From assembly GCF_003660165.1 (NCBI RefSeq), contig NZ_CP032828.1:620001-684000 (forward strand): a stretch of DNA of 64,000 nucleotides, given 5' to 3'. Position numbers and translations under genes: made by a program. Positions 1 through 64,000 of the stretch are shown here, one piece after another. The notes beneath the pieces were generated by a model. It searched no databases and was not told the origin of the DNA. It saw only the letters and a list, made by a program, of their open reading frames with translations. This DNA comes from Sphingomonas paeninsulae (GTDB lineage Bacteria; Pseudomonadota; Alphaproteobacteria; Sphingomonadales; Sphingomonadaceae). Positions within the stretch are counted from its first letter, which is position 1. Every line of letters begins with the position of its first letter.

Positions 1-434
1 CAGTCCTCGCTGGAGCCGGCGTCGCGGGTGGCATCTACGCCGCACGTGCTGGTTGGATCGGTCAGTCTGGCGGGCCGATGGCAACCAAGACTGAAAATAC
101 GCCAGTGGCCGCAAAATCTGCTCCAATCTATTACAGTTTCCAGGCGCCTTTCACGTCGAACCTTAGGGACAGCGGCAGTTTCGTACAGCTTGCTCTGTCC
201 GTTGCCACGGCCGACCGGCCAGAGATCGCAGAGCAGGTCAAGCTCAACGAATCGGCTCTACGCTCGGTCGTCCTGATGACGGTCGCCGATGAAGACGCCG
301 GTGCGCTGGCCACGACAGCTGGCAAGCAGCAGCTCCAGGCCAAGCTGCGTAGCGTGATGGATCAGGTGCTCAAGACCAAGACCGGTCAGACCGGGATCGA
401 CAGCGTCTATTTCACGAGCTTTGTCATCCAATGA
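1..434 (+). CDS. fliL: Flagellar basal body-associated protein FliL (5' end missing)
   Basis: FliL is an inner-membrane protein that sits around the motor stator and influences torque. The reading frame is open from the first bases of the window: an alanine/glycine-rich membrane helix (VLAGAGVAGGIYAA) precedes the ATG at 78, so the gene begins upstream of the window and the ATG at 78 is internal. The remaining 118 residues form the periplasmic FliL domain, with the usual ending of paired helices (KLRSVMDQVLK) and a final strand (VYFTSFVIQ). Its stop overlaps the fliM start by four bases, placing it first among the visible genes of a flagellar operon. Identification rests on the domain pattern together with the following fliMNOPQR-flhB order. 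Confidence 0.85.
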   Translation, partial: VLAGAGVAGGIYAARAGWIGQSGGPMATKTENTPVAAKSAPIYYSFQAPFTSNLRDSGSFVQLALSVATADRPEIAEQVKLNESALRSVVLMTVADEDAGALATTAGKQQLQAKLRSVMDQVLKTKTGQTGIDSVYFTSFVIQ

Positions 435-1264
435 ATGTGTCTCAGCACGTCAACCCGCTTGTGAAGGGCGATGCCGAGGCGAATCGCGCCGACGCCGTCA
501 TGATCCGCATCGCCTCTCAAATGGCGATTTCGGTCGCCCGGACGATGTCCGATCTCTGCGGCGACCCCATCACGATCACCGCGGAGCCGACGGGCATCAT
601 CGCATTTGAAGAATGGCGCTCGGACCGGTCGCTGTGGGAGGCTTCATACCAGTTTGGAGCGAAACTGGCGATGGTTGTCGCGGTCAATGATGGCTTGGCC
701 GATGCCATGGTCGAGCGCCGGTTTGGCGGCACTTCGCAAACCATCGAACGGACTCCTTTTCGTGCCTGCCGAGCAACTGCACAATTAGCCGGCCAGTTTT
801 CAGACAGTGTGGCGAGCGCCATAACGCAGATGTTTCCCTCGATCGGTCGTGCCGAGATTCTACCGGCGATTGCCGTTCAGCAGTTCGCCCGCGCTTCCGA
901 CAGGATCGCCACGATCGCGCTGTGGGTGACATCGGGTGCCATTTCAGGAAAGATCGACATTGCCTTTGCGCCAGAACGGGTCGCGCGGTTGCGCGACGAT
1001 GGCGTGGCCAAGGTCACCTCGAGCTGGGCCATTGATCTACGCGACAGCGTCCTTGCCGCCCGCCTTCCGGTCCGCGTCGTCCTCGCACGACCCGAACTCT
1101 CGATATCGACCTTGTCGCGGCTTGCGGTCGGCGATGTCGTTCCCATCGCCAAACCGGCGCTTGTGCCGATGCTTGCGGGAGCGCTGCGCCTGGCCACGGG
1201 CACAATTGATGATCGCGACGGCCATGTGGCCATTCGCATTGAACATATGGAGTCCAGTATATGA
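431..1264 (+). CDS. fliM: Flagellar motor switch protein FliM, lacking the CheY-binding N-terminus
   Basis: FliM is the middle C-ring protein that couples CheY-P binding to rotor switching. This 277-residue protein is shorter than typical FliM (about 320-350). The central CheC-like domain is visible around residues 40-180 (FGG near residue 98) and a SpoA domain occupies the C-terminus. The canonical N-terminal helix with the EIDALL-type motif, where phosphorylated CheY docks, is absent: the protein begins MNVSQHVNPLVKG. The start is fixed by the ATGA overlap with fliL, and it overlaps fliN in the same way. From family knowledge, lack of that helix implies a switch that may not respond to CheY-P in the usual manner; that consequence is inference. 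Confidence 0.82.
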   Translation: MNVSQHVNPLVKGDAEANRADAVMIRIASQMAISVARTMSDLCGDPITITAEPTGIIAFEEWRSDRSLWEASYQFGAKLAMVVAVNDGLADAMVERRFGGTSQTIERTPFRACRATAQLAGQFSDSVASAITQMFPSIGRAEILPAIAVQQFARASDRIATIALWVTSGAISGKIDIAFAPERVARLRDDGVAKVTSSWAIDLRDSVLAARLPVRVVLARPELSISTLSRLAVGDVVPIAKPALVPMLAGALRLATGTIDDRDGHVAIRIEHMESSI

Positions 1265-1569
1265 CTGATGATATTCTGAGCGAAGCGGCGACCAGTGCAG
1301 GCAACAATTTCGATCTCCTGTCGCGCATTTCGATGCGCCTGTCGGTTGAGGTTGGCTCGACTGCACTGACGCTGGCTGATCTTCTTGCTCTGGAGCGCGA
1401 TGCTGTTGTCGAACTCGATCGCGCGATTGATGATCCGCTCGACATCCTGGTCAACGGCACGCTTATCGCTCGTGGAGAAGTGGTGACAGTCGATGGCCGT
1501 TACGGCGTCCGGATTTGCGAAATCGTTGCACCCGCGCAAAGTCTCGGTGCCATTGAGCGGCGCGCATGA
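1261..1569 (+). CDS. fliN: Flagellar motor switch protein FliN
   Basis: FliN forms the base of the C-ring together with FliM and docks the export ATPase complex. At 102 residues this is a minimal FliN: a short leader, then one SpoA domain with the typical run from the strand ISMRLSVEVG, through TLADLLALERDAVVELD, to PLDILVNGTLIARGEVV and the terminal GVRICEIV strand. The ATGA overlap with fliM and the four-base overlap with the next gene show tight translational coupling. The family match is clear from the SpoA pattern. Confidence 0.92.
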   Translation: MTDDILSEAATSAGNNFDLLSRISMRLSVEVGSTALTLADLLALERDAVVELDRAIDDPLDILVNGTLIARGEVVTVDGRYGVRICEIVAPAQSLGAIERRA

Positions 1570-1787
1570 TTGATCTCCAATCTCTGTCCAGTCGCGCGTG
1601 GTCGGCCTTTCGCCGTCTACAAAGAACGGCGGTGGATCAGCGTCGCGGAAAGCTGGCGCGGGTTGTCGAGGTTCATGCTTTTAGCATTGCGGTTAAACTG
1701 GCTGTCGTCGAATTTTCGGGAAAAACACTGCTGCTTTCTGTGGGCAAGAACGGCATTTCGCTGATTGCCGAGGGGCGCGGCGAATGA
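1566..1787 (+). CDS. fliO: Short FliO-like flagellar biosynthesis protein
   Basis: FliO assists assembly of the FliP ring of the flagellar export gate. The 73-residue product lies exactly where fliO is expected, between fliN and fliP, and its second half has the FliO-like strand pattern ([24 protein letters not shown]). It is much shorter than usual FliO and carries no hydrophobic transmembrane helix; the N-terminus is basic ([12 protein letters not shown]). The call therefore depends on position plus the C-terminal pattern. It overlaps both neighbours by four bases, so it is translated with them. An unrelated small protein in the fliO slot cannot be excluded. Confidence 0.6.
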
Positions 1788-2500
1788 TCGCAATGCTCGC
1801 AGTCGCGGTTTCGTCGACAGCTATCGACCTTAGCGCAGTCGGCGGCGTTCCCGCACCCGCAGGCACACCTCTTGCTTTGCCGCTGCAAATCCTTGTCCTC
1901 ATGACAGGCCTGACGGTCTTGCCGACGCTGGTTCTCATGATGACGGGCTTTACGCGCATCCTGATTGTGCTTTCGATCCTGCGTCAGGCGCTGGGATTGC
2001 AACAGACGCCGCCGAACCAGATTCTGGTGGGAATGGCGCTCTTTCTTACGATGTTCGTCATGCGGCCAACGATCACGGAGATCAATCAGACAGCATGGCA
2101 GCCGTATCACATGCAGCAGATTCCCCTTGAAACGGCTGTCGAACGTGGGGGAACGGTGCTCCACAAATTCATGGCGCATCAGACGCGTAGCGCTGACCTT
2201 TCGCTCTTTTATAAGATGGGCAATGAAAAGCCTGGCAGTGATATCGCTGCCACACCTTTCTCGATCCTGGTTCCTGCTTTTGTCACCAGTGAACTGAAGA
2301 CTGCCTTTCAGATCGGGTTTCTGATCTTCCTCCCCTTCCTCGTCATCGACCTGGTCGTCGCCAGCGCGCTGATGGCGCTCGGGATGATGATGTTGTCGCC
2401 TTCGGTCGTTTCTATGCCATTCAAGCTCTTGCTGTTCGTCGCCATCGACGGATGGGCGCTTACCATGGGATCACTCGCTTCGTCGTTCGGGACCGGTTGA
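1784..2500 (+). CDS. fliP: Flagellar type III export gate protein FliP
   Basis: FliP is the five-subunit core of the flagellar export gate in the inner membrane. The 238 residues show an N-terminal signal-like hydrophobic stretch, then the highly conserved block around residues 35-80 ([16 protein letters not shown], then [14 protein letters not shown]), a periplasmic region, and the closing conserved segment [14 protein letters not shown] followed by [13 protein letters not shown] and the final helices. Length and motifs are those of ordinary FliP. Start chosen from the four-base overlap with fliO. Nothing unusual was seen. Confidence 0.96.
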
Positions 2501-2501
2501 A

Positions 2502-2777
2502 ATGGGTAATGAACAAGACATTCTTCTGGGCTTTGCACAACAAGGTCTATGGACAGCTGCGCTGGCCTCCGCACCCTTGCTGATCCCCGTGCTTGTCGTG
2601 GGCATTGCGGTCGGTCTGTTCCAGGCGGTCACGTCAATCAATGAGGCGACGCTCTCCTTTGTTCCCAAGCTGCTTGTCGTGGCTCTGGTGCTTGCGCTGT
2701 TTGGTGCAACGATACTTGGCGTTGTTGCTGATTTTGCGCGCGAAATGTATGCTCGCATTCCTGACGTGCTTAACTGA
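2502..2777 (+). CDS. fliQ: Flagellar export gate protein FliQ
   Basis: FliQ wraps around the FliP/FliR core of the export gate. The protein is 91 residues with two hydrophobic helices separated by the conserved polar loop (GLFQAVTSINEATLSFVPK), which is the family hallmark. The start lies one base after the fliP stop, and the stop shares one base with the fliR ATG (TGATG). Full length and typical. Confidence 0.95.
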   Translation: MGNEQDILLGFAQQGLWTAALASAPLLIPVLVVGIAVGLFQAVTSINEATLSFVPKLLVVALVLALFGATILGVVADFAREMYARIPDVLN

Positions 2778-3508
2778 TGACGTTGAGTGAAGCAGCCATG
2801 GGTATTGCGATCGCTTCGATCCGGCCGGGGGCTGCGCTTTTGACCTCGCCGCTTTTTGGCAACACGCATGTCCCCGTAACTCTGCGGATTGGCCTCTCGG
2901 TAGCACTGGGCTGGTCGGCGTTTTCCACCATGGACCCTGTAACCGTTCTTGCAGCGGCCCATGATGCGCCTTTTCTAGTTTTGCCTGAGCTGGTGATCGG
3001 CTTTGCCATGGGCTTTGCGGTGCAAATGGCCTTCGGTGCCGCGATGATGGCAGGGGAGGTCGTTGGAAACACGATGGGTTTGGGGTTTGCGACGTCGATG
3101 GACGGACTCTCGGGACCGGCGCCCACGTTGAGCAATCTGATGGGCTTTGCGGCGACCGCGATATTTCTGGCGGGGCAGGGGCACCTGACGCTCGTTGCGA
3201 CGATCCTTAACAGCTATCGGTTGCTGCCGCTGGGCGCCAGCTGGATGCCGAGCGGCGACATGGTGGGATTTGGGACGATGATGTTTGGAGGCGCCGTTGC
3301 CATAGCGTTACCCGTCGCTTTTGCGCTTGTCCTCGTCCAGATCGTCACTGCGCTTATCGCGCGTGCGGCCCCTTCACTCAATCTTTTCGCAATCGGGCTC
3401 CCATTCACACAGCTCGCTGGCGCAGCGCTGCTCGTCGTCGCTTTTCCGTCGATGGGATCCTCCATTGCTGCGCGCCTTACCGAAGCACTGGCGCTCGCTG
3501 CACCATGA
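2777..3508 (+). CDS. fliR: Flagellar export gate protein FliR
   Basis: FliR completes the FliPQR gate. The 243-residue protein has about six hydrophobic segments, a conserved early region (RPGAALLTSPLFG), the GFAMGFAVQMAFGAAMMAGEVVG segment near residues 75-97, and a C-terminal domain ending in LAVAFPSMG-like helices. It overlaps flhB by four bases. Length agrees with the family (about 250-260). Confidence 0.93.
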   Translation: MTLSEAAMGIAIASIRPGAALLTSPLFGNTHVPVTLRIGLSVALGWSAFSTMDPVTVLAAAHDAPFLVLPELVIGFAMGFAVQMAFGAAMMAGEVVGNTMGLGFATSMDGLSGPAPTLSNLMGFAATAIFLAGQGHLTLVATILNSYRLLPLGASWMPSGDMVGFGTMMFGGAVAIALPVAFALVLVQIVTALIARAAPSLNLFAIGLPFTQLAGAALLVVAFPSMGSSIAARLTEALALAAP

Positions 3509-4638
3509 GTAACGACAGCGGAGAGCGCACCGAAGCGGCGACACCCAAACGCCTTCGTGAGGCAAAGAAGGATGGCGATCTTCCCGATATCCGGGACCTT
3601 TCGACTGCTGCGATCGCAATTGCAGGGGCGGGATGGATAGCGTTTTCAGGGCGCGCAGTTTGGAGCGGTGCTAAACAGGCGCTGGTTGTCGGGCTCGCCG
3701 GAAATCTTGATCCGCAGTTGGGCTTTGATCCCGTGACTGCGGTTGTGCCACTTTTGGAAGCCGTCGCCATGCCTTTGGCGGCACTCTTCGCGGCAACCTG
3801 GGTCGCGGTCTTTGCAAGTCGCGCGATTGGCGGGGGGCTCGGTACGAACTGGCATGCGGTTGCTCCTAAAATGGCGCGCGTCAGTCCGATCCAGGGCCTT
3901 CAGAGACTGTTCAGTTCGCGCGGCCTCATCGACTTTGCAAAATCGCTCGCGAAACTCATTTTTCTAGGGAGCGCCGCAGCCTGGGTCTTCTCATCCTCCA
4001 GCAACGCGATCATGGCGCTCAGCGCTGCCGATGTCGGATCGAGCATCGAAGCTGCCGCGCTAATTCTCGGGCGCATTGCTGTTGGGATGGCTATTGCACT
4101 GGTTGCCATCGCGGCCATCGATGCACCCATTCAGATTGGATTGCGCAATGCGCGGCTTCGCATGAGCAAACAACAGGTCCGCGATGAGCATCGCGAGTCC
4201 GAACACTCTCCCGAGATACGACAGCAAATTCATGCCAAGCGCGCCGCGCTCATGGATCAGTCCGCACGCAAGGCGATCAAAGAAGCCACTGTCATTCTTG
4301 TCAATCCGACGTCCTTTGCTGTGGCCTTGCGGTATCGGCCGGGTGAGGATGCCGCGCCCATTGTTGTCGCTCGCGCTCGCGCAGAGGCGGCGGCAGCACT
4401 GCGTGAGCTCGCCCGCAACGAAGACGTGCCGATCTTGAGCTATCCCGTACTGACACGTGCTCTTTATTTCACAAGTCGGTCGGGTCAGGTTATCGACGAA
4501 AAGCTCTATCGTTCTGTCGCAACCGTCCTTGCGTTCGTCTTCGGCCTCGGCGCAGCGATGGACGCCAGCCGCATCCCGCCCGAGATCGATGTGCCCGATG
4601 ACCTTCGCTATAGCGCCGATGGTATGCGCTCCACTTAA
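3505..4638 (+). CDS. flhB: Flagellar export switch protein FlhB with NPTS cleavage motif
   Basis: FlhB controls substrate switching of the export apparatus from rod/hook to filament proteins, normally after self-cleavage inside an NPTH motif. The 377 residues contain the N-terminal GERTEAATPKRLREAKKDG signature, four membrane helices, and the cytoplasmic domain. At residues 267-270 (bases 4303-4314) the sequence is NPTS, not NPTH, followed by the usual FAVALRY. Asn and Pro, between which cleavage occurs, are kept; the His is lost. The rest of the domain (RALYF, then a proline-rich tail) looks normal. Family identity is secure; altered cleavage is inference. Confidence 0.94.
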   Translation: MSNDSGERTEAATPKRLREAKKDGDLPDIRDLSTAAIAIAGAGWIAFSGRAVWSGAKQALVVGLAGNLDPQLGFDPVTAVVPLLEAVAMPLAALFAATWVAVFASRAIGGGLGTNWHAVAPKMARVSPIQGLQRLFSSRGLIDFAKSLAKLIFLGSAAAWVFSSSSNAIMALSAADVGSSIEAAALILGRIAVGMAIALVAIAAIDAPIQIGLRNARLRMSKQQVRDEHRESEHSPEIRQQIHAKRAALMDQSARKAIKEATVILVNPTSFAVALRYRPGEDAAPIVVARARAEAAAALRELARNEDVPILSYPVLTRALYFTSRSGQVIDEKLYRSVATVLAFVFGLGAAMDASRIPPEIDVPDDLRYSADGMRST

Positions 4639-4692
4639 GAAATCGCCGGGGACGCCGTTATATGCATCAGTGCCTGTGACGCGAGATGTGCG

Positions 4693-4902
4693 ATGCCCCC
4701 GATGAACGTCAATAATGTTAATGCCAAGACCGTGTGGAGCGACGCGATCGAGACAACGCTTCACGAGCTCGATGCATTGATGATCGCGATCCGATACTCG
4801 GAAGTTTCGCTGGAGGCGCGCGCCGCCCTGGTCGTCGATATCATGGAAATGCGCCACGCGCTCGGGCTTGAGAAGCTCCAACTGATCAGAAAGGATATTT
4901 GA
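4693..4902 (+). CDS. Small helical protein between flhB and fliD
   Basis: This 69-residue open frame is unrecognised. It is predicted from composition to be helical and acidic/amphipathic, with no membrane segment or signal peptide. It lies 54 bases after flhB and ends three bases before the fliD start, in the same orientation, so it is probably translated as part of the operon. In other bacteria a small FliD chaperone (FliT) is often encoded near fliD and fliS, and the size would fit, but no FliT motif can be seen and that is only a positional guess. An internal ATG at 4702 is an equally possible start. Confidence 0.5.
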   Translation: MPPMNVNNVNAKTVWSDAIETTLHELDALMIAIRYSEVSLEARAALVVDIMEMRHALGLEKLQLIRKDI

Positions 4903-4905
4903 GCT

Positions 4906-5699
4906 ATGGCAACGTCACCCTCGATCCTGACCACGCTCGGCGTGGGCTCGGGCATCGACACCAAAGCGCTTGTTGCCAATCTCGCGGCAGCAGCGCGCGC
5001 CAATCGCGACACGGTGCTAACCAGCGCAGTCACCAGCAACACGGCCAAGATTTCCTCACTCGCGACGATCACGTCTTCGCTGGCGGCGTTTGCCAGTACG
5101 TTTGACGTTGATTCACAGGACGCGACAGTAAGCACGGCGAAAATAGCCCAGGAATTTGTGGCCGGCTTTAACGCGTTACGAGCCATGATTGCGACCGCTA
5201 CCGTAGTCGGTGCCACGCCTGCAGATTCGGGACCTCTGCTGGGGACAATGGCCTTCGAAGTGCGGCACGAGCGCTTGCCGCACTTCCGCAAACGGTGCTT
5301 GCGGGAGGCACGACGGCCAAGTCTCTTAACGATCTGGGGATTGCGACCAACCGCGATGGTTCTCTACGGCTTGATGCAACCAAGCTTAACACTGCAATCG
5401 CGACTGATCCGAATGGCGTTCGCGCTATGTTGACCGCTGCGGGGGGCCTCGATCAGGCGCTCGGGACGGTCACGACCGCTCTGACAGCCAATGACGGCGT
5501 GTTGGGCATTAGTACGGCACGCTACACGAGGATGGCTGGAACACTGAAAACCCAGCAGGATCAGGTCAACACCGACAATGCAGCGTTGATTGATCGATTG
5601 ACGGCATCCTTTACCGAAATGGACAAGGCGGTTGCGCTTATCAAATCGAGCCAAGCTTACCTCACGCAGCAGATCGCGTCCTGGAACAGCACGAAGTGA
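4906..5699 (+). CDS. fliD: Flagellar filament cap protein FliD, internally deleted and frameshifted
   Basis: FliD caps the growing filament and folds flagellin. The first frame gives the classic start (TLGVGSGIDTKALV) and runs to SGPLLG; the rest (DNGLRSAARALPQ, then DLGIATNRDGSLRLD and a C-terminal coiled helix ending SSQAYLTQQIASWNS) continues in the next frame. Adding one G to the GGGG at 5241-5244 joins the two halves without loss, so a sequencing or slippage indel is likely there. Independently, the joined product is only about 265 residues where FliD is usually about 450: the N-terminal coiled segment passes almost directly into the C-terminal D1 region, so the variable middle domains D2/D3 are missing. 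fliS follows, its GTG start overlapping the stop. Confidence 0.8.
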
Positions 5700-6067
5700 G
5701 TGCTCGTGCCATTGAGACTTATCGGGAAATCTCGGCTGCCGGTCGGATCGAGGGTGCTCAGCCGGGTCAGCTTATCATGACCTTATTCGAGGAACTGATC
5801 GATTGTATCGATAATATGTATGGTGCAATTTTGTCAGGGCGACCCCTTCGCCGCGACGTAGCTCGAAACCGTGCGGATGTCATTCTCATGTCGATGGAAA
5901 CCGGGACGAATGCCGATGCAGGCGTCTTGTCGAAGCGCATGGTCTCGATCTACAGCGGTATCCGTGCTTTGCTGCAGCGTGCAGTTGTCGAAAGCAATGT
6001 CGAGCATATTGTTGAAGCGCGAAGTAGGTTGCAGCCAATAGTTGAGGCTTGGCGCGCGATTGTCTGA
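5696..6067 (+). CDS. fliS: Flagellin export chaperone FliS
   Basis: FliS binds the C-terminus of flagellin in the cytosol and delivers it to the export gate. The 123-residue helical protein has the family pattern: an early aromatic/polar helix (AIETYREIS), the helix QLIMTLFEELIDCIDNMYGAI, and further helices ending EAWRAIV. The GTG start overlaps the fliD TGA stop, which is the expected coupling. It is the last gene of the flagellar cluster visible here; no flagellin gene lies in the window. Confidence 0.88.
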   Translation: MSARAIETYREISAAGRIEGAQPGQLIMTLFEELIDCIDNMYGAILSGRPLRRDVARNRADVILMSMETGTNADAGVLSKRMVSIYSGIRALLQRAVVESNVEHIVEARSRLQPIVEAWRAIV

Positions 6068-6249
6068 TTATCAGATCAAGGCGAACTGAGTCCCATGTTA
6101 TCGAGTTCAGATGCGGCAATCGCTGCGTTTGGATTAAGACGAGATGCCCCAAAGTGGCCGCTTGGCGGTCGCAAGGCTAATATGCGATAAAATTCAGTAT
6201 GCGATGTTGAGGTTCCGCCCGTCGATGCCGCCGAACGCCAAATATATGC

Positions 6250-6774
6250 TCAGGTGCGAAAAAGTGCGGAAAGAGCTTCGATGCCGGCGAGAAGACTGCC
6301 GAAACATATGGCGCATCCAAGCGTGATGGCCATGATCAGAAGTAAGCGTTCTCCCACCGTGGCATCAAAAACCTTGACCCCAGTCCCCGCACCTTCGGAA
6401 CCAACCTGAAGCATGGCCATGTCAAGGTCAAACGGGATATGATCTTCGCGGAGATAGTGCCGTCCCGGGTCGGCCAGCCGCGACAGATCCAGCGAGGAAG
6501 CTGGTGCAAAGTCGCGGAGGCTTGCGAGTGATGACGGCGTTGAAAACTCGCGTTCCCGCATCGCGTTGCGGACGATTCTGGCCGCTTGAAGCCGCGAACC
6601 AACGCCCAGCTTGGCCTTTCCCGCATCAATGTGGTTCTTGACGGTATTGGGTGCCAACCCCAATGCCCGAGCAATTTCCTTGGTGTCCATATGATCAAGC
6701 ACAAGCAACAGGCATTCGCGTTGGCGGTCGGTCAGTCGTGTAACGGCGCTTATGGTCACGTACTGCCTGACCAT
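6250..6774 (-). CDS. LuxR-type DNA-binding regulator with C-terminal membrane anchor
   Basis: Transcription factor of the LuxR HTH family without an N-terminal sensor domain. The HTH lies at the very start (LTDRQRECLLLVLDHMDTKE, then IARALGLAPNTVKNHI), and a hydrophobic helix near the C-terminus (LLLIMAITLGCAICFG) would tether it to the inner membrane. The start at 6774 (ATG) gives 174 residues and puts the HTH near the N-terminus; the frame stays open further upstream but codes for unlike, Arg/Ser-rich sequence. The preceding small membrane-protein gene overlaps this start by 19 bases, so both are probably one transcript. Target genes are unknown. It is convergent with the flagellar operon, but regulation of flagella is only a guess. 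Confidence 0.8.
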   Translation of the reverse strand: MVRQYVTISAVTRLTDRQRECLLLVLDHMDTKEIARALGLAPNTVKNHIDAGKAKLGVGSRLQAARIVRNAMREREFSTPSSLASLRDFAPASSLDLSRLADPGRHYLREDHIPFDLDMAMLQVGSEGAGTGVKVFDATVGERLLLIMAITLGCAICFGSLLAGIEALSALFRT

Positions 6775-6956
6775 TTCTTTTTGAGCATTAGAAGCGGATC
6801 CCAGGCCATGTGATCGCTCACTAGCCAGATCACCCCTGCTGCTGCAATCACTATGCCCGAAGCGGCCACGTTGTTTAGCCAGGACAGGTGAAGGTCGCTC
6901 AGTCGTGCGAGCGCGACACTCAGTTCCGCTGTGATAATTGACTGCCAAAATTTCAT
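6756..6956 (-). CDS. Small single-helix membrane protein overlapping the LuxR gene
   Basis: Open frame of 66 residues beginning MKFWQSIITAELSV and containing one clear membrane helix (SGIVIAAAGVIWLVS) followed by a basic tail (LKKKWSGST). Its 3' end overlaps the start of the membrane-anchored LuxR-type gene, the arrangement of translationally coupled partners. I do not recognise a family. A partner or antagonist of the membrane-bound regulator is a reasonable hypothesis, not shown by the sequence. The ATG at 6956 was chosen over the upstream 7010 start because the intervening residues add nothing and lie in the AT-rich leader. Confidence 0.45.
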   Translation of the reverse strand: MKFWQSIITAELSVALARLSDLHLSWLNNVAASGIVIAAAGVIWLVSDHMAWDPLLMLKKKWSGST

Positions 6957-7352
6957 ATAATGTTGCCCAAAAGCCCCCGCTGACACCATTTTGATTAACA
7001 GATTTAACAAAGATTAAATAAGAAGGCTATTCATAAAATACTATCGAAAAATTGACGGATGCTCATAGGTAAAGGCTTGACTGTATTCCTAATTTGGAAA
7101 TCATGATTTCCCAGATTTTTGGGGCGTATCTGATTTCTATCGTTGCTTTAATGTGAGAAAATGATCCAAAATGGATAAAACTGTTGATCATATGGGGTTT
7201 ATCATCAGATCAGGTTTATACGAGCCCTTACACGCGCACGAACAGAGGGGCCTGCCAAATATCAGGAAATAAACACCGCTAAAAACGATTGCGGATGTTG
7301 CAAACTATTGTCGCCGGATCAGTCTGATCGGTGGCGCTTTCCGGAAAGCCGG
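6957..7352. other. AT-rich intergenic region, no gene seen
   Basis: About 395 bases without a supportable gene between the divergently spaced small membrane-protein gene and the end of the DUF11-like gene. It is visibly richer in A and T than its surroundings, especially 6990-7210, as expected for the promoter of the minus-strand LuxR pair. I see no convincing -35/-10 pair, tRNA or repeat. Confidence 0.5.
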
Positions 7353-8042
7353 CTAGTTCAGCCTGACTGAATATTCGAGCGTGATACTCGGTTGACCAAA
7401 GGCTGTTGCACCCGCCATCGAACCTGTTGGCGCAATTCGAAGATCGCGAACCGCTGCATCATACCCGTTCGCATCAGGAGCAGGTGCGTACGTGAACGGT
7501 GAGCCTCCGCCTGGATGCGCCGAATAGGAAACGTCAGTCGCCGGATTAAAAGCAAGCCCGCTTGACGGCGTTCCATCCATGAATTGAACTTTTGGAGAAG
7601 CGACGGACAAAACAACACCTTCCGGAACCGGGTCAGTAATCACAATAGTGCCGCCGTCGATCGGCGTTGTCCCTGTGTTCGTGATGGTAATCGAATAGTG
7701 CACGATCGCACCTGGTATTGCCTTGGGATTGTTAGTGCCGTTTACCGGATCCGAAATTACGCGGGCGTTTTTCACTGCCGTCAGTACTGCGGCCGCCGAT
7801 TTTGGCGTGTTCATGGTTGTACATCCAATGTCATCACCATGGCCTGGGGTGACCAGGGCCGGAAGCGTAGTAGGCGATGTCGTCGGGGATCCGCAGGTGG
7901 CCGCCATCGCCGAGATCGCAGGTAGAGCCGTCAAGGCTAAACCGCATTTGCTGATGATTATAAAGCGAGCCAGTGGCGCGCGCCATTCTGCGATAATATG
8001 AACGCTGGCTCGAACGGATTTCAAGATGACCGTCAATATCAA
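7353..8042 (-). CDS. Secreted protein with DUF11-like repeat domain
   Basis: Exported protein of unknown function. A signal-peptide-like segment (CGLALTALPAISAMAA) precedes a Thr/Pro-rich linker and then a beta-rich domain with the hallmark of DUF11/conserved-repeat domains: PGAIVHYSITITNTGTTPID followed by ITDPVPEGVVL. These Ig-like modules occur in surface and secreted proteins. The start is uncertain: a TTG at 8042 has a good GGAGG seven bases upstream (8050-8054), an ATG at 8108 would extend the protein to 251 residues, and both give an unusually long leader before the hydrophobic core. The gene stands alone. Confidence 0.6.
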   Translation of the reverse strand: MILTVILKSVRASVHIIAEWRAPLARFIIISKCGLALTALPAISAMAATCGSPTTSPTTLPALVTPGHGDDIGCTTMNTPKSAAAVLTAVKNARVISDPVNGTNNPKAIPGAIVHYSITITNTGTTPIDGGTIVITDPVPEGVVLSVASPKVQFMDGTPSSGLAFNPATDVSYSAHPGGGSPFTYAPAPDANGYDAAVRDLRIAPTGSMAGATAFGQPSITLEYSVRLN

Positions 8043-8108
8043 TGCGATGCCTCCAACTGTTTTACGGTGCTCATGGACAACGGAACAGTAAAGCGGAGCT
8101 TCACCCAT

Positions 8109-8976
8109 ATCGGACTAGTTGTCTTGCACCGCACGGCACAATGGCCGCGCTATCTAATAACGGCAGCATGGCAGTTCTCTTTAACGCCACGAGCTCCCGC
8201 ACCTCGGCAGTCAATTGAATATAAGGTGAAATCAACGCGCGAGCGGAGGGCACAGGTTATTTTGCGTATCTATTAGCATAATCGAAGGCGTGCCGTTGAT
8301 GCCGACTGACTGACATACCGGCGTCAGCATATGGGGGGCTTAGCCGGTGGCGACCAGATTGACACTGGAGACTGGCAGTTGCGCCGACCAACTTCGAGGT
8401 GAGGACGTTCGCACGCGAGCAGGGGCTGGCAGGGCCTTGCTGCTGCCAAACATGAGGTCGCCACGGTGGTCGTCATCCAACGATCAACGACGGACGGGTC
8501 GATCACGTCACCGCCGCACTCAATGCTGGCGCCAGCAAGGCGTCTGTATGCCGCGCCTGTAAAGTGCTACGTTCTAGGCGCGAGCGCATAGAATGGTCAT
8601 CCGCTGCGAAGGAAAATTCGTGCCGGTCAGACTCCCACTGCCTTGCGCAGCGCCGACGATCATGAAAGTCATCCGCCAGCCGAACGGTGACCGTTCTATA
8701 CGCGTGACGGTTCCGATCACCGAGCGTTGATGAGGATCAATGTTCTGATTTGCAGTGCATAGCCATGGGCGTGCCCGTTTCCGAGTTGCAAATTGTCGCT
8801 AACTAACGGTTATCAGGGCAAACAGGCGGCAGCTTTGCAATCAATCGCCGTTACGGTCTTGATGTTATTGGCCGCCATTGCGCCTGCAATCGCTGTTGCT
8901 CAGTCTACTGGCCTTGAGGACCATGTTGGGTGCATATGCCGGGCAAGACTTCAACGTGGGGAAAAGCATTTTTTGC
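8109..8976. other. Gene-poor stretch with only weak small ORFs
   Basis: About 870 bases without a gene I can support. Two weak items were seen. An ATG at 8593 opens a 45-codon frame ending at 8730 with a strand-like end (DRSIRVTVPITER). A frame around 8793-9000 encodes a signal-peptide-like segment (VTVLMLLAAIAPAIAVAQS) but has only a TTG start and then runs into unlike sequence; one extra G in the GGG near 8930 would instead end it after about 20 more residues. Either may be a remnant of a lost secreted protein. Base composition is not strikingly different from the flanks. Confidence 0.4.
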
Positions 8977-9669
8977 CTAAATGGTCGGGTCGATTGACAA
9001 TCGATACCCTAAGCCGGGTTCGGTCAGAATGAACCTGGGATCGCTCGGATCTTCCTCAATCTTTTGTCTCAGCAGACCGATATAGACACGTAAATATTGG
9101 GTATCGGCGGCCCCTTCGGGCCAGCCAGCCTCTAAGAGCCGCTTGTGCGTCACGACTTGGCCGCCGCTTCGTGCCAGCGTGACAAGCACATCATATTCTT
9201 TTGGCGACAGTTTGATGGGTTGGCCTTCGATTGTGACATGACACGCGGAAAAATCGATCATCAGCGGGCCCGATCGATAGGCGTTACCATCGGTATGGAC
9301 AGCCGTACGTCTGCGAAAGGATGCCCTGATTCGGGCCATAAGTTCGCCGATCTCAAAGGGTTTATCGACGTAATCGTCTGCACCATCATCGAGCGCCGCG
9401 ATTTTCTCAGCCTCCTGATGGCGAGCTGAAATCACGATGATCGGAACATCACGGCGCAAGCGAAGGCGCTGGATGACTTTCTTGCCATCAAGATCAGGAA
9501 GTCCAAGATCCAGAAGAATAAGGTCGGGTGCGTAAGTGTCGTCGGCGACGAGAGCGGCGCGTCCATTGATGGCGGTCGTGACCTTGTAACCTGCAGCGCA
9601 CAAGACAGGCTCAAGAACCGCCAGCAGAGAGGGCTCATCGTCGACGATGAGGATGTGACGCCTGTTCAC
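8977..9669 (-). CDS. kdpE: KdpE-like response regulator
   Basis: OmpR/PhoB-type response regulator, 230 residues. Receiver domain at the N-terminus with the acidic pair in ILIVDDEPS, phospho-acceptor Asp54 (LLDLGLPD) and a conserved Lys in VDKPFE; winged-helix DNA-binding domain at the C-terminus (LSPKEYDVLVTLARSGGQVV, then LRVYIGLLRQKIEEDP). The sequence style is that of KdpE, which activates the potassium-pump operon kdpFABC. The start is a GTG at 9669 overlapping the kinase stop in a four-base GTGA, so kinase and regulator are coupled. No kdpFABC genes are in the window, so the target is unproven. Confidence 0.88.
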   Translation of the reverse strand: MNRRHILIVDDEPSLLAVLEPVLCAAGYKVTTAINGRAALVADDTYAPDLILLDLGLPDLDGKKVIQRLRLRRDVPIIVISARHQEAEKIAALDDGADDYVDKPFEIGELMARIRASFRRRTAVHTDGNAYRSGPLMIDFSACHVTIEGQPIKLSPKEYDVLVTLARSGGQVVTHKRLLEAGWPEGAADTQYLRVYIGLLRQKIEEDPSDPRFILTEPGLGYRLSIDPTI

Positions 9670-11171
9670 GTGTGTTGTTCTGCCAAGGGAAGGCGAATGA
9701 CAATTTGAGTGCCGTGTCCCTCGATTCCTGGGATGTGAGCCGATATTCGGCCCCCCATCGCTTCGACAAAGCCATTGGCAATGGCGAGCCCAAGACCACT
9801 GCCACGTGGCGATGGCTCGACCCGTGCAACGCGTACGAAGCGTTCGAACACCCGCTTCAGATCGGTCACCGGGATGCCTTTGCCCTCGTCCGTCACGCTT
9901 ACGACGCAAGCATCATTCTCTTGGGCTGCCGACACATGAATTCGGCTGCCATCGTCACTGTACAAAATTGCATTCTCCATCACATTGATAAGCACCAGTT
10001 CGAAAAGTGCCGTGTCAGCAACAACGGTCAGATTTGGATCTGCGGATTTCGTAATGACCCGCGAGCCGGCGCGGGATTTCAGGTGCACGATTGCGGCGCC
10101 AATCATATCCGCAACGCTCAGCGTTTGCAGTTGCGTAGAGACATGTCCCGCTTCCAATCGACTCATTTCGAGCAAGTTTGCGGTATAACGATTTAGGCGC
10201 TCGCATTCGGCGACAATGCCGCGAAGTAACGTTGAGCGGGTGGCGTCATCCAGCCGGTCACGAAATTCGATCAGGCTGGAGGCCGACGCGCTAATCGCAG
10301 TGAGGGGTGTCCGAAAATCATGGCTGACCGACGATAGTAGTGCGGTCTTGAGTTCCTCTGTCCGCTCTGCGGCTCGCCGTTCGGCGAGCCCGCGCGATAG
10401 CGCCGCGCGCTCGATTGCGAGCGCTATGATATTCCCCAGCGCCGCAATAAATTCTGGAGCGGGACGATGACTGTCCAGGCCTGTAGCAACCATTACCCCG
10501 ATAGGCCCATAGCTACCGTTGAGGCGCCGAGCCAGAATAGTCCCGTCTTTGCACTCGCCCTGAACGAGCGCCGACCGCGCGATTGCAGCCGAGTTGTCGA
10601 TTTCCGTTGGGCCGACGGCGCACAGCGTACCGTCCGCCAACTCAAAAATATCCAACATAACTCCCAACTGATCGGGGGCGACTCGGGTGACGATCGATGC
10701 CACGTCCTCGACGCGGACCGCCGATTGCAGCGCCTCGCTTGTTGCCAGCAATCCTGTCAGGTGACCGTTACTGACGCGCGCAGCACGCGCTCGATCATTG
10801 AGACGCCCGGCGAGAACCCCGGTAACGACGGCACACAGGTTGAAAACAAGCAGAGTGGCGACATCGCTGCCACTTGCGAGCCTGAAGGTAAGGACTGGCT
10901 CAGCAAGGTAAAAATTGAAGAGGAGAAAGGCGGCAATCGACGCCAGAAGAGCCGCGGCCAAACCGCAAACTGCGCCTGCAATGGTAATGCCCAGAACGAA
11001 TATGAGGGCTGATGCAACTTCGCCAAGATCGGGTTTGGCTGCGATCCCTGCTCCCAAAGAGGCGGCAACGATAAGCAGCGTGGCTAAGAATTCGCTGCCA
11101 CCCAGATGGAGATTCAACGCGGTCCAGAAGGGTCGTATGGACTTGGTGGCTCCAATCGTCGTGGCGTTCAC
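9666..11171 (-). CDS. kdpD: KdpD-like sensor histidine kinase lacking the N-terminal KdpD/Usp domains
   Basis: Membrane sensor kinase of 501 residues, about half the usual KdpD length. It starts directly with the four-helix DUF4118 membrane domain (about residues 25-125), then a GAF-like linker (about 145-260), a HisKA box with the phospho-acceptor His284 (SVSHDFRTPLTAIS), and a HATPase domain (N box INVMENAI, G boxes DEGKGIP and GSGLGLAI). The KdpD signature domain and the universal-stress domain that sense potassium and second messengers are absent. GTG start at 11171. Upstream lies 220 bases of non-coding DNA. It may be a DUF4118 kinase outside the potassium system. Confidence 0.85.
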   Translation of the reverse strand: MNATTIGATKSIRPFWTALNLHLGGSEFLATLLIVAASLGAGIAAKPDLGEVASALIFVLGITIAGAVCGLAAALLASIAAFLLFNFYLAEPVLTFRLASGSDVATLLVFNLCAVVTGVLAGRLNDRARAARVSNGHLTGLLATSEALQSAVRVEDVASIVTRVAPDQLGVMLDIFELADGTLCAVGPTEIDNSAAIARSALVQGECKDGTILARRLNGSYGPIGVMVATGLDSHRPAPEFIAALGNIIALAIERAALSRGLAERRAAERTEELKTALLSSVSHDFRTPLTAISASASSLIEFRDRLDDATRSTLLRGIVAECERLNRYTANLLEMSRLEAGHVSTQLQTLSVADMIGAAIVHLKSRAGSRVITKSADPNLTVVADTALFELVLINVMENAILYSDDGSRIHVSAAQENDACVVSVTDEGKGIPVTDLKRVFERFVRVARVEPSPRGSGLGLAIANGFVEAMGGRISAHIPGIEGHGTQIVIRLPLAEQHT

Positions 11172-11397
11172 ATCAAATACTTTCTGGTCTGCAGCGGCGA
11201 ACTAAGGTTGGAAGGCCATAAACCCGCCGCTGCAGTGAGTGTCCAGCGGTATACCTCGGAGCGGAGGTGTTCGGGCCCCGCTGGAACGCCTTCATTCTGG
11301 GATCACCGCAGGCGTCAGTCCATGCATATAAAAGCTATAATAACGCCCGTCGTTATCTGGACGTAATCGCTTCCCTGCTGAAAAGGGGAGGTCGTTG

Positions 11398-11894
11398 GTG
11401 CGCATATATATGCTTTGGCTAGTCACGCTCGGGTTTACCATTTCGGGCTGCGCAAAGAAGGCGCATATTGCGATGAACATGGGGCCGCCTGTCACACGGG
11501 ACAGGCAGGCGACGTCGTCGCTTGGCGTCAGAAAGCTTTGGTTGATGCCGCTGGTGCCGACCGTGTTTTGTTTGAACTCGATTCTACCACGCTAACGGCC
11601 CAAGCCAGAGCCATCCTAAGGCGACAGGTTCGCTGGCTTGTAGAAAATCCCGAGGTTGCCTTCACGATCGAGGGCCATGCCGACGAGCACGGTACGCGAA
11701 ATTACAACCTTGCGCTTGGCGATCGCCGTGCAACCTCGGTTGCCAGCTTTATGTCAGGGCTGGGTATCTCGACCAGCCGCCTGCAAACCGTTTCTTACGG
11801 GAAAGAAAGGCCGGAAGCGACGGGGGCTGATGAAGCCTCATTCGCTCAGAACAGACGCGCTGTCAGTGTCGTTCTCAGTTCAGTGGAGTTCTGA
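11398..11894 (+). CDS. pal: Pal-like peptidoglycan-associated lipoprotein, frameshifted
   Basis: Pal anchors the outer membrane to peptidoglycan as part of Tol-Pal. The N-terminal frame has a lipoprotein signal with lipobox TISGC followed by AKK; the OmpA-like peptidoglycan-binding domain is in the next frame (DRVLFELDS, VAFTIEGHADEHGTRNYNL, GKERPEATGADE, QNRRAVSVVL). Adding one G to GGGG at 11481-11484 gives one continuous protein of about 165 residues. The GTG at 11398 has a strong GGGGAGG six bases upstream. A second lipoprotein gene follows two bases later. Tol-Pal genes tolQRAB are not nearby, so this is probably an additional Pal. Confidence 0.8.
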
Positions 11895-11896
11895 AT

Positions 11897-12291
11897 ATGG
11901 ATTTCCGAAACTGGATAGCGATTGGCGCTATGGGAATTTCCGCTGCAGCTTTGGCTGCATGCGGGGGACGACCACAGACGTAGACTCGATTTCGTTCAAT
12001 AAAAATGCTGAATATGAGGAGGTCACATCAGAGACGAGCTCACTTCAGCCCTTGGTCAAACTTAATCGTCGCTATCTTTGCCGGGACGCTCGCATCGTTC
12101 AGGTCAGCTTTATGGATGACGATGTATCCGCCGAACTCGAAACCAAGAACAATACAGAAATCGTCGTGTTGACCGCCGCCGTAAGTGGCGGAATGGATTT
12201 TACAGGGCACGGGTATGTCTTGAATGGAAGTGGCGAAGAGATAACGTTTAAACGTCCGGGGCAACCGAGCACCCAGTGCAAGGCCAGTTGA
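11897..12291 (+). CDS. MliC-like lysozyme-inhibitor lipoprotein, frameshifted
   Basis: The start (ATG 11897) encodes a lipoprotein signal peptide with lipobox LAAC, but that frame stops at 11983. The next frame carries a beta-rich domain with the pattern of membrane-bound c-type lysozyme inhibitors (MliC/PliC): an early YLC, an acidic SFMDDDVSAEL strand, a central SGG with GYVLNG, and a terminal TQCKA Cys. Adding one G to GGGGG at 11963-11967 joins signal and domain into about 131 residues (lipobox then GGTTTDVDS). The role would be protection of the cell wall from host or competitor lysozyme. It is probably co-transcribed with the Pal-like gene. The MliC assignment is by pattern only. Confidence 0.55.
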
Positions 12292-12430
12292 TCAAGCCTT
12301 TGGGGTTGATATGGTTTCATGTCGGGAAAGCGACGATTGCGTCGCGGTGGCTCGATACGCATCTATGATAACTTAGGAGCAGACCTCACGCTTTCCAAAT
12401 TGGTGTTGTAGGAGTTGAGTTCTGGAAACG

Positions 12431-13945
12431 GTGTCTATTGTCTTGATCCTGCTGCTGGCGGTTGTCATCAGCAGTGCTGTTTCGCGCATGCTACCGGTGT
12501 CGATCCCGACGCCGCTTGTGCAAATCGCCTTAGGCGCGCTGATCGGACTCGGCGTCAATCAGCGTGTGGAGCTTGATCCAGAGCTGTTCCTTCTCCTTTT
12601 CCTGCCGCCGCTGCTGTTTCTGGATGGCTGGCGAATACCCAAGGATGAATTGCTCAAGGATCTTTCAACAGTCGTCGAACTGGCGCTTGGCCTCGTTCTG
12701 TTGACGGTCGTGGGTATGGGCTTCCTGATCCACTGGATGATCCCGGCAATGCCGCTGGCAGTCGCATTTGCGCTTGCGGCGGTCATTTCGCCAACGGACC
12801 CGATCGCCGTTTCCGCAATCGCCGCACGTGTGCCGATCCCCAAACGGATGATGCATATTCTCGAAGGCGAATCCCTTCTGAACGACGCATCCGGGTTGGT
12901 CTGCCTGCGTTTCGCGATTGCTGCTGCCCTTACAGGCAGCTTTTCGGCCTCGCAGGCGGCGCTGAGCTTCCTGTGGATGGCGGTCATTGGAATCGGCGTG
13001 GGGGTTGTACTGACGCTGGTCGTCACGCGCGCCAAGGCCTGGGTTTCCGAGCGCTTCGGTGAGGAAACCGGATCGCAGATCCTGATCAGTCTGCTTATTC
13101 CATTCGGATCGTACCTGCTCGCCGAACATTTCCATGCTTCGGGGATTCTCGCTGCAGTGGCTGCGGGTGTGACGATGAGTTTTGCCGAAATATCACGACA
13201 GGCGCTCGCTATGACGCGGATGGGTCGTAATTCGGTGTGGGACACAATCCAGTTTGCCGCAAACGGGATCATCTTCGTCCTTCTCGGAGAGCAGCTCCCA
13301 GGGATACTTTCAGGCCTTGACGAGACGGTGCAGATGACCGGGCACGCCAACCCATGGTGGCTGGCCTTTTACGTCGGCGCGATCATGGTCGGGCTGGCTG
13401 TTCTTCGCTTCATCTGGGTCTGGGTGTCGCTGCGGATCACGTTGCTCCGTCAAGCGCAGAACGGAGCAACACCACCGAGAGCGCCGTGGCGTCTGGTGGC
13501 CACAATGTCGTTTGCCGGCGTGCGTGGTGCAATCACCTTGGCGGGTGTGCTCACGCTGCCGCTCGTAATGGGTGATGGAACGCCCTTTCCCGGTCGCGAG
13601 CTTGCCATATTTTTGGCCACCGGTGTGATATTGCTGTCGCTCGTGATGGCCAGCGTGGTGCTTCCAATATTGCTTTGTGATCTGAAGATGCCGGCCGAAC
13701 CCTCAAAGCAAGCCGAGGAGAACAAGGCGCGGATTGCGGCCGCTGAAGCTGCGATCAATCTTCGGGCTGATTATGAAGTTCGTGACTGGGGAGCTACGCT
13801 TTCTGTTTTTGTGACAAACGCGTTCAATAAACATTATCAAATTGCGGGGATCGCTCAGCCAAATACTGGCGGTATTGCAGCCGGCATTACCGGTGAACCG
13901 CGCATGATGGACGTTGGCTTCCGCAAAGCCTTTGGCAGCGAATAG
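12431..13945 (+). CDS. CPA1-type Na+/H+ antiporter fused to the C-terminus of a TonB-dependent receptor
   Basis: Residues 1 to about 440 are a complete-looking cation/proton antiporter of the CPA1 (NhaP/YjcE-like) family: about twelve membrane helices, the ion-binding segment AAVISPTDPIAVSAI, ESLLNDASGLV, and a late FAGVRGAITLAG helix. It ends in a soluble stretch (EENKARIAAAEAAI) that should continue as an antiporter tail. Instead the last ~60 residues read like the final strands of a TonB-dependent receptor: WGATLSVFVTNAFNKHYQIA, then EPRMMDVGFRKAFG. The join is near base 13755. No stop or frame change marks it. Start is a GTG. A hairpin follows the stop. The tail cannot form a barrel in this context. 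Confidence 0.85.
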   Translation: MSIVLILLLAVVISSAVSRMLPVSIPTPLVQIALGALIGLGVNQRVELDPELFLLLFLPPLLFLDGWRIPKDELLKDLSTVVELALGLVLLTVVGMGFLIHWMIPAMPLAVAFALAAVISPTDPIAVSAIAARVPIPKRMMHILEGESLLNDASGLVCLRFAIAAALTGSFSASQAALSFLWMAVIGIGVGVVLTLVVTRAKAWVSERFGEETGSQILISLLIPFGSYLLAEHFHASGILAAVAAGVTMSFAEISRQALAMTRMGRNSVWDTIQFAANGIIFVLLGEQLPGILSGLDETVQMTGHANPWWLAFYVGAIMVGLAVLRFIWVWVSLRITLLRQAQNGATPPRAPWRLVATMSFAGVRGAITLAGVLTLPLVMGDGTPFPGRELAIFLATGVILLSLVMASVVLPILLCDLKMPAEPSKQAEENKARIAAAEAAINLRADYEVRDWGATLSVFVTNAFNKHYQIAGIAQPNTGGIAAGITGEPRMMDVGFRKAFGSE

Positions 13946-13953
13946 CTTGATTT

Positions 13954-13994
13954 CGGCAATCCGCGAGCAGCCGAGTGGCGCTCGCGGATTGCCG
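13954..13994. terminator. Bidirectional hairpin terminator
   Basis: Perfect 15-bp inverted repeat: CGGCAATCCGCGAGC at 13954-13968 and its reverse complement at 13980-13994, with an 11-base loop. It lies between the convergent antiporter/TonB fusion gene and the MaoC-like gene, the place for a shared terminator. No long T run follows on either strand. Confidence 0.7.
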
Positions 13995-13999
13995 GCTGC

Positions 14000-14917
14000 T
14001 TACTCCCAGCCAAGGCGGCCGATGACGTTGGTGGTGCCACGCTGGTTCTGCATCACGACGTGTCGCATGCCATCTTCCGTATCGCCTGCCGTACAGGTCA
14101 GGATATCGCCCGGATGCGCGATCGCCCTGTAACTAAGATTGATGCGGTTCAGGCGCTTACCTTCAGGAGCGATTTTCTTGCCCAGTCGGGCGATGAAATT
14201 CGCGAGGTTCCAGCCCACGATCAGCGTCGAGGGGAGTCCCTCGGAACGGGCGTAGGGGACATCCCAGTGGATACGATGGACCGCCCAAATCGCCGCGTTG
14301 AACAGGAACGACTGGATCATGTCGGGCTGGACGATCAGTTGGTCCGGCCCAGCCTGGGGAAGGTTTGCGATGACCTCCGACTGGATGATAGGTCCTGCCG
14401 AGCCTGAAGCCTCAATTGCTGGCGGGGGAGGTCGTAAGATCAGGGTGGAAATGAGCGTCTCGATCTTATCGCCGCTGTCATTAATAAATGCCTGCTCGCT
14501 GCGGACGATCGCCATGGGGCCCGTCTTGCCCTCGCGCTCCTCCATCGACAGTACCGTGCGGCGCTCCTCGATGACCTCTCCCGCGCGGGCCAATCGGTGG
14601 ATGGTCCAGTCCTGTCCGCCAAGCATCGTTTGCAGATGACCGAGTCCGGGCGGGGCCGCGTCGTCGTACTGACCGTCGGAAAGAAATCCGGACCGCGGCG
14701 GGATTGGTCGCGTCGTCAGCGCGGGAAAGGTTGGTGGCGCGACAATGCTGGCATACCCCAGGGCCCGGGCAGCCGCCTCATCATGATGCTCGGCGCCGAC
14801 TTCCCCAATTCCCGAACAGAACTTGGCGATGTCGGTCGCGGTGACGATTCCGCGACGCATGCGCACGACGCGGCCGATCGGTGCTCGTGCTTCCTCGGTT
14901 AACAAACTATTGACCAT
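14000..14917 (-). CDS. MaoC-like (FAS1-type) acyl-CoA dehydratase
   Basis: Double hotdog-fold hydratase/dehydratase of 305 residues, expected to add or remove water at a 2-enoyl/3-hydroxyacyl-CoA. The N-terminal half (about 10-150) begins RVVRMRRGIVTATDIAKFCS, as in FAS1-like MaoC N-domains, and includes APPTFPALTTRP and a GGQDWTIHRLARAGEVIEE strand pair; the C-terminal half (about 190-300) has LIVGWNLANFIAR and the strand NRINLSYRAIAHPGDILTC. Related enzymes include mesaconyl-CoA hydratase and the HTD2 family. It is preceded by a GGGAG ribosome site. It is the first gene of the catabolic island, alone on its transcript. Confidence 0.82.
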   Translation of the reverse strand: MVNSLLTEEARAPIGRVVRMRRGIVTATDIAKFCSGIGEVGAEHHDEAAARALGYASIVAPPTFPALTTRPIPPRSGFLSDGQYDDAAPPGLGHLQTMLGGQDWTIHRLARAGEVIEERRTVLSMEEREGKTGPMAIVRSEQAFINDSGDKIETLISTLILRPPPPAIEASGSAGPIIQSEVIANLPQAGPDQLIVQPDMIQSFLFNAAIWAVHRIHWDVPYARSEGLPSTLIVGWNLANFIARLGKKIAPEGKRLNRINLSYRAIAHPGDILTCTAGDTEDGMRHVVMQNQRGTTNVIGRLGWE

Positions 14918-15290
14918 AAAACTCTCCCTTAAGAGTTTTTAAGAGCGGAATGTTAGGGTATCCGTCAACAAGGAATTCGATGAACGTCTGCAATCAGATG
15001 CAGAGCCGACTGGTGCATGTTGATAGCCGCACTGTAGCAATCCAAGCGCTCCGGCGCCTCGCTTCATTGCTGCTGGCACGTAGGGGCCCAGCGATCGCCG
15101 GTCGTCACACCACCTGTCACTGGCGATCGCGCAAAGGCTTATAAATTTTGTGCCTGTTTGCCGGCTGGTTCAATGGTTGCCAAACCAACACACCTTCGTC
15201 AGCTTGCCGCCAGTGAAACTTTAGGGTCGGACTGGAAGGTTGCCCATTCCCTAGCAAGCGCCGCTGAACGCATCATCAAGGAAGACGCAC
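14918..15290. other. Intergenic region, no gene seen
   Basis: About 370 bases between the divergent MaoC-like gene and the DUF736 gene. Short open frames here have no recognisable features. TAAGAG repeats at 14930-14945 next to the maoC start may belong to its promoter region. Nothing else is visible. Confidence 0.4.
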
Positions 15291-15600
15291 ATGGCTACCA
15301 TTGGTTATGTCACCCTGACCGAAACCGGTTCATTCAAGGGCTCAAAACGCTCACCATCACAGCCGACATGTGGCGAACTCCGGCAAGTCCCGTGACGTAC
15401 AGCCCGACTATAAGGTTCTTGTCGGTGATATCGAAATCGGTGCGGGGTGGCTCCGGCGTTCTGAAACGACGGGCAATGACTATGTCTCGCTGAGCATTGC
15501 CGCACCCGAGTTCGGGCCCCGTCGGCTTTATGCCAACCTCGGTCGCGCTCCAGGCGACGATGACAATCGCTTTGCGATTATCTGGAATGCCGGAGACTAA
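15291..15600 (+). CDS. DUF736 family protein with two frameshifts
   Basis: DUF736 proteins are about 100-residue beta-rich proteins of unknown function, frequent in sphingomonads and rhizobia and often carried on plasmids or integrative elements. Here the start (MATIGYVTLTETGSFKG), the middle (LKTLTITADM) and the rest (NSGKSRDVQPDYKVLVG, IEIGAGW, LYANLG, FAIIWNAGD) lie in three successive frames. One G added to GGG at 15338-15340 and one to GG at 15372-15373 restore a single protein. The start has an AAGGAAG ribosome site. A strong hairpin follows six bases after the stop. No conjugation or integrase genes are next to it. Confidence 0.75.
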
Positions 15601-15606
15601 AAGGTG

Positions 15607-15638
15607 AGTGGCCCGACCTCTTCGGAGGTCGGGCCACT
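15607..15638 (+). terminator. Strong UUCG-tetraloop terminator after the DUF736 gene
   Basis: Perfect 14-bp stem: AGTGGCCCGACCTC at 15607-15620, loop TTCG, complement at 15625-15638. A cUUCGg tetraloop on a GC-rich stem is a very stable intrinsic-terminator hairpin. Only a weak T-rich tail (ATTCTC) follows. Confidence 0.85.
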
Positions 15639-15769
15639 ATTCTCGAAGCATCCAAACACGAGAGCTTCGTAATAGGAGCAAGGTGACTGCAATCCCGAAC
15701 GACTCTGCAGACCCTCTTTACCTGGTAGGGCCGTACCATTGCTTCCGATTTGCGGCCATACAAGGCTCT

Positions 15770-17287
15770 CTATCGGCTTCCTGCCGCACGACGCGCGCCC
15801 GCAGCGGCTTCCACCTGCGGGCGCAGGTCGCGCTTCACCACCTTGCCGGTCGCGTTGACCGGCAGTTCGTCGAGCACCAGTATCGTGCGCGGCACTTTGT
15901 TGTTCGCCAGCCGGTCGCGGCACCATGTCTCCAGTTCTTCGGGCGTTGCCGTGGTGCCGGGGCGGAACGAGACTGCGGCCGCGATATCCTCGCCCAGAAC
16001 GTCGTGCGGCACGCCAAGGACGGCGGCGTCCTTGACCGATGGATGGTCGTGCAGGACGTTTTCGATCTCGATCGGCGTGATGTTATAGCCACCCCGGATG
16101 ATGAGTTCCTTTGACCGGCCGCTGATAATCAGGTCGCCGTCGCCATCCACGAAACCAAGGTCGCCGGTCTTCGTCCAGCCGCCGGTAAAGCCCTGTGCGG
16201 TGGCCGCATCGTCGCGCCAGTATCGGCGGGGGTTGGATTGCAGACCGTAAATTTCGCCGACCACCATCGGCGCAACGACCTGACCGGCGTCGTCGCGTAC
16301 CTGCATATGGGGTGGCAGTTTGCCGACGCAGCCGGGTTTCAGGACTTCCTTGCCGCGTGTCGAAATACTCGCCCCGCCTTCTGACATGCCGTAACTGTTG
16401 CGGATGCTGGCGTTCGGCCATAGTGCCATCGCCCGCACGACCGAGTCATTGGGCAGCGGCGCAGTTCCTGTCATCAGGTAACGCACACTGGAGAAATCGG
16501 TGGTCGCGGCGTCGGGATGATCGAGGATCAGGCGCAACATCGTGGGCACGAGATAAACCGTCATCGGCCGCTTTTCCGCGACAAGTTTCAGGAATCCGGC
16601 GGGGTCGAAACGTGGCTGCGTGAACGTCGTGGCAGCTCCCCGCAACGGCAGAATCAACACACCCAGATTTCCGCCCGAACCGGTAAACGGCAGCGCATGA
16701 AGCGTCGAGGTCGAACGATCGCGCTCAAGCCCGGTGCGGACCGGCCCAAGCAGATCGGGATGAGTAACGACAACGCCCTTGATCTTTCCGGTCGTGCCCG
16801 ATGTCCCGAGTATCTCTGCATCGGCAGCCGGATCGAAAGCTTGCTGGTCGGGCAATGCGGCGATGTCGCGCGGCATCGCATCGGTCTGCCAGATTGCGTC
16901 CAGCGTCACGCCGTCCAACTGTCCCGCCTGATCCGTAATCGCAAAGCGTGGCTCGATCAGCGCGGCATAGTCGGCCACTTCCTGTGGCGACAGACGCGTG
17001 TTGACCGGAACGACGATGCCGCCGGCGCGCAAAACCGCCAGCACCGCGACCGCCATCTCAACCGCATTGGCATTGCTGATCGGCAGGAAAACACGGTCGC
17101 CGGTGACCAGTCCCGCTGCGACCAGACCGCCGCCGATCTCGTCGGCCTCGCGATCCCATTGCGCAAACGTCAGCACGCGCCTTGTGTCATCATGGGCAAC
17201 GGCTTCGCCCATCGTTTCGGCACGGACCCGCAGGACATCGGTAATTCGTTTGATTTCAGTAATTATTATTCCTGTCTTGCGGCTCAA
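15770..17287 (-). CDS. Acyl-CoA synthetase (AMP-forming)
   Basis: Adenylate-forming ligase that would activate a carboxylic acid to its CoA thioester with ATP. The 505 residues show the P-loop-like motif LGTSGTTGKIKGVVV (about residues 159-173), a middle NSYGMSEGGASIS aromatic/acid-pocket motif, KTGDLGFVDGDGDL, and the C-terminal swivel domain with GRSKELIIRGGYNITPIEIE and a late NATGKVVKRDL catalytic Lys. The substrate is not evident. Its ATG overlaps the upstream hydrolase stop by four bases, so SDR-hydrolase-ligase form one operon (18998 to 15770). Confidence 0.93.
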   Translation of the reverse strand: MSRKTGIIITEIKRITDVLRVRAETMGEAVAHDDTRRVLTFAQWDREADEIGGGLVAAGLVTGDRVFLPISNANAVEMAVAVLAVLRAGGIVVPVNTRLSPQEVADYAALIEPRFAITDQAGQLDGVTLDAIWQTDAMPRDIAALPDQQAFDPAADAEILGTSGTTGKIKGVVVTHPDLLGPVRTGLERDRSTSTLHALPFTGSGGNLGVLILPLRGAATTFTQPRFDPAGFLKLVAEKRPMTVYLVPTMLRLILDHPDAATTDFSSVRYLMTGTAPLPNDSVVRAMALWPNASIRNSYGMSEGGASISTRGKEVLKPGCVGKLPPHMQVRDDAGQVVAPMVVGEIYGLQSNPRRYWRDDAATAQGFTGGWTKTGDLGFVDGDGDLIISGRSKELIIRGGYNITPIEIENVLHDHPSVKDAAVLGVPHDVLGEDIAAAVSFRPGTTATPEELETWCRDRLANNKVPRTILVLDELPVNATGKVVKRDLRPQVEAAAGARRAAGSR

Positions 17288-18159
17288 TCGCGCTTTGCAA
17301 AAATTCCGTTCAGCGCAGCGACGAGTCCAACGGGTTGTTCGATCATGATGTGATGGTGGCTGAGTGGTACTGTAACCGCCGCATGGCAGCGGGGCATATT
17401 TTCCAGAAACGATGCGATTTCAGCCGGGCCAACGACTTCGCTGTCGGCTGCATGGACGAAGTCGACTGGCAGGTCCAGCCCGCGAATATCGTCACGCAAA
17501 CGCTCTGTGTGAAACGAACGCAGCGTTTCCGGGTCGAATTTCCAGCGCCAGTCCCCATCGTCTTCGCGCATCGAATTTTCCGCAAGATAACTGACGATGC
17601 GCGGCACAGGCCATGTGCCCGGTGGGATCAGACGATAACGGTCGATGGCTTCGGCGCGGCTCGCATAGGTGCGTTCGGATACCTCCAGTTTACCTTTTTC
17701 GATCTCGCCGCGAAAAACGTGCGCGTCGATGATGACCGCACGCTCGACCCGTTCGGGGGCAAGCGATGCCGCGTATAATGCCGCGACTGCCCCAAAGCTG
17801 TGCGCCGCCAGCGTAACCCGGTCCATTCCGGCCGCCTGTGCCACGGCAAGAATTTCCCGGCCATATTGGCGGCGGAAATATTCAGGTCGCCGGTCACTGT
17901 CCCCCATGCCGGTAAAGTCCAGCGCGGCGACACGAAACCGGTCGGTGAAATGCGGCGCGATATGGTCCCACCAGCGCGCGTGGGCGAGGAAGCCGTGGAC
18001 AAAGATCAATCCCGGCTTGTCGGTCGCATCCAGTCCCCATCCGCGATACCGCACCGTCGCGCCTTCGACTTCGACCTCATGCACATCTGCGGTTTGCGCC
18101 CATGCCGCGTCGAGCCAGCGATCGAGCGGCGTGGTATCCGGCATCGGTGAACCGGGCAT
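17284..18159 (-). CDS. Alpha/beta hydrolase
   Basis: Serine hydrolase of 291 residues. The oxyanion HG motif is in FVHGFLAHARWWD, the nucleophile elbow in AHSFGA (Ser about residue 118), and the C-terminal His in PLSHHHIMIE. The family includes esterases, lactonases and C-C bond hydrolases; ring-opening or ester cleavage in a degradation route is possible but cannot be chosen from sequence. It shares one base with the SDR stop (TGATG) and overlaps the ligase by four, making it the middle gene of a three-gene operon. Confidence 0.9.
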   Translation of the reverse strand: MPGSPMPDTTPLDRWLDAAWAQTADVHEVEVEGATVRYRGWGLDATDKPGLIFVHGFLAHARWWDHIAPHFTDRFRVAALDFTGMGDSDRRPEYFRRQYGREILAVAQAAGMDRVTLAAHSFGAVAALYAASLAPERVERAVIIDAHVFRGEIEKGKLEVSERTYASRAEAIDRYRLIPPGTWPVPRIVSYLAENSMREDDGDWRWKFDPETLRSFHTERLRDDIRGLDLPVDFVHAADSEVVGPAEIASFLENMPRCHAAVTVPLSHHHIMIEQPVGLVAALNGIFAKRD

Positions 18160-18998
18160 CAGGCGCGATTCTCGTGCGAAAGGTTGCTGCCCAGCGAACG
18201 CCCTGCCTCGATATCCCGCCGGATCGCATCCGACTTGCCCAGCGCCATCGCGATCGCATCGTCACCAAGGGCGATACGGAGTGGAGGATCGGCGGCGTCG
18301 GCGAGTTTCAGCATGGCTTGTGCAAACTTTGCGGGGTCGCCCGGCTCGGTGCCGCCCATGCTGCTGATCCGGCTTTGCACTTTACCGACCGAACGTTCGT
18401 AATCGGCAATTGTGGAGGTGCTTTTCGAATGTTCGCGGATGAGCAAATTGGTTCGAAATGCACCCGGCTCGACGATCGTTACCGCGATACCCAGCGGGCC
18501 GACTTCGGCTGCCAGCGCCTCTGACATACCCTCGAGTGCAAATTTGCTGGCGCTGTACAGGCCGACCCACGGCACGCCAATGATGCCGCCACCCGAACTG
18601 ATGTTGATGATGCGGCCTTTGCCACGTCCCCGCATCGCGGGCAGGGCGGCCTGAATGACATGCAGAGGACCGAGCAGATTGACCTCGAACAGCGCACGCA
18701 CTGCTTCAGGGTCGACTTCCTCGACATATGCTTCCAGCGCGTTTCCGGCATTGTTGACGACGATGTCGATCCCGCCGGTTTCACGCTCTGCGGTGGCAAC
18801 GGCGGCAAACATTGCGTCGCGGTCGCTGACATCGGCGAGAATCGCTTTCGCACGGCCAAGGGCCGATGTTTCAAAGGTGCGTGCGGCTTCGGCGTTCCGC
18901 AAAACGCCGACAACACAGTCACCGCGTGCGATGGCTGCTGCGGCAAGTGCCTGTCCAAGGCCGCTGCCGACGCCTGTAATAAACCAGTTCATGCTCAT
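18159..18998 (-). CDS. Short-chain dehydrogenase/reductase
   Basis: Classical SDR of 279 residues: cofactor motif TGVGSGLG at the N-terminus, NNAG near residue 88, catalytic Ser in NISSGGG, and YSASK (Tyr and Lys). It would interconvert a secondary alcohol and a ketone with NAD(P). The longer C-terminal part after residue 190 resembles SDRs of unknown substrate common in sphingomonads. First gene of the operon with the hydrolase and CoA ligase, suggesting stepwise processing of a hydroxylated acid or its ester. Confidence 0.9.
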   Translation of the reverse strand: MSMNWFITGVGSGLGQALAAAAIARGDCVVGVLRNAEAARTFETSALGRAKAILADVSDRDAMFAAVATAERETGGIDIVVNNAGNALEAYVEEVDPEAVRALFEVNLLGPLHVIQAALPAMRGRGKGRIINISSGGGIIGVPWVGLYSASKFALEGMSEALAAEVGPLGIAVTIVEPGAFRTNLLIREHSKSTSTIADYERSVGKVQSRISSMGGTEPGDPAKFAQAMLKLADAADPPLRIALGDDAIAMALGKSDAIRRDIEAGRSLGSNLSHENRA

Positions 18999-19136
18999 GT
19001 CTTTCCAAAGCGGCGCTCAGCCCTTTCAGGTGATTTTGCAATCATGCCAAGAGCATTTTCGAAGCAGGTAGAATTACCTGCTGGCTTGGAAAACGCGTCA
19101 AATCTAGTGTTCGCTTTGGAAAATTTTCGGGTCGTC

Positions 19137-19168
19137 CGTCGCCGGAATGATAAATCGCTCCGGCGACG
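19137..19168 (-). terminator. Hairpin downstream of the TonB receptor gene
   Basis: Perfect 10-bp inverted repeat CGTCGCCGGA (19137-19146) and its complement (19159-19168), 12-base loop, 18 bases past the stop of the minus-strand receptor gene. Position and GC content suit a terminator; no strong T run follows on the minus strand. Confidence 0.6.
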
Positions 19169-19186
19169 CCCCCGTTTAGCTCAGCG

Positions 19187-21463
19187 TCAGTAGTTGAAAC
19201 CAAGGCTGAGCCCGACCTCGCGTGGCGGGGCATAGCCGGCCAGGAAACCCGCGGAACTGCTCAGACCATTAACGATATACGCCTTGTTGCCGATGTTGCG
19301 GCCGTAAATGCCGATGCGAACGCCGTCGATCTTATAGCCGGCCTGCGCCGTAAATATTGCATAGGCGGGCTGGCGGATAATGCCGGTGATGTCGTGAAAT
19401 ACCGAGCTGGAAAAGCTGACGGTGCCGCTGGCATCGAACTTGCCGTCATCATAAGTCAATGTGCCGCTGGCCGTGACCTTTGGCGTGCGGCTCAGCCGTA
19501 ACCCCGACGCATTGAACACGATTGGCTCGAAACTACCGCAACCGCCGCCGGGTGCGCAATTGAATGGAGGCATGGTGGTATCGAACGGAATGCGCGTGGT
19601 CGATGAACCCGAAGCGTTCGGGAAGTCGAGGTATTTGGCAACCGGTATCCACGATGCGGTTCCACGGAACGTCACATGATCGGCGAGTTTTGCGCTGGTG
19701 TCGAAATCGAAACCAAAGATGCGAACTGGCCCCGTGTTGGTGACGATGGTGGCAAGCCCGGTGAAGGTCTGTTCCTGCTTGTTCCTGTAATCATAGTAAA
19801 AGAACGATCCGTTGAAGGTCAGCCCGGCCGTCGCGTATTTTACACCGGCTTCATAAGAATAGATTTTTTCGGGCTGGACCGGCGCGAATTGCGGGACGCT
19901 CGCATTGTTCGAAGCGCCCGTCAGGCCGCTTTTGAAACCGATCGAGAAAGTTCCGTACACGTTCAGCGCGTTGGTCAATTCATAGCGCGCCGAAACCCGC
20001 GGCGTCAGGCTGTTGAACGTCTTTTGCAACACTGGGGACACCGGGATGGTCGAGACGTCCTCATGCGGTTCGTGGCTAAAGCGAAGGCCGAGGATGAACG
20101 ATAGTGGATCGCTGGGCTGGATGGTCGCTTCGCCGTAAGCCGCATAGGATTTCGTCTGGAATGCGAATTGCTGGACGGTGATCGGGAACGTTCCCGGTGG
20201 TGCGAATGGTGCCAGATCATTCTGGATTTTCCCGACCGTCGCGCCCTTTGCATTGTAATAATATAGGCCGGTAACAAAGCTCAATATGCCCATCTTTTCC
20301 GATGCGAAGTTCAGCTCTTGCGAAATCTCACGGTTGCTGACTGCAAAGTAATAGTCGAGGCATGCAAAATTGAATGAGCAAGGCAGCGTGCCATAAGCAC
20401 CGGCAATCGACGTTGCCGGATTCAGGGCTTTTGTATTATTATAGCCGGTGAGCGAGGTCAGCGTACCAAAGCCGGTATCGACCTTCACCTGGGCGCTAAA
20501 CCCATATTGCTTCAGCAGCGCCTTGTCCGCTCCAAGCGGATCGTCTTCGTGCGCCGTATGCCATGGCTGCGTTGGAACGACTGCGCCCGGATAGGCTCCG
20601 GCTGCGCTCAGGCCGTTCACAGGCGTTTGCGGCACGGATTCATTGTTATCGACATAATAGGCGCCAAGCGTGATATCGACTTTGTCACTGGGAACGATCA
20701 GCAATTTGGCGCGGCCGTTGACCTTGCGGATCGGCGCACTCTGATTGCCGGTCCGGTCGTCGGTCCAATACCCCGGTGTATAGGTATATCCGCCCGAAAT
20801 GCTGGCAGCGACGACGTCGCTGATGATCGGCCCGCTGACGAAGGCGCGGGCGCTGACACGTTCGGCGGAATGGCTGCCACCGTTGCCGGTGTAATAGCCG
20901 GCGTCGAGCGCAAAGCTGGCGGTCGGTTTGAAACTGGGTGCGCGGGTAAAGATCTGGATCGCGCCGCCGGTTGCGTTACGCCCGAAAAGTGTACCTTGCG
21001 GTCCTTTCAGCACTTCGATCCGCTCGATATCGGGAAGTTCATTGCCGAGTGCGGCCTGCGTCGCCTGATAAATGCCGTCGATATAAAGCGCGTTGGGGTT
21101 TTCCGAACCCGATGTGCTGAGCAAGGTCGATACGCCACGGATCGACGGTTGCGCCACCGTTCCCTGACCTGAGAATGTGAATCCCGAAACGATGTTCTGC
21201 ACGTCGCGCAGGGTGGTCACGCCTGCTTTGGAAAGCGTGTCGGCGGAAACCGCCGTGATGGTCAGCGGAACATCCTGAAGCCGTTGTTCGCGGCGTTGTG
21301 CGGTGACGACGATTTCGTCCAGTCCGGGGCCTGCGGCCTGGGCTGTCTGATCGACGGGCGCTGGTGCGGCAGGCGGGGTTTGCGCATGGGCGGCGGTTGG
21401 CATCGCAATCAGACTCGCGGTGGCAAGAGTCTGTGCAGCGGACGTGAATATCCTGTTGGTCAT
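19187..21463 (-). CDS. TonB-dependent outer-membrane receptor
   Basis: Outer-membrane importer powered by TonB, sphingomonad type. From the ATG at 21463 (GAGAGGAAG upstream) the protein has a signal peptide ending AAHAQ, a TonB box (DEIVVTAQRREQRLQDVPL), a plug domain with the family motif RIEVLKGPQGTLFGRNATGG, and a 22-strand-type barrel ending in the aromatic SLGFNY. Length about 758 residues is normal. A frame extension to 21496 exists but lacks a ribosome site. It is divergent from the VOC-DUF1214 pair; two adjacent palindromes lie in the shared promoter region. It most likely imports the substrate of the island. Confidence 0.95.
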   Translation of the reverse strand: MTNRIFTSAAQTLATASLIAMPTAAHAQTPPAAPAPVDQTAQAAGPGLDEIVVTAQRREQRLQDVPLTITAVSADTLSKAGVTTLRDVQNIVSGFTFSGQGTVAQPSIRGVSTLLSTSGSENPNALYIDGIYQATQAALGNELPDIERIEVLKGPQGTLFGRNATGGAIQIFTRAPSFKPTASFALDAGYYTGNGGSHSAERVSARAFVSGPIISDVVAASISGGYTYTPGYWTDDRTGNQSAPIRKVNGRAKLLIVPSDKVDITLGAYYVDNNESVPQTPVNGLSAAGAYPGAVVPTQPWHTAHEDDPLGADKALLKQYGFSAQVKVDTGFGTLTSLTGYNNTKALNPATSIAGAYGTLPCSFNFACLDYYFAVSNREISQELNFASEKMGILSFVTGLYYYNAKGATVGKIQNDLAPFAPPGTFPITVQQFAFQTKSYAAYGEATIQPSDPLSFILGLRFSHEPHEDVSTIPVSPVLQKTFNSLTPRVSARYELTNALNVYGTFSIGFKSGLTGASNNASVPQFAPVQPEKIYSYEAGVKYATAGLTFNGSFFYYDYRNKQEQTFTGLATIVTNTGPVRIFGFDFDTSAKLADHVTFRGTASWIPVAKYLDFPNASGSSTTRIPFDTTMPPFNCAPGGGCGSFEPIVFNASGLRLSRTPKVTASGTLTYDDGKFDASGTVSFSSSVFHDITGIIRQPAYAIFTAQAGYKIDGVRIGIYGRNIGNKAYIVNGLSSSAGFLAGYAPPREVGLSLGFNY

Positions 21464-21550
21464 TCGTCTTCCTCTCTCTGATGATACCCGGCTCAAAACC
21501 GGTTTTTATTATTCAGTGATGCTGGATGGCCGTTCTGGGCCGCATTCTCC

Positions 21551-21586
21551 ATAAAAGCTAGTTTTATCGCTTGTTTTATACAAGCG
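21551..21586. promoter_or_regulatory. Two adjacent palindromes in the TonB receptor/VOC divergent promoter
   Basis: Two perfect inverted repeats abut each other: ATAAAA/TTTTAT around GCTAG (21551-21567), and CGCTTGT/ACAAGCG around TTTAT (21568-21586). They lie 88 bases upstream of the receptor start and 140 upstream of the VOC gene. Such symmetry suits binding sites of a dimeric repressor (TetR type is encoded nearby at 26183), though no protein is tied to it by the sequence. Confidence 0.45.
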
Positions 21587-21725
21587 TGAACTTCTTATTA
21601 AATGCGACCAACGCCATTGTCACTCTCTAAATTTTATCGGTTAAGCGCGTCACTTTACAAAAATAAAACATTGATTGAAAACCGCGATGCCGACACATTG
21701 GGTGAAATACAAATTTGGAGAGGTC

Positions 21726-22294
21726 ATGCCGCGCCATCAATTCTATGCCGAAGATCAGCCATCGGCTTTTACGTTCGTTCAGGTCGCATGGGTCGTCGAC
21801 GACCTGATCGCGACGGCGCATAATTTTGCCCGTATCTGGGGGCGGGGCCGTTCCATGTCATGCGATCGCGTAACCCCGACATGACCTATCGCGGGGTAAA
21901 GGTTGAACCCGACGTTACGCTGGCGGTTGCGCAGATGGGGCCGGTCCAGATCGAGCTGATCGAACAGCGGTGCGATACGCCGACAATCTACACGCGTGAG
22001 CTAAAGGCTAAGGGCGGCGTGCACCATATGTGCACCTTCGCGGTCGATTATGATGCCGCACTCGCCCATTATGAGTCCAATAACTGCCCGTTAGTCAGCG
22101 AAATCCGCATGTCGGATGGCAATCGTGTGGGGTATTTCGACACGCGTGAAACGCTTGGCGTCATTACCGAAGTTTGTGAGGAAAATGCGGGGCTTAGGGC
22201 GGCTTTGGCAAAGGTTGCGGCGACCTGCGCAGCATGGGACGGCACCGACCCGGTCCGTATCCTGACGCGTGATGGCTATAAGGTGCCGGCATGA
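21726..22294 (+). CDS. VOC (glyoxalase/dioxygenase fold) protein, frameshifted
   Basis: Vicinal-oxygen-chelate fold protein of about 189 residues. The first frame gives MPRHQFYAEDQPSAFTFVQV, then AWVVDDLIATAHNFARIWG; the second continues PFHVM, then MTYRGVKVEPDVTLAVAQMG and IELIEQ, later GGVHHMCTFAVDY and GYFDTRETLGVITEV. A single G added to GGGGG at 21838-21842 yields RIWGAGPFHVM and restores one frame, the typical VOC_4-like start. ATG at 21726 is preceded by GGAGAGG. It overlaps the DUF1214 gene by four bases. Related proteins act as epimerases, lyases or dioxygenases; the reaction here is unknown. Confidence 0.8.
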
Positions 22295-23403
22295 CCATCC
22301 GCGACCCGGCTGCTGAATGGGAATCCTTCTGCGAACAGCTAAAAAACGCCGGAAAAGCGTTGTTTCGCGCCGATCGCCCCGACGATGCACTGACCGATGC
22401 AGAGGGATTGCGACACCTCGCGCGACTGTCCCGGATCGCACTCGAACGCAGTCTTGAACATGTCGATTCCCAGTTTCCCACGATATTCCAGATCGTCGAC
22501 GAAACCCGAAAATTTGGCTGCGATAATCCCGACACAATTTACCAGGTCGCAAAGCTCGACGGTCGCGGCAGCTATCGACTTTCCGGCACCCGCGGCACCG
22601 TCGATTACCTCAGTTTCACCACCTCGAGCGGCAGTCACGCAAAGGAGGGCGCGGTCACGCAGACCGGCTTCCTCGACAACAAGGCGCTGGCGGTCGGGCC
22701 CGATGGGCAGTTCGAGATTATTCTGTCGGCTACGCAACCAGCATCAGGCAACTGGCTGGCGATGACGCAAGCAACCAGCAACCTGTCGATCCGCCAGACG
22801 TTCCTCGACCGCCGCCGCGAAGTGCGTGCCGACCTGACGATTACGCGCCTCGGGCAGTCGGCGGTTCCGGCACCGATCGACTATGCCGGTACGGTGTCGG
22901 CGCTGGGCGAAGCGCATGGCTTTGTGCACTATTGCGCGACACTGTTCCCCGACTGGACGCACAGCTACCTCGGCCACATCAACGCCCTCCCGTCCGCCGA
23001 TCAGGAGGCATGCCTGCGCGCAGGGGGCGATCCCAATATCTATTTCTATCGCTCGGTCTGGTCACTGGCCGAAGACGAAGCGCTGGTGATCCGAATTCCG
23101 CGCCTGCCCGAGTGTGAAAGCTGGAATTTGCAGGTCGATAATTTCTGGCAGGAATCCATGGACTACCGATATTTCCGCAGCCACATCAATAAACACATCG
23201 CTCACTACGAACCCGACGGCAGCGTAATCGCGATCATCGCGCATCGGGATCCGGGCAAGCCGAACTGGCTGGACACGGCCCACCACCGGATCGGCCACTT
23301 TGCGATGCGCTACATCCGCGCGAACGAGCATATCGACCCGGAAACGCGGCTGTGCACGTTCGATACGATCGACGCGGCCATTGCGGAACTGAGCGCCGAC
23401 TAA
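22291..23403 (+). CDS. DUF1214 domain protein
   Basis: Protein of 370 residues with no signal peptide. The C-terminal third has the DUF1214 pattern: an aromatic FYRSVWSLAEDEALVIRIPR strand region, SWNLQVDNFWQESMDYR, and a final PDGSVIAIIAHRDPGKPNWL followed by ARYIR-like residues. DUF1214 proteins are frequent in actinobacterial and sphingomonad steroid or terpenoid catabolic clusters, but their biochemical role is not established. Coupled by a four-base overlap to the VOC gene. It converges with the TIGR03084 gene seven bases later. Confidence 0.8.
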   Translation: MTIRDPAAEWESFCEQLKNAGKALFRADRPDDALTDAEGLRHLARLSRIALERSLEHVDSQFPTIFQIVDETRKFGCDNPDTIYQVAKLDGRGSYRLSGTRGTVDYLSFTTSSGSHAKEGAVTQTGFLDNKALAVGPDGQFEIILSATQPASGNWLAMTQATSNLSIRQTFLDRRREVRADLTITRLGQSAVPAPIDYAGTVSALGEAHGFVHYCATLFPDWTHSYLGHINALPSADQEACLRAGGDPNIYFYRSVWSLAEDEALVIRIPRLPECESWNLQVDNFWQESMDYRYFRSHINKHIAHYEPDGSVIAIIAHRDPGKPNWLDTAHHRIGHFAMRYIRANEHIDPETRLCTFDTIDAAIAELSAD

Positions 23404-23410
23404 TCCGAAA

Positions 23411-24285
23411 TTAGATGCGCAGTCCGGGTCGGGGCGGCGTGAATGGGCCGCCAGCGATGGTCTGCGCAATGGTCATCCACTTCGCCGCGCCGTCGCCTTG
23501 CACCACAAGCGACGTGTCCTCGATGTTGCGACGCTGGGTGACCACGAGTGCAAACTGCTCGGCCGTCCCGTAGATGCGTTCGACAGCCTGTGCGTCACCC
23601 CAGTGCCAAACTTCACCGCCGGGACTGGACAGGGAAACTTCAGGCGCCGTCGGTACGTCGAGTCCGTTTATATCGAACGCAAAGCGACGGGTGCGGACGC
23701 CGAAATCGACGACTTGCCGAATTCGGTCGGCGTTGATGCGCTTCACTCCGAACGTGTCGTAAACGTCCTGACCATAACACCAAACCTCCATCTGTCGTGC
23801 CGCGAAGAGGCGACTGATCCGCATGGGTGGACCGAACCAGTCAATCTTTTCATCGGTGTCGAACGTCAGAGCGGCAGTTTCCAAAGCCAGACGCCCAGTG
23901 CGCCAGGGGACAGGAGGTCACGGTCAGACGCTATGCCGACGCGCTGGCGTTCATAGGTTTTCAGGCGCGCAAAAACAGGAGCTTCCAACGGTTCGCCGGG
24001 AACCGAAGTCGAGGTCGCGCTCATCATCGCTTTGCTCGCCAGATCGAAAGTATCGCGATCGGTCAGGGTGAGCAGCGCGTCGCAATCGACCGATATCAAA
24101 TGGCGCACGACGTCCGAAGCCGACCAATCGGCAAAGGGCGTCGTGCGTTCCCACTCGCCTTCGCCGAGGTTGGTCAGGAACCCGTCGAGTTCGCTTGCCT
24201 CATCGAGAAAGTCGGTAAGCGCATGTTCCACCGCACTCTGATTACTCGCCCTCTCACCCGCAGCGACGAGCACGTCAGGCCTCAA
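23411..24285 (-). CDS. TIGR03084/maleylpyruvate-isomerase-like metal-binding protein, frameshifted
   Basis: The N-terminal half (LTDFLDEASELDGFLTNLGE, then WERTTPFADWSASDVVRHL) and C-terminal half (WFGPPMRISRLFAARQMEVW, FGVRTRRFAFD, LVVTQRRNIEDTSL) together match the DinB-like, mycothiol-dependent-isomerase-type proteins of TIGR03084. The halves are in different frames; one base added to the run at 23906-23909 (GGGG on the plus strand) joins them through LSPWRTGRLALE. Conserved His residues of a metal site are partly visible (VRHLI). Function unknown; members occur with CoA-dependent catabolic genes. It overlaps the amidohydrolase by 11 bases, forming one operon with it and SnoaL. Confidence 0.75.
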
Positions 24286-25519
24286 GACCGATGAGGTTCG
24301 CTATGTTCGAACGCATGATCCGCCGGGTCATCGCCGTGTCGCCATGCGCGATCAGCTTGTTTGCGAAATCGAGAGGTTCGGCGAGCCCCTCTGGATGCGG
24401 CCAGTCCGAACCGAACAACACTTGCCCCTCGCCGATCAGCGCGGCCAGTTCGACCGGATCTTCTTCGAAAAAGGGACAGAAATAGAAGTTCTTCTTCAAC
24501 ACCTCAGCGGGTTTACACGTTACCGGACCTCCAAGCCCTGCTTGTCCACGCGTCTGGAATGCCGCTTTGTTCATCCGTTTCATCAACCCCTTAACCCAAT
24601 CGGAGCCGTTTTCGACGCTCAGGATCTTGAGTTTCGGAAACCGGTCGAAAAGGTTGTTCAGGATTAAATTGGCAATCGTGTCCTCCATCGCCGGAGAAGC
24701 CAGATACACCTGAAATGGTGATGTGTACTGGAGTGGTGGGCGTGGTGCTTCACCCCATTGCGTGCCCCACAACTCGTGGTAACCGGCATCGCCGATATGG
24801 AAGGTGAGGGGGACATCTGCCTCCTCGACCATCGCCCAGAAACGGTCGCATGACGGGTCCGCGACCGATGCGCCATAGACCGGCCCGCGTTTCATATGCA
24901 GCATTTTCGCGCCGAGTTTCAGGACGCGTTCTAACTCCGCACACGCCTGATCAACGTCGACAAGGGATAGCATCGGCGCGGCATAGATCCGTCCATCGCC
25001 GCCAAAGCCCCAGTCTTCCTCAAGCCAGCGATTGAATGCGCGCAGCCCGGCGTAAAGCGCATCGACATCATCGTGCATTTCATGTTCGACGGCGACACCC
25101 ACGCTCGGGAACAGCAATGTCGCCTCGATACCCTGCTTGTCCATCAGGGCAATCCGCGCATCGCGATTCATCATCGCGGGATGGTCGTGCGCGTTGATGA
25201 CTTCGGTCTGGTGCCAGCCCTCCTCGTCGTCGATCAGCCCCTGGAAAAAGTCGGCGCGACTGCCGGGCATTCCAGTGAAATCGGTCTGCGTGACCTTCAT
25301 CATGCCAAGCTTTTTATCACCGTAGAAAAGCCGCCCCAGCCCGTCGCGCTCATCCACGCGGACATTGATTGCGCGATTGCTGAAACGCGATTCCAGATGG
25401 CGGGTAAACGCATCGTGCGGTTCATAATAATGACCATCGGAATCAATAGCGCGATAGCCGAGGGTTTCGGCTTGCGGAGCGGTCGTCATAGCATCTGTTC
25501 CATTGATAATTGCGGTCAT
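24275..25519 (-). CDS. Amidohydrolase-2 family enzyme (ACMSD-like)
   Basis: TIM-barrel metal enzyme of 414 residues in the amidohydrolase_2 family, whose members are hydrolases or decarboxylases. Metal-site motifs seen: SDGHYYEP near the start in place of a DxHxH, FHIGDAGYHE in the middle, and LFGSDWPHPEG with the catalytic Asp near residue 375. The N-terminus up to the internal methionine at residue 11 may not be translated. It overlaps SnoaL by four bases. Similar proteins occur repeatedly in steroid, terpenoid and aromatic degradation clusters, generally without proven reaction. Confidence 0.88.
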   Translation of the reverse strand: MTAIINGTDAMTTAPQAETLGYRAIDSDGHYYEPHDAFTRHLESRFSNRAINVRVDERDGLGRLFYGDKKLGMMKVTQTDFTGMPGSRADFFQGLIDDEEGWHQTEVINAHDHPAMMNRDARIALMDKQGIEATLLFPSVGVAVEHEMHDDVDALYAGLRAFNRWLEEDWGFGGDGRIYAAPMLSLVDVDQACAELERVLKLGAKMLHMKRGPVYGASVADPSCDRFWAMVEEADVPLTFHIGDAGYHELWGTQWGEAPRPPLQYTSPFQVYLASPAMEDTIANLILNNLFDRFPKLKILSVENGSDWVKGLMKRMNKAAFQTRGQAGLGGPVTCKPAEVLKKNFYFCPFFEEDPVELAALIGEGQVLFGSDWPHPEGLAEPLDFANKLIAHGDTAMTRRIMRSNIANLIGLEA

Positions 25520-26022
25520 TCGGCTGCTGCCCGCGCTCGTTCGGCGCTATAGGCTTTGCGGGTCGTATCCGGGATGGTCATCGGATTCTCAGCGGTGATG
25601 CGACCTTTTTCGGCCGACCACAGATAGTTGAGCTTGAGAAAGCTGTATTTCCAAACCCCGTCGATGCGCCGGTATTTTTCTTCATAAAGCGCGACCAGAA
25701 GGAGCGGGTTGGTATGCGCTTCCCGAAGAGTCAGGTCGAGGAGATACCATGTTCCCTCAGCCTCGTTTCCAGTCACCGCCAGGCGTGGATTGGTGACGAC
25801 GTGCATGGCGGTAAATTGCGGCATATCGCGATAGGCGCGGCCATAGCCTTTTCGGATCGCGTCCTGTCCCTCCATCTTTCCCCATGGGCCGGTATCGATA
25901 ATGCCATCGGCGCAGAAAAGGTCCGCCAGCGCATCGGGATTCGATGTTTCGAGATTCCATGCAAAGCTGTGCCGCAGTTCGCGAATCTCCTCCTTGGCGA
26001 GAAGGGTCTCGATATCCATCAC
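25516..26022 (-). CDS. SnoaL-like (NTF2-fold) protein
   Basis: Protein of 168 residues with the NTF2-like cone fold pattern: N-terminal helices EEIRELRHSFAWNLETSNPD, LADLFCADGIIDTGPWG, GQDAIRKGYG and MHVVTNPRLAVTG. The family includes polyketide cyclases, dehydratases and ketosteroid isomerases, so an isomerase or dehydratase role is possible. It is the first gene of the operon SnoaL-amidohydrolase-TIGR03084, transcribed divergently from a tetR gene, with an inverted repeat between them. Confidence 0.85.
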   Translation of the reverse strand: MMDIETLLAKEEIRELRHSFAWNLETSNPDALADLFCADGIIDTGPWGKMEGQDAIRKGYGRAYRDMPQFTAMHVVTNPRLAVTGNEAEGTWYLLDLTLREAHTNPLLLVALYEEKYRRIDGVWKYSFLKLNYLWSAEKGRITAENPMTIPDTTRKAYSAERARAAAE

Positions 26023-26074
26023 AATAATTCCTCTCCGCCCGTCGATCCGGCTGTTACAAAACTATACAGCGATA

Positions 26075-26098
26075 GAAACATTGTTTTCAAGATGTTTC
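26075..26098. promoter_or_regulatory. Candidate operator between SnoaL operon and tetR
   Basis: Inverted repeat GAAACAT (26075-26081) and ATGTTTC (26092-26098) with a 10-base spacer; nested within it AAACA-T-TGTTT is also symmetric. It sits 53 bases upstream of the SnoaL start and 85 upstream of the tetR start. Position fits autoregulation by the TetR protein at 26183. Confidence 0.45.
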
Positions 26099-26182
26099 AA
26101 CATGCTATATGCACGGCATCGAAGCTCTTTTTGCAATGCGATGGCGGGGAGGGTAGCAACGCCGCGGCAACAGGGGAGCGCA

Positions 26183-26854
26183 ATGGGCATCGGTCTTGAA
26201 GACAAAGGCGCGAGCAAGGGTGATCTTGCACGAAGCAACATAAAAAACACGGCCCGGCATCTGTTCGCACGCTATGGAATCGACACGGTCACCATCCGCG
26301 ATATCGCAAAGGCGGCGGGGCAGCGAAATGGCGGTTCGGTGAATTATTACTTCCGGTCGAAGGAAGATTTGATCCGAGAAATCATCGACGATGCCGCCCG
26401 CTATCGCGATGTTTTGAGTGGGGGTCGGCTGGATGAAATGGAGGCATCGGGCGCACCGATGACGATCCGTGGCCTGTTGAAAGCGAACTTCCTGCCTGCG
26501 GATGTTGACGATCTGGAGGAAATGCGGCTGTTCACGATGCTGCAAACCTATCGCCGCGATCTCATGCATACCCAGATTCCCAATCGCTGGGATGGATCAT
26601 TCCAACGCTGCGTCACCCTGCTGCGACCGCTTCTGCCCGACTATAGTGAAGCCGTACTGCGTCAGCGCCTCTATTTCCTGGTGCCCTATATGTGGACGTT
26701 CCTTGCGACGCGTGAGGCGATCGAAGGACAGGCCGAATTCTGGAAAGAGTTTTGGGCCGATCCGGCGGCGATCGAGGGGTTGTTCGACACGGCAGAGGCG
26801 ATACTCATTGCCCTGCCATCGCAGGAAACACAGGCTGCAATGTCCGCCGTTTGA
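26183..26854 (+). CDS. TetR-family transcriptional regulator
   Basis: 223 residues with an N-terminal TetR HTH (RHLFARYGIDTVTIRDIAKA, then GSVNYYFRSKEDLIREI) and a helical ligand-binding domain. The ATG at 26183 has GGGGAGCG directly upstream; the frame is open further 5' but that part lies over the divergent SnoaL gene. Divergent orientation makes it the likely repressor of the SnoaL-amidohydrolase-TIGR03084 operon. It converges with a VOC gene four bases after its stop. Confidence 0.9.
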   Translation: MGIGLEDKGASKGDLARSNIKNTARHLFARYGIDTVTIRDIAKAAGQRNGGSVNYYFRSKEDLIREIIDDAARYRDVLSGGRLDEMEASGAPMTIRGLLKANFLPADVDDLEEMRLFTMLQTYRRDLMHTQIPNRWDGSFQRCVTLLRPLLPDYSEAVLRQRLYFLVPYMWTFLATREAIEGQAEFWKEFWADPAAIEGLFDTAEAILIALPSQETQAAMSAV

Positions 26855-26858
26855 GTTT

Positions 26859-27353
26859 CTAGCCGCCGATCCATGCAGCCAGTCGCCGGTGCGTGGCTGC
26901 ACTGAGTATCTCGATGATGCCGGCATCGGGGAGCAGAAAATAACCCGATCCGCCACCGTCGTTCCCCAGCAGTCTTTTGCCTCCCGTCTTTTCGATGTCG
27001 CGACAGAGGCTTTCGTCGTCGTCGCTCCAGTAGCAATAGTGATGTGCCCGTGTTTCGTCGGCATCGCTCCAGATTGTGCCTGGCACCGCTTCGATCAGCT
27101 CGACGCGCGGGTTCCCGCCGATCGAATGCGCGATATGAAGATCAAGGGTCTGCGGCTGGCCTTTGAGAACAAGGTCGAGGGTGACGAATCCGGCATCCTT
27201 CCAACGTACGTCGCGCCCTGCGGAAAGGGCATGTTTTGCCGATGCCATGTCGGCCACAACCAGTCCGATATGAGCGAATGTCGCGCGCGCCGTCAGCAGG
27301 GCGGTGGCTGAAGAAGGAGCCAGTTCTGGCCATTGGATAGCGCATATCGTCAC
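26859..27353 (-). CDS. VOC-fold (glyoxalase-like) protein
   Basis: Small VOC protein of 164 residues: FAHIGLVVADMASAKHAL opening motif, a central strand DLHIAHSIGGNPRVELIEAVPG, and SGYFLLPDAGIIEIL, as in methylmalonyl-CoA-epimerase-like and lyase-like members. The His in AHIG and the Glu in VELIE and IIEIL are candidate metal ligands. It is transcribed alone, divergent from the sulfotransferase operon. Reaction unknown. Confidence 0.75.
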   Translation of the reverse strand: MTICAIQWPELAPSSATALLTARATFAHIGLVVADMASAKHALSAGRDVRWKDAGFVTLDLVLKGQPQTLDLHIAHSIGGNPRVELIEAVPGTIWSDADETRAHHYCYWSDDDESLCRDIEKTGGKRLLGNDGGGSGYFLLPDAGIIEILSAATHRRLAAWIGG

Positions 27354-27414
27354 CGGCCATCCTTTAGCGCCACCCCGACGGATTCGTAAAACGCAAATGT
27401 GGTGGCGGGTTACT

Positions 27415-27463
27415 TGACAGTCGGGGCTGCAATCATAGAACAGTAAAACAACGAATTAAAACA
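27415..27463 (+). promoter_or_regulatory. Candidate promoter of the sulfotransferase operon with AAAAC direct repeats
   Basis: TTGACA at 27415-27420 and TAGAAC at 27437-27442 are separated by 16 bases, a plausible -35/-10 pair 68 bases before the start codon. Just downstream, AAAAC occurs twice with an 8-base spacer (27446-27463); the same AAAAC-N8-AAAAC arrangement is found at 21665-21682 ahead of the VOC/DUF1214 pair, so it could be a shared control element. Confidence 0.35.
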
Positions 27464-27509
27464 CTGACTGAGACTCGCGATAAAAGCGTCCGGTTGAATT
27501 GGAGACAGG

Positions 27510-28682
27510 ATGGCTGACAATTTCGCGCTCGATACGCTTATGGCGGAGGCGCAATCGCGTTCAGGTTTGGCTGACTTCGGCGACCCTGCATTTCGCGAGC
27601 CGGCTGCGATTTTTGCGCACTCGCTCGATGAGGAAGCAAACCTCAGCGCGCAGGGGCGAACGGGGATGCGCGAGACGGTGATTGGCTATCTTTGCGACCG
27701 GTTGAAGATGGAAGAATGGTATCGTCGCGTCCCCGAAATTGCCGACGAAGACCTTGGCGACCCGCTGGTCATTGTCGGTCTGCCGCGAACCGGGACCACC
27801 ATGCTATACCGTATGCTTGCGGCAGCCCCCGGCTTTGCCGTGCCGCTCCATTATGAAGCCGCATCGGTGTCGCCTGCGTTCAACTGGAACTTCGATCGCG
27901 CCGCCGACCCGCGCGTGGGCGTTGCTGAAACCCGGATCGCGGGAATGCTGGCAGCGGTGCCGGAAATTGCGTCGATCTATCCCTATGAGGCGCTGGCTCC
28001 CGAAGAGGATATCTACCTTTACGGCGCGTCGTTCGTCTCGACTTCGATGCAAAGTGTGGCTCGTGTGCCGAGCTATGAACGCTGGTTCGATACAGCCGAC
28101 AAGGCTCCCGCCTATCGCTATCTGATCCGCGCACTGAAACTGCTCCAGTGGCAGCGGAAACGGTCAGGCGCTCACCATGCGACACGCTGGCTGTTGAAGA
28201 CGCCCGATCACATCCACAGTCTGGATGCGTTGTTACAGGCGTTTCCGGGCGCGAAGATTATCCAGACGCACCGCGATCCGGTCGACACGATTCCGTCGAT
28301 CAGCAGCTTTATTCGCGCGCTCCACCGCCTGAGTGCCGCGACCGTCGATTCAGAGGGGCTGGGCCGCGAATGGTGCCGGATGTTTGCCCGCAGCATGAAT
28401 CATGCGGTCGAGGTTCGGGCAGCGCATCCCAACCATTTCCTCGATATCCTCTATGCCGACACCGTGGCCGATCCGCGCGGCGTGGCAGAGCGTGTATTCG
28501 CGTTTCTGGGCGAGGGTCTGGACGACGACGCATGGGCGGAAATGGGCAAATGGCGGGACGCCAACCAGCGTGAGGCGCGCCCGAGTCACCATTACACGCT
28601 CGAGGAGTTCGGCCTTTCGCCAGCCCATGTGAAGCACGCATTCGCCGATTACCGACAGAGCTTTTTAGGACTTGAGCCATGA
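27510..28682 (+). CDS. Sulfotransferase-fold protein
   Basis: Member of the PAPS-dependent sulfotransferase family, 390 residues. The 5'-phosphosulfate-binding loop GLPRTGTTML lies at residues 90-99 and the 3'-phosphate motif region around KIIQTHRDPVDTIPSISS. Such enzymes transfer sulfate to hydroxyl or amino groups; within catabolic clusters their role is not defined. Its stop overlaps the SDR start by four bases; the SDR in turn overlaps the metallo-hydrolase, and the CoA-transferase follows 29 bases later, so four genes form one operon. Confidence 0.88.
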   Translation: MADNFALDTLMAEAQSRSGLADFGDPAFREPAAIFAHSLDEEANLSAQGRTGMRETVIGYLCDRLKMEEWYRRVPEIADEDLGDPLVIVGLPRTGTTMLYRMLAAAPGFAVPLHYEAASVSPAFNWNFDRAADPRVGVAETRIAGMLAAVPEIASIYPYEALAPEEDIYLYGASFVSTSMQSVARVPSYERWFDTADKAPAYRYLIRALKLLQWQRKRSGAHHATRWLLKTPDHIHSLDALLQAFPGAKIIQTHRDPVDTIPSISSFIRALHRLSAATVDSEGLGREWCRMFARSMNHAVEVRAAHPNHFLDILYADTVADPRGVAERVFAFLGEGLDDDAWAEMGKWRDANQREARPSHHYTLEEFGLSPAHVKHAFADYRQSFLGLEP

Positions 28683-29458
28683 TCCTCGCGAACAAAGTTA
28701 CAATCATCAGTGGCATCGGTCCGGGCCTTGGCACTGCACTGGCCGAAATCGCGGCAGCCGAAGGGGCAAGCGTTGCAATATGTGCGCGGACACCGGCCAA
28801 ACTCGCCGCTTGCGAGGCCGCCATCGGTGGCTCGGCACGCGTTCTTTCAGTCCCCACCGATATTACCGACCCGGCGCAATGCGCGGCGTTTGCGGACAAG
28901 GTGATGGCTGTCTTCGGGCGCATCGATGTCCTGATCAACAGCGCCTATGTCACCGGCGAATATGGCCCGGTATTGAGTGTCGATCTGGACGAATGGCGAA
29001 AGGCGCTCGACGTCAATCTGTTCGGGACGATGAATATGACGCGGGCCGTGGTGCCGCATATGACCGCAGGCGGTGGTGGTTCCATCGTCAACGTCAACAC
29101 AAAGGTTGCGCGGATGCCGCAGGATACGCTGGGCGGATATGCCGTGTCGAAAGCCGCACTCCGCATGGCAACCACGCAACTTGCAAAGGAACTGCATGGG
29201 ACGGGGGTACGGATCAATTCGGCATTTCCTGGCTGGATGTGGGGCAAAACCGTCGCCGACGGGCTGCAAGAGGTCGCCGACCAGCGCGGCGTCAGCGTGG
29301 AACAGGTCCGTGACGAGATCGCCAAGGCCATCCCGATCGGACGAATGCCTGAGGACCGCGAGGTCGCAAAGGCGATCATCGCGCTCGCCTCCGACTATTT
29401 CACCGCGACGACCGGCGCGTGTGTGGATTTGTCCGGCGGTGAGTATATGCCGCTGTGA
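28679..29458 (+). CDS. Short-chain dehydrogenase/reductase, Thr at the catalytic Ser position
   Basis: SDR of 259 residues with cofactor loop SGIGPGLG and the catalytic pair YAVSK. The residue 13 positions before the Tyr, normally Ser, is Thr in NVNTKVA. Thr can support catalysis in some SDRs, so activity is not ruled out. INSAYVTG replaces the usual NNAG. C-terminal part ends in the usual GACVDLSGGEYMPL. Coupled on both sides by four-base overlaps. Probable alcohol/ketone oxidoreductase in the same pathway as its neighbours. Confidence 0.88.
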   Translation: MILANKVTIISGIGPGLGTALAEIAAAEGASVAICARTPAKLAACEAAIGGSARVLSVPTDITDPAQCAAFADKVMAVFGRIDVLINSAYVTGEYGPVLSVDLDEWRKALDVNLFGTMNMTRAVVPHMTAGGGGSIVNVNTKVARMPQDTLGGYAVSKAALRMATTQLAKELHGTGVRINSAFPGWMWGKTVADGLQEVADQRGVSVEQVRDEIAKAIPIGRMPEDREVAKAIIALASDYFTATTGACVDLSGGEYMPL

Positions 29459-30315
29459 CGGACGCTCTTTTGCGCTGGCAGATCGGTGATGTCCGCATCA
29501 CGCGCATTGCCGAAGGACAGATTGATTTGCCGAGCCAGATGCTGTTCCCGGCGTCGGATGCCGGTGAGCTGGCTGCGATGGACTGGCTGAAACCGCATTT
29601 CCTCAATGCCGACGGGACGTTGACGCTCAGCATTCACGCGCTGCTGATCGAAACCCCGGCACTGCGGATCGTGGTCGATACCTGCATGGGCAACGACAAG
29701 CCGCGGGAATATAGCGGCAACCTGCTTTCAACCGATTTTCTGGACCGGTTCCGCGCCTCGGGAGTATCGCCGGATATGGTGGACGTAGTGCTGTGTACGC
29801 ATTTGCACAGTGATCATGTCGGATGGAATACGATGTGGACCGGCGATCGTTGGGTGCCCACTTTCCCCAACGCCCGTTATCTGTTCGGTGCCAAGGAATA
29901 TGCGTATTGGAAAGACAATCCGCAGACGGACGACGACCGCGCCTTGTTTGCCGATTCATTGCTTCCCATTGTCGAGGCCGATTTGGCGGACTTCGTGGCG
30001 TGCAATCATTGTCTTTGTCCGGAGGTGTCGTTGCTCCCCACCCCCGGCCATACGCCCGGCCATGTCAGCGTGATGATCGAATCGCAGGGCCAGCGCGCGA
30101 TGATTACCGGCGATGCGACTCATCACCCCTGCCAGTGGACACGGACCGAATGGGCGTCGCTTGTGGATGTGGATGTCGCCGGCTCGACCGCAACGCGCAA
30201 ACATTTGTGCGAACAGTTCGCGGACGAACCTGTGCTCGTGATCGGCACGCATTATCCCGCACCGACGGCAGGCCATGTCGTGCGCGATGCCAGCGGATTT
30301 CGCTTCGTTGCGTAA
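29455..30315 (+). CDS. Metallo-beta-lactamase-fold hydrolase
   Basis: Zinc hydrolase of 286 residues. The HxHxDH motif is THLHSDHVGW (His116, His118, Asp120, His121), followed by a second metal-site His in PTPGHTPGH and Asp in TGDATHHP, and a terminal GTHYPAPTAGH. Resembles the lactonase/thioesterase-like branch; ester, lactone or CoA-thioester hydrolysis is possible. The start is a GTG at 29455 overlapping the SDR stop TGA. Confidence 0.88.
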   Translation: MTDALLRWQIGDVRITRIAEGQIDLPSQMLFPASDAGELAAMDWLKPHFLNADGTLTLSIHALLIETPALRIVVDTCMGNDKPREYSGNLLSTDFLDRFRASGVSPDMVDVVLCTHLHSDHVGWNTMWTGDRWVPTFPNARYLFGAKEYAYWKDNPQTDDDRALFADSLLPIVEADLADFVACNHCLCPEVSLLPTPGHTPGHVSVMIESQGQRAMITGDATHHPCQWTRTEWASLVDVDVAGSTATRKHLCEQFADEPVLVIGTHYPAPTAGHVVRDASGFRFVA

Positions 30316-30344
30316 GCCATTACTGACAACCTGAATTTCGAAAG

Positions 30345-32888
30345 ATGACAGAGGCTTCAGCCAGCGAACCGCGACGACTGCAAAAAAGAGGATGGCCGTC
30401 AGTGAATGTATCGAACGACCGCGACAATATAGCCAAAAACGCCGCACTCGCCGGTCTTCGCGTGGTGGATTTCTCCGTTCAGCGCACGGGCTCGCAGGTG
30501 AGCCAGTTGCTTGCCGATTTCGGGGCCGAGGTGATTCAGATCGAACCCAAAGGGGGCAGCCCCCTTCGTGCCGAGCGAGCGTGGCCGTTCTGGGGGCGGG
30601 GAAAGCGCAGTATAGAGCTTGATCTGAAGGATGCCGCCGACCTCGTAGTCGCGCAATCGCTTGCGGCCAACGCCGATATCGTGGTCGAGACGTTTCGCCC
30701 CGGTGTCGCCGACAGGCTCGGTATTGGTTATGCCACCCTGTCTGCACGGAACCCAGACCTCATATTTGCCTCGATCAGCGGTTTTGGCAGCGACGGGCCG
30801 CTTGCCGGGCTTCAGGGTTATGAAGCCGTTATCGCTGCAAAACTTGGCGTGTTCTGGGCGTTGACCGACATGGCGCCGATACCAGGACGGCCCGCATTTT
30901 GTTCGGCAGCTTATGCGTCCTATCCCGCCAGCCAACTGGCCTTGCAGGGCATTTTCGCGGCACTTCTGGCGCGTGAGAATGGCGGCGGCGGGCAGCATAT
31001 CGAAACGACGCTGGCGCAGGGTCTGACCGTCCACGACACATTCAACTGGTTCGCGCGCGTCGTGGCGACCCGTTATGGCGACGGCTTCAAACAAATGCCG
31101 CGCGTGCATGAAGGCGTGCCGACCGGCGACCTTTCGTTTCGGCTCCTGATTGCGCTGACCAAGGACGGGCGCTGGCTGCAATTCTCGCAGACCACGAACA
31201 AGCTGTTCCGGGCGATGATGAAGATGTTTGGCCTCGAATGGATGTTCGAAGATCCCAAATGGGAGAGCGCCCCGGCATTCGATAGCCACGAACAGCGCAA
31301 GGAGTTCTGGGAGCTGTTGTTGAATATCGTGCGGGGAAAGACGGCGGCAGAATGGGCTGCGCTATTCGATGACGATCCCAACGTATGGGCAGAGATGTTC
31401 AGGCGCGGCAGCGAGTTGCTCGACCATCCGCAAATGGTCTGGAACGATATGGTCGCGTCGGTCGATGTGCCGGATGGACCGCCGGTCCGTAACCTCGGCG
31501 CGCTTGTCCGAATGGAGGGCACGCCTGCCGTGGTCGATGGCATCGCTCCGGTTTCGGGTTTGCACGACGCCGCAATCCGCGCCGAGGCTGCATCGCCCAC
31601 TATGCCCGCGCCTGCTCCGACAAGTGCTGCCAACACCCCGTGCGCCGCGCCGCTCGCGGGTATCACGATCATCGAACTCGGCACTTATTATGCGGCCCCT
31701 TATGGTGCGACGCTGCTGGCCGATCTCGGCGCGCGGGTCATCAAGCTCGAACAGCTCGACGGCGATCCGCATCGTTTCATGCTGCCTTTCCCCGAGCTGG
31801 CGGGCATGAAAGTCCTGCAGGGCAAGGAAAGCGTGGCGGTCGATCTGTCGAGTGCAGAGGGCCGTGCCGTAGCACACAAGATCATCGCCGAAGCCGATAT
31901 CGTGCTTCAGTCCTTCCGCGCAGGGGTTGCAAAGCGGCTGGGTCTCGACGCTGACACGTTGATGGCGCTCAATCCCGGCCTGATCTACCTGAACGCGCCC
32001 GGCTATGGAGAGGACGGTCCATGCGGTCACCGGCCCGCCTTTGCGCCGACGATCGGCGCGTGTGCGGGCATGGCATGGCGAAATGCCGAAGCAACGATTC
32101 CAGATCGCGCGAATTTGACCCTCGACGAGGTCAAGGAGGTCGCGATCCGATTGAGCGCGGCCGTCATGGGCGTCGGCAATTCCGACGGATTGTCGAGCGT
32201 ATCGACCGCAACCGCCATGCTATTGGGTCTGGTCGCGCGTGCACGCGGGGCGGGTGGACAGCAAATGTTGACCTCTATGCTGTCGAGCACGGCGCACGCA
32301 TTGTCCGAAGTCATGATCGACTATGACGGTGCCCCGCCCGCGCCAACCGCAGATTCCGGCCTCCTCGGCTTTTCTGCGCTTTACCGGCTGTATCAGGCGT
32401 CGGACGACTGGGTGTTCCTGGCTGCGCCCAGCGCGCGTGAATGGGGTCGACTAATAGCGAGCCTGCCTGGTGGCGCAGCTTTGGCGAGCGATGCGCGCTT
32501 TGCATCGGTAGAGTCCCGTGCCGCAAACGACAGTCTGTTGTCCGAAGCGCTGGCCGCTATTTTCATCACGCAAACGGCCGACGAATGGGAAACGACATTG
32601 CGGGCGGCGGACGTCGCGTGCGTCAAATGCGCGCCCGGCCCGGTCGAGGCCAATTATCTCGATGAAGGCAGCGTCGGGCAGGTTCAGGGCTTCGTCGCCG
32701 CTACTACCCATCCGATACTCGATGAAATCCCGCGCCTTGCCGCACTCATCCGGTTTTCGCACTCGACCACCAAAGTCCGGGGCGCTGGCGTTTGCGGACA
32801 GGACACCGCCGCTGTCCTCGCCGAATTTGGTTATGCGGAGAACCATGTCTCCGAAATGGTCGGGGCTGGCGTGGTCCTTTGTGCATGA
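30345..32888 (+). CDS. Double-length class III (CaiB/BaiF) CoA-transferase
   Basis: 847 residues, twice the normal size, made of two family III CoA-transferase units. Unit 1 begins near residue 37 (LAGLRVVDFSVQRTG, FGAEVIQIEP), unit 2 near residue 437 after an Ala/Pro-rich linker (LAGITIIELGTYYAAPYG, LGARVIKLEQ). Both contain the FRxGVAxRLG signature (ETFRPGVADRLG and QSFRAGVAKRLG). The enzyme would move CoA between a donor thioester and an acid. Tandem fusion could give a pseudo-dimer in one chain, as the family normally forms interlocked dimers. Last gene of the sulfotransferase operon. Confidence 0.92.
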   Translation: MTEASASEPRRLQKRGWPSVNVSNDRDNIAKNAALAGLRVVDFSVQRTGSQVSQLLADFGAEVIQIEPKGGSPLRAERAWPFWGRGKRSIELDLKDAADLVVAQSLAANADIVVETFRPGVADRLGIGYATLSARNPDLIFASISGFGSDGPLAGLQGYEAVIAAKLGVFWALTDMAPIPGRPAFCSAAYASYPASQLALQGIFAALLARENGGGGQHIETTLAQGLTVHDTFNWFARVVATRYGDGFKQMPRVHEGVPTGDLSFRLLIALTKDGRWLQFSQTTNKLFRAMMKMFGLEWMFEDPKWESAPAFDSHEQRKEFWELLLNIVRGKTAAEWAALFDDDPNVWAEMFRRGSELLDHPQMVWNDMVASVDVPDGPPVRNLGALVRMEGTPAVVDGIAPVSGLHDAAIRAEAASPTMPAPAPTSAANTPCAAPLAGITIIELGTYYAAPYGATLLADLGARVIKLEQLDGDPHRFMLPFPELAGMKVLQGKESVAVDLSSAEGRAVAHKIIAEADIVLQSFRAGVAKRLGLDADTLMALNPGLIYLNAPGYGEDGPCGHRPAFAPTIGACAGMAWRNAEATIPDRANLTLDEVKEVAIRLSAAVMGVGNSDGLSSVSTATAMLLGLVARARGAGGQQMLTSMLSSTAHALSEVMIDYDGAPPAPTADSGLLGFSALYRLYQASDDWVFLAAPSAREWGRLIASLPGGAALASDARFASVESRAANDSLLSEALAAIFITQTADEWETTLRAADVACVKCAPGPVEANYLDEGSVGQVQGFVAATTHPILDEIPRLAALIRFSHSTTKVRGAGVCGQDTAAVLAEFGYAENHVSEMVGAGVVLCA

Positions 32889-32919
32889 GCAGCACAACCG
32901 ACCACGCGCCCTGTTCGCA

Positions 32920-33606
32920 TCAATCGTGGAAAATGGTCGCCTGATCCAGCGTCGCACGCACCGTCCGCGCGGCGTTTGCGGGGTGGGTTGTATCTTCATA
33001 GCCAAACGACAGGCCGAACAGCAGCAGCATATCCTCTGGCACCGCTAACTGGTCGCGGACCACATCGGCATAGTGACTGAGCGCGCCCTGTGCGCACGAC
33101 CCGAGACCCTGCGCGGTTATCGCCAGCATCAGCGACTGGGCATACATGCCGCAATCGGCCGCCTCGCGCATTCCGGCCCAGCGTGGCATGAAAATAAAGG
33201 CGGCGTGCGGCGCATCGAAGAATCGAAAGTTGCGCAGGAATGAATCGGTGCGGGCCGCCACGTCCTCGCGGGCCACACCGGTCGCCGCGAACAGCGCCTT
33301 GGCCGCACCGATCTGGCGGACGCGATATTCGCCGGGATAGCCGCCGGTCAGCGGAAAATCAGGGGACGGCTGAGCGCCGCTTTTCGCACGGTCGTACAAT
33401 GCGGTCCGCATCCGTTCTGCCGAATCGCCTGAGACGACGTGCACGACCCACGGCTGGACGTTGCAGTTCGATGGAGCCTGTTGCGCGGTTGCAAAGATGC
33501 TCTGGAGAGTGGCCGGGTCCACCGGACTTTGATCGAAGCCGCGCACCGACCGGCGCTCGTGCATCAACTGGTCCAGCGTCTCGAATTTACCCGGTGCGGC
33601 TTGCAT
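32920..33606 (-). CDS. Nitroreductase-family flavoprotein
   Basis: FMN-dependent nitroreductase fold, about 228 residues from the ATG at 33606 (GGAGA seven bases upstream). Motifs: HERRSVRGFD with the FMN-binding Arg pair, QQAPSNCNVQPW, and GLGSCAQGALSHY near the C-terminus. Members reduce nitro groups, quinones or enones, or act as dehydrogenases. Divergent from the nitronate-monooxygenase-like gene, with a TetR-type palindrome in between. Convergent with the CoA-transferase gene. Confidence 0.9.
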   Translation of the reverse strand: MQAAPGKFETLDQLMHERRSVRGFDQSPVDPATLQSIFATAQQAPSNCNVQPWVVHVVSGDSAERMRTALYDRAKSGAQPSPDFPLTGGYPGEYRVRQIGAAKALFAATGVAREDVAARTDSFLRNFRFFDAPHAAFIFMPRWAGMREAADCGMYAQSLMLAITAQGLGSCAQGALSHYADVVRDQLAVPEDMLLLFGLSFGYEDTTHPANAARTVRATLDQATIFHD

Positions 33607-33711
33607 TGCATGTCTCCATTTCATCGTGCGGCGCGTGTTCCGCGAGCATTTGTCACGGGCTCGTTGGTTCATCACGCCATGTTTCGCAACGCCCAATCCG
33701 ATTTTGGCTTG

Positions 33712-33734
33712 CATAGATAACGCCATTATCTATG
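33712..33734. promoter_or_regulatory. Palindromic operator in the nitroreductase/nitronate-monooxygenase promoter
   Basis: Perfect inverted repeat: CATAGATAA (33712-33720) and TTATCTATG (33726-33734) flanking CGCCA. The same core, AGATAA and TTATCT around TGGCG (the spacer's complement), lies 12 bases upstream of the tetR gene at 34758-35384. Repetition of a palindrome at a tetR promoter and at the adjacent divergent promoter is the usual signature of a TetR operator. Confidence 0.7.
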
Positions 33735-33825
33735 GTGAAACGCGAACTCAATACCGCAACCAGTTCGACTCGGTGGCTGAAACGACGCCGTTGAATTTCG
33801 ATTACGAAGAAAGTCGCAATAACTC

Positions 33826-34761
33826 ATGTCGATGCCAAAATTGTTCGAAGGTCGCCTGTCCGTACCGGTCATCGCCTCGCCGCTGTTCATCATCTCGCAG
33901 CCCGAACTGGTGATCGCCGAATGTCGCGCGGGCGTGGTCGGGTCGTTCCCGTCGCTGAACGCGCGCCCCTCTGGCACGTTTGAGGACTGGCTGAAGCGGT
34001 TGCGCAGCGAACTGACCGATCAGGACGCGCCGTTTGCGGTCAATCTGATCGTTCACCGCACGAACGAACGGCTCGAGGAAGATCTGGCGCTCTGCGTCAA
34101 ATATCAGGTGCCGATGGTCATCACTTCACTCGGGGCGCGGGTCGATCTCAATGAAGCGATCCACAGCTATGGTGGCCTTGTTTTCCATGACGTGATCGAC
34201 AATTTCTTTGCGCGTAAGGCCATTGAAAAGGGTGCGGACGGGCTTGTCGCAGTCGCAGCGGGAGCAGGGGGCCATGCCGGCACCATCTCACCTTTTGCGC
34301 TGGTGCAGGAAATTCGTACCTGGTTCGATGGCCCGCTGGCGCTTTCGGGGTCGATCTCGACCGGCGACGCAGTCGCAGCCGCGCGCGCGCTCGGTGCCGA
34401 TTTCGGCTATATCGGATCGGCATTCATCGCGACCGAGGAAGCCAATGCCGCGCCCGGTTACAAACAAATGATCGTGGACAGCGCCGCAGACGACATCGTT
34501 TACTCCAATCTGTTCACCGGTGTGCATGGCAATTACCTGAAGCCGAGCATCCTCGCCGCCGGTCTCGATCCCGATGCGCTAGCGGTCTCGGACCCGTCGA
34601 AAATGGATTTCGGCGCACTCACCGAAGGCACAAAGGCGTGGCGCGATATCTGGGGCTGCGGGCAGGGCATCGGCGCGGTCGAAAAAGTCGTTCCGGCGGC
34701 CGAACTCATCGCCCGTCTGGGCCGTGAATATCGCGCGGCGCTGGCACGGCTGGCCGCTTAA
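33826..34761 (+). CDS. Nitronate monooxygenase (2-nitropropane dioxygenase-like)
   Basis: FMN TIM-barrel oxidoreductase of 311 residues. N-terminal VPVIASPLFIISQPELVIAE, middle AAGAGGHAG (phosphate-binding loop with the catalytic-type His), and LGADFGYIGSAFIATEE. In this family members oxidise nitronates, but many paralogues act as enoyl reductases or other flavin enzymes, so the substrate is open. Convergent overlap of four bases with the tetR stop. Upstream sits the palindrome shared with that tetR gene. Confidence 0.9.
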   Translation: MSMPKLFEGRLSVPVIASPLFIISQPELVIAECRAGVVGSFPSLNARPSGTFEDWLKRLRSELTDQDAPFAVNLIVHRTNERLEEDLALCVKYQVPMVITSLGARVDLNEAIHSYGGLVFHDVIDNFFARKAIEKGADGLVAVAAGAGGHAGTISPFALVQEIRTWFDGPLALSGSISTGDAVAAARALGADFGYIGSAFIATEEANAAPGYKQMIVDSAADDIVYSNLFTGVHGNYLKPSILAAGLDPDALAVSDPSKMDFGALTEGTKAWRDIWGCGQGIGAVEKVVPAAELIARLGREYRAALARLAA

Positions 34762-35384
34762 GCCCGACGCTCACGCCGCGCTGCCGGTCCCAGCGCACTA
34801 TGGACGATCCGCCGGACCATATCCCGGCGGATCGTCTCGAACGACGGCGCATCACGCGTGAGTTTTCCCGCCATTTGCAGCGAGATAATCCCATGTAACG
34901 CGGCCCAGAACGTATAGGCCAGCAGTTCGGGATCGGTGTCCAGCGCCCCTTCGGCAACCATCGTTTCGACGTAGCGGATCATGTTCGCCCGCCCGCGCGC
35001 GTTGGCGGTATCCAGTTCGGGATACTGGCCGAATTCGGCCTGCGACAATTCGAAGATCAGGCGATAGGCTTCGGGGTTCTGAAACGCGAAGTCGACATAA
35101 GCATTGCCCACTTCGCGCGATCGTGACCAGATGTCGCCCGGTCCCTCCATCGCCGCCTCCAGACGGTCGGACAGCCGGTCGAACGCCGCCGTCCGCGCCG
35201 CCGCAAGGATCGCGTCCTTATTCTCGAAATAGCGGTATAGCGCGGTCGCACTCCACCCCAGAGCGCGCGCAATGCTGTGCATCGACACCCGTTCCATGCC
35301 CAGTTCGACGGCCTGCCGCTCGGCAACCCGCACGATCTTGTCGCGCGCTTCATGTATCTGGGTTTCGGTCAGCAGCACGGCCAT
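34758..35384 (-). CDS. TetR-family transcriptional regulator
   Basis: 208 residues; HTH at the N-terminus (VSMHSIARALGWSATALYRY, then FENKDAILAAARTAA) and a C-terminal helical domain with the WAALHGIISLQMAGKL segment common in TetR_C_33-type regulators. A palindrome lies just in front of its ATG and is repeated in the nitroreductase/nitronate-monooxygenase promoter, so it probably controls itself and those two genes. It is followed upstream by a CoA ligase on the same strand. Confidence 0.92.
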   Translation of the reverse strand: MAVLLTETQIHEARDKIVRVAERQAVELGMERVSMHSIARALGWSATALYRYFENKDAILAAARTAAFDRLSDRLEAAMEGPGDIWSRSREVGNAYVDFAFQNPEAYRLIFELSQAEFGQYPELDTANARGRANMIRYVETMVAEGALDTDPELLAYTFWAALHGIISLQMAGKLTRDAPSFETIRRDMVRRIVHSALGPAARRERRA

Positions 35385-35395
35385 TATACCGTGAT

Positions 35396-35412
35396 AGATA
35401 ATGGCGTTATCT
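35396..35412. promoter_or_regulatory. Second copy of the TetR palindrome, upstream of tetR
   Basis: AGATAA (35396-35401), TGGCG, TTATCT (35407-35412): inverted relative to the copy at 33712-33734, with 17 bases of shared sequence (ATAACGCCATTATCTAT on the minus strand). It sits 12 bases before the tetR start codon, suited to blocking its own promoter. Confidence 0.65.
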
Positions 35413-35437
35413 CATGAAAGCGAAAACTGCTTTTCCC

Positions 35438-36976
35438 TCATGCGCCATTGCTAGCCCAGTAACGGTCGCGAACTTCCTTCTTGTGAAGTTTGCCCGTGGC
35501 GGCGCGGGGCAGCTCCCCGTCGAAATCAACCGTCTTCGGGCACTTGTAATGCGACAGTCGTCCCCGACACCATTCGATCAATTCGGCCGCCAGTTCCGGG
35601 CCTGCGCGGCTTGCGTCGATTGGCTGCACGACGGCCTTCACCGCCTCCCCCATTTCAGCGTCCGGCACGCCGATCACGGCGACATCGGCAACGGCGGGGT
35701 GGCCCAATAATATGTTTTCCGCTTCCTGCGGATAGATATTCACGCCGCCCGAGATAATCATGAACGCGCGACGGTCGGTCAGGTACAGATAGCCGCCCTC
35801 ATCCACATAACCGATGTCGCCATAGGTTCGCCAGGTCGGGTGGCGCGGATTGGCGGCGTCGGCGGTTTTCTGCGAGTCTTTGTGATAATCGAAGGTCACA
35901 TCGCTCTCGATATAGACGGCCCCAATCTCGCCCGTAGCCACTTCGTCGCCGTCGTCGTCGCAAATATGGAGGATGCCGTGCGTGGCACGGCCGACCGAAC
36001 CCGGATGATCGAGCCATTCCTGAGACGTGATACAGGTGCGCCCGAACCCTTCCGAACCGCTATAATATTCATCGAGGATCGGGCCGAGCCATTCGATCAT
36101 CCCGCGCTTAGTGTCCGGCGCGCACGGGCTACCAGCATGGACGATCGTGCGTAGCGACGAGAGGTCGTATTTGGCGCGCGTTTCCACCGGCAGGCGCAGC
36201 ATCCGAACAAACATCGTCGGTACCATTTGCGCATGGGTGATCCGACAGCGTGCGATCGCCGCAAGCGTCGCTTCTGGATCAAAACGTGACATCAGCACGA
36301 CGGTGGCCCCGATCCGCTGGCAGGTCAGACTGAACAGCAATGGGGCGGCGTGATAAAGCGGCGCAGGCGAAAAAAAGACACTGTCTTTATCGACGCCATA
36401 ACTGGTGCTCAGCCAGGCCTCATACGGGTGATCGTCCTGTATCGTGCCCGTGCGGGAGGCATGGCGGATACCCTTTGGTTTGCCGGTTGTGCCTGACGAA
36501 TAGAGCATCGGCTTGCCGGGCGCTTCGTCGGCAATCGGCGTGTCCGGCATCCGTCCTGCGGCGTCATCCCATACCTCGGCCCCGGCAATCGGACTGCCAA
36601 GGACAAGGATTGGCGGACCATCGCGCATGTTCGCCGCCAGAGCGGCAACCTCCGCGCCGATTGCGGTCGAAGCGACCACGGCCCGCGCATCGCTGTCACG
36701 AACGATGAACTCAGCTTCGGCGGCCGTAAGCTTGGTCGAAATCGGTGCAAACGAAAGCCCGGCGCGTTCGGCTGCCCAGCTTACCATCAGAAATTCGGGT
36801 CGGTTGTCGCACCAAATCGCGACGGTATCGCCGGTCGCCAGTCCCATCGACCGGAACAGTTGCGCGCCCCGGTTGGACTGACGCTCAAGCTCGTCATAGC
36901 GCATAGTCTGGCCGGTTTCGGCCATCACAGTGGCGGCATGGTCCGGTCGTCTCGCAGCCCAGATACTCGGATGCAT
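35438..36976 (-). CDS. Acyl-CoA synthetase (AMP-forming)
   Basis: Second adenylate-forming ligase, 512 residues. Motifs: LYSSGTTGKPKGIRH (about residues 157-171), EYYSGSEGFG, YGDIGYVDEGGYLYLTDR, MIISGGVNIYPQEAEN and the late ATGKLHKKEVRDRY with the catalytic Lys. Only about 45 percent of positions look alike to the ligase at 15770 by eye, so a different acid is likely. Transcribed divergently from a crotonase operon across a 117-base promoter region. Confidence 0.93.
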   Translation of the reverse strand: MHPSIWAARRPDHAATVMAETGQTMRYDELERQSNRGAQLFRSMGLATGDTVAIWCDNRPEFLMVSWAAERAGLSFAPISTKLTAAEAEFIVRDSDARAVVASTAIGAEVAALAANMRDGPPILVLGSPIAGAEVWDDAAGRMPDTPIADEAPGKPMLYSSGTTGKPKGIRHASRTGTIQDDHPYEAWLSTSYGVDKDSVFFSPAPLYHAAPLLFSLTCQRIGATVVLMSRFDPEATLAAIARCRITHAQMVPTMFVRMLRLPVETRAKYDLSSLRTIVHAGSPCAPDTKRGMIEWLGPILDEYYSGSEGFGRTCITSQEWLDHPGSVGRATHGILHICDDDGDEVATGEIGAVYIESDVTFDYHKDSQKTADAANPRHPTWRTYGDIGYVDEGGYLYLTDRRAFMIISGGVNIYPQEAENILLGHPAVADVAVIGVPDAEMGEAVKAVVQPIDASRAGPELAAELIEWCRGRLSHYKCPKTVDFDGELPRAATGKLHKKEVRDRYWASNGA

Positions 36977-37093
36977 TTTTCTCTCCAGCGTCCCGTCACA
37001 GGAATTCTATTTGTTTCGCTGATACCATCATTTATGGGCAGGCGCGCAACAGTGATCGCTACATCGGCGCGACGCGGCAGGATTAGGATTTAC

Positions 37094-37894
37094 ATGGCTG
37101 ACTATCGCAATATTCTGGTCGAAACGCACGGTTCGATAGAGGTATTGACGCTAAATCGGCCGGACGTGCTGAATGCGGTGTCACCTGAAATGGCGACCGA
37201 ACTGACGGATTATTTCGGTGGCCTGCATGAACGCCTCGACGTCAGAGCGGTCGTGCTGCGCGCCGCTGGCCGCGCATTCTGCGCCGGACTGGATATCAAG
37301 GCGTGGCCGCTTCCCGAAGGCGCAACGATGGTCGTCCATATGGCACGCACGCAGAAAATGATGGGCGATATCATGCGGAAAATGCGCAGTTGCCCGCAGC
37401 CGATTGTCGCGCTGGGACAGGGGGCTGCGTGTGGTGCAGGCTTTTCGATGATGCTCGCCTCCGATGTGCGGTTCGGTGCGCCCAGCCTCCGCATGAACGC
37501 GGCCTATATCAAGATCGGCCTTGGCGGCTGCGATATCGGATCGAGCTATTTCCTGCCGCGTCTGGTCGGCGTTTCGATCGCTTCCGAACTGATCCTGACC
37601 GGTCGCTTCATCAATGCCGAGCGCGCGCTGCGGGTTGGTTTGTTGAGCGATGTGGTGGACGAGGACAGATTGCTCGAAACCGGCCTCGAACTGGCCGAAG
37701 AGATGGTCGCGAACTCGCCCATCGGCCTGCGCATGTCGAAAGAGGCGCTGAACTTTAACGTCGATGCCCAGAGCCTCGACGCGGCGATGGCGCTCGAGGA
37801 TCGCCAGCAGATCATGCTGACCGCGACGCAGGATCATATCGAGGCGATGCAGGCTTTCGTTGAAAAGCGCCCGCCAGTTTACACCGGTAACTAG
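37094..37894 (+). CDS. Enoyl-CoA hydratase/isomerase family protein
   Basis: Crotonase-fold protein of 266 residues from the ATG at 37094. The oxyanion-hole elements are AGRAFCAGLDIKAW and GQGAACGAGFSMML. In the segment where hydratases carry the first catalytic Glu, this protein reads AYIKIGLGGCDIGSS, with no Glu but an Asp seven residues later, a pattern closer to isomerases, hydrolases or C-C lyases of the superfamily than to crotonase. Frame extension to 36860 overlaps the divergent ligase and is rejected. Ten bases separate it from the next crotonase. Confidence 0.88.
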   Translation: MADYRNILVETHGSIEVLTLNRPDVLNAVSPEMATELTDYFGGLHERLDVRAVVLRAAGRAFCAGLDIKAWPLPEGATMVVHMARTQKMMGDIMRKMRSCPQPIVALGQGAACGAGFSMMLASDVRFGAPSLRMNAAYIKIGLGGCDIGSSYFLPRLVGVSIASELILTGRFINAERALRVGLLSDVVDEDRLLETGLELAEEMVANSPIGLRMSKEALNFNVDAQSLDAAMALEDRQQIMLTATQDHIEAMQAFVEKRPPVYTGN

Positions 37895-37904
37895 GATCAT
37901 ATCT

Positions 37905-38687
37905 ATGACAGAACGCGTCACAATCTCTGTCGAAAACGGGGTCGCGGACGTCCGGTTCGCACGGCCTGATAAACTGAACGCTCTCGACCAGGCACAGTTT
38001 GAGGCTATTGGCGGAGCGATCGACCGGCTGACCGCGATGAAGGACATCCGCTGCGTCGTCCTGTCCGGCGAGGGCAGGGGCTTTTGTGCAGGCGTCGATC
38101 TCGAAAGCCTCGCCAGTAACCCTGCGTTGCGCGACTTGATGCCGCGCACCCACGGTGAGGCCAATGTCTTTCAGCATATCGCATGGGGCTGGCGGACGCT
38201 GCCGGTGCCGGTGATTGCCGCCGTCCACGGATTCGCGTTCGGCGCGGGGTTCCAGATCATGCTCGGGGCAGACATTCGCATCGCGACGCCCGATGCCCAG
38301 CTTTCGATGATGGAGGTGCGCTGGGGCCTTGCTCCCGATGTTGCGGGAATCGCGCTGCTGCGTGGGCTGGTCCGCACCGACGTGGCGCGTGAACTTACTT
38401 ATACCGCGCGCAAGATGAGCGGCGACGAAGGGTTGGTCCTTGGCATCGTCACTCATGTCCATGCCGACCCATATACGCGGGCCATGACACTGGCGCGCGC
38501 GATTGCCGCCAACAGCCCCGACGCGGTCCGTGCGAGCAAACGGCTTTTCAACCTTTCGGTCGAGGCGGGTTCGGGGCCAATTCTGCTTGCCGAATCGGAG
38601 GAACAGCAAATCCTTCTGGCTTCCGCCAACCATGCCGAAACCATTGCGGCAGCCAGCGAAAAGCGTGCGCCGGTCTTCAAAGACTGA
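37905..38687 (+). CDS. Enoyl-CoA hydratase/dienoyl-CoA-isomerase-like protein
   Basis: Crotonase-fold protein of 260 residues. Oxyanion elements GRGFCAGVDLESL and VHGFAFGAGFQIML. The active-site segment MMEVRWGLAPDVAGI has both a Glu and an Asp eight residues apart, the arrangement of delta3,5-delta2,4-dienoyl-CoA isomerases. An isomerase or hydratase role in oxidation of an unsaturated acyl chain is thus favoured. Start ATG at 37905 rather than 37860, because the extra residues overlap the preceding gene. Second of four co-directional genes. Confidence 0.88.
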   Translation: MTERVTISVENGVADVRFARPDKLNALDQAQFEAIGGAIDRLTAMKDIRCVVLSGEGRGFCAGVDLESLASNPALRDLMPRTHGEANVFQHIAWGWRTLPVPVIAAVHGFAFGAGFQIMLGADIRIATPDAQLSMMEVRWGLAPDVAGIALLRGLVRTDVARELTYTARKMSGDEGLVLGIVTHVHADPYTRAMTLARAIAANSPDAVRASKRLFNLSVEAGSGPILLAESEEQQILLASANHAETIAAASEKRAPVFKD

Positions 38688-38783
38688 ACAACGCTAACCT
38701 GGGTTACCATGTCCCTGTTGCGCATCGCGCGCGACCACGGCAAAGACGCTTTCAACCATCAGCAAGTTTTTCGGAGCGATATC

Positions 38784-40832
38784 ATGAGCAACGTTGGCAC
38801 ATTCACAGTCGAGGACGGCATCGGCGTTATCTCGATCGATTCGCCACCCGTGAACGCGCTCGGCATCAACGTCCGTCGCGCGCTGGATGAGGGGTTCCGC
38901 AAATTCACTGCGGACGATTCGATCAAGGCTATCGTCCTGATCTGCGGCGGTCGCACCTTCTTTGCGGGTGCCGACATCAGCGAATTCGGCAAACCGATGC
39001 AGGAGCCGGGTCTGGCCGATGTGTTCGACATCATCGAAAACGGCACCAAGCCGGTCGTCGCCGCAATCCACGGCACAGCGCTTGGCGGCGGTTATGAACT
39101 GGCACTGATCTGTAACTACCGCATCGCCGTACCTTCGGCGAAAGTCGGCCTGCCCGAGGTCAACCTCGGCCTGCTGCCGGGCGCAGGCGGCACACAGCGC
39201 CTGCCACGCATCGTCGGCGTCGAAACCGCGCTCCAGATCATGACGACCGGCGCGCCCGTTCCCGCCAAAAAGGCGTTCGAACTTGGCATGATCGACGCCC
39301 TCGCCGAAGAGGGCAAGCTTAAGGAAGACGCCGTCGCCTTCGCACGCAAGCTGGTTGCCGAGGGCAAGAAGCCTGTCCGTGTCCGCGACCGTCAGGACAA
39401 GGTTGAGCCATCGCGCGGCCATCCCGAAATCTACGACGCCTTCCGCGCCAAGAACGCACGTGCGTTCCGCGGCTTCAAGGCACCGTGGAACATCATCAAG
39501 GCAATCGAAGCATCCGCTGAGCTTGATTTCGATGCGGGCATGGTTCGCGAAGGCGAATTGTTCCGTGACCTGATGGAAGGCACTGAAGCACTCGCCCAGC
39601 GCACCTATTTCTTCGCCGAGCGCGAAACCGCAAAAGTCCCGGACGTTCCCGCCGACACGCCGATCATTCCCGTAAAGTCGGTTGGCATCATCGGTGCCGG
39701 CACAATGGGCGGCGGCATCACGATGAACTTCCTGAATGCCGGTATTCCCGTCACTTTGGTCGAAATGACGCAGGAAGCGCTCGATCGCGGCGTCGGTGTG
39801 ATCCGCAAGAATTACGAGAACACCGCCAAAAAGGGTCGCATGACCGCTGAACAGGTCGAGCAGCGCATGGCTCTCGTCACGCCCGTTCTCGGACTGGAGG
39901 CACTGGCGAACGTCGATCTGGTGATCGAGGCCGTGTTCGAAGAAATGGGCGTCAAGAAAGACGTTTTCGGCAAGCTCGACAAAATCTGCAAGCAGGGCGC
40001 GATCCTCGCATCGAATACATCGTTCCTCGACCTGGACGAAATTGCTGCGGCGACATCGCGTCCGGAATGGGTCGTCGGCCTGCACTTCTTCTCACCCGCC
40101 AACGTCATGCGGCTTCTCGAAGTGGTGCGCGGTGCAAAGACGTCTAACAGCGTCGTCTCCACCGCGATGAAACTTGCCAAGACGATTTCCAAGGTTCCCG
40201 TCCTCAGCCGCGTGTGCAACGGCTTCATCGCCAATCGGATCATGTCGCAGCGTGGCCGTCAGTCGGACGCGCTGGTATTCGAAGGCCCAACGCCTGCTGA
40301 GATCGACAAGGCGATCTATGACTATGGCTTTGCGATGGGACCGTTCCAGATGATCGATCTGGTCGGGCTCGACGTAATCGGCCGGGGCGAAACCGAACGC
40401 ACCGTGCGCGGCGACCTGGTAAAAATGGACCGCCTCGGCCAGAAGAAGAACGGCGGCTATTACGACTATGACGAAAAGCGTAACGCGACGCCGTCACCGA
40501 TCGCCGCTGGTTTGATCGCTGACATCGCCAAGTCGAAAGGCATCAACAGCAGCGGCTCGATCCCGGCGGACGAGATCGTCGCGCGCCTGCTTTATCCTGT
40601 CGTCAACGAAGGTGCCAAGGTACTGGAAGAGGGCATCGCCATCCGCGCGTCGGATGTCGATGTCGCCGCGATCCTTGGCTATGGCTGGCCCGTCTATACC
40701 GGCGGCCCAATGTTCTGGGCCGACACAATTGGCCTGCCAAAGATTGTTGCCGGACTGGAAGCGATGGGTATCGAGCCTTCGAAACTGCTGAAATCGATGG
40801 CAGCCGAGGGCAAGACCTTCACGAGGGGCTGA
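38784..40832 (+). CDS. FadB/FadJ-like bifunctional enoyl-CoA hydratase/3-hydroxyacyl-CoA dehydrogenase
   Basis: 682 residues from ATG 38784 (GGAGCG upstream). Residues 1-190 are a crotonase domain with a regular active site ([20 protein letters not shown]); about 295-475 is the NAD-binding domain ([18 protein letters not shown], catalytic His in [11 protein letters not shown]); the rest holds two 3HCDH C-terminal domains ([26 protein letters not shown]). It performs two consecutive beta-oxidation steps. No thiolase gene adjoins, unlike fadBA operons. A longer frame back to 38709 lacks a ribosome site. Confidence 0.95.
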
Positions 40833-40840
40833 CCCCACAC

Positions 40841-40899
40841 CATATCCGTTCCGACGCTTGAAGGCCTGGCGCCAATATTTCAGCGAAGGAACGGATATG
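40841..40899 (+). promoter_or_regulatory. Inverted repeat masking the ribosome site and start codon of the FrnE-like gene
   Basis: CATATCCGTTCC at 40841-40852 is the exact complement of GGAACGGATATG at 40888-40899. The second arm contains the Shine-Dalgarno GGA and the complete ATG (40897-40899). In the mRNA these would pair into a 12-bp stem with a 35-base loop, sequestering translation initiation. Position right after fadB also allows a terminator or attenuator role, but a poly-T tail is missing. Confidence 0.65.
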
Positions 40900-41553
40900 C
40901 CGATACCCCTGAAAATTGATTTCGTTTCAGATGTCGTCTGCCCCTGGTGTGTGATCGGACTGTTTGGGCTGGAAACGGCGCTGAAAAACGTCGGCGATCT
41001 GGTCGATGCGACGATCGCGTTCCAGCCCTTTGAATTGAATCCCGACATGCCATCGGGCGGGCAGGACATTTCCGAACATATCGCTGAGAAATACGGAGCC
41101 GACGCCGCGCGTTCGACGGTGAACCGTGACGCTATTCGGGATCGTGCCGCCGCCCTTGGTTTTGCGATGAACTTTCGCAGCGGCGCACGCATCTACAATA
41201 GTTTCGACGCCCACCGACTGCTTTATTGGGCTGGGACCAAGGGGCGGCAGGTAGAGGTGCAGCACGCGCTGTTCGCCGCCTATTTCACAAACGGCCGTGA
41301 TATCGCGGACGCGGACACCCTGGTCGAAGCGGCTTATACAGCGGGCCTCAACCCCATCGCCGCCCGCACCATCCTCAACAACGGCACCTACGCCGACGAA
41401 GTGCGTAGCGAAGAGCGCCGCTGGAGGCAGGAGGGTGTTACCGCCGTACCGACCATCGTCATCAACGATCGCTATTTCATTTCGGGCGGGCAGGAATCGG
41501 CGACATTCGAGCGCGCGCTCCGTAGCATCGCCGCCGACCTTACGCCGAAATAA
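40897..41553 (+). CDS. DsbA-family (FrnE-like) thioredoxin-fold oxidoreductase
   Basis: Cytosolic DsbA-like protein of 218 residues without signal peptide. It opens with a CxxC active site (DVVCPWCVIGLFGLE) and has the FrnE-type helical insert and the late cis-Pro strand GVTAVPTIVINDRYFISGGQ. FrnE-like proteins are linked to polyketide and oxidative-stress chemistry; CoA-dependent roles such as 2-hydroxychromene-2-carboxylate isomerase are known in the wider fold. ATG at 40897 lies inside a strong inverted repeat. It overlaps the convergent MFS gene by 14 bases. Confidence 0.9.
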   Translation: MPIPLKIDFVSDVVCPWCVIGLFGLETALKNVGDLVDATIAFQPFELNPDMPSGGQDISEHIAEKYGADAARSTVNRDAIRDRAAALGFAMNFRSGARIYNSFDAHRLLYWAGTKGRQVEVQHALFAAYFTNGRDIADADTLVEAAYTAGLNPIAARTILNNGTYADEVRSEERRWRQEGVTAVPTIVINDRYFISGGQESATFERALRSIAADLTPK

Positions 41554-42850
41554 GCGTCGCCCGCGCGCGTTTGCGAAGGAGCCATGCGGTCGCGAACGCC
41601 GCCAGACCGCCGAGCAGCAACCCCGAATGCGCGATCAGCAGCGAATAGCGCACAGCCCCCTGACCATAAATGGGCTGAAATGCGTCATTCAATGCGCCGA
41701 CCACCAATGGACCAAGACCGATCCCCATTATCGTCATGCAAAATGCCACGATCGCCATCACCATCGCCCTCATCCGGGGCGGTGCCAATGTGAGTGCGAC
41801 TGTATAAACGGGCGGCAGCCAGCCGGTCATCAGGAGATGGCCGATGAAAAGTCCCCAGAGCGAACTCGTCGTGTCGGGAGCAAGCGTAAACCAGATGCTG
41901 AAAGGTAATGAAACCAGCGCGAAACAGCCTGAGACGATCATATAGGTCGAAAGATTGCCCTTGGCGGTCCGGTCGGACAATTGCCCCGCAAGCAGGTTGC
42001 CCAGGAAAAGGCCGGACGCGATGACCAGCCCCATCCATTTGCCGACCTCCAGCGTATTCATGTCGTGGACGCGCATGAAGAATGCCGGGGTCCAGGCCAG
42101 CAACGAATAGCCGGTGAAAGCATTGCAGATTGCCACGACGAGCAGCAACAGCATTGCAGGCGTCTGGAAAAAGAACTGGGCAATTTCTTTTGCGGTCGGT
42201 GCAACACCGATTTCCTGAAGGACACCATCCGACATGCCGCGCGGGGGTTCGGTGACGGTAAAAATCATCACAACCGCCAGTATCAGCCCTGGGAGTCCTA
42301 CGACGATAAAGGCCGTTCGCCAGTCGAACGCCTGATTGAGCCAGCCACCGAAAAACAGGCCAAATGCAATCCCGATGGATTGCGCCGCCAGCAGGATGCT
42401 GATCACCCGCCCGCGCTGCGACACCGGATAAAGGTCGGCGATCATCGATTGCGATGCCGGATAGGCACCGGCCTCTCCGCCCGCAACGCCCATGCGCGCA
42501 AGGATCAGCTGGATATAGGATGTGACTATGCCGCAACATGCGGTCGCCACACTCCATACGGTAAGGCACGCGGCGACCAGCGTCCGCCGGTTCCCGCGAT
42601 CGGCGATCCGGGCGAGCGGAAAACCGGCGGTGACATAGAAAACGGCAAAGGCAACACCGGACAACAGGCCCATCGCCGTGTCGGTGACTTGCAGATCGTG
42701 TTTAATCGGCTCGAGCAGGATCGACAGAATCTGCCGGTCGATAAAATTGAAAACGCCGACAAGGCACAGGATGAAAAGAGTATAATGACGTTTGCGTGCC
42801 GTCCAGAACACCGCCTGACCCGGCGTTGTGTTCTTGTCCTGATCGTTCAT
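41540..42850 (-). CDS. MFS transporter
   Basis: Major facilitator of 436 residues and twelve membrane helices. Motif A-like loop GFPLARIADRGNRRTLVAAC after helix 2, preceded by FNFIDRQILSILLEPIK, as in the anion/aromatic-acid-type (spinster/UhpC-like) transporters common in sphingomonads. ATG 42850 with GGGAGAGCAGG upstream. It probably carries the substrate, or an intermediate acid, across the inner membrane. The upstream gene on the same strand is a type II hydroxyacyl-CoA dehydrogenase. Confidence 0.92.
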   Translation of the reverse strand: MNDQDKNTTPGQAVFWTARKRHYTLFILCLVGVFNFIDRQILSILLEPIKHDLQVTDTAMGLLSGVAFAVFYVTAGFPLARIADRGNRRTLVAACLTVWSVATACCGIVTSYIQLILARMGVAGGEAGAYPASQSMIADLYPVSQRGRVISILLAAQSIGIAFGLFFGGWLNQAFDWRTAFIVVGLPGLILAVVMIFTVTEPPRGMSDGVLQEIGVAPTAKEIAQFFFQTPAMLLLLVVAICNAFTGYSLLAWTPAFFMRVHDMNTLEVGKWMGLVIASGLFLGNLLAGQLSDRTAKGNLSTYMIVSGCFALVSLPFSIWFTLAPDTTSSLWGLFIGHLLMTGWLPPVYTVALTLAPPRMRAMVMAIVAFCMTIMGIGLGPLVVGALNDAFQPIYGQGAVRYSLLIAHSGLLLGGLAAFATAWLLRKRARATLISA

Positions 42851-42961
42851 CCTGCTCTCCCAAGCCGACCTAATTATCGACCTAGGCAACCACGTTAGCG
42901 ATCTTCAGGCAAGTGTTATCGACGCCGGGAGCTGCCCAGCGTCGATGATTGATAATAACAG

Positions 42962-43723
42962 TCAGCGTGGCGCCATGCGGATTGCCCCGTCTAGGCGGAT
43001 GACTTCGCCGTTCAGCATCGGATTCTGGACGATGGATTCGACCAACTGAGCGTATTCTTCGGGCTTGCCGAGGCGGCTTGGATGCGGAACCTGCTGGCCG
43101 AGCGAAATCCGCGCGGGCTCGGGCAGGCCCATCAGCAATGGTGTCAGGAACAGGCCGGGTGCAATCGTCATCACGCGAATGTTGCTCTGCGCCAGATCGC
43201 GCGCAATCGGCAACGTCATGCCAACGATGCCACCCTTTGATGCCGAATAGGCGGCCTGTCCGACCTGTCCGTCATAGGCGGCGACCGACGCCGTGTTGAT
43301 GATGACCCCACGTTCTTCGCCGATCACGTCCGCGGTCATCAGGCGGGCGGCAAATTTTGAGATCGTGTTGAAACTGCCGATCAGATTGACTTCGACGACC
43401 TTGCGGAAAAGATCGAGCGAATGCGGCACGTTTTCGCGGCCGACGGTCTTCATCGCGCTGCCGATACCGGCACAGTTTATAAGGATGCGCGCGATGCCGT
43501 TCACAGCTTCGGCTACTGCGATGCCTTCGTTAACGCTATCCTCGTCGGAGACGTTCACCTTGAAGAAACTGCCGCCGATCTGCGCCGCATGTTCGCGGCC
43601 GACGGTTTCGTTCAGGTCGAAAATGGCGACCTTTGCACCCGCCGCAGCAAGGCGCGCAGCCGTCGCGCCGCCAAGGCCCGATGCGCCGCCCGTGACGATC
43701 GCCGCAATTCCGTTCAGGTCCAT
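42962..43723 (-). CDS. SDR-type 3-hydroxyacyl-CoA dehydrogenase (type II, HSD17B10-like)
   Basis: 253-residue [14 protein letters not shown] cofactor loop, an inserted segment typical of type II HADH ([12 protein letters not shown]), [11 protein letters not shown], catalytic Ser in [10 protein letters not shown] and YSASK. Characteristic ending [18 protein letters not shown] and [13 protein letters not shown]. It would oxidise 3-hydroxyacyl-CoA or a steroid-like alcohol. Lies between the MFS gene and an acyl-CoA dehydrogenase on the same strand, probably as one transcript (44960 to 41540). Confidence 0.93.
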
Positions 43724-43832
43724 CTATTTTCTCCGCTTAAAATGTGCCGCCGCTGTTAGCGTGGCGGGGGAGGGCGCGCAAACGCCCGTTCGTGATGCAT
43801 CGGGCTGGGACGAATTCAGCGCCGCCGCCTGG

Positions 43833-44960
43833 CTACAGGGCGCGTGCGATTACCATGCGCAGGATGTCGGACGTGCCCTCGTAGATCTGGCAGACCCGGA
43901 CATCGCGATAGATTTTCGCGACACCATATTCCTCGAGATAGCCGTAACCGCCCAACGTCTGAAGCGCGCCGGAACAGACCAGTTCGGCCGTTTCCGACGC
44001 GAATAGCTTGGCCATCGACGCTTCGGTCAAACAGGGCAGTCCCGCATCCTTCAGGCTGGCCGCGTGAAGGACGAGCTGACGCGACGCCTCCAGCTTCGCG
44101 GCCAGATCAGCGAGTCGGAAACCGACTGCCTGATGCTCGACGATCGCCTTGCCCATCGAACGGCGGTCCTTGGCATAGCCGACCGCGATTTCCAGCGCGG
44201 CCTGCGCCATGCCAACGCATTGCGCCGCGATGCCGATGCGCCCGGCTTCGAGATTGGATAGCGCGAGCCGATAGCCTTCGCCCTCGATGCCAAAAAGCAG
44301 CGCGTCTTCGAGGAAAACATCTTCGAACCGCAGCGCGCAGGTGTCCGATGCGGCCTGTCCCATCTTATGCTCGACTTTATCGACGAAATAGCCGGGGGCA
44401 TCGGTGGGCACGAGAAAGGCAGAAATGCCCTTTTTTCCTGCGTCGGGATCGGTCACAGCAATCACCATTGCGACACCTGCGATCCGACCCGACGTGATGA
44501 ATTGTTTGGTCCCGTTCAGCCGCCAACCACCATCGACCCGCGTGGCGCGCGTGCGGATCGCCGACGCGTCCGACCCGGCATCGGTTTCGGTAAGCGCGAA
44601 TGCCCCGATCATCTTTCCACTGGTCAGCGAGGGCAGGAAACGCGCCTTTTGCGCGTCGGTGCCGTAGCGCAGGATACCGGAAACCAGCAGGCTGTTCTGG
44701 ATCGAAACGATGGTGGACAATGCGCCATCGGCAGCCGCTATTTCCATCAGCGCCAGCGCATAAGAGATATAGTCTGCACCTGCGCCGCCTGCTTCTTCGG
44801 GCGCGGTCATGCCCATCAGGCCCAGGGCGGCCAGCTCCACGAACAATGCGGGTGGGTAACTGCCCGCCGCTTCGTATGACGCACTGTTGGGACGGATCTG
44901 TTCCTGCGCAAAGCTGCGAACGGCGTCTTTGATTGCCAATTGAGTTTCTGAAAGCACCAT
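43833..44960 (-). CDS. Acyl-CoA dehydrogenase
   Basis: FAD enzyme of 375 residues forming the alpha-beta double bond of an acyl-CoA. Motifs: FALTETDAGSDASAIRTRA (signature 1), KMGQAASDTCALRFEDVF, LQTLGGYGYLEEYGVAKIYRD (signature 2) and the catalytic Glu in YEGTSDI near the C-terminus. All elements of a functional short/medium-chain dehydrogenase are present. First gene of the run with HADH and MFS. Divergent from the EntS-like MFS gene. Confidence 0.94.
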   Translation of the reverse strand: MVLSETQLAIKDAVRSFAQEQIRPNSASYEAAGSYPPALFVELAALGLMGMTAPEEAGGAGADYISYALALMEIAAADGALSTIVSIQNSLLVSGILRYGTDAQKARFLPSLTSGKMIGAFALTETDAGSDASAIRTRATRVDGGWRLNGTKQFITSGRIAGVAMVIAVTDPDAGKKGISAFLVPTDAPGYFVDKVEHKMGQAASDTCALRFEDVFLEDALLFGIEGEGYRLALSNLEAGRIGIAAQCVGMAQAALEIAVGYAKDRRSMGKAIVEHQAVGFRLADLAAKLEASRQLVLHAASLKDAGLPCLTEASMAKLFASETAELVCSGALQTLGGYGYLEEYGVAKIYRDVRVCQIYEGTSDILRMVIARAL

Positions 44961-45146
44961 TTTCGCTACGCCCTGGAATTGTTTTCTCGATTGGCCTTGT
45001 CACGCCGCGCGCTTCTGCGTCAACAAAGAGAGCGAGGACAGTTTGCATGAGCAATAAAATTCGAATTGCATTCAATGGGCTGTCGAATCCGCTGCGCGAA
45101 TGCGCCATGGTCGTTTCGACAGGGAGAAATTGAAATAACCGAGCCA

Positions 45147-46816
45147 TTGAATGCCACCGTGACCACGGCTCCCCGCGTACAGGTGGGATAGGCGAGCCGC
45201 TGCGCACGCCGCTTTTCCGACGGATATGGAGCGCCAGCCTGTTGTCCAACCTCGGCCTGATGATTCAGGCGGTCGGCGCGGCATGGTCGATGATCCAGTT
45301 GACCACGGACGCATCGATGGTCGCGCTGGTGCAAACCGCGTTGATGTTGCCGATCATGCTGATCTCTATCCCCGCGGGTGCGATTGCCGACATGTACGAC
45401 CGGCGCAAAGTTGGCCTGTTCGCACTTTCGGTTTCGCTGGCCGGGGCGACGGCATTGTCGGTTGTTACGGCGCTGGGTCTCATCACGCCCTGGGGATTGC
45501 TCGGCTTCTGCTTCCTGATCGGAACCGGCATGGCGCTGTTCGGCCCGGCGTGGCAGGCCTCGGTCAGCGAACAGGTGCCGGCACATACGTTGCCGCAAGC
45601 CATCGCGCTGAATTCGATCAGCTATAATATCGCGCGCAGCTTTGGTCCGGCGATCGGTGGCATTATCGTTGCTGCGGCGGGGGCGGTGGCTGCGTTTACG
45701 GCAAACGCACTTCTCTATGTGCCGCTGCTGATCGTCCTTCTGCTCTGGCGGCGCATCCAGCTTCCGTCGCGCTTGCCACCCGAACGGCTCCATCGTGCGA
45801 TCTCCTCGGGCTTTCGGTATGTCATCCATTCGCCCTCGATTCGCATCGTTCTCTGGCGCACGCTGGCAACTGGTGTTGCAGGCGGGTCGGTGTCGGCTTT
45901 GATGCCGCTGGTTGCCCGCGATCTGCTTCACGGCAACGCGGAAACCTATGGCTTGATCCTCGGCACGTTCGGTATTGGCGCCGTTGCGGGTGCGCTCAAT
46001 ATCGGTCGGCTTCGTCAATCTCTGAGTGGCGAACAGGTCGTCAGCATCAGTGCGCTGGTCATGGCGGCGGCGATCGCGGTCGAAGCGTTTAGCAAATCCG
46101 TATTGCTGACCGGCATCGTGCTGATCGCGGCGGGTGCCGCCTGGATGATCAGCGTGACGGTTTTCAACATCGCGATTCAACTGTCCGCGCCTCGCTGGGT
46201 TGCCGGGCGTACGCTTGCCGCTTATCAGGCCTCGATCTGCGGTGGGATCGCGTTCGGAAGCTGGCTGTGGGGAACAATCGCACAAAGTCACGGTGCCAGC
46301 GTCGCGTTGCTCGCCTCGGCGGGATTGATGGTGCTGACGCCTTTGCTGGGGCGCTGGCTGCCGATGCCGGCCGCCAGTGACGGCGATAAAGAAGCCATCG
46401 ATATGGGCGCGCCCGATGTCGCGCTCGCCCTGACCGCGCGCAGCGGGCCAATCGTTGTGGAAATCGAATATTGCGTGAAGCCGGATGAAGCCCGTGCATT
46501 TTATGGCGTCATGCAAAAGGTGCAGCTGACGCGCCATCGCAACGGCGCGTATAACTGGTCGATCGCGCGCGATATTTCGGAACCGGCGCTATGGACGGAA
46601 CGGTTTCATTGCCCGACCTGGCTCGATTATCTGCGCCTGCGCAGTCGCCACACCGGCGATGAAATCGAAATCCAGCAGGCCGCCGAGCACTTCCACAGCG
46701 GCGATGCACCATTGCGCGTGCGGCGCAGGCTGGAACGGCCATTCGGGTCGGTGCGCTGGAAGGACGAAGCTCCCGATGCGGGTCAGACCGAGGTCTTGCC
46801 GATTACGGCCACATAA
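45147..46816 (+). CDS. MFS exporter (EntS/MFS_3 type) with C-terminal ABM-like domain, start region frameshifted
   Basis: From 45242 the frame encodes a twelve-helix MFS_3 transporter (SNLGLMIQAVGAAWSMIQLT, IPAGAIADMYDRRKVGLF motif A, ARSFGPAIGGIIVAA) plus a soluble C-terminal 110 residues resembling antibiotic-monooxygenase-like domains (VVEIEYCVKPDEARAFYGVM). The first helix actually starts further 5' (EPLRTPLFRRIWSASLL) but that frame has no start codon. Adding one G to GGG at 45185-45187 connects it to NATVTTAPRVQVG with a TTG at 45147, so a missing base is likely. The exact start remains uncertain. Related proteins export siderophores or drugs. Confidence 0.8.
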
Positions 46817-46818
46817 TC

Positions 46819-46842
46819 GCGGGCGCTGTCACAGGCGCCCGC
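46819..46842. terminator. Bidirectional hairpin terminator
   Basis: GCGGGCGC (46819-46826) pairs with GCGCCCGC (46835-46842), 8-base loop, between the convergent MFS and aldehyde dehydrogenase genes. A T-rich stretch (CTGTTTCTT) follows on the plus strand. Confidence 0.75.
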
Positions 46843-46853
46843 AATCTGTTTCT

Positions 46854-48308
46854 TCAGGCGATGCTGACAGTTTTATAACGCAGGAACTCGTCGATCCCGG
46901 CGCGTCCGCCTTCCTTGCCGAACCCCGAAACGCCTAGGCCACCGAATGGCGTAAACGGATGGATCTGCTGTGCGCCGTTGACATAGACGCCACCCGATTT
47001 CAGGCGCTCGGCCAGCGTCAGGGCGCGCTTCAGATTGTCGGTCTGGATATAGGCGGCCAGGCCATATTTCGTGCTGTTGGCAATGCGCACAGCCTCATCC
47101 TCGTCCGAGAATTTCAGGACGAGCAGGACAGGCCCGAAAATCTCGACCTGCGCTATTTCACTGGCTGGGTCGACATCCGTGATGATCGTCGGTTCGATAT
47201 AGTTCAGCCCTTCGAGCGGCCCGCCGCAACGCTGGCCGCCCAGAACGATCTTGCCCGACCCCTCCGAACGAACCCGATCGAGCATACCCATGATGCGGGT
47301 CACGGCCGCGCTGTTGATCAACGGCCCGACGCGCACGCCCTCTGCCATCGGGTCGCCGACCTTATATCCATTGGTGATCGCGATGAGTTTTTGCACGACC
47401 TCATCATGGATCGATTCATGCACCATAAGGCGAGTGGGGAGCGAGCATCCCTGCCCGGCCATGACCCCAATCGTCCATTGAATCGCGCGTTCGCAGGCCG
47501 CGTCGATGTCGGTGTCGGGGAACAACAGACTGGCCGATTTGCCACCCAGTTCCAGAACGGCGGGCTTCATCTGTTCAGCGCACATCGCGAGGATTTTGCG
47601 CGCCGCAATGGGACCGCCAGTGAAGCTGATCTTCTCGACATCCTCATGCCGGACAAGCGCCTCGCCAGCGTCGATACCACCGGGCAACAGCGAGAACACG
47701 CCGTCGGGAATGCCTGCTTCACGGACCAGTCGTGCGTAAAAATCGGGAGCAAAGGGCGTCAGTTCGGCAGGCTTCACGATCACGCAATTGCCGGCGGCCA
47801 GCGCAGGCGCGACCTTCATGCCGAGTGAGATCAGCGGGCCGTTCCAGGTGATAATGATCCCGATGATGCCATAGGGTTCGGGTGCCGAATAGGAAAACGT
47901 CCCACGCGTGTCGAAGGTCGAATACATTTGCCCGTCGAGCTTGTCGCACCAACCGGCATAATAGTCGTGCCAATCGGCGGACAGCGTCGCCATATGCATA
48001 CCGGACGGCAGCGGCGTGCCCCCATCGAGAGCACCAAGCCGGGCGAACTCAGCAACATTCTCACGCACAAGCCTGCCGAGTTTGGCGATCGCATCGCGGC
48101 GGCGTTCGGGGGTCCAGCGGCGCCACTCTTCCTTGACGGCGAGCGCACGTTCGACCGCGAGATCGACCTCTTTTGCACCAGCCAGCGGGATCGTCGCCTG
48201 CGCGATGCCGGTCACGGGGTTGAGATGGGTGTACGTACCCCCCGAACCTTCTGAATAATCGTCGTTACCGATACGCAGGAGTGCGCTGGGGGCGGGGGCG
48301 TCAGTCAT
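46854..48308 (-). CDS. Aldehyde dehydrogenase
   Basis: NAD(P)-dependent aldehyde dehydrogenase, 484 residues. Motifs: IITWNGPL and KPAELTPFAP (cofactor), FTGGPIAARKI, the catalytic Glu in LELGGKSASLLF and catalytic Cys in MAGQGCSLPTR. The C-terminus has TPFGGLGVSGFGKEGG. It would convert an aldehyde intermediate into its acid, feeding the CoA ligases or transferases. Single gene divergent from a tetR gene. Confidence 0.95.
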   Translation of the reverse strand: MTDAPAPSALLRIGNDDYSEGSGGTYTHLNPVTGIAQATIPLAGAKEVDLAVERALAVKEEWRRWTPERRRDAIAKLGRLVRENVAEFARLGALDGGTPLPSGMHMATLSADWHDYYAGWCDKLDGQMYSTFDTRGTFSYSAPEPYGIIGIIITWNGPLISLGMKVAPALAAGNCVIVKPAELTPFAPDFYARLVREAGIPDGVFSLLPGGIDAGEALVRHEDVEKISFTGGPIAARKILAMCAEQMKPAVLELGGKSASLLFPDTDIDAACERAIQWTIGVMAGQGCSLPTRLMVHESIHDEVVQKLIAITNGYKVGDPMAEGVRVGPLINSAAVTRIMGMLDRVRSEGSGKIVLGGQRCGGPLEGLNYIEPTIITDVDPASEIAQVEIFGPVLLVLKFSDEDEAVRIANSTKYGLAAYIQTDNLKRALTLAERLKSGGVYVNGAQQIHPFTPFGGLGVSGFGKEGGRAGIDEFLRYKTVSIA

Positions 48309-48502
48309 TCTTCTCTCCTAAAGGGGGAGGCCTGCTCTTAACGACGGCGCTCCGTTTGCTCAGGCCAGATTGGCTGCGCACACCAACGATGTCAACAGCC
48401 ATTTACATATGTCTCGTGGACGCCGGCCGCGCGTGCGCACCTACAGCGGACCACGCTGTTTTGCTTGACTTGAGCGTCCCGCAAAAGGATGCCTTAGCGA
48501 CA

Positions 48503-49126
48503 ATGACCCAAGCCGTTCAGTCACCTGCGCACCCAGAAGCGACTCCCCGTGTCATGCGGCCTCGCAACGCCGTGGATACCCGCGCACGTATCCTGACAGC
48601 GGCGCGACGGGTCTTTGCCATCCGCGATTATACACAGGCCCGGATCAGCGACATCGCTGCCGAAGCCGATGTGAATCAGGCGCTCGTTATCCGTTATTTC
48701 GGATCGAAAGAGCAGTTGTTCGAAACGGCGCTGGACTCAGTGCTCAGCGAACTGCCCTCGCATGGGCAATATGAGTTTCCGGGGCTGGCACAGAGTATCG
48801 TTGCGCATCTGACCGACGAAAGTGACACTCTCCCCGATCCTTTGCCGATGGTGATCCACGCCACATCCGACCCTCTGGCGCAGGCGATTGCGCGACGGAT
48901 GATGCAGGAAAAGGTTGTCATGCCATTGGCAAATTGGCTCGGTGGAGACGATGGCGAAGTCCGCGCCGCTGCGATCCTTTCGCTCTGCGCCGGGTTCTTC
49001 ACTTACCGCCATTTGCTCCCGCTCACACCATTTGTCGGTGCGGTGGACCCAATCGCGCGCCACTGGCTGGAACGCGCGCTCGAAGATGTCCTGAACGGAT
49101 CGCACCGTGCCCTCATGTCGCAATAG
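48503..49126 (+). CDS. TetR-family transcriptional regulator
   Basis: 207 residues from ATG 48503; HTH (TRARILTAARRVFAIRDYTQ, then ISDIAAEADVNQALVIRYFG) with the SKEQLF helix, and a TetR_C-like ligand domain. The frame remains open upstream to 48281 but overlaps the divergent aldehyde dehydrogenase gene; an ATG at 48554 is also possible. It likely regulates the divergent dehydrogenase or the operon starting 86 bases downstream. Confidence 0.88.
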   Translation: MTQAVQSPAHPEATPRVMRPRNAVDTRARILTAARRVFAIRDYTQARISDIAAEADVNQALVIRYFGSKEQLFETALDSVLSELPSHGQYEFPGLAQSIVAHLTDESDTLPDPLPMVIHATSDPLAQAIARRMMQEKVVMPLANWLGGDDGEVRAAAILSLCAGFFTYRHLLPLTPFVGAVDPIARHWLERALEDVLNGSHRALMSQ

Positions 49127-49211
49127 CCGTTATGTAAACCGTCCTTGACTTTGACTTGGGCACCCTTAGCCTGAAACCAGATCGATCCAGACGGACGGCG
49201 GGAGAGAGGGT

Positions 49212-50069
49212 ATGTCAGGCGTTACAAATCCCGCAATCCGGGACCGCAGCCGCGTCGGTTTCATCGGACTTGGCAATCAGGGCGCGCCGATTGCGGAGCG
49301 CATCGCGCGGGCCGACTATGATTTGACTCTATGGGCACGTCGCCCCGAAAGCCTGCAAATCCTTGCGGGCAAGGCAAAGGTCGCTGGCTCGATCACCGAA
49401 CTTGCCGCCAGTGTCGATATCCTGTGCATTTGCGTCGTAGACGATGCCGGCGTCCGCGATGTTTGCGACGCGGCGCTGGTGGCGATGACACCGGGCAGCA
49501 TGATCGCCATCGTGTCGACGGTTCATCCCGATACCTGTCGTTCCATCGGCAAAGCGGCGGCTTTGCGTAGGATCGCTGTCATCGACGCACCCGTCAGCGG
49601 CGGGGCCATTGCTGCGCTTGCAGGAACGCTGACGGTGATGATGGGCGGCAGTCAGGCCGACTGCGCGCGCTTTGCTCCCCTTGCCGAAACCTTTGCCTCG
49701 CTCGTCGTGCGACTGGGTGAAATCGGATCGGGGCAGGCGGCCAAACTGATTAACAACGCCCTGCTTACGGCGAACCTGATGCTCGCGCACGAAGCAGCAT
49801 TTTGCGGCAGCGTTCTGGGTCTCGAATCCGCCGCCCTGTCGCGCGTGATTGCGGCAAGCAGCGGCAACAGCGAAGCTCATGCGATTTTGTCGCGCCTGCC
49901 CGATCTACAGTCGTTCGCGCACGGTGCCAGACTGCTGGCAAAAGACGTCGATTTGTTCGCGGCACTCCTCACGCGAGAGGGTGGCACCGCTGAACATATC
50001 GTCGGCGAAGCATCCGCCTTTCTCTCAATCTTCGACCCGGCATCATCCGATCCAAAGGGAACACCATGA
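49212..50069 (+). CDS. 3-Hydroxyisobutyrate dehydrogenase-like oxidoreductase
   Basis: Beta-hydroxyacid dehydrogenase of 285 residues. Rossmann motif VGFIGLGNQGAPIAERI, substrate loop DAPVSGGAIAALAGTLTVMM, catalytic Lys in GSGQAAKLINNAL. It would oxidise a 3-hydroxy acid (or reduce an imine or aldehyde) with NAD(P). Followed by a four-base overlap to the CMD-family gene, starting an operon that probably extends to 54896. Confidence 0.92.
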   Translation: MSGVTNPAIRDRSRVGFIGLGNQGAPIAERIARADYDLTLWARRPESLQILAGKAKVAGSITELAASVDILCICVVDDAGVRDVCDAALVAMTPGSMIAIVSTVHPDTCRSIGKAAALRRIAVIDAPVSGGAIAALAGTLTVMMGGSQADCARFAPLAETFASLVVRLGEIGSGQAAKLINNALLTANLMLAHEAAFCGSVLGLESAALSRVIAASSGNSEAHAILSRLPDLQSFAHGARLLAKDVDLFAALLTREGGTAEHIVGEASAFLSIFDPASSDPKGTP

Positions 50070-50497
50070 CCGATTATAAACCCCCCATCATGACGCCCGA
50101 ACAGCGCGAACAATATGGACGCGACTGGTTTCAGTACACGATGACCACGCCCGCGCCGCCATCGGACAGCCCTTATCGTCAGGCCGGGATCGCCAATTTC
50201 GTGTTCGGCGAAATGTGGTCGCGTCCGGGGCTGGATATGCGCACGCGTCGCTGGATCACGCTCGCTTGCGTCGGTGCCGCCGACACCGTCGTCCCGATCA
50301 CCGCGCACGTCTATGCGGCAATGAAAAGCGGCGACATCAGCTATGACGAGATGATGGAATTCGTCGTCCACTTTGCGGTCTATTCGGGCTGGCCGAAAGC
50401 GTCGATCATGGAACAGGTCATCCGCGACCAATGGGCGCGGATCGAGGGAGAGGGTGGCGTCGTATCGCTGACCAAGCCCGCCGTGCCGGGCGAATGA
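50066..50497 (+). CDS. Carboxymuconolactone decarboxylase-family protein
   Basis: Helical AhpD/CMD-fold protein of 143 residues. The region RWITLACVGAADTVVPITAH matches the central CMD helix pair, followed by a helix EMMEFVVHFAVYSGWPKAS. The CxxC of peroxidatic members is not present (Cys then Gly-Ala-Ala), so a decarboxylase- or isomerase-like function is more likely than redox activity. It overlaps both the preceding dehydrogenase and the following SDR by four bases. Confidence 0.9.
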   Translation: MTDYKPPIMTPEQREQYGRDWFQYTMTTPAPPSDSPYRQAGIANFVFGEMWSRPGLDMRTRRWITLACVGAADTVVPITAHVYAAMKSGDISYDEMMEFVVHFAVYSGWPKASIMEQVIRDQWARIEGEGGVVSLTKPAVPGE

Positions 50498-51302
50498 CTT
50501 TATTCTCGGGGAATACCGCACTGATAACCGGCGCGGCGAGCGGCATCGGGCGTGGTGCGGCCCATGCTTTCGCCCGGCGGGGTGCACGCCTGATCCTCGC
50601 CGATATCGACGAGGCCGGCGTTGCAGCGACGGCGGCAAGCATCGTGGATCTGGGGGGGAGGCGATCGCCGTTGCCGTCGATGTCGGGCGCGACGATGCCA
50701 TCGACCATGTGCTGGATACTGTTTACGGTCGGTTCGGCGACATCGATATTCTGATGAACAATGTCGGCGTCCTCGCCTCTGGCAAACCAGAAGATATCCC
50801 GATCAGCGAATGGGAACGCATTCTGAACCTCAACCTGATGTCGGCCATTCGCGCCATTCATCAACTGATCCCCGGCATGATTGCGCGCGGGCACGGACAC
50901 ATCATCAATACCGCTTCGTTTGCCGGGCTGTTTCCCTATGCGTGGGATCGCCTGCCCTATGTCGCCAGCAAGGCGGCGATGATCGGCGTTTCAGAAGGGC
51001 TGTCCCTTTATCTTCAGCCACAGGGTGTCGGTGTGACATGCCTGTGTCCCGGTCCCGTTCGAACCGCGATCGGCAGCACGATCCGTTCATGGACCCCCGG
51101 CATCGCGCCGCGCGGGCCGGGTGCGCAATATGCCGTGATGGAACCGGATGCAGTCGGCGATCTGCTTGCCGACGCGGTCGAGGCGAACCGTTTTTTCGTT
51201 CCCACCGACGAACAGGTCCGCGAACCGATGCTGCGCCGTGCCGACAATCCCGATCTTTTCCTGACAGGCCAGATCGCGTTGCTTGCAGGATCACCTGGTT
51301 AG
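50494..51302 (+). CDS. Short-chain dehydrogenase/reductase, frameshifted at a G7 run
   Basis: The first frame gives TGAASGIGRGAAHAFARRGA and IVDLGG, the second continues EAIAVAVDVG, RFGDIDILMNNVGV, INTASFAG and YVASK to a proper SDR end. The break is exactly at GGGGGGG (50652-50658): with eight Gs the frame reads DLGGEAIAVAVDVG and the gene is whole (about 269 residues). All catalytic residues are present. Hence the protein is probably functional and the frameshift an artefact or phase-variable slippage. Co-transcribed with the CMD and acyl-CoA dehydrogenase genes. Confidence 0.85.
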
Positions 51303-51345
51303 CTATGTCGTCTGGACACCTGTAGGTTTTGCGGTATCAGGATTT

Positions 51346-52518
51346 ATGACCAGTAATTCCGAAATCGGCGCTGTGGCGCACGCAGAAATCCGTGATGCAG
51401 TTCAGCGGCTCGTCGCAGATTTTCCCGGCGAATACTGGCGCAAACTCGACCGTGATCGGGAATATCCCACCGAATTCGTGTCTGCGCTGACGACGGCCGG
51501 ATATCTCGGAATGTTGATCCCAGAGGAGTTTGGCGGGTCTGGCCTTGGCTTGTCGGCCGCCTGCGCCGTTCTGGAGGAAATCCACCGCGCCGGTGCAAAT
51601 GGCGGTGCCGCTCATGCCCAAATGTACACGATGGGTGCCATTTTACGCCACGGCAGTCCTGAACAAAAAGCGCGCTATCTTCCCGATATTGCGTCGGGTA
51701 AATTGCGGTTGCAGGCTTTCGGCGTCACCGAACCCGGTGCTGGCACCGACACCACGCGGATCAGCACTTCGGCGCGCCGCGATGGCGATGATTATGTCGT
51801 AAGCGGCCAGAAAATCTGGATCAGCCGCGCCGAACATTCCGACCTGCTTCTGCTGCTGTGCCGGACATCGCCGCGCGACGCATCGGCCAAGGCTTCGGAC
51901 GGGATGAGCCTGCTCCTCGTCGACATGCGTGAGGCGATTGGCAATGGACTGACGATTCAGCCCATCCGCACGATGCTGAACCACGCGACGACCGCATTGT
52001 TCTTTGACGAGCTTCGCGTACCCGTCGCCAATCGCATCGGTGTCGAGGGCAAGGGCTTCAAATACGTTCTCGACGGCATGAATGCCGAACGGATTTTGAT
52101 CGCGGCGGAATGTATCGGCGACGGACGGTTTTTCATCGAACGCGCCGCTGCCTATGCCGGAGAACGCGAAGTTTTCGGACGCGCAATCGGCCAGAATCAG
52201 GGAATACAGTTCCCGATCGCCCGCGCGCATGTCCAGATCTCGGCTGCGGCACTGATGGTCGACAAGGCGGCTGCCATGTTCGAAGCCGGGCAGCCTTGCG
52301 GGAGCGAGGCGAACATGGCGAAAATGCTGGCATCCGAGGCAAGCTGGTATGCCGCCGATATGTGTATTCAAACGCACGGCGGCTTTGGTTTTGCCGAGGA
52401 ATATGACATCGAACGCAAGTTCCGCGAGACGCGACTTTATCAGGTCGCGCCGATCTCGACCAACCTGATCCTCAGCCATGTCGCAACGCATGTCCTCGGG
52501 CTGCCCAAATCGTTTTGA
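51346..52518 (+). CDS. Acyl-CoA dehydrogenase (APIS-type active-site region)
   Basis: 390-residue ACAD from ATG 51346 (AGGA upstream). Signature AFGVTEPGAGTDTTRISTSA, a KIWISRAEHSDLLLLL strand, and QTHGGFGFAEEYDIERKFRET. At the place where many members carry the catalytic Glu (YEGTxxI) this one reads YQVAPISTNLIL, as in the isovaleryl-like subgroups whose base lies elsewhere (candidate Glu in the GMNAER region). Different from the ACAD at 43833, so the island has two dehydrogenases for different acyl-CoAs. Confidence 0.92.
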   Translation: MTSNSEIGAVAHAEIRDAVQRLVADFPGEYWRKLDRDREYPTEFVSALTTAGYLGMLIPEEFGGSGLGLSAACAVLEEIHRAGANGGAAHAQMYTMGAILRHGSPEQKARYLPDIASGKLRLQAFGVTEPGAGTDTTRISTSARRDGDDYVVSGQKIWISRAEHSDLLLLLCRTSPRDASAKASDGMSLLLVDMREAIGNGLTIQPIRTMLNHATTALFFDELRVPVANRIGVEGKGFKYVLDGMNAERILIAAECIGDGRFFIERAAAYAGEREVFGRAIGQNQGIQFPIARAHVQISAAALMVDKAAAMFEAGQPCGSEANMAKMLASEASWYAADMCIQTHGGFGFAEEYDIERKFRETRLYQVAPISTNLILSHVATHVLGLPKSF

Positions 52519-52587
52519 CTTAACGCCATGCTGTCCGAATAAAGAAACCGTGGTGAACTTGCGCCAAAGCTTCCGTCAGTCGGCATT

Positions 52588-53538
52588 ATGAAGCGCGCGC
52601 TATCGGCTGCGACCCGCTGGGTTGACGAAATTGCGGTCCGAAGCGCGACAATCGGCAATGCCGTGAAAATGGACCCGTCTGCGGTCTTCGACCGGTCGGA
52701 AGCCGTTTCCCTGGGAGAACCTGGTGTGCGGTCAGCCAATAACAGCGCACGGATGATCCGGGCGGCCAACGGATGGCTGGCCCTTAATCTGGCGCGCGAA
52801 AGTGATTCCGAACTGATGCCCGCATGGCTGGCCGGACGGCGGGCCGTCGAACAAGACGTCGAAGACCTGATCGAGCAAGGCGCGTTGCTGGGTCTGCCCG
52901 TGGCGCGGGTCGGTGAAGCATTTCCGGCGACAAATCTGATCAGGAAAATGGCGGCGGGCGGCGTCCCAAACAGGCATCGGTTACGCGTTGTCGATCTGTC
53001 GAGCTTGTGGGCAGGACCGCTCTGCGGCAGTGTGTTTGCGGCAATGGGCGCGGATGTCGTCAAGGTCGAAAGCATCACGCGGCCCGACACGACCGCGACC
53101 TCTGCGCCTGCGTTCGATGTCCGGTTGAACGGCGGCAAGGAACGTGTCGCACTGGATTTCCACGGCCCCGAATTGCGCGCGCGGCTTCATGGGGCCGACG
53201 TGATTATCAGCAGCGCCCGACGGCGGGTTTTCGATAAGGGCGATCTTGCTCCCGAAAGACTGTTTGCACTCAACCCCGCGCTGATCTGGGTCGCGATCAG
53301 CGGTTATGGCTGGACGGGTTCACAGACAAACCGCGTTGCATTCGGCGACGACGCGGCTGCTGCGGGCGGACTGGTGCGCTGGACCGCGGGCGGTGCGCCG
53401 CGCTTCATTGGCGACGCTCTGGCCGATCCGCTGACGGGACTTGCCGCCGCCACAGCTGCGCTGGATGCAGTCGCACGGGGCGGGGGATTCATGGTCGATG
53501 CGGCCATGGCGGGCATCGCCGCATCGGTTGCCGCATGA
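52588..53538 (+). CDS. Shortened, rearranged class III CoA-transferase
   Basis: 316 residues where family III CoA-transferases have about 400. The Rossmann start of the family (LRVVDLSSLWAGPLCGSVFA, MGADVVKVES) appears only at residue 131, and ISGYGWTG and a FIGDALADPLTG segment follow. The first 130 residues (ARMIRAANGWLALNLARESD, then LMPAWLAG) look like the later, small-domain part of the fold, so the order seems permuted. The catalytic Asp is probably in AFGDDAAAAGGL. A four-base overlap joins it to the amidohydrolase. Not seen as frameshifted. Confidence 0.75.
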   Translation: MKRALSAATRWVDEIAVRSATIGNAVKMDPSAVFDRSEAVSLGEPGVRSANNSARMIRAANGWLALNLARESDSELMPAWLAGRRAVEQDVEDLIEQGALLGLPVARVGEAFPATNLIRKMAAGGVPNRHRLRVVDLSSLWAGPLCGSVFAAMGADVVKVESITRPDTTATSAPAFDVRLNGGKERVALDFHGPELRARLHGADVIISSARRRVFDKGDLAPERLFALNPALIWVAISGYGWTGSQTNRVAFGDDAAAAGGLVRWTAGGAPRFIGDALADPLTGLAAATAALDAVARGGGFMVDAAMAGIAASVAA

Positions 53539-54896
53539 ACAACCTGCTGATCCGCAACGTCGAAATCGAAGGGCGCAACGGGCTGGATGTCCGTATCGAA
53601 AACGGACTGATCGCCGCCATCGCCCCTAATCTGTCGGGCCCGGGGAAAATTCTCGACGGGCGGGGCGGGGCACTGATCCCTGGTTTGATCGACCATCATA
53701 TCCACCTTCTTGCCACCGCAGCGGCTGAATCCTCGCTCGATCTGTCCAATTGTGACAATATTAACGACATAATACGCGCAATAAGGGCCGCTTGCGCGCG
53801 TTTAGCCCCCGGCGAATGGCTGCGCGCGATCCGATTGCCCGTAAAAATGGCGGAAACCCTCGACCGCCACACTCTCGACAGCGCCGCTCCCCACCATCCC
53901 GCGAGAGCACTCGATCGCACTGGTGCACTCTGGATTCTGAACAGCAAAGCCCTGCAAATCGTCGGCGAAAACAGCCCGGAACTCGAACGCGACCAGTCCG
54001 GCCAAGCAACAGGACGCCTCTGGCGCGGCGACGCATGGCTACGCACGCGGATCGGTGTTTCTCCCCCATCACTTGCGGCCCTCGGCCAAAAACTGGCGGC
54101 CCTTGGCATCACGGAAGTCACCGACGCCAGCGCGGGAAACGATGCTGCCGTAGCCGAGCTTCTGACGGCCGCGATGCCGCAACGGGTTCTCGCGATGAGC
54201 CGCGGCCGGATCGAAGGCGCGACGGCACCCGTGAAAATTCTGCTGGATGAGCGTGACTTGCCGCCCTTCGATCAACTCATTGCGTGGATCAAAGAAGCAC
54301 GGGCATGGAACCGCCCGGTCGCTGTGCATTGCGTGACGGCGGCCGAACTGGGTCTGGTCCTCGCCGTGTTTCAGGATGCGGGTGCGCTGCCCGGTGATCG
54401 TATTGAACATGGCGGTGTTATCCCGGCAGCGGCGATCCCGGAGATCGCGGGGCTTGGACTTCGAGTGGTAACCCAGTCGAATTTCATCAGTGCACACGGC
54501 GATCGCTATTTGACCGATGTGGATGCGGCAGATCGGAACGACTTGTATCGTTGCGCGTCATTGATGGCAGCAGGCATTCCTGTCGCTGGCAGTTCGGACG
54601 CGCCTTATGGGTCGATCGATTGCTGGGCCGCGATGAAAACGGCGACGACAAGACGGACGCGTGCAGGCATCATTCTGGGTGCCGAGGAGGCCGTGCCGCC
54701 CCGGACCGCCCTAAACCTTTATCTGGGTGCGCAGATTGATCCCGGTGGCCTGCCGCGTCGCGTAACGCACGGTGCAATTGCTGACCTGTGCCTGTTACGA
54801 ACCGGACTTGCGGACGCCTTGTCTATGTTGAGCGCCGCAAACGTCGCGGCCACGATCATTGAGGGGCGCATCGTCTGGCGACCGCAACGTTCTTGA
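53535..54896 (+). CDS. Amidohydrolase-3 family metal hydrolase
   Basis: Metal-dependent hydrolase of 453 residues in the YtcJ/amidohydrolase_3 group. N-terminal small domain (NLLIRNVEIEGRNG), metal motif GLIDHHIHLLATAAAES, catalytic His/Asp later in AVHCVTA, IEHGGVI and SSDAPYGSIDCW, and C-terminal ADLCLLRTGLADAL followed by a return to the small domain. Likely cleaves a C-N or ester-like bond. Last gene of the 49212-54896 operon; an IS element lies just beyond. Confidence 0.9.
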   Translation: MNNLLIRNVEIEGRNGLDVRIENGLIAAIAPNLSGPGKILDGRGGALIPGLIDHHIHLLATAAAESSLDLSNCDNINDIIRAIRAACARLAPGEWLRAIRLPVKMAETLDRHTLDSAAPHHPARALDRTGALWILNSKALQIVGENSPELERDQSGQATGRLWRGDAWLRTRIGVSPPSLAALGQKLAALGITEVTDASAGNDAAVAELLTAAMPQRVLAMSRGRIEGATAPVKILLDERDLPPFDQLIAWIKEARAWNRPVAVHCVTAAELGLVLAVFQDAGALPGDRIEHGGVIPAAAIPEIAGLGLRVVTQSNFISAHGDRYLTDVDAADRNDLYRCASLMAAGIPVAGSSDAPYGSIDCWAAMKTATTRRTRAGIILGAEEAVPPRTALNLYLGAQIDPGGLPRRVTHGAIADLCLLRTGLADALSMLSAANVAATIIEGRIVWRPQRS

Positions 54897-54997
54897 AAGG
54901 CACACAGGTGATTGAATTTCCTACAGGGGAGACTTTATCCAACGAAGTAGGACGTGGCGCAGATACTCAGGCTGGAGCGGTTTTTCGGATGTACGGG

Positions 54998-55001
54998 CTA
55001 G
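54998..55001. repeat. CTAG target duplication, left
   Basis: Four-base CTAG directly beside the left end of the IS5-family element, matching CTAG at 55823-55826. Members of this family duplicate YTAR/CTAG targets. Confidence 0.75.
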
Positions 55002-55764
55002 GCCGTAGACTCATAAGCGCGGAGCCACAGGCGCATTGAGGCGAGTTTGACCATGGCGATGAAATTGTCGGCGAGCTTGTCGTAGCGGGTGGCGATGCGT
55101 CGGAAGTGCTTGAGCTTGCTGAAGAAGCGCTCGACCTGATTGCGCTCGCGATAGAGCGTCTTCGAGAAGCAGGGGCGCCACTTGCGGTTCGACTTTGCCG
55201 GGATGTTCGGCACCGCGCCCTGGCTCTCGATCAGGTCGCGGATGGCGTTGCCATCGTAAGCCTTGTCGCCGAGCACGATGGTGCGCGGATCAAGCCGGTC
55301 GAGCAGGGTCAGCGCGGCGGGAGCATCGTGCGCTTGCCCCGCGCTCAGGCCGAGCCGGATCGGCAGGCCTTGCCGGTCGACGACCGCGTGGATCTTGGTC
55401 GTGAGACCGCCCCGGGAGCGACCGAGACAATGATCTCGACCCCCCTTTTTGCCGTCGCAGCCTGCTGGTGCGCCCGGATGGAAGTGCTGTCGATCATCTG
55501 GATGTCGCCATCAAAGGCCGCCGTGATCGCGTCCATCAGCCGGTCCCACACGCCCGCCTTTCGCCAGCGCACAAAGCGATTGTAGCAGGTCGTCCTCGGC
55601 CCATAGCGTTCGGGCAGGTCGCGCCACGGCGCACCCGAACGCAGCACCCAAAAAATGCCGTTCAGAACGCGCCGATCATCAACACGCGGCACACCCCTCG
55701 GCTTGTTCGGCAACAGCGGTGCGAGTACGCGCCATTCGAAATCGGTCAAATCATAGCGGCTCAT
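54998..55764 (-). CDS. IS5-family transposase expressed by -1 frameshifting
   Basis: Two overlapping reading frames. The first (from ATG 55764: YDLTDFEWRVLAPLLPNKPR, RDLPERYGPRTTCYNRFVRW) has the DUF4096-type N-domain and the first catalytic Asp in IQMIDSTSIRAHQ. It meets the slippery run A5G6 at 55450-55440; a -1 slip continues in the second frame (GGLTTKIHAVVDRQG, VLGDKAYDG with the second Asp, RERNQVERFFSKLK with the Glu). The DDE triad is thus complete in the fused product. The stop codon TAG lies in the flanking CTAG. Complete and probably active. Confidence 0.9.
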
Positions 55765-55822
55765 GCCGCGACTCTGAATCAGATCAACGCCGCTTTGGGA
55801 ATCCCGTTTATGGGTTCACGAC
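55002..55822 (-). mobile_element. IS5-family insertion sequence (IS427-like), 821 bp
   Basis: Terminal inverted repeats of 18 bases: GCCGTAGACTCATAAGCG at 55002-55019 and, on the other strand, GTCGTGAACCCATAAACG at 55822-55805 (13 of 18 identical). CTAG on both sides is the target duplication. Length, two-frame transposase and target sequence match the IS427-like group of IS5. On its right it adjoins a truncated alpha/beta hydrolase; on its left the DNA does not continue that gene, so the insertion was accompanied or followed by deletion. Confidence 0.88.
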
Positions 55823-55826
55823 CTAG
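55823..55826. repeat. CTAG target duplication, right
   Basis: Second copy of the four-base target duplication at the right end of the IS element; its complement also supplies the TAG stop codon of the truncated hydrolase frame. Confidence 0.75.
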
Positions 55827-56320
55827 TTGCCGTGGCCACCTAGAAACGCCACGATCACCCCATGAAGGGCGCCGCGGCCGGGATAGCGGAAGCCGAGGAT
55901 GAGACCGATGATGCCACCATCGCTCAAGCCTACCACCGACACTTTGCGGATATGCATAGCGTCGAGGACCGCGATGACGTCGGATGTCATCTGCTCATAA
56001 CTGAGAGGCGTCGCAGAGATCCCGCTCCGTCCGTGACCACGATTATCCATGACGATCACCTCGTGGTTGTCGGCGAGACGCGGCACTTCGAAGCCCCATG
56101 ACTCAGATGATGCGAAGCCGCCGTGCAACAGGATGACCGGCGAACCGCCACGGTGGTTGAACGCGGCGTAATAAAGTCGCGCGCCGTTGCTGTTCACAAA
56201 GCCGCTTTGCTCTGGCTTCGGGAGCGACAGGACTTCCGGCACGGTTGCCCACAGCGGTGGCATTATGTTGAAGAAATCGGTCTTCATAGCGGCTGGTAAG
56301 CTGGTGAGACGAGACGCCAT
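55823..56320 (-). pseudogene. Alpha/beta hydrolase truncated at the IS element
   Basis: The N-terminal about 140 residues are a good alpha/beta hydrolase (LWATVPEVLSLPKPE, VILLHGGFASSESW, VIVMDNRGHGRSG, nucleophile GLSDGG with Ser). After FRYP the sequence turns unlike the family (GRGALHGVIVAFLGGHGN) and stops at the CTAG beside the IS. About 110 C-terminal residues including the catalytic His are missing and are not found on the other side of the element. Start uncertain (ATG 56320 or 56287). Not functional as read. Confidence 0.75.
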
Positions 56321-56360
56321 GGGCGTCAGCAGGATTTGGAACCTGTGACCCCTGCCTTCG
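56321..56360 (-). other. tRNA-like 3' fragment (T-arm resemblance)
   Basis: On the minus strand this segment contains GGGGTCACAGGTTC followed by CAAATCCTG, one base longer than the usual tRNA variable-loop/T-arm sequence (GGTCACAGGTTCAAATCCTG). No D-arm or anticodon stem precedes it and no CCA follows, so it is not a tRNA gene. It could be a decayed attachment site of a genomic island. Chance resemblance cannot be excluded. Confidence 0.25.
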
Positions 56361-56715
56361 AAGGGTCCAAAAAAGGCCACTTATACAGGGGAAACCGTGG
56401 AAAAGAGGGCGCAAATAACCCCCAAAACATCCAAAAAAGGGGCATTTCCAATCCCAGTGCAATCCCAGAATTACCCAGCGCCGTGGTAAAGGAACGAAGT
56501 CCTTGGCGGTATCTGAGTGCTTGATGCTCAAGGGTCCAGTTTCCATGGCCCTTGAGTGCGGCTCTGAGTTTGTCGCCTGCATAAGCCTAACTTCATCAAC
56601 CAGAGCCGCGGTTACCAATCTTAAATGCTTGGAGTTCAGCCGTCTTGCACACAAATGTGTGATTCCGATTGGTCACCGGCGGGGACATTGCCTCGCCGGT
56701 GACCTTGGAACTCAC
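56361..56715. other. Intergenic region, no gene seen
   Basis: About 355 bases between the truncated hydrolase and the DUF3761 gene without an open frame that resembles a protein. Poly-A runs (56370, 56435) and no clear hairpin. Nothing further is visible. Confidence 0.4.
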
Positions 56716-57183
56716 TTAATAGAATTGCGCAACGCCACCATGACGTGAGCATGTTCCCGAGCGATGCGCGGAATGACTGTACGTGTTGTCGCGGCACTTG
56801 GCCGTCGCACCATCAGGTCCCCGACCTGCGGTTGCCTGTCCTGTTGGTGCACGTGGCGCAGCTGACGGGGCAGGTGCGGCCGCTGTAGGACGGGGTGAAG
56901 GACGTGCGGCTGGAGCTGGCGCTGCAGCTACGCCTTTGCATGCCGCTTTGTTCGCATTGCCGGCTTTCGAACAATCATAGTTCATGGTGCGCGTGGTCTT
57001 GGGTGCTACCGCTGGTGTTGATGCGGGCGGAGCTTTTGGTGCTGCCGGAGTGGCACCCTTGCACGCGGCCTTGTTGGCATTTCCTGCCTTCGTGCAATCA
57101 TAATTGCGCGCGCTGGCTGGCGTAGCGGCAAGGGCAAGCGGTAAAAGAAGGGCGGAAATTGCGCCGAGAATGATCCGTTTCAT
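56716..57183 (-). CDS. Secreted DUF3761 protein with repeated cysteine motif
   Basis: 155-residue exported protein. Signal peptide (ISALLLPLALAATPASA), then two copies of a cysteine repeat, YDCTKAGNANKAACKG and YDCSKAGNANKAACKG, separated by an Ala/Pro-rich linker, and a C-terminal DUF3761 domain (AKCRDNTYSHSAHRSGTCSR, HGGV). DUF3761 is of unknown function and sits at the C-terminus of small secreted proteins. The next upstream gene is a damaged relative, so this may be a small gene family expansion. Confidence 0.88.
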   Translation of the reverse strand: MKRIILGAISALLLPLALAATPASARNYDCTKAGNANKAACKGATPAAPKAPPASTPAVAPKTTRTMNYDCSKAGNANKAACKGVAAAPAPAARPSPRPTAAAPAPSAAPRAPTGQATAGRGPDGATAKCRDNTYSHSAHRSGTCSRHGGVAQFY

Positions 57184-57271
57184 TATGTTTCTCCCTGAAC
57201 GACGCAGCGATCATGACTGGTTCGACTGCTCGAAGCAATTGAGAGCTAAAGTCAAAACTATACAAGTAGAA

Positions 57272-57544
57272 CTAAAGCCAGCGAGACACGCCGCCGTGGT
57301 GAGAACAGGTGCCGCGGTGGTTCTAGCTAAAACTCCAGCTGTTATCGCGACATTGAGTGCTGGCGCCGCGAGGAGTATTTGCCGCCTTGATTGGGCGATG
57401 CACGCGGTGACCGCTGCGCGCGGTGTAATATGCGTTCGCTGAAGATCGGTCGGAGTTTTGACCATGATGATGCGAGACGCGTGCGACGCTGGAAATAGGC
57501 GCGAGTACCGTCAGCACTGCAACCAGCGACAGGATAAGCTTCAT
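57272..57544 (-). pseudogene. DUF3761-type secreted protein with in-frame amber codon
   Basis: From ATG 57544: signal peptide (LILSLVAVLTVLAPISSVA), a basic spacer, and the DUF3761 start (CRDNSWSFS). At 57323-57325 the frame hits TAG, but after it the same frame continues NHRGTCSHHGGVSRWL to a second stop at 57272-57274, exactly the missing end of the domain. A CAG or AAG codon changed to TAG explains this, so the gene is either recently inactivated or relies on readthrough. Its start overlaps the stop of the preceding small gene (ATGA). Confidence 0.75.
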
Positions 57545-57747
57545 TCATGAGATCCGTTGAGCCGCACATGTTGTGCAAAAATTTCTGGCAAGCACTGCGC
57601 GACCTCTTTCCAGACGATTATATCGCCTGCATTCCCACTCACTTCGGCTTCAGCGAGCCGGATTGCGACCGCCGCCTCAACCCGATCGCCGTGTGTGGAA
57701 ATCATCATGCTTGCAAGCGAGCGAAACTCCCATTTCGCAACGGCCAT
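57541..57747 (-). CDS. Small DUF6961-like protein
   Basis: 68 residues, no signal peptide. The pattern HGDRVEAAVAIRLAEAEVSG followed by DIIVWKEVAQCLPEI resembles the small helical sphingomonad proteins grouped as DUF6961 (HGDRA...W..IA). Four-base overlap with the DUF3761 gene suggests shared translation. The overlapping plus-strand frame (57547-58005) has no features and is rejected. Confidence 0.5.
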   Translation of the reverse strand: MAVAKWEFRSLASMMISTHGDRVEAAVAIRLAEAEVSGNAGDIIVWKEVAQCLPEIFAQHVRLNGSHE

Positions 57748-57858
57748 TTCAATCTCCGTCGTAATAGATTCGTCTCAGCATTGTCGCTCAGATACGAACT
57801 CGACACGATCGTTTGCGATGTAAGATCCCGCGAAATGCAGTTCCTGAGACGTCGCGTA

Positions 57859-58044
57859 TTAGGCGGGTTTGGCGCCTGGCGAACCGCACTTGGCGAACTT
57901 GCCCTTGGCATCCCTGCAGCGTGCAGCCTTCACAGGCGCTTTCGGTGGACACTTAACGAACTTTCCGTGATCTCGGCAGGGAGCGGCAAAAGACGGCGTG
58001 GATAATAGTGCGACGGCAACAGCAGCAGCAAAAGCAAAACGCAT
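57859..58044 (-). CDS. Small secreted protein with CRD...GKFxKC repeats
   Basis: 61 residues from ATG 58044: signal peptide (FAFAAAVAVALLSTPSFA) and a mature part with two similar cysteine motifs, CRDHGKFVKC and CRDAKGKFAKC, joined by a Pro/Lys linker. The four cysteines could form two small disulfide loops. Function unknown; such proteins are scattered through sphingomonads. A strong ribosome site (GGGAGAAAC) precedes the ATG; an upstream in-frame ATG at 58161 is less likely. Confidence 0.7.
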   Translation of the reverse strand: MRFAFAAAVAVALLSTPSFAAPCRDHGKFVKCPPKAPVKAARCRDAKGKFAKCGSPGAKPA

Positions 58045-58386
58045 TAAGTTTCTCCCAAGTGAACGATTGGGAGAATGGCGGTGGGTCATTAAAAGCGCAA
58101 GCGCATAAGCCCCGTCAGTATTCCGTGGGCAAAAGCACCCCCAATTAGGAACCAACACCATTTAGCTAAAATGGATATGCGGGGACGGATTAAAAAATGA
58201 TCGGCACGTTCGGATGGAGCGCGAGAAATTCGTTTGGCCCTCTCCGCCGACAACACGATTTTCAATAATCTGATGAATTAAAGCCAATAGACTATGTGGT
58301 CAAATATATTGACTGCGCCGCAAAAATGAATAACAGTTTTGCGACAGAGCCCACATGAGTGGGCCGGATAGGGGGAGGTTAACTCG

Positions 58387-60807
58387 ATGAAGTTGATATT
58401 TTGCAGTTCGTCGTGCGCGGCGCTTGCCGCCGCACTTTTAGGTCCCGCAACCGCAAAGGCTCAAAATGCGGCAGCCAGTGCGCCAAATTCCGCCGAGACT
58501 ACTACCGCTTCAACAGCATCTGAAGCTTCACGTACCAGCCTTGACGACATCGTGGTCACAGCTCGAAAGGTGGCCGAAAATCTACAGGACATTCCTGTCG
58601 CAGTTACGGCCTATACCGGCGCCGGACTCACCCAGCAAAATGCGGTTCGTATTCCGGATATTGCGAGACTGACGCCCGGCTTCACGCTGAAGATCGCCAG
58701 TTCCACGCCGGTCGCAATCAACCTGCAAATTCGAGGCCAGTATCAGAGCGATGTGCTTGCCACCCTTGACCCTTCGGTCGGGACGTATGTCGACGGCCTT
58801 TACTGGGGACGAGCCTATGGGCTGACTGCCGATTTGCTCGATGTTCGCAGCGCACAGGTCTTGCGAGGACCACAGGGTACGCTTTTCGGACGCAATACCA
58901 CCGGTGGCGCGATTTTGATGGAAACGAACAACCCGAATTTCGACGGAATTAGTGGTAAAGTCGCGGCGACTTATGGTCGGTTTAACGAGCGGTCGATAAC
59001 GGGAATTTTAAATGTACCGCTGATCGATGACCGTCTGGCCATCCGTGGAGCGGTGACCGCGACAAAGCGCGATGGATTCTATCACGAGCTCAACACTGGC
59101 ACCGATATGGCAAATCGGAACAGCTGGACCGGTCGCTTGAAAATTCTCGGCAAAGTGACCGATAATTTAAGCGTGCTGCTTAGTGGAGAGCATTTTCATA
59201 CCGATTTTCAAGCCCGTCCTTTCCAGACCGGCTATATCAGTCCAAGTTCCGCCGCCAATCTCGAAGCTTATTTTGAAACGTTCGGGCCCGCAGCGCCCGC
59301 CGTTGCTGCCCCCGGCGGATACACGCTCTTTCAGAACTACATTAATTCGGTGGCCGGAACCGATAACGTTCGATTGAATTCCTTGATGCCCGCCTTCGCC
59401 ACGACGAACACTGTCAGCGCAACGATTAACCTCGACACTTTCTTTGGCGCGGTGAAATTTATTGGCGGATATCGCGGTGTCAAGGCGGCAACGACCAATG
59501 ACCTTGAAGGGTCGCCCTTCAACATTGTGACATCAACCGGGGCGCAAGATCTGAAGCAATATTCAGGTGAATTGCAGATAACCGGTAAGGCATTTCAGGA
59601 TTTCCTCGATTTCTCTTCAGGCATTTTTTACTTCAAAGAGAGTGGTATAGATCAATCTCGTGCCATTTTCCTGCCTAGTCTCTCCGCCCAACAAACTGCG
59701 ACGCTGTATGTCGGAGACGTATCTACAAATAGCATGGGGATTTACGGGCAGGGCACTGCGCACTTCACCGACAAAATTTCCTTCACTGGCGGTCTGCGCT
59801 ATTCAGTTGAAGACAAGGGCATTGTCCTTACGAATCGAGTTGTTCTTGCTAATGCACCCGGCTCTCTCATTTCTTGTGCAATCACCGGAGCCGATCCGAT
59901 CACATGCCGAGCTGCCCGGCGCGACAGCTTTGATGGTATCTCTTATACTGCTGGTCTGAATTATCAGTTCAATCCCGCGATTCTGGTTTATGCCAAAACA
60001 AGCAAAGGCTTTCGCTCAGGTGGAGAAAATTTGCGCGCTGCGGGCGGTCTGAGCAGCTTTGTGCCTTTTCAACCTGAAACCGCGCGAGAGCACGAGGCAG
60101 GTTTTAAAACCGAGTTCTTTGAACGACGCGTACGCCTGAACGTAGCTGCCTTTCTCAGCAATGTGAGCAATATTCAGCGGAATACGATTGTTACTACCGC
60201 CGCCGGTACAGCAACGATTGTCGGAAACGCGGGCAAGGCGCGTTTTTATGGTGGAGAGGCCGAACTGACGGCGCTTTTGTTTGACGGTTTTACTCTCTCG
60301 GCCAACGGCGCTCACGTCAAACCCGAGTATAAAAGTTACCTTGATCCAGGAACAGGGTTCGATCGTTCGCGCGAACGCTTCGAACAGGTTGCGCAATGGA
60401 CTTTCAGCGTCGCAGGTACTTATGAAAAGGAATTCGACCTCGGTCGTATGACACTTAATGCCAATTACTCGTGGCAGGGAAAGACTCCGATCGCTGCATT
60501 CAACTATTATGTCGATAGCACCGGTATATATCATGATGCCACCGACGGCGCAGTGCTTTCTGCCAGGGACGCCATTGCGACCAAGGCGGCGAGCACGCTG
60601 GCAGCAGGTGGAACGCTCAACGCGCGTGCCGCGATTGGGTTGATGGATAACCGGCTGGAACTGGCAATATTTGGCCGCAATGTCCTGAATCGCCGGGTTA
60701 ATGAGAACGCGCTGCTATTCAGCGCACCGCTTAGCATTGTCAGCGTCCAGCGTAACGACCCAGCCACCTATGGTGTAACAGTGAGCTACAGCTTCGGCGC
60801 CAAATAG
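58387..60807 (+). CDS. TonB-dependent outer-membrane receptor
   Basis: 806-residue receptor. Signal peptide ending ATAKAQ, a Ser/Thr-rich spacer, TonB box DDIVVTARKVAENLQDIPV, plug motif LDVRSAQVLRGPQGTLFG and RNTTGGAIL, and a long barrel ending YGVTVSYSFGAK; the last residue is Lys rather than aromatic. GGGGAGG lies ten bases before the ATG. It is followed by a hairpin and then by minus-strand epimerase and DUF7064-like genes. Uptake substrate unknown; related sphingomonad receptors serve hydrophobic and plant-derived compounds. Confidence 0.94.
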   Translation: MKLIFCSSSCAALAAALLGPATAKAQNAAASAPNSAETTTASTASEASRTSLDDIVVTARKVAENLQDIPVAVTAYTGAGLTQQNAVRIPDIARLTPGFTLKIASSTPVAINLQIRGQYQSDVLATLDPSVGTYVDGLYWGRAYGLTADLLDVRSAQVLRGPQGTLFGRNTTGGAILMETNNPNFDGISGKVAATYGRFNERSITGILNVPLIDDRLAIRGAVTATKRDGFYHELNTGTDMANRNSWTGRLKILGKVTDNLSVLLSGEHFHTDFQARPFQTGYISPSSAANLEAYFETFGPAAPAVAAPGGYTLFQNYINSVAGTDNVRLNSLMPAFATTNTVSATINLDTFFGAVKFIGGYRGVKAATTNDLEGSPFNIVTSTGAQDLKQYSGELQITGKAFQDFLDFSSGIFYFKESGIDQSRAIFLPSLSAQQTATLYVGDVSTNSMGIYGQGTAHFTDKISFTGGLRYSVEDKGIVLTNRVVLANAPGSLISCAITGADPITCRAARRDSFDGISYTAGLNYQFNPAILVYAKTSKGFRSGGENLRAAGGLSSFVPFQPETAREHEAGFKTEFFERRVRLNVAAFLSNVSNIQRNTIVTTAAGTATIVGNAGKARFYGGEAELTALLFDGFTLSANGAHVKPEYKSYLDPGTGFDRSRERFEQVAQWTFSVAGTYEKEFDLGRMTLNANYSWQGKTPIAAFNYYVDSTGIYHDATDGAVLSARDAIATKAASTLAAGGTLNARAAIGLMDNRLELAIFGRNVLNRRVNENALLFSAPLSIVSVQRNDPATYGVTVSYSFGAK

Positions 60808-61250
60808 TCCGGCTTAATACCGTACCTTGTGGCGGTGTCTCCTATCCTGCCGAAGACATCGGACAATGACGGCATATTGCGTGCGGTGTGCCGTCATTGT
60901 CCCAATTTCAAAGATGGGCAACGCCGATTTGGTTGTCGAATATCGGCGTCGGAAAACGGTTTATCTGTAGATATTTACGCTGGTTGCGATAGCCGAATGG
61001 GCATTAAAAACGGGTTCTCTGCAGTGATGAAAATGATAGTGTCCCTGATTGATCGGCTCAATGCGCCTGATGGCGCAAACATAATATATGCAGACTGCGA
61101 CACCTATCGGGAGGCGTCTAGGACAGAATATTGCATGCGGGTTGAATCCGTTGCAGCGAAATTTGGTGCAGGCCTCGCGAAAGATTGTCCTTCGCAAAGG
61201 CTCGCGGCTCTGGATCGCTAAGTCCGCAGGGCGCCTTGTTAGGACGAAAA
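60808..61250. other. Region after the TonB receptor, no gene seen
   Basis: About 440 bases. A 14-bp hairpin lies at 60861-60902. A frame at 60829-61221 is open but has no ribosome site, no family features and crosses the hairpin, so it is not called. Confidence 0.45.
60861..60902 (+). terminator. Hairpin terminator of the TonB receptor gene
   Basis: Perfect 14-bp inverted repeat GGACAATGACGGCA (60861-60874) and TGCCGTCATTGTCC (60889-60902), 14-base loop, 53 bases after the stop. Only a modest T content follows (CAATTTC). Confidence 0.65.
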
Positions 61251-62168
61251 TCAGTCCGGTATCTTGGCCGATCGGTTGTTACAAGCCATTGGATCGTCGA
61301 GAATATAGTCGATAATGTCCGGCCGCTCAGCCTGCCAACCGAGTTCGGCACGCGACCGGGGACTGCGAGATCGACTTGATGCTCCCATAACGATTACGGC
61401 CGCGAACTTCCCCCAAAGCTCGATGGCTTCGTCCATCGTGATGCTTCGCGTTTCGCAGCCCAGTCGACGGCCCACGAACTCCGCCATGCACCGATTGTTC
61501 AATTCACCACCGACAGCATGATACAAGGCGCCCGCAACACCCTTGTCCACAATCTGACTATAGAGCTTTGCTAGATCATAGACATTAACGTTGGAATAGA
61601 GATTAAGGCCCGTCCCAATGTAGCACGCGCTACCCGTTTTTAGCACGGACTGCACGATCAACTCTATATGTGGACTCTGACCATCTCCCCACACCATTGG
61701 TGGTCGCGCGACGATTCCACGCACTCCGATAGCCACTGATGCGCGCACCAGATTTTCGGATTCTACGCGCATGGCTATAGATCTGGGTGGGTCGATTGGA
61801 TCATCTTCGGCAAAGCTGTCTTCGCTCCAGATTCCCTTTGTTCGCTGTCCGAGCACCCCTGTGCCCGACGTCATGATCAAAGTCTTTCCCGAGTTCCGAT
61901 ATCCCTCGATCAACGCACCGATCGTCCGGTATTCTTCTTCGAGCGTGAGCTGGGCCGCGAAAATTGTGGCATCGGCGCTTCTGGCGACATGGATAAGGTC
62001 TTCGGTGGCTGCGATGTCGCCAACGAAAGGCTGGTACCCTTCCGCTGAAACTTTCGCCGCAGCTGCATCACTGCGGGCAAAGCCAATGATCTCGTGACCA
62101 TTGGCCGCCAATTTGCGCGCTACGTGCGAGCCAATATAGCCCGTTGCCCCTATCATGAAAACTCGCAT
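61251..62168 (-). CDS. NAD-dependent epimerase/dehydratase-family protein
   Basis: 305-residue extended SDR. Cofactor motif MIGATGYIGSHVARKL, GDIAATEDL, a Ser/Thr site in IMTSGTGVLG; the canonical YxxxK is not clear. Resembles NmrA/atypical epimerase proteins that act as oxidoreductases or redox sensors. The upstream gene on the same strand is DUF7064-like with a hairpin between, so it may have its own promoter. Reaction unknown. Confidence 0.85.
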   Translation of the reverse strand: MRVFMIGATGYIGSHVARKLAANGHEIIGFARSDAAAAKVSAEGYQPFVGDIAATEDLIHVARSADATIFAAQLTLEEEYRTIGALIEGYRNSGKTLIMTSGTGVLGQRTKGIWSEDSFAEDDPIDPPRSIAMRVESENLVRASVAIGVRGIVARPPMVWGDGQSPHIELIVQSVLKTGSACYIGTGLNLYSNVNVYDLAKLYSQIVDKGVAGALYHAVGGELNNRCMAEFVGRRLGCETRSITMDEAIELWGKFAAVIVMGASSRSRSPRSRAELGWQAERPDIIDYILDDPMACNNRSAKIPD

Positions 62169-62246
62169 GCAAATTCCCGTACGATAAATGATGCGTCGAC
62201 TGGGTCGGTGCCGAGCCAGTCGGGCAAATGGATTGCGTTGGATCGG

Positions 62247-62280
62247 GATCCTGGGGCGTCGTTTCGCTTACCCCAGGATC
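62247..62280. terminator. Hairpin between DUF7064-like and epimerase genes
   Basis: Perfect 10-bp inverted repeat GATCCTGGGG (62247-62256) and CCCCAGGATC (62271-62280) with a 14-base loop, in the gap between two minus-strand genes. Could stop transcription of the upstream gene or act as an attenuator. TTT follows on the plus strand only. Confidence 0.5.
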
Positions 62281-62332
62281 TTTAACGTCGGTGACTGCGT
62301 TGTCTGCGCCAGTCTCGCATCTGCCCGAAAGA

Positions 62333-63391
62333 TTACCCGGTCATCTGCTCGACTGGCAGCGATCGCTCGATCATTCCATAGGCTTCCTCACCGTCCCAAG
62401 TGTAGAGGGCGCCGCCCTGATGAAACGGAAGTGCCATTCCAGATACAATGCCGCCGGGTGCCCAGTCGCCAAACATAGGCTTGTCCTTTGCAATGAACGT
62501 CGTGTCATGAGTTATGCCATCAATCCGTGTAAGGCCCGCTTCTGTTTCGATAACGAGACCGACGGGGCCGCCATGCGGGATGATGCTTGTCATCCATGGG
62601 GCTTCGATCACCTTGCCGTAGGTTTTCTTTTCGCCGTCAAACAGAAATGCCTCGCTATAGGCGGCCGTTCCATCCGACCTTGGCGGGAACGCGAGAATTC
62701 CAAACGCCTTCCCGCTTGGAAATAATGCCGACTGCCAGCAATGTCCCGGAAAGGCACCGACATTCCTTACTCCGGTCCGGCGAATCCTGAGACCTGTACC
62801 GCTGAAGTCGATTGCATCATCGCCCTCGATCTCCACGCGACCGCTGCAACGGAACAACTGTTCGTGCCGGTGTCCCCCGACAGCCCCAACTGCCAGAGCT
62901 GTGGATGTGTCGCCTTGCTGAGCGGCCTGTTCGCCCGGTGTCCAGGGCGGGCAGGCCATTATAGCGTCTATGCTAATCCGGACGCGACGATCGGTGCCGC
63001 CGACCACGCCTTCGATCTGACGCGCAACGGTTGATTCATATGCCGACCCATCAAACCGCATTTTCCAGCGCCGCAGAGGCTCGACGATCTCGAACGTTAG
63101 CGGACCTGCATTGAGAGTGACAATCTGTCCCTCGACGCGCTTGGGCGTATCCGGGCGGAAGCCGCCTGCACCAATCAGCACTCGGCCGCCGGGAAAGGCT
63201 ATATTAGCCTCAATGCCTCGGTAATTCCATTCCTCGGCTACCGCTTCAATGACGAACCTGGGCAGGCCAAAACGACCCTGATCATCCGAAATCCACATAG
63301 AAACGCTCTCGCGCATCTCCGGATCTTCAGGCTGCGCGATGGGGAAATCGAAAGCGGGTTCGTATCCGCCAGTCAAATCTAAGGTCGGCAT
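62333..63391 (-). CDS. DUF7064-like (CrtC/lipocalin-fold-like) protein
   Basis: 352-residue soluble beta-rich protein, no signal peptide. Tryptophan-rich strands (SMWISDDQGRFGLPRF, LRRWKMRFDGSAYES, DIDAIMACPPWTPGEQ-type turn, MFGDWAPGGIVSG) resemble the hydroxyneurosporene-synthase/CrtC-like two-domain lipocalin superfamily that includes DUF7064/7065 proteins of terpenoid and steroid degraders. Precise role unknown. Divergent from a tetR gene, which probably regulates it. Confidence 0.6.
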   Translation of the reverse strand: MPTLDLTGGYEPAFDFPIAQPEDPEMRESVSMWISDDQGRFGLPRFVIEAVAEEWNYRGIEANIAFPGGRVLIGAGGFRPDTPKRVEGQIVTLNAGPLTFEIVEPLRRWKMRFDGSAYESTVARQIEGVVGGTDRRVRISIDAIMACPPWTPGEQAAQQGDTSTALAVGAVGGHRHEQLFRCSGRVEIEGDDAIDFSGTGLRIRRTGVRNVGAFPGHCWQSALFPSGKAFGILAFPPRSDGTAAYSEAFLFDGEKKTYGKVIEAPWMTSIIPHGGPVGLVIETEAGLTRIDGITHDTTFIAKDKPMFGDWAPGGIVSGMALPFHQGGALYTWDGEEAYGMIERSLPVEQMTG

Positions 63392-63564
63392 ACTCGTTCC
63401 TATAGTCGTTTATTTTGGACCCAGGCGTCCGCTGGGAAGTCTGAAGATTGTTACAACTTTACTGATCGGTCAAGAGCGACGTGTCGGGCGTCGTCTCGGC
63501 GCGTCAGAAAACGTTGGTTCAGTTGTTCTAGACAAGTGCGAAATCTTTCACGAAAGCTTCCCGC

Positions 63565-64000
63565 ATGATCAAGAAAGCTTCAACACGCGATCGCATTCTC
63601 GACGCAGCGACCGCTTCGTTCTGGAAGCAAGGTTACCACGCCGTTTCGGTGGATGTGATTTGTGCTGCCGCAGGCGTTCAAAAAGGGAGCTTCTATCACG
63701 CATTTCCTTCAAAAGCGGATCTGCTGCTCACGGCATTGGTTAGAGTAAGGGATGCAGATCGTAGCGAAATCGAGCGCATATATGCTACCGACGAGCCCAT
63801 CATGGATAAATTTCATAAGCATATGGAATGGTTTGGCGCAGCGCAGCGCCGGTTAAAGGCAAAATACGGTTTTGTGCCCGGAACTTTTAATATGGTTCTG
63901 GATATCAATGTTCCTGCCTCGGTTCTGGAAACCGTGCGTGCTGGGCACGCGACACATCTACAGCTGGTAGAAGACACTATCAGCGAAATCCTGGTGGCCA
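63565..64000 (+). CDS. TetR-family regulator (3' end beyond window)
   Basis: Open frame from ATG 63565 to the window edge, 145 codons. HTH domain at the start (TRDRILDAATASFWKQGYHA, then VSVDVICAAAGVQKGSFYHA, FPSKADLLL), followed by the helical ligand domain. Stop codon lies outside the window. Divergent from the DUF7064-like gene across 170 bases, the normal arrangement for a local repressor. Confidence 0.9.
   Translation, partial: MIKKASTRDRILDAATASFWKQGYHAVSVDVICAAAGVQKGSFYHAFPSKADLLLTALVRVRDADRSEIERIYATDEPIMDKFHKHMEWFGAAQRRLKAKYGFVPGTFNMVLDINVPASVLETVRAGHATHLQLVEDTISEILVA

Follow-up and report, generated by a model that had tools for sequence, protein, structure and literature searches.

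A chimeric antiporter–receptor open frame in Sphingomonas paeninsulae, most likely a recent breakpoint scar

The chimeric frame and its two parts

We analyzed a 64,000-nt stretch of the Sphingomonas paeninsulae genome (contig NZ_CP032828.1, here C2, positions 620,001 to 684,000 of the forward strand; hereafter, the window). A single forward-strand open frame of 504 codons, running from a GTG start at 12431 to a stop codon ending at 13945, joins 442 codons of an a_cpa1 Na+/H+ antiporter (12431–13757), one shared codon, and 61 residues resembling the C-terminus of a TonB-dependent receptor (13759–13945, stop codon included). The last base in common with an intact antiporter copy on C2 is 13758 and the first receptor base is 13759; this exact join, within codon 443, lies three bases from the position near 13755 estimated in an earlier sequence-only reading. 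That such a join falls in frame is a 1-in-3 chance and in itself unremarkable.

On the left, the frame is preceded by genes for a KdpE-like response regulator (8977–9684, reverse strand, start approximate, named because of its sequence and the kinase gene paired with it), a KdpD-like sensor kinase (9666–11171, reverse strand, with DUF4118, HisKA, and HATPase matches and no match to the N-terminal KdpD domain), a Pal/OmpA-like lipoprotein (11415–11894, forward strand), and a small forward-strand gene, X. A second version of this four-gene block (window 8977–12291), 68% identical, lies on the largest contig at C3:1629415-1632729 (L008), where it is followed by an open frame that by eye resembles a fragment of an IS3-type transposase (L008:336-617). 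On the right, the chimeric frame converges with a gene for a MaoC-like dehydratase (PF13452; 14000–14917, reverse strand), the first gene of the right-hand catabolic segment. The hairpin that the earlier reading had placed between their ends (13954–13994) is well formed, with perfect 15-bp arms (13954–13968 and 13980–13994), a folding energy of −38.4 kcal/mol, and a z-score of −5.4; it has no T run, and a promoter and terminator scan gave no signal above chance. Farther left in the window, a FliD-like flagellar cap gene at 4906–5699 appears short and divided into two overlapping frames, adjoining fliP/fliR/flhB-like genes (all named by eye from translations).

The antiporter portion was correctly recognized from the sequence: residues 4–443 match TIGR00831 (a_cpa1) with 364.6 bits against a cut-off of 279.6. 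The match covers profile positions 1–432 of 525 and stops short of the C-terminal cytoplasmic part that belongs to a full-length a_cpa1 protein, whereas the intact copy is matched over positions 1–522. The membrane domain is nearly complete (Na_H_Exchanger, chimera residues 11–415, profile positions 4–373 of 375), and the only other Pfam match in the 504-residue protein is a sub-threshold one to DUF543; no plug domain was found. The available passages of a study of two related exchangers report that Vc-NhaP2 and Syn-NhaP1 become less active when the soluble cytoplasmic C-terminus is deleted (PMC6567090). Since the cytoplasmic tail is lost and an intact copy remains, we expect that the product, if made, would consist of a membrane domain without its conserved tail and would probably be inactive or weak; the intact copy would supply the function. 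An AlphaFold model of the chimera (mean pLDDT 49.8) is too uncertain to inform this question.

The last 61 residues alone gave no Pfam match, and the PF00593 barrel domain was not detected in them. A search with this tail in 397 family genomes (E ≤ 1e-5) returned, besides its own place, nine matches in eight genomes other than that of the window, all in open frames of 739–944 residues (one with an in-frame TAG), at 38–46% identity (44% for the match with the best E-value). In 17 aligned loci the matches lie at the C-terminal ends of the frames, PF00593 was found in all nine frames scanned with Pfam (nine of the 17 loci), and the aligned ends have common patterns such as FVTN.xNKxY and GEPRM. 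The assignment of this segment to the end of a TonB-dependent receptor, first made by eye, is thus borne out.

We looked for the body of the receptor elsewhere in the genome and did not find it: among 62 PF00593 matches, we saw none that represents a gene missing only this tail, and each short-profile candidate whose end was read finishes in a C-terminus of its own, in several cases beyond a frameshift. The ends read were C2:353235, C2:562334, C2:679404, C2:556841, C3:72414, C3:1786040, C3:2288394, and C3:1576952, together with the split pairs C3:819759/820595 and C3:2019432/2020184; the remaining matches, including the split pairs C2:339176-340503 and C2:266427-267775, were assessed from the extent of the profile match and the frame length alone. 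Frameshifts appear to split several TonB receptor genes (C2:353235, C2:339176-340503, C2:266427-267775, C3:1786040, C3:1576952, C3:819759-821071, and C3:2019432-2020774), indicating that other gene decay or sequencing errors are present in this genome. Close to the beginning of C2, a gene for an RND-type efflux pump (C2:4605-6935, L195) also appears, by eye, to be broken into several frames.

A second, intact antiporter copy on C2

Searching the genome that contains the window revealed a second copy of the antiporter. A 1381-bp segment of the window (12378–13758; hereafter, R), which begins 53 bp upstream of the antiporter start codon and ends within codon 443, recurs in the same orientation 268,474 bp away at C2:363904-365284 with 1380 of 1381 bases identical. 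The sole difference, at 13693 (G in the window, A in the intact copy), falls at the third position of a proline codon and is synonymous, so that no sequence decay is visible between the copies. Both ends of R are sharp, and nothing detectably common to the two sites was found directly outside it. At the second site the antiporter gene is complete (C2:363957-365582, 541 residues). Because the gene is whole at this near-identical site, the antiporter in the window is, judged by its sequence, a truncated duplicate joined at 13758/13759 to a gene remnant. Either the duplicate arose recently or recombination has kept the two copies alike. A mobile element was considered as the source of R and rejected, as no repeat is common to both of its ends and inspection by eye of the open frames listed near the two copies showed no transposase.

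The earlier proposal of a rearrangement as the cause of the join is supported; the near identity to an intact gene 268 kb away limits what a deletion can explain. The sequence-only reading had attributed the join to the loss of most of a receptor and of the antiporter's end; given the duplicate, such a deletion is insufficient alone and can have been at most the last step.

Antiporter homologs were collected by a public-genome scan that yielded 257 relatives, from which the best 80 were kept, mostly titled Sphingomonas, Novosphingobium, Sphingobium, or Sphingopyxis; three chosen genomes (G344, G418, and G033) brought the set to 83 loci. All of these best 80 of 257 homologs keep the native C-terminus; 75 have the motif RELDL, and the other five have a variant form. 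The receptor tail occurs in none of the 80 (best chance match, E 1.5), so that the case, raised beforehand, of close homologs carrying the same extension was not seen, and a conserved fusion family was rejected. Alignments that extend to residue 494, read in L034 and L067, represent native coil.

Neighborhoods of the two sites and the structure of C2

The window copy has kdpE and kdpD (reverse strand) and ompA and gene X (forward strand) on its left, and the intact copy has two small genes and then a reverse-strand CYTH/CHAD gene on its right. In one relative, G344, selected because its kdp genes and antiporter had neighboring coordinates, a single cluster contains kdpE, kdpD, ompA, the antiporter, and the CYTH/CHAD gene, with matching relative order and orientation. 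The presence of the kdp side at the window copy, the CYTH/CHAD side at the intact copy, and both together in G344 suggests that a single ancestral locus was divided and that each part retained a copy of R. This history has a single supporting relative, whose proteins are 51–72% identical and in which an acyltransferase gene lies between ompA and the antiporter, at the place of gene X in the window.

The kdp block was found within ~10 kb of the antiporter in eight of the 83 loci (seven of the 80 scan loci, themselves the best 80 of 257, plus G344), and a CYTH/CHAD gene in one, G344 itself. At the other seven kdp-linked loci, all Sphingomonas (L034, L036, L037, L038, L042, L046, and L056), the antiporter instead directly follows kdpD-kdpE and ompA is divergent, an order that speaks against the split and hints that a KdpDE-like system may control the antiporter there. 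Also against the split, in searches for both proteins across the family, which scored at most four candidates per genome in one search and three in the other, only two of the 28 other genomes with a close antiporter also had a close KdpD, adjacent in G344 and ~215 kb apart in G279. Other intact-site genes are linked, if weakly, to antiporters in relatives (RsgA in 1 of 83 loci and hyp13276 in 4 of 83), which likewise counts against it. The other six same-genus genomes have neither a close antiporter nor a close KdpD and hold only parts of the intact-site region, chiefly the CYTH/CHAD gene of G003, which is 75% identical and has no antiporter within the 20 kb read; they therefore give no view of an empty site. 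Given this arrangement in G003, the CYTH/CHAD gene may predate the antiporter at the intact site, which speaks against the split and slightly lowers our confidence both in the explanation of the chimera as a breakpoint scar and in the plasmid fusion considered below.

In two Sphingobium loci (L052 and L053; 2 of 83), the antiporter is immediately followed by a TonB receptor gene of the same strand; the ends of these receptors look different and gave no match to the tail of the chimera, and none of the 83 antiporter loci has a MaoC match within its ~10-kb flanks. A close MaoC was found in 2 of 396 other family genomes, G122, where a receptor lies beside it on the same strand, and G369, where none was seen.

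Replicon C2 is ~850 kb long, and the two direct copies of R divide it into arcs of 268 kb and 581 kb. C2 has a single AAA_31 (ParA) match, located at 442.8 kb in the 268-kb arc beside a gene that is ParB-like by sequence; no such match was found in the 581-kb arc. The plasmid-type ParA is 80–87% identical to those of ten listed plasmid records of 22–265 kb, nine from Sphingomonas or Sphingobium and one from Croceibacterium. The last gene of C2 takes its stop codon from the first bases of the contig, with a 4-base ATGA overlap with the frame starting at base 1, in keeping with a single closed circle. Recombination between the R copies would yield a ~268-kb circle with an intact, G344-like locus and a ~581-kb circle without this ParA. 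It is conceivable, if unlikely, that C2 is a cointegrate: a plasmid of ~268 kb, carrying a par operon and an unbroken kdp-antiporter-CYTH/CHAD locus, would have merged at the antiporter gene with another ~581 kb of DNA. If so, the two direct 1.38-kb copies of R would be the scars of the fusion, and the plasmid could still be excised by recombination across them.

Origin of the chimera and comparison with known systems

We consider it likely, with good though not full confidence, that the frame represents a chimeric pseudogene marking a rearrangement breakpoint on C2, its intact parent gene persisting at the second site. A replicative or illegitimate event would have left R at two places, perhaps splitting an ancestral locus arranged as in G344; one copy of R belongs to the intact gene and the other runs into the last 61 codons of a receptor, the reading frame probably having been kept by chance.

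A possible, less probable route to the same scar has two steps: a whole copy of the antiporter arose beside a downstream receptor, and one deletion then took the 3′ end of the antiporter together with most of the receptor. The same-strand receptors of L052 and L053 keep such a final deletion in play, although their dissimilar ends and the lack of a MaoC match at all 83 loci speak against it. Only the route differs from that of the breakpoint explanation; the outcome is the same chimeric scar.

We regard as improbable a mis-resolution of the assembly across the 1381-bp direct repeat, in which the true molecules would be kdp-ompA-X-antiporter-CYTH/CHAD (intact) and rsgA-R-receptor tail, for example as circles of ~268 and 581 kb. 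Swapping the flanks at R does restore the G344-like order, and the smaller arc does hold the plasmid-like ParA with its ParB-like neighbor; however, the join of R to the receptor tail exists even then, the 581-kb circle would be left without that partition protein, and the closure of the last gene across the contig ends is consistent with one circle. Either a past plasmid fusion or an assembly error across the repeat would give this appearance. The near-identical direct repeats, which on this secondary replicon bound the arc with the ParA gene, are a marker, if of modest value, that makes a replicon-fusion history testable. Least probable is a functional chimera, kept for changed antiporter activity with the receptor tail as a new cytoplasmic end: the frame is open, its exchanger domain is nearly complete, and 53 bp of upstream DNA were copied too, but the conserved C-terminal tail is lost, the added strands come from an outer-membrane barrel, and the fusion was seen in no other genome searched (397-genome family search; best 80 of 257 homologs).

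Compared with known systems, the chimera resembles a_cpa1 antiporters (TIGR00831) over residues 4–443 and in its membrane domain, and the genome's intact copy is a full-length match, but profile positions 433–525 are replaced by 61 foreign residues. These residues align with the C-terminal ends of TonB-dependent receptor barrels (PF00593), but the plug and nearly the whole barrel are missing, and no receptor function is expected. We caution against annotating frame 12431–13945 as a novel fusion of antiporter and receptor. Rearrangement breakpoints with chimeric pseudogenes are a generally known kind, and here too an incomplete copy of an intact gene adjoins the remnant of another gene; the present case differs in being in frame, probably by chance, and in having no mobile element visible by eye at either end of the copy. 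A recent breakpoint scar of this known kind is the most likely explanation.
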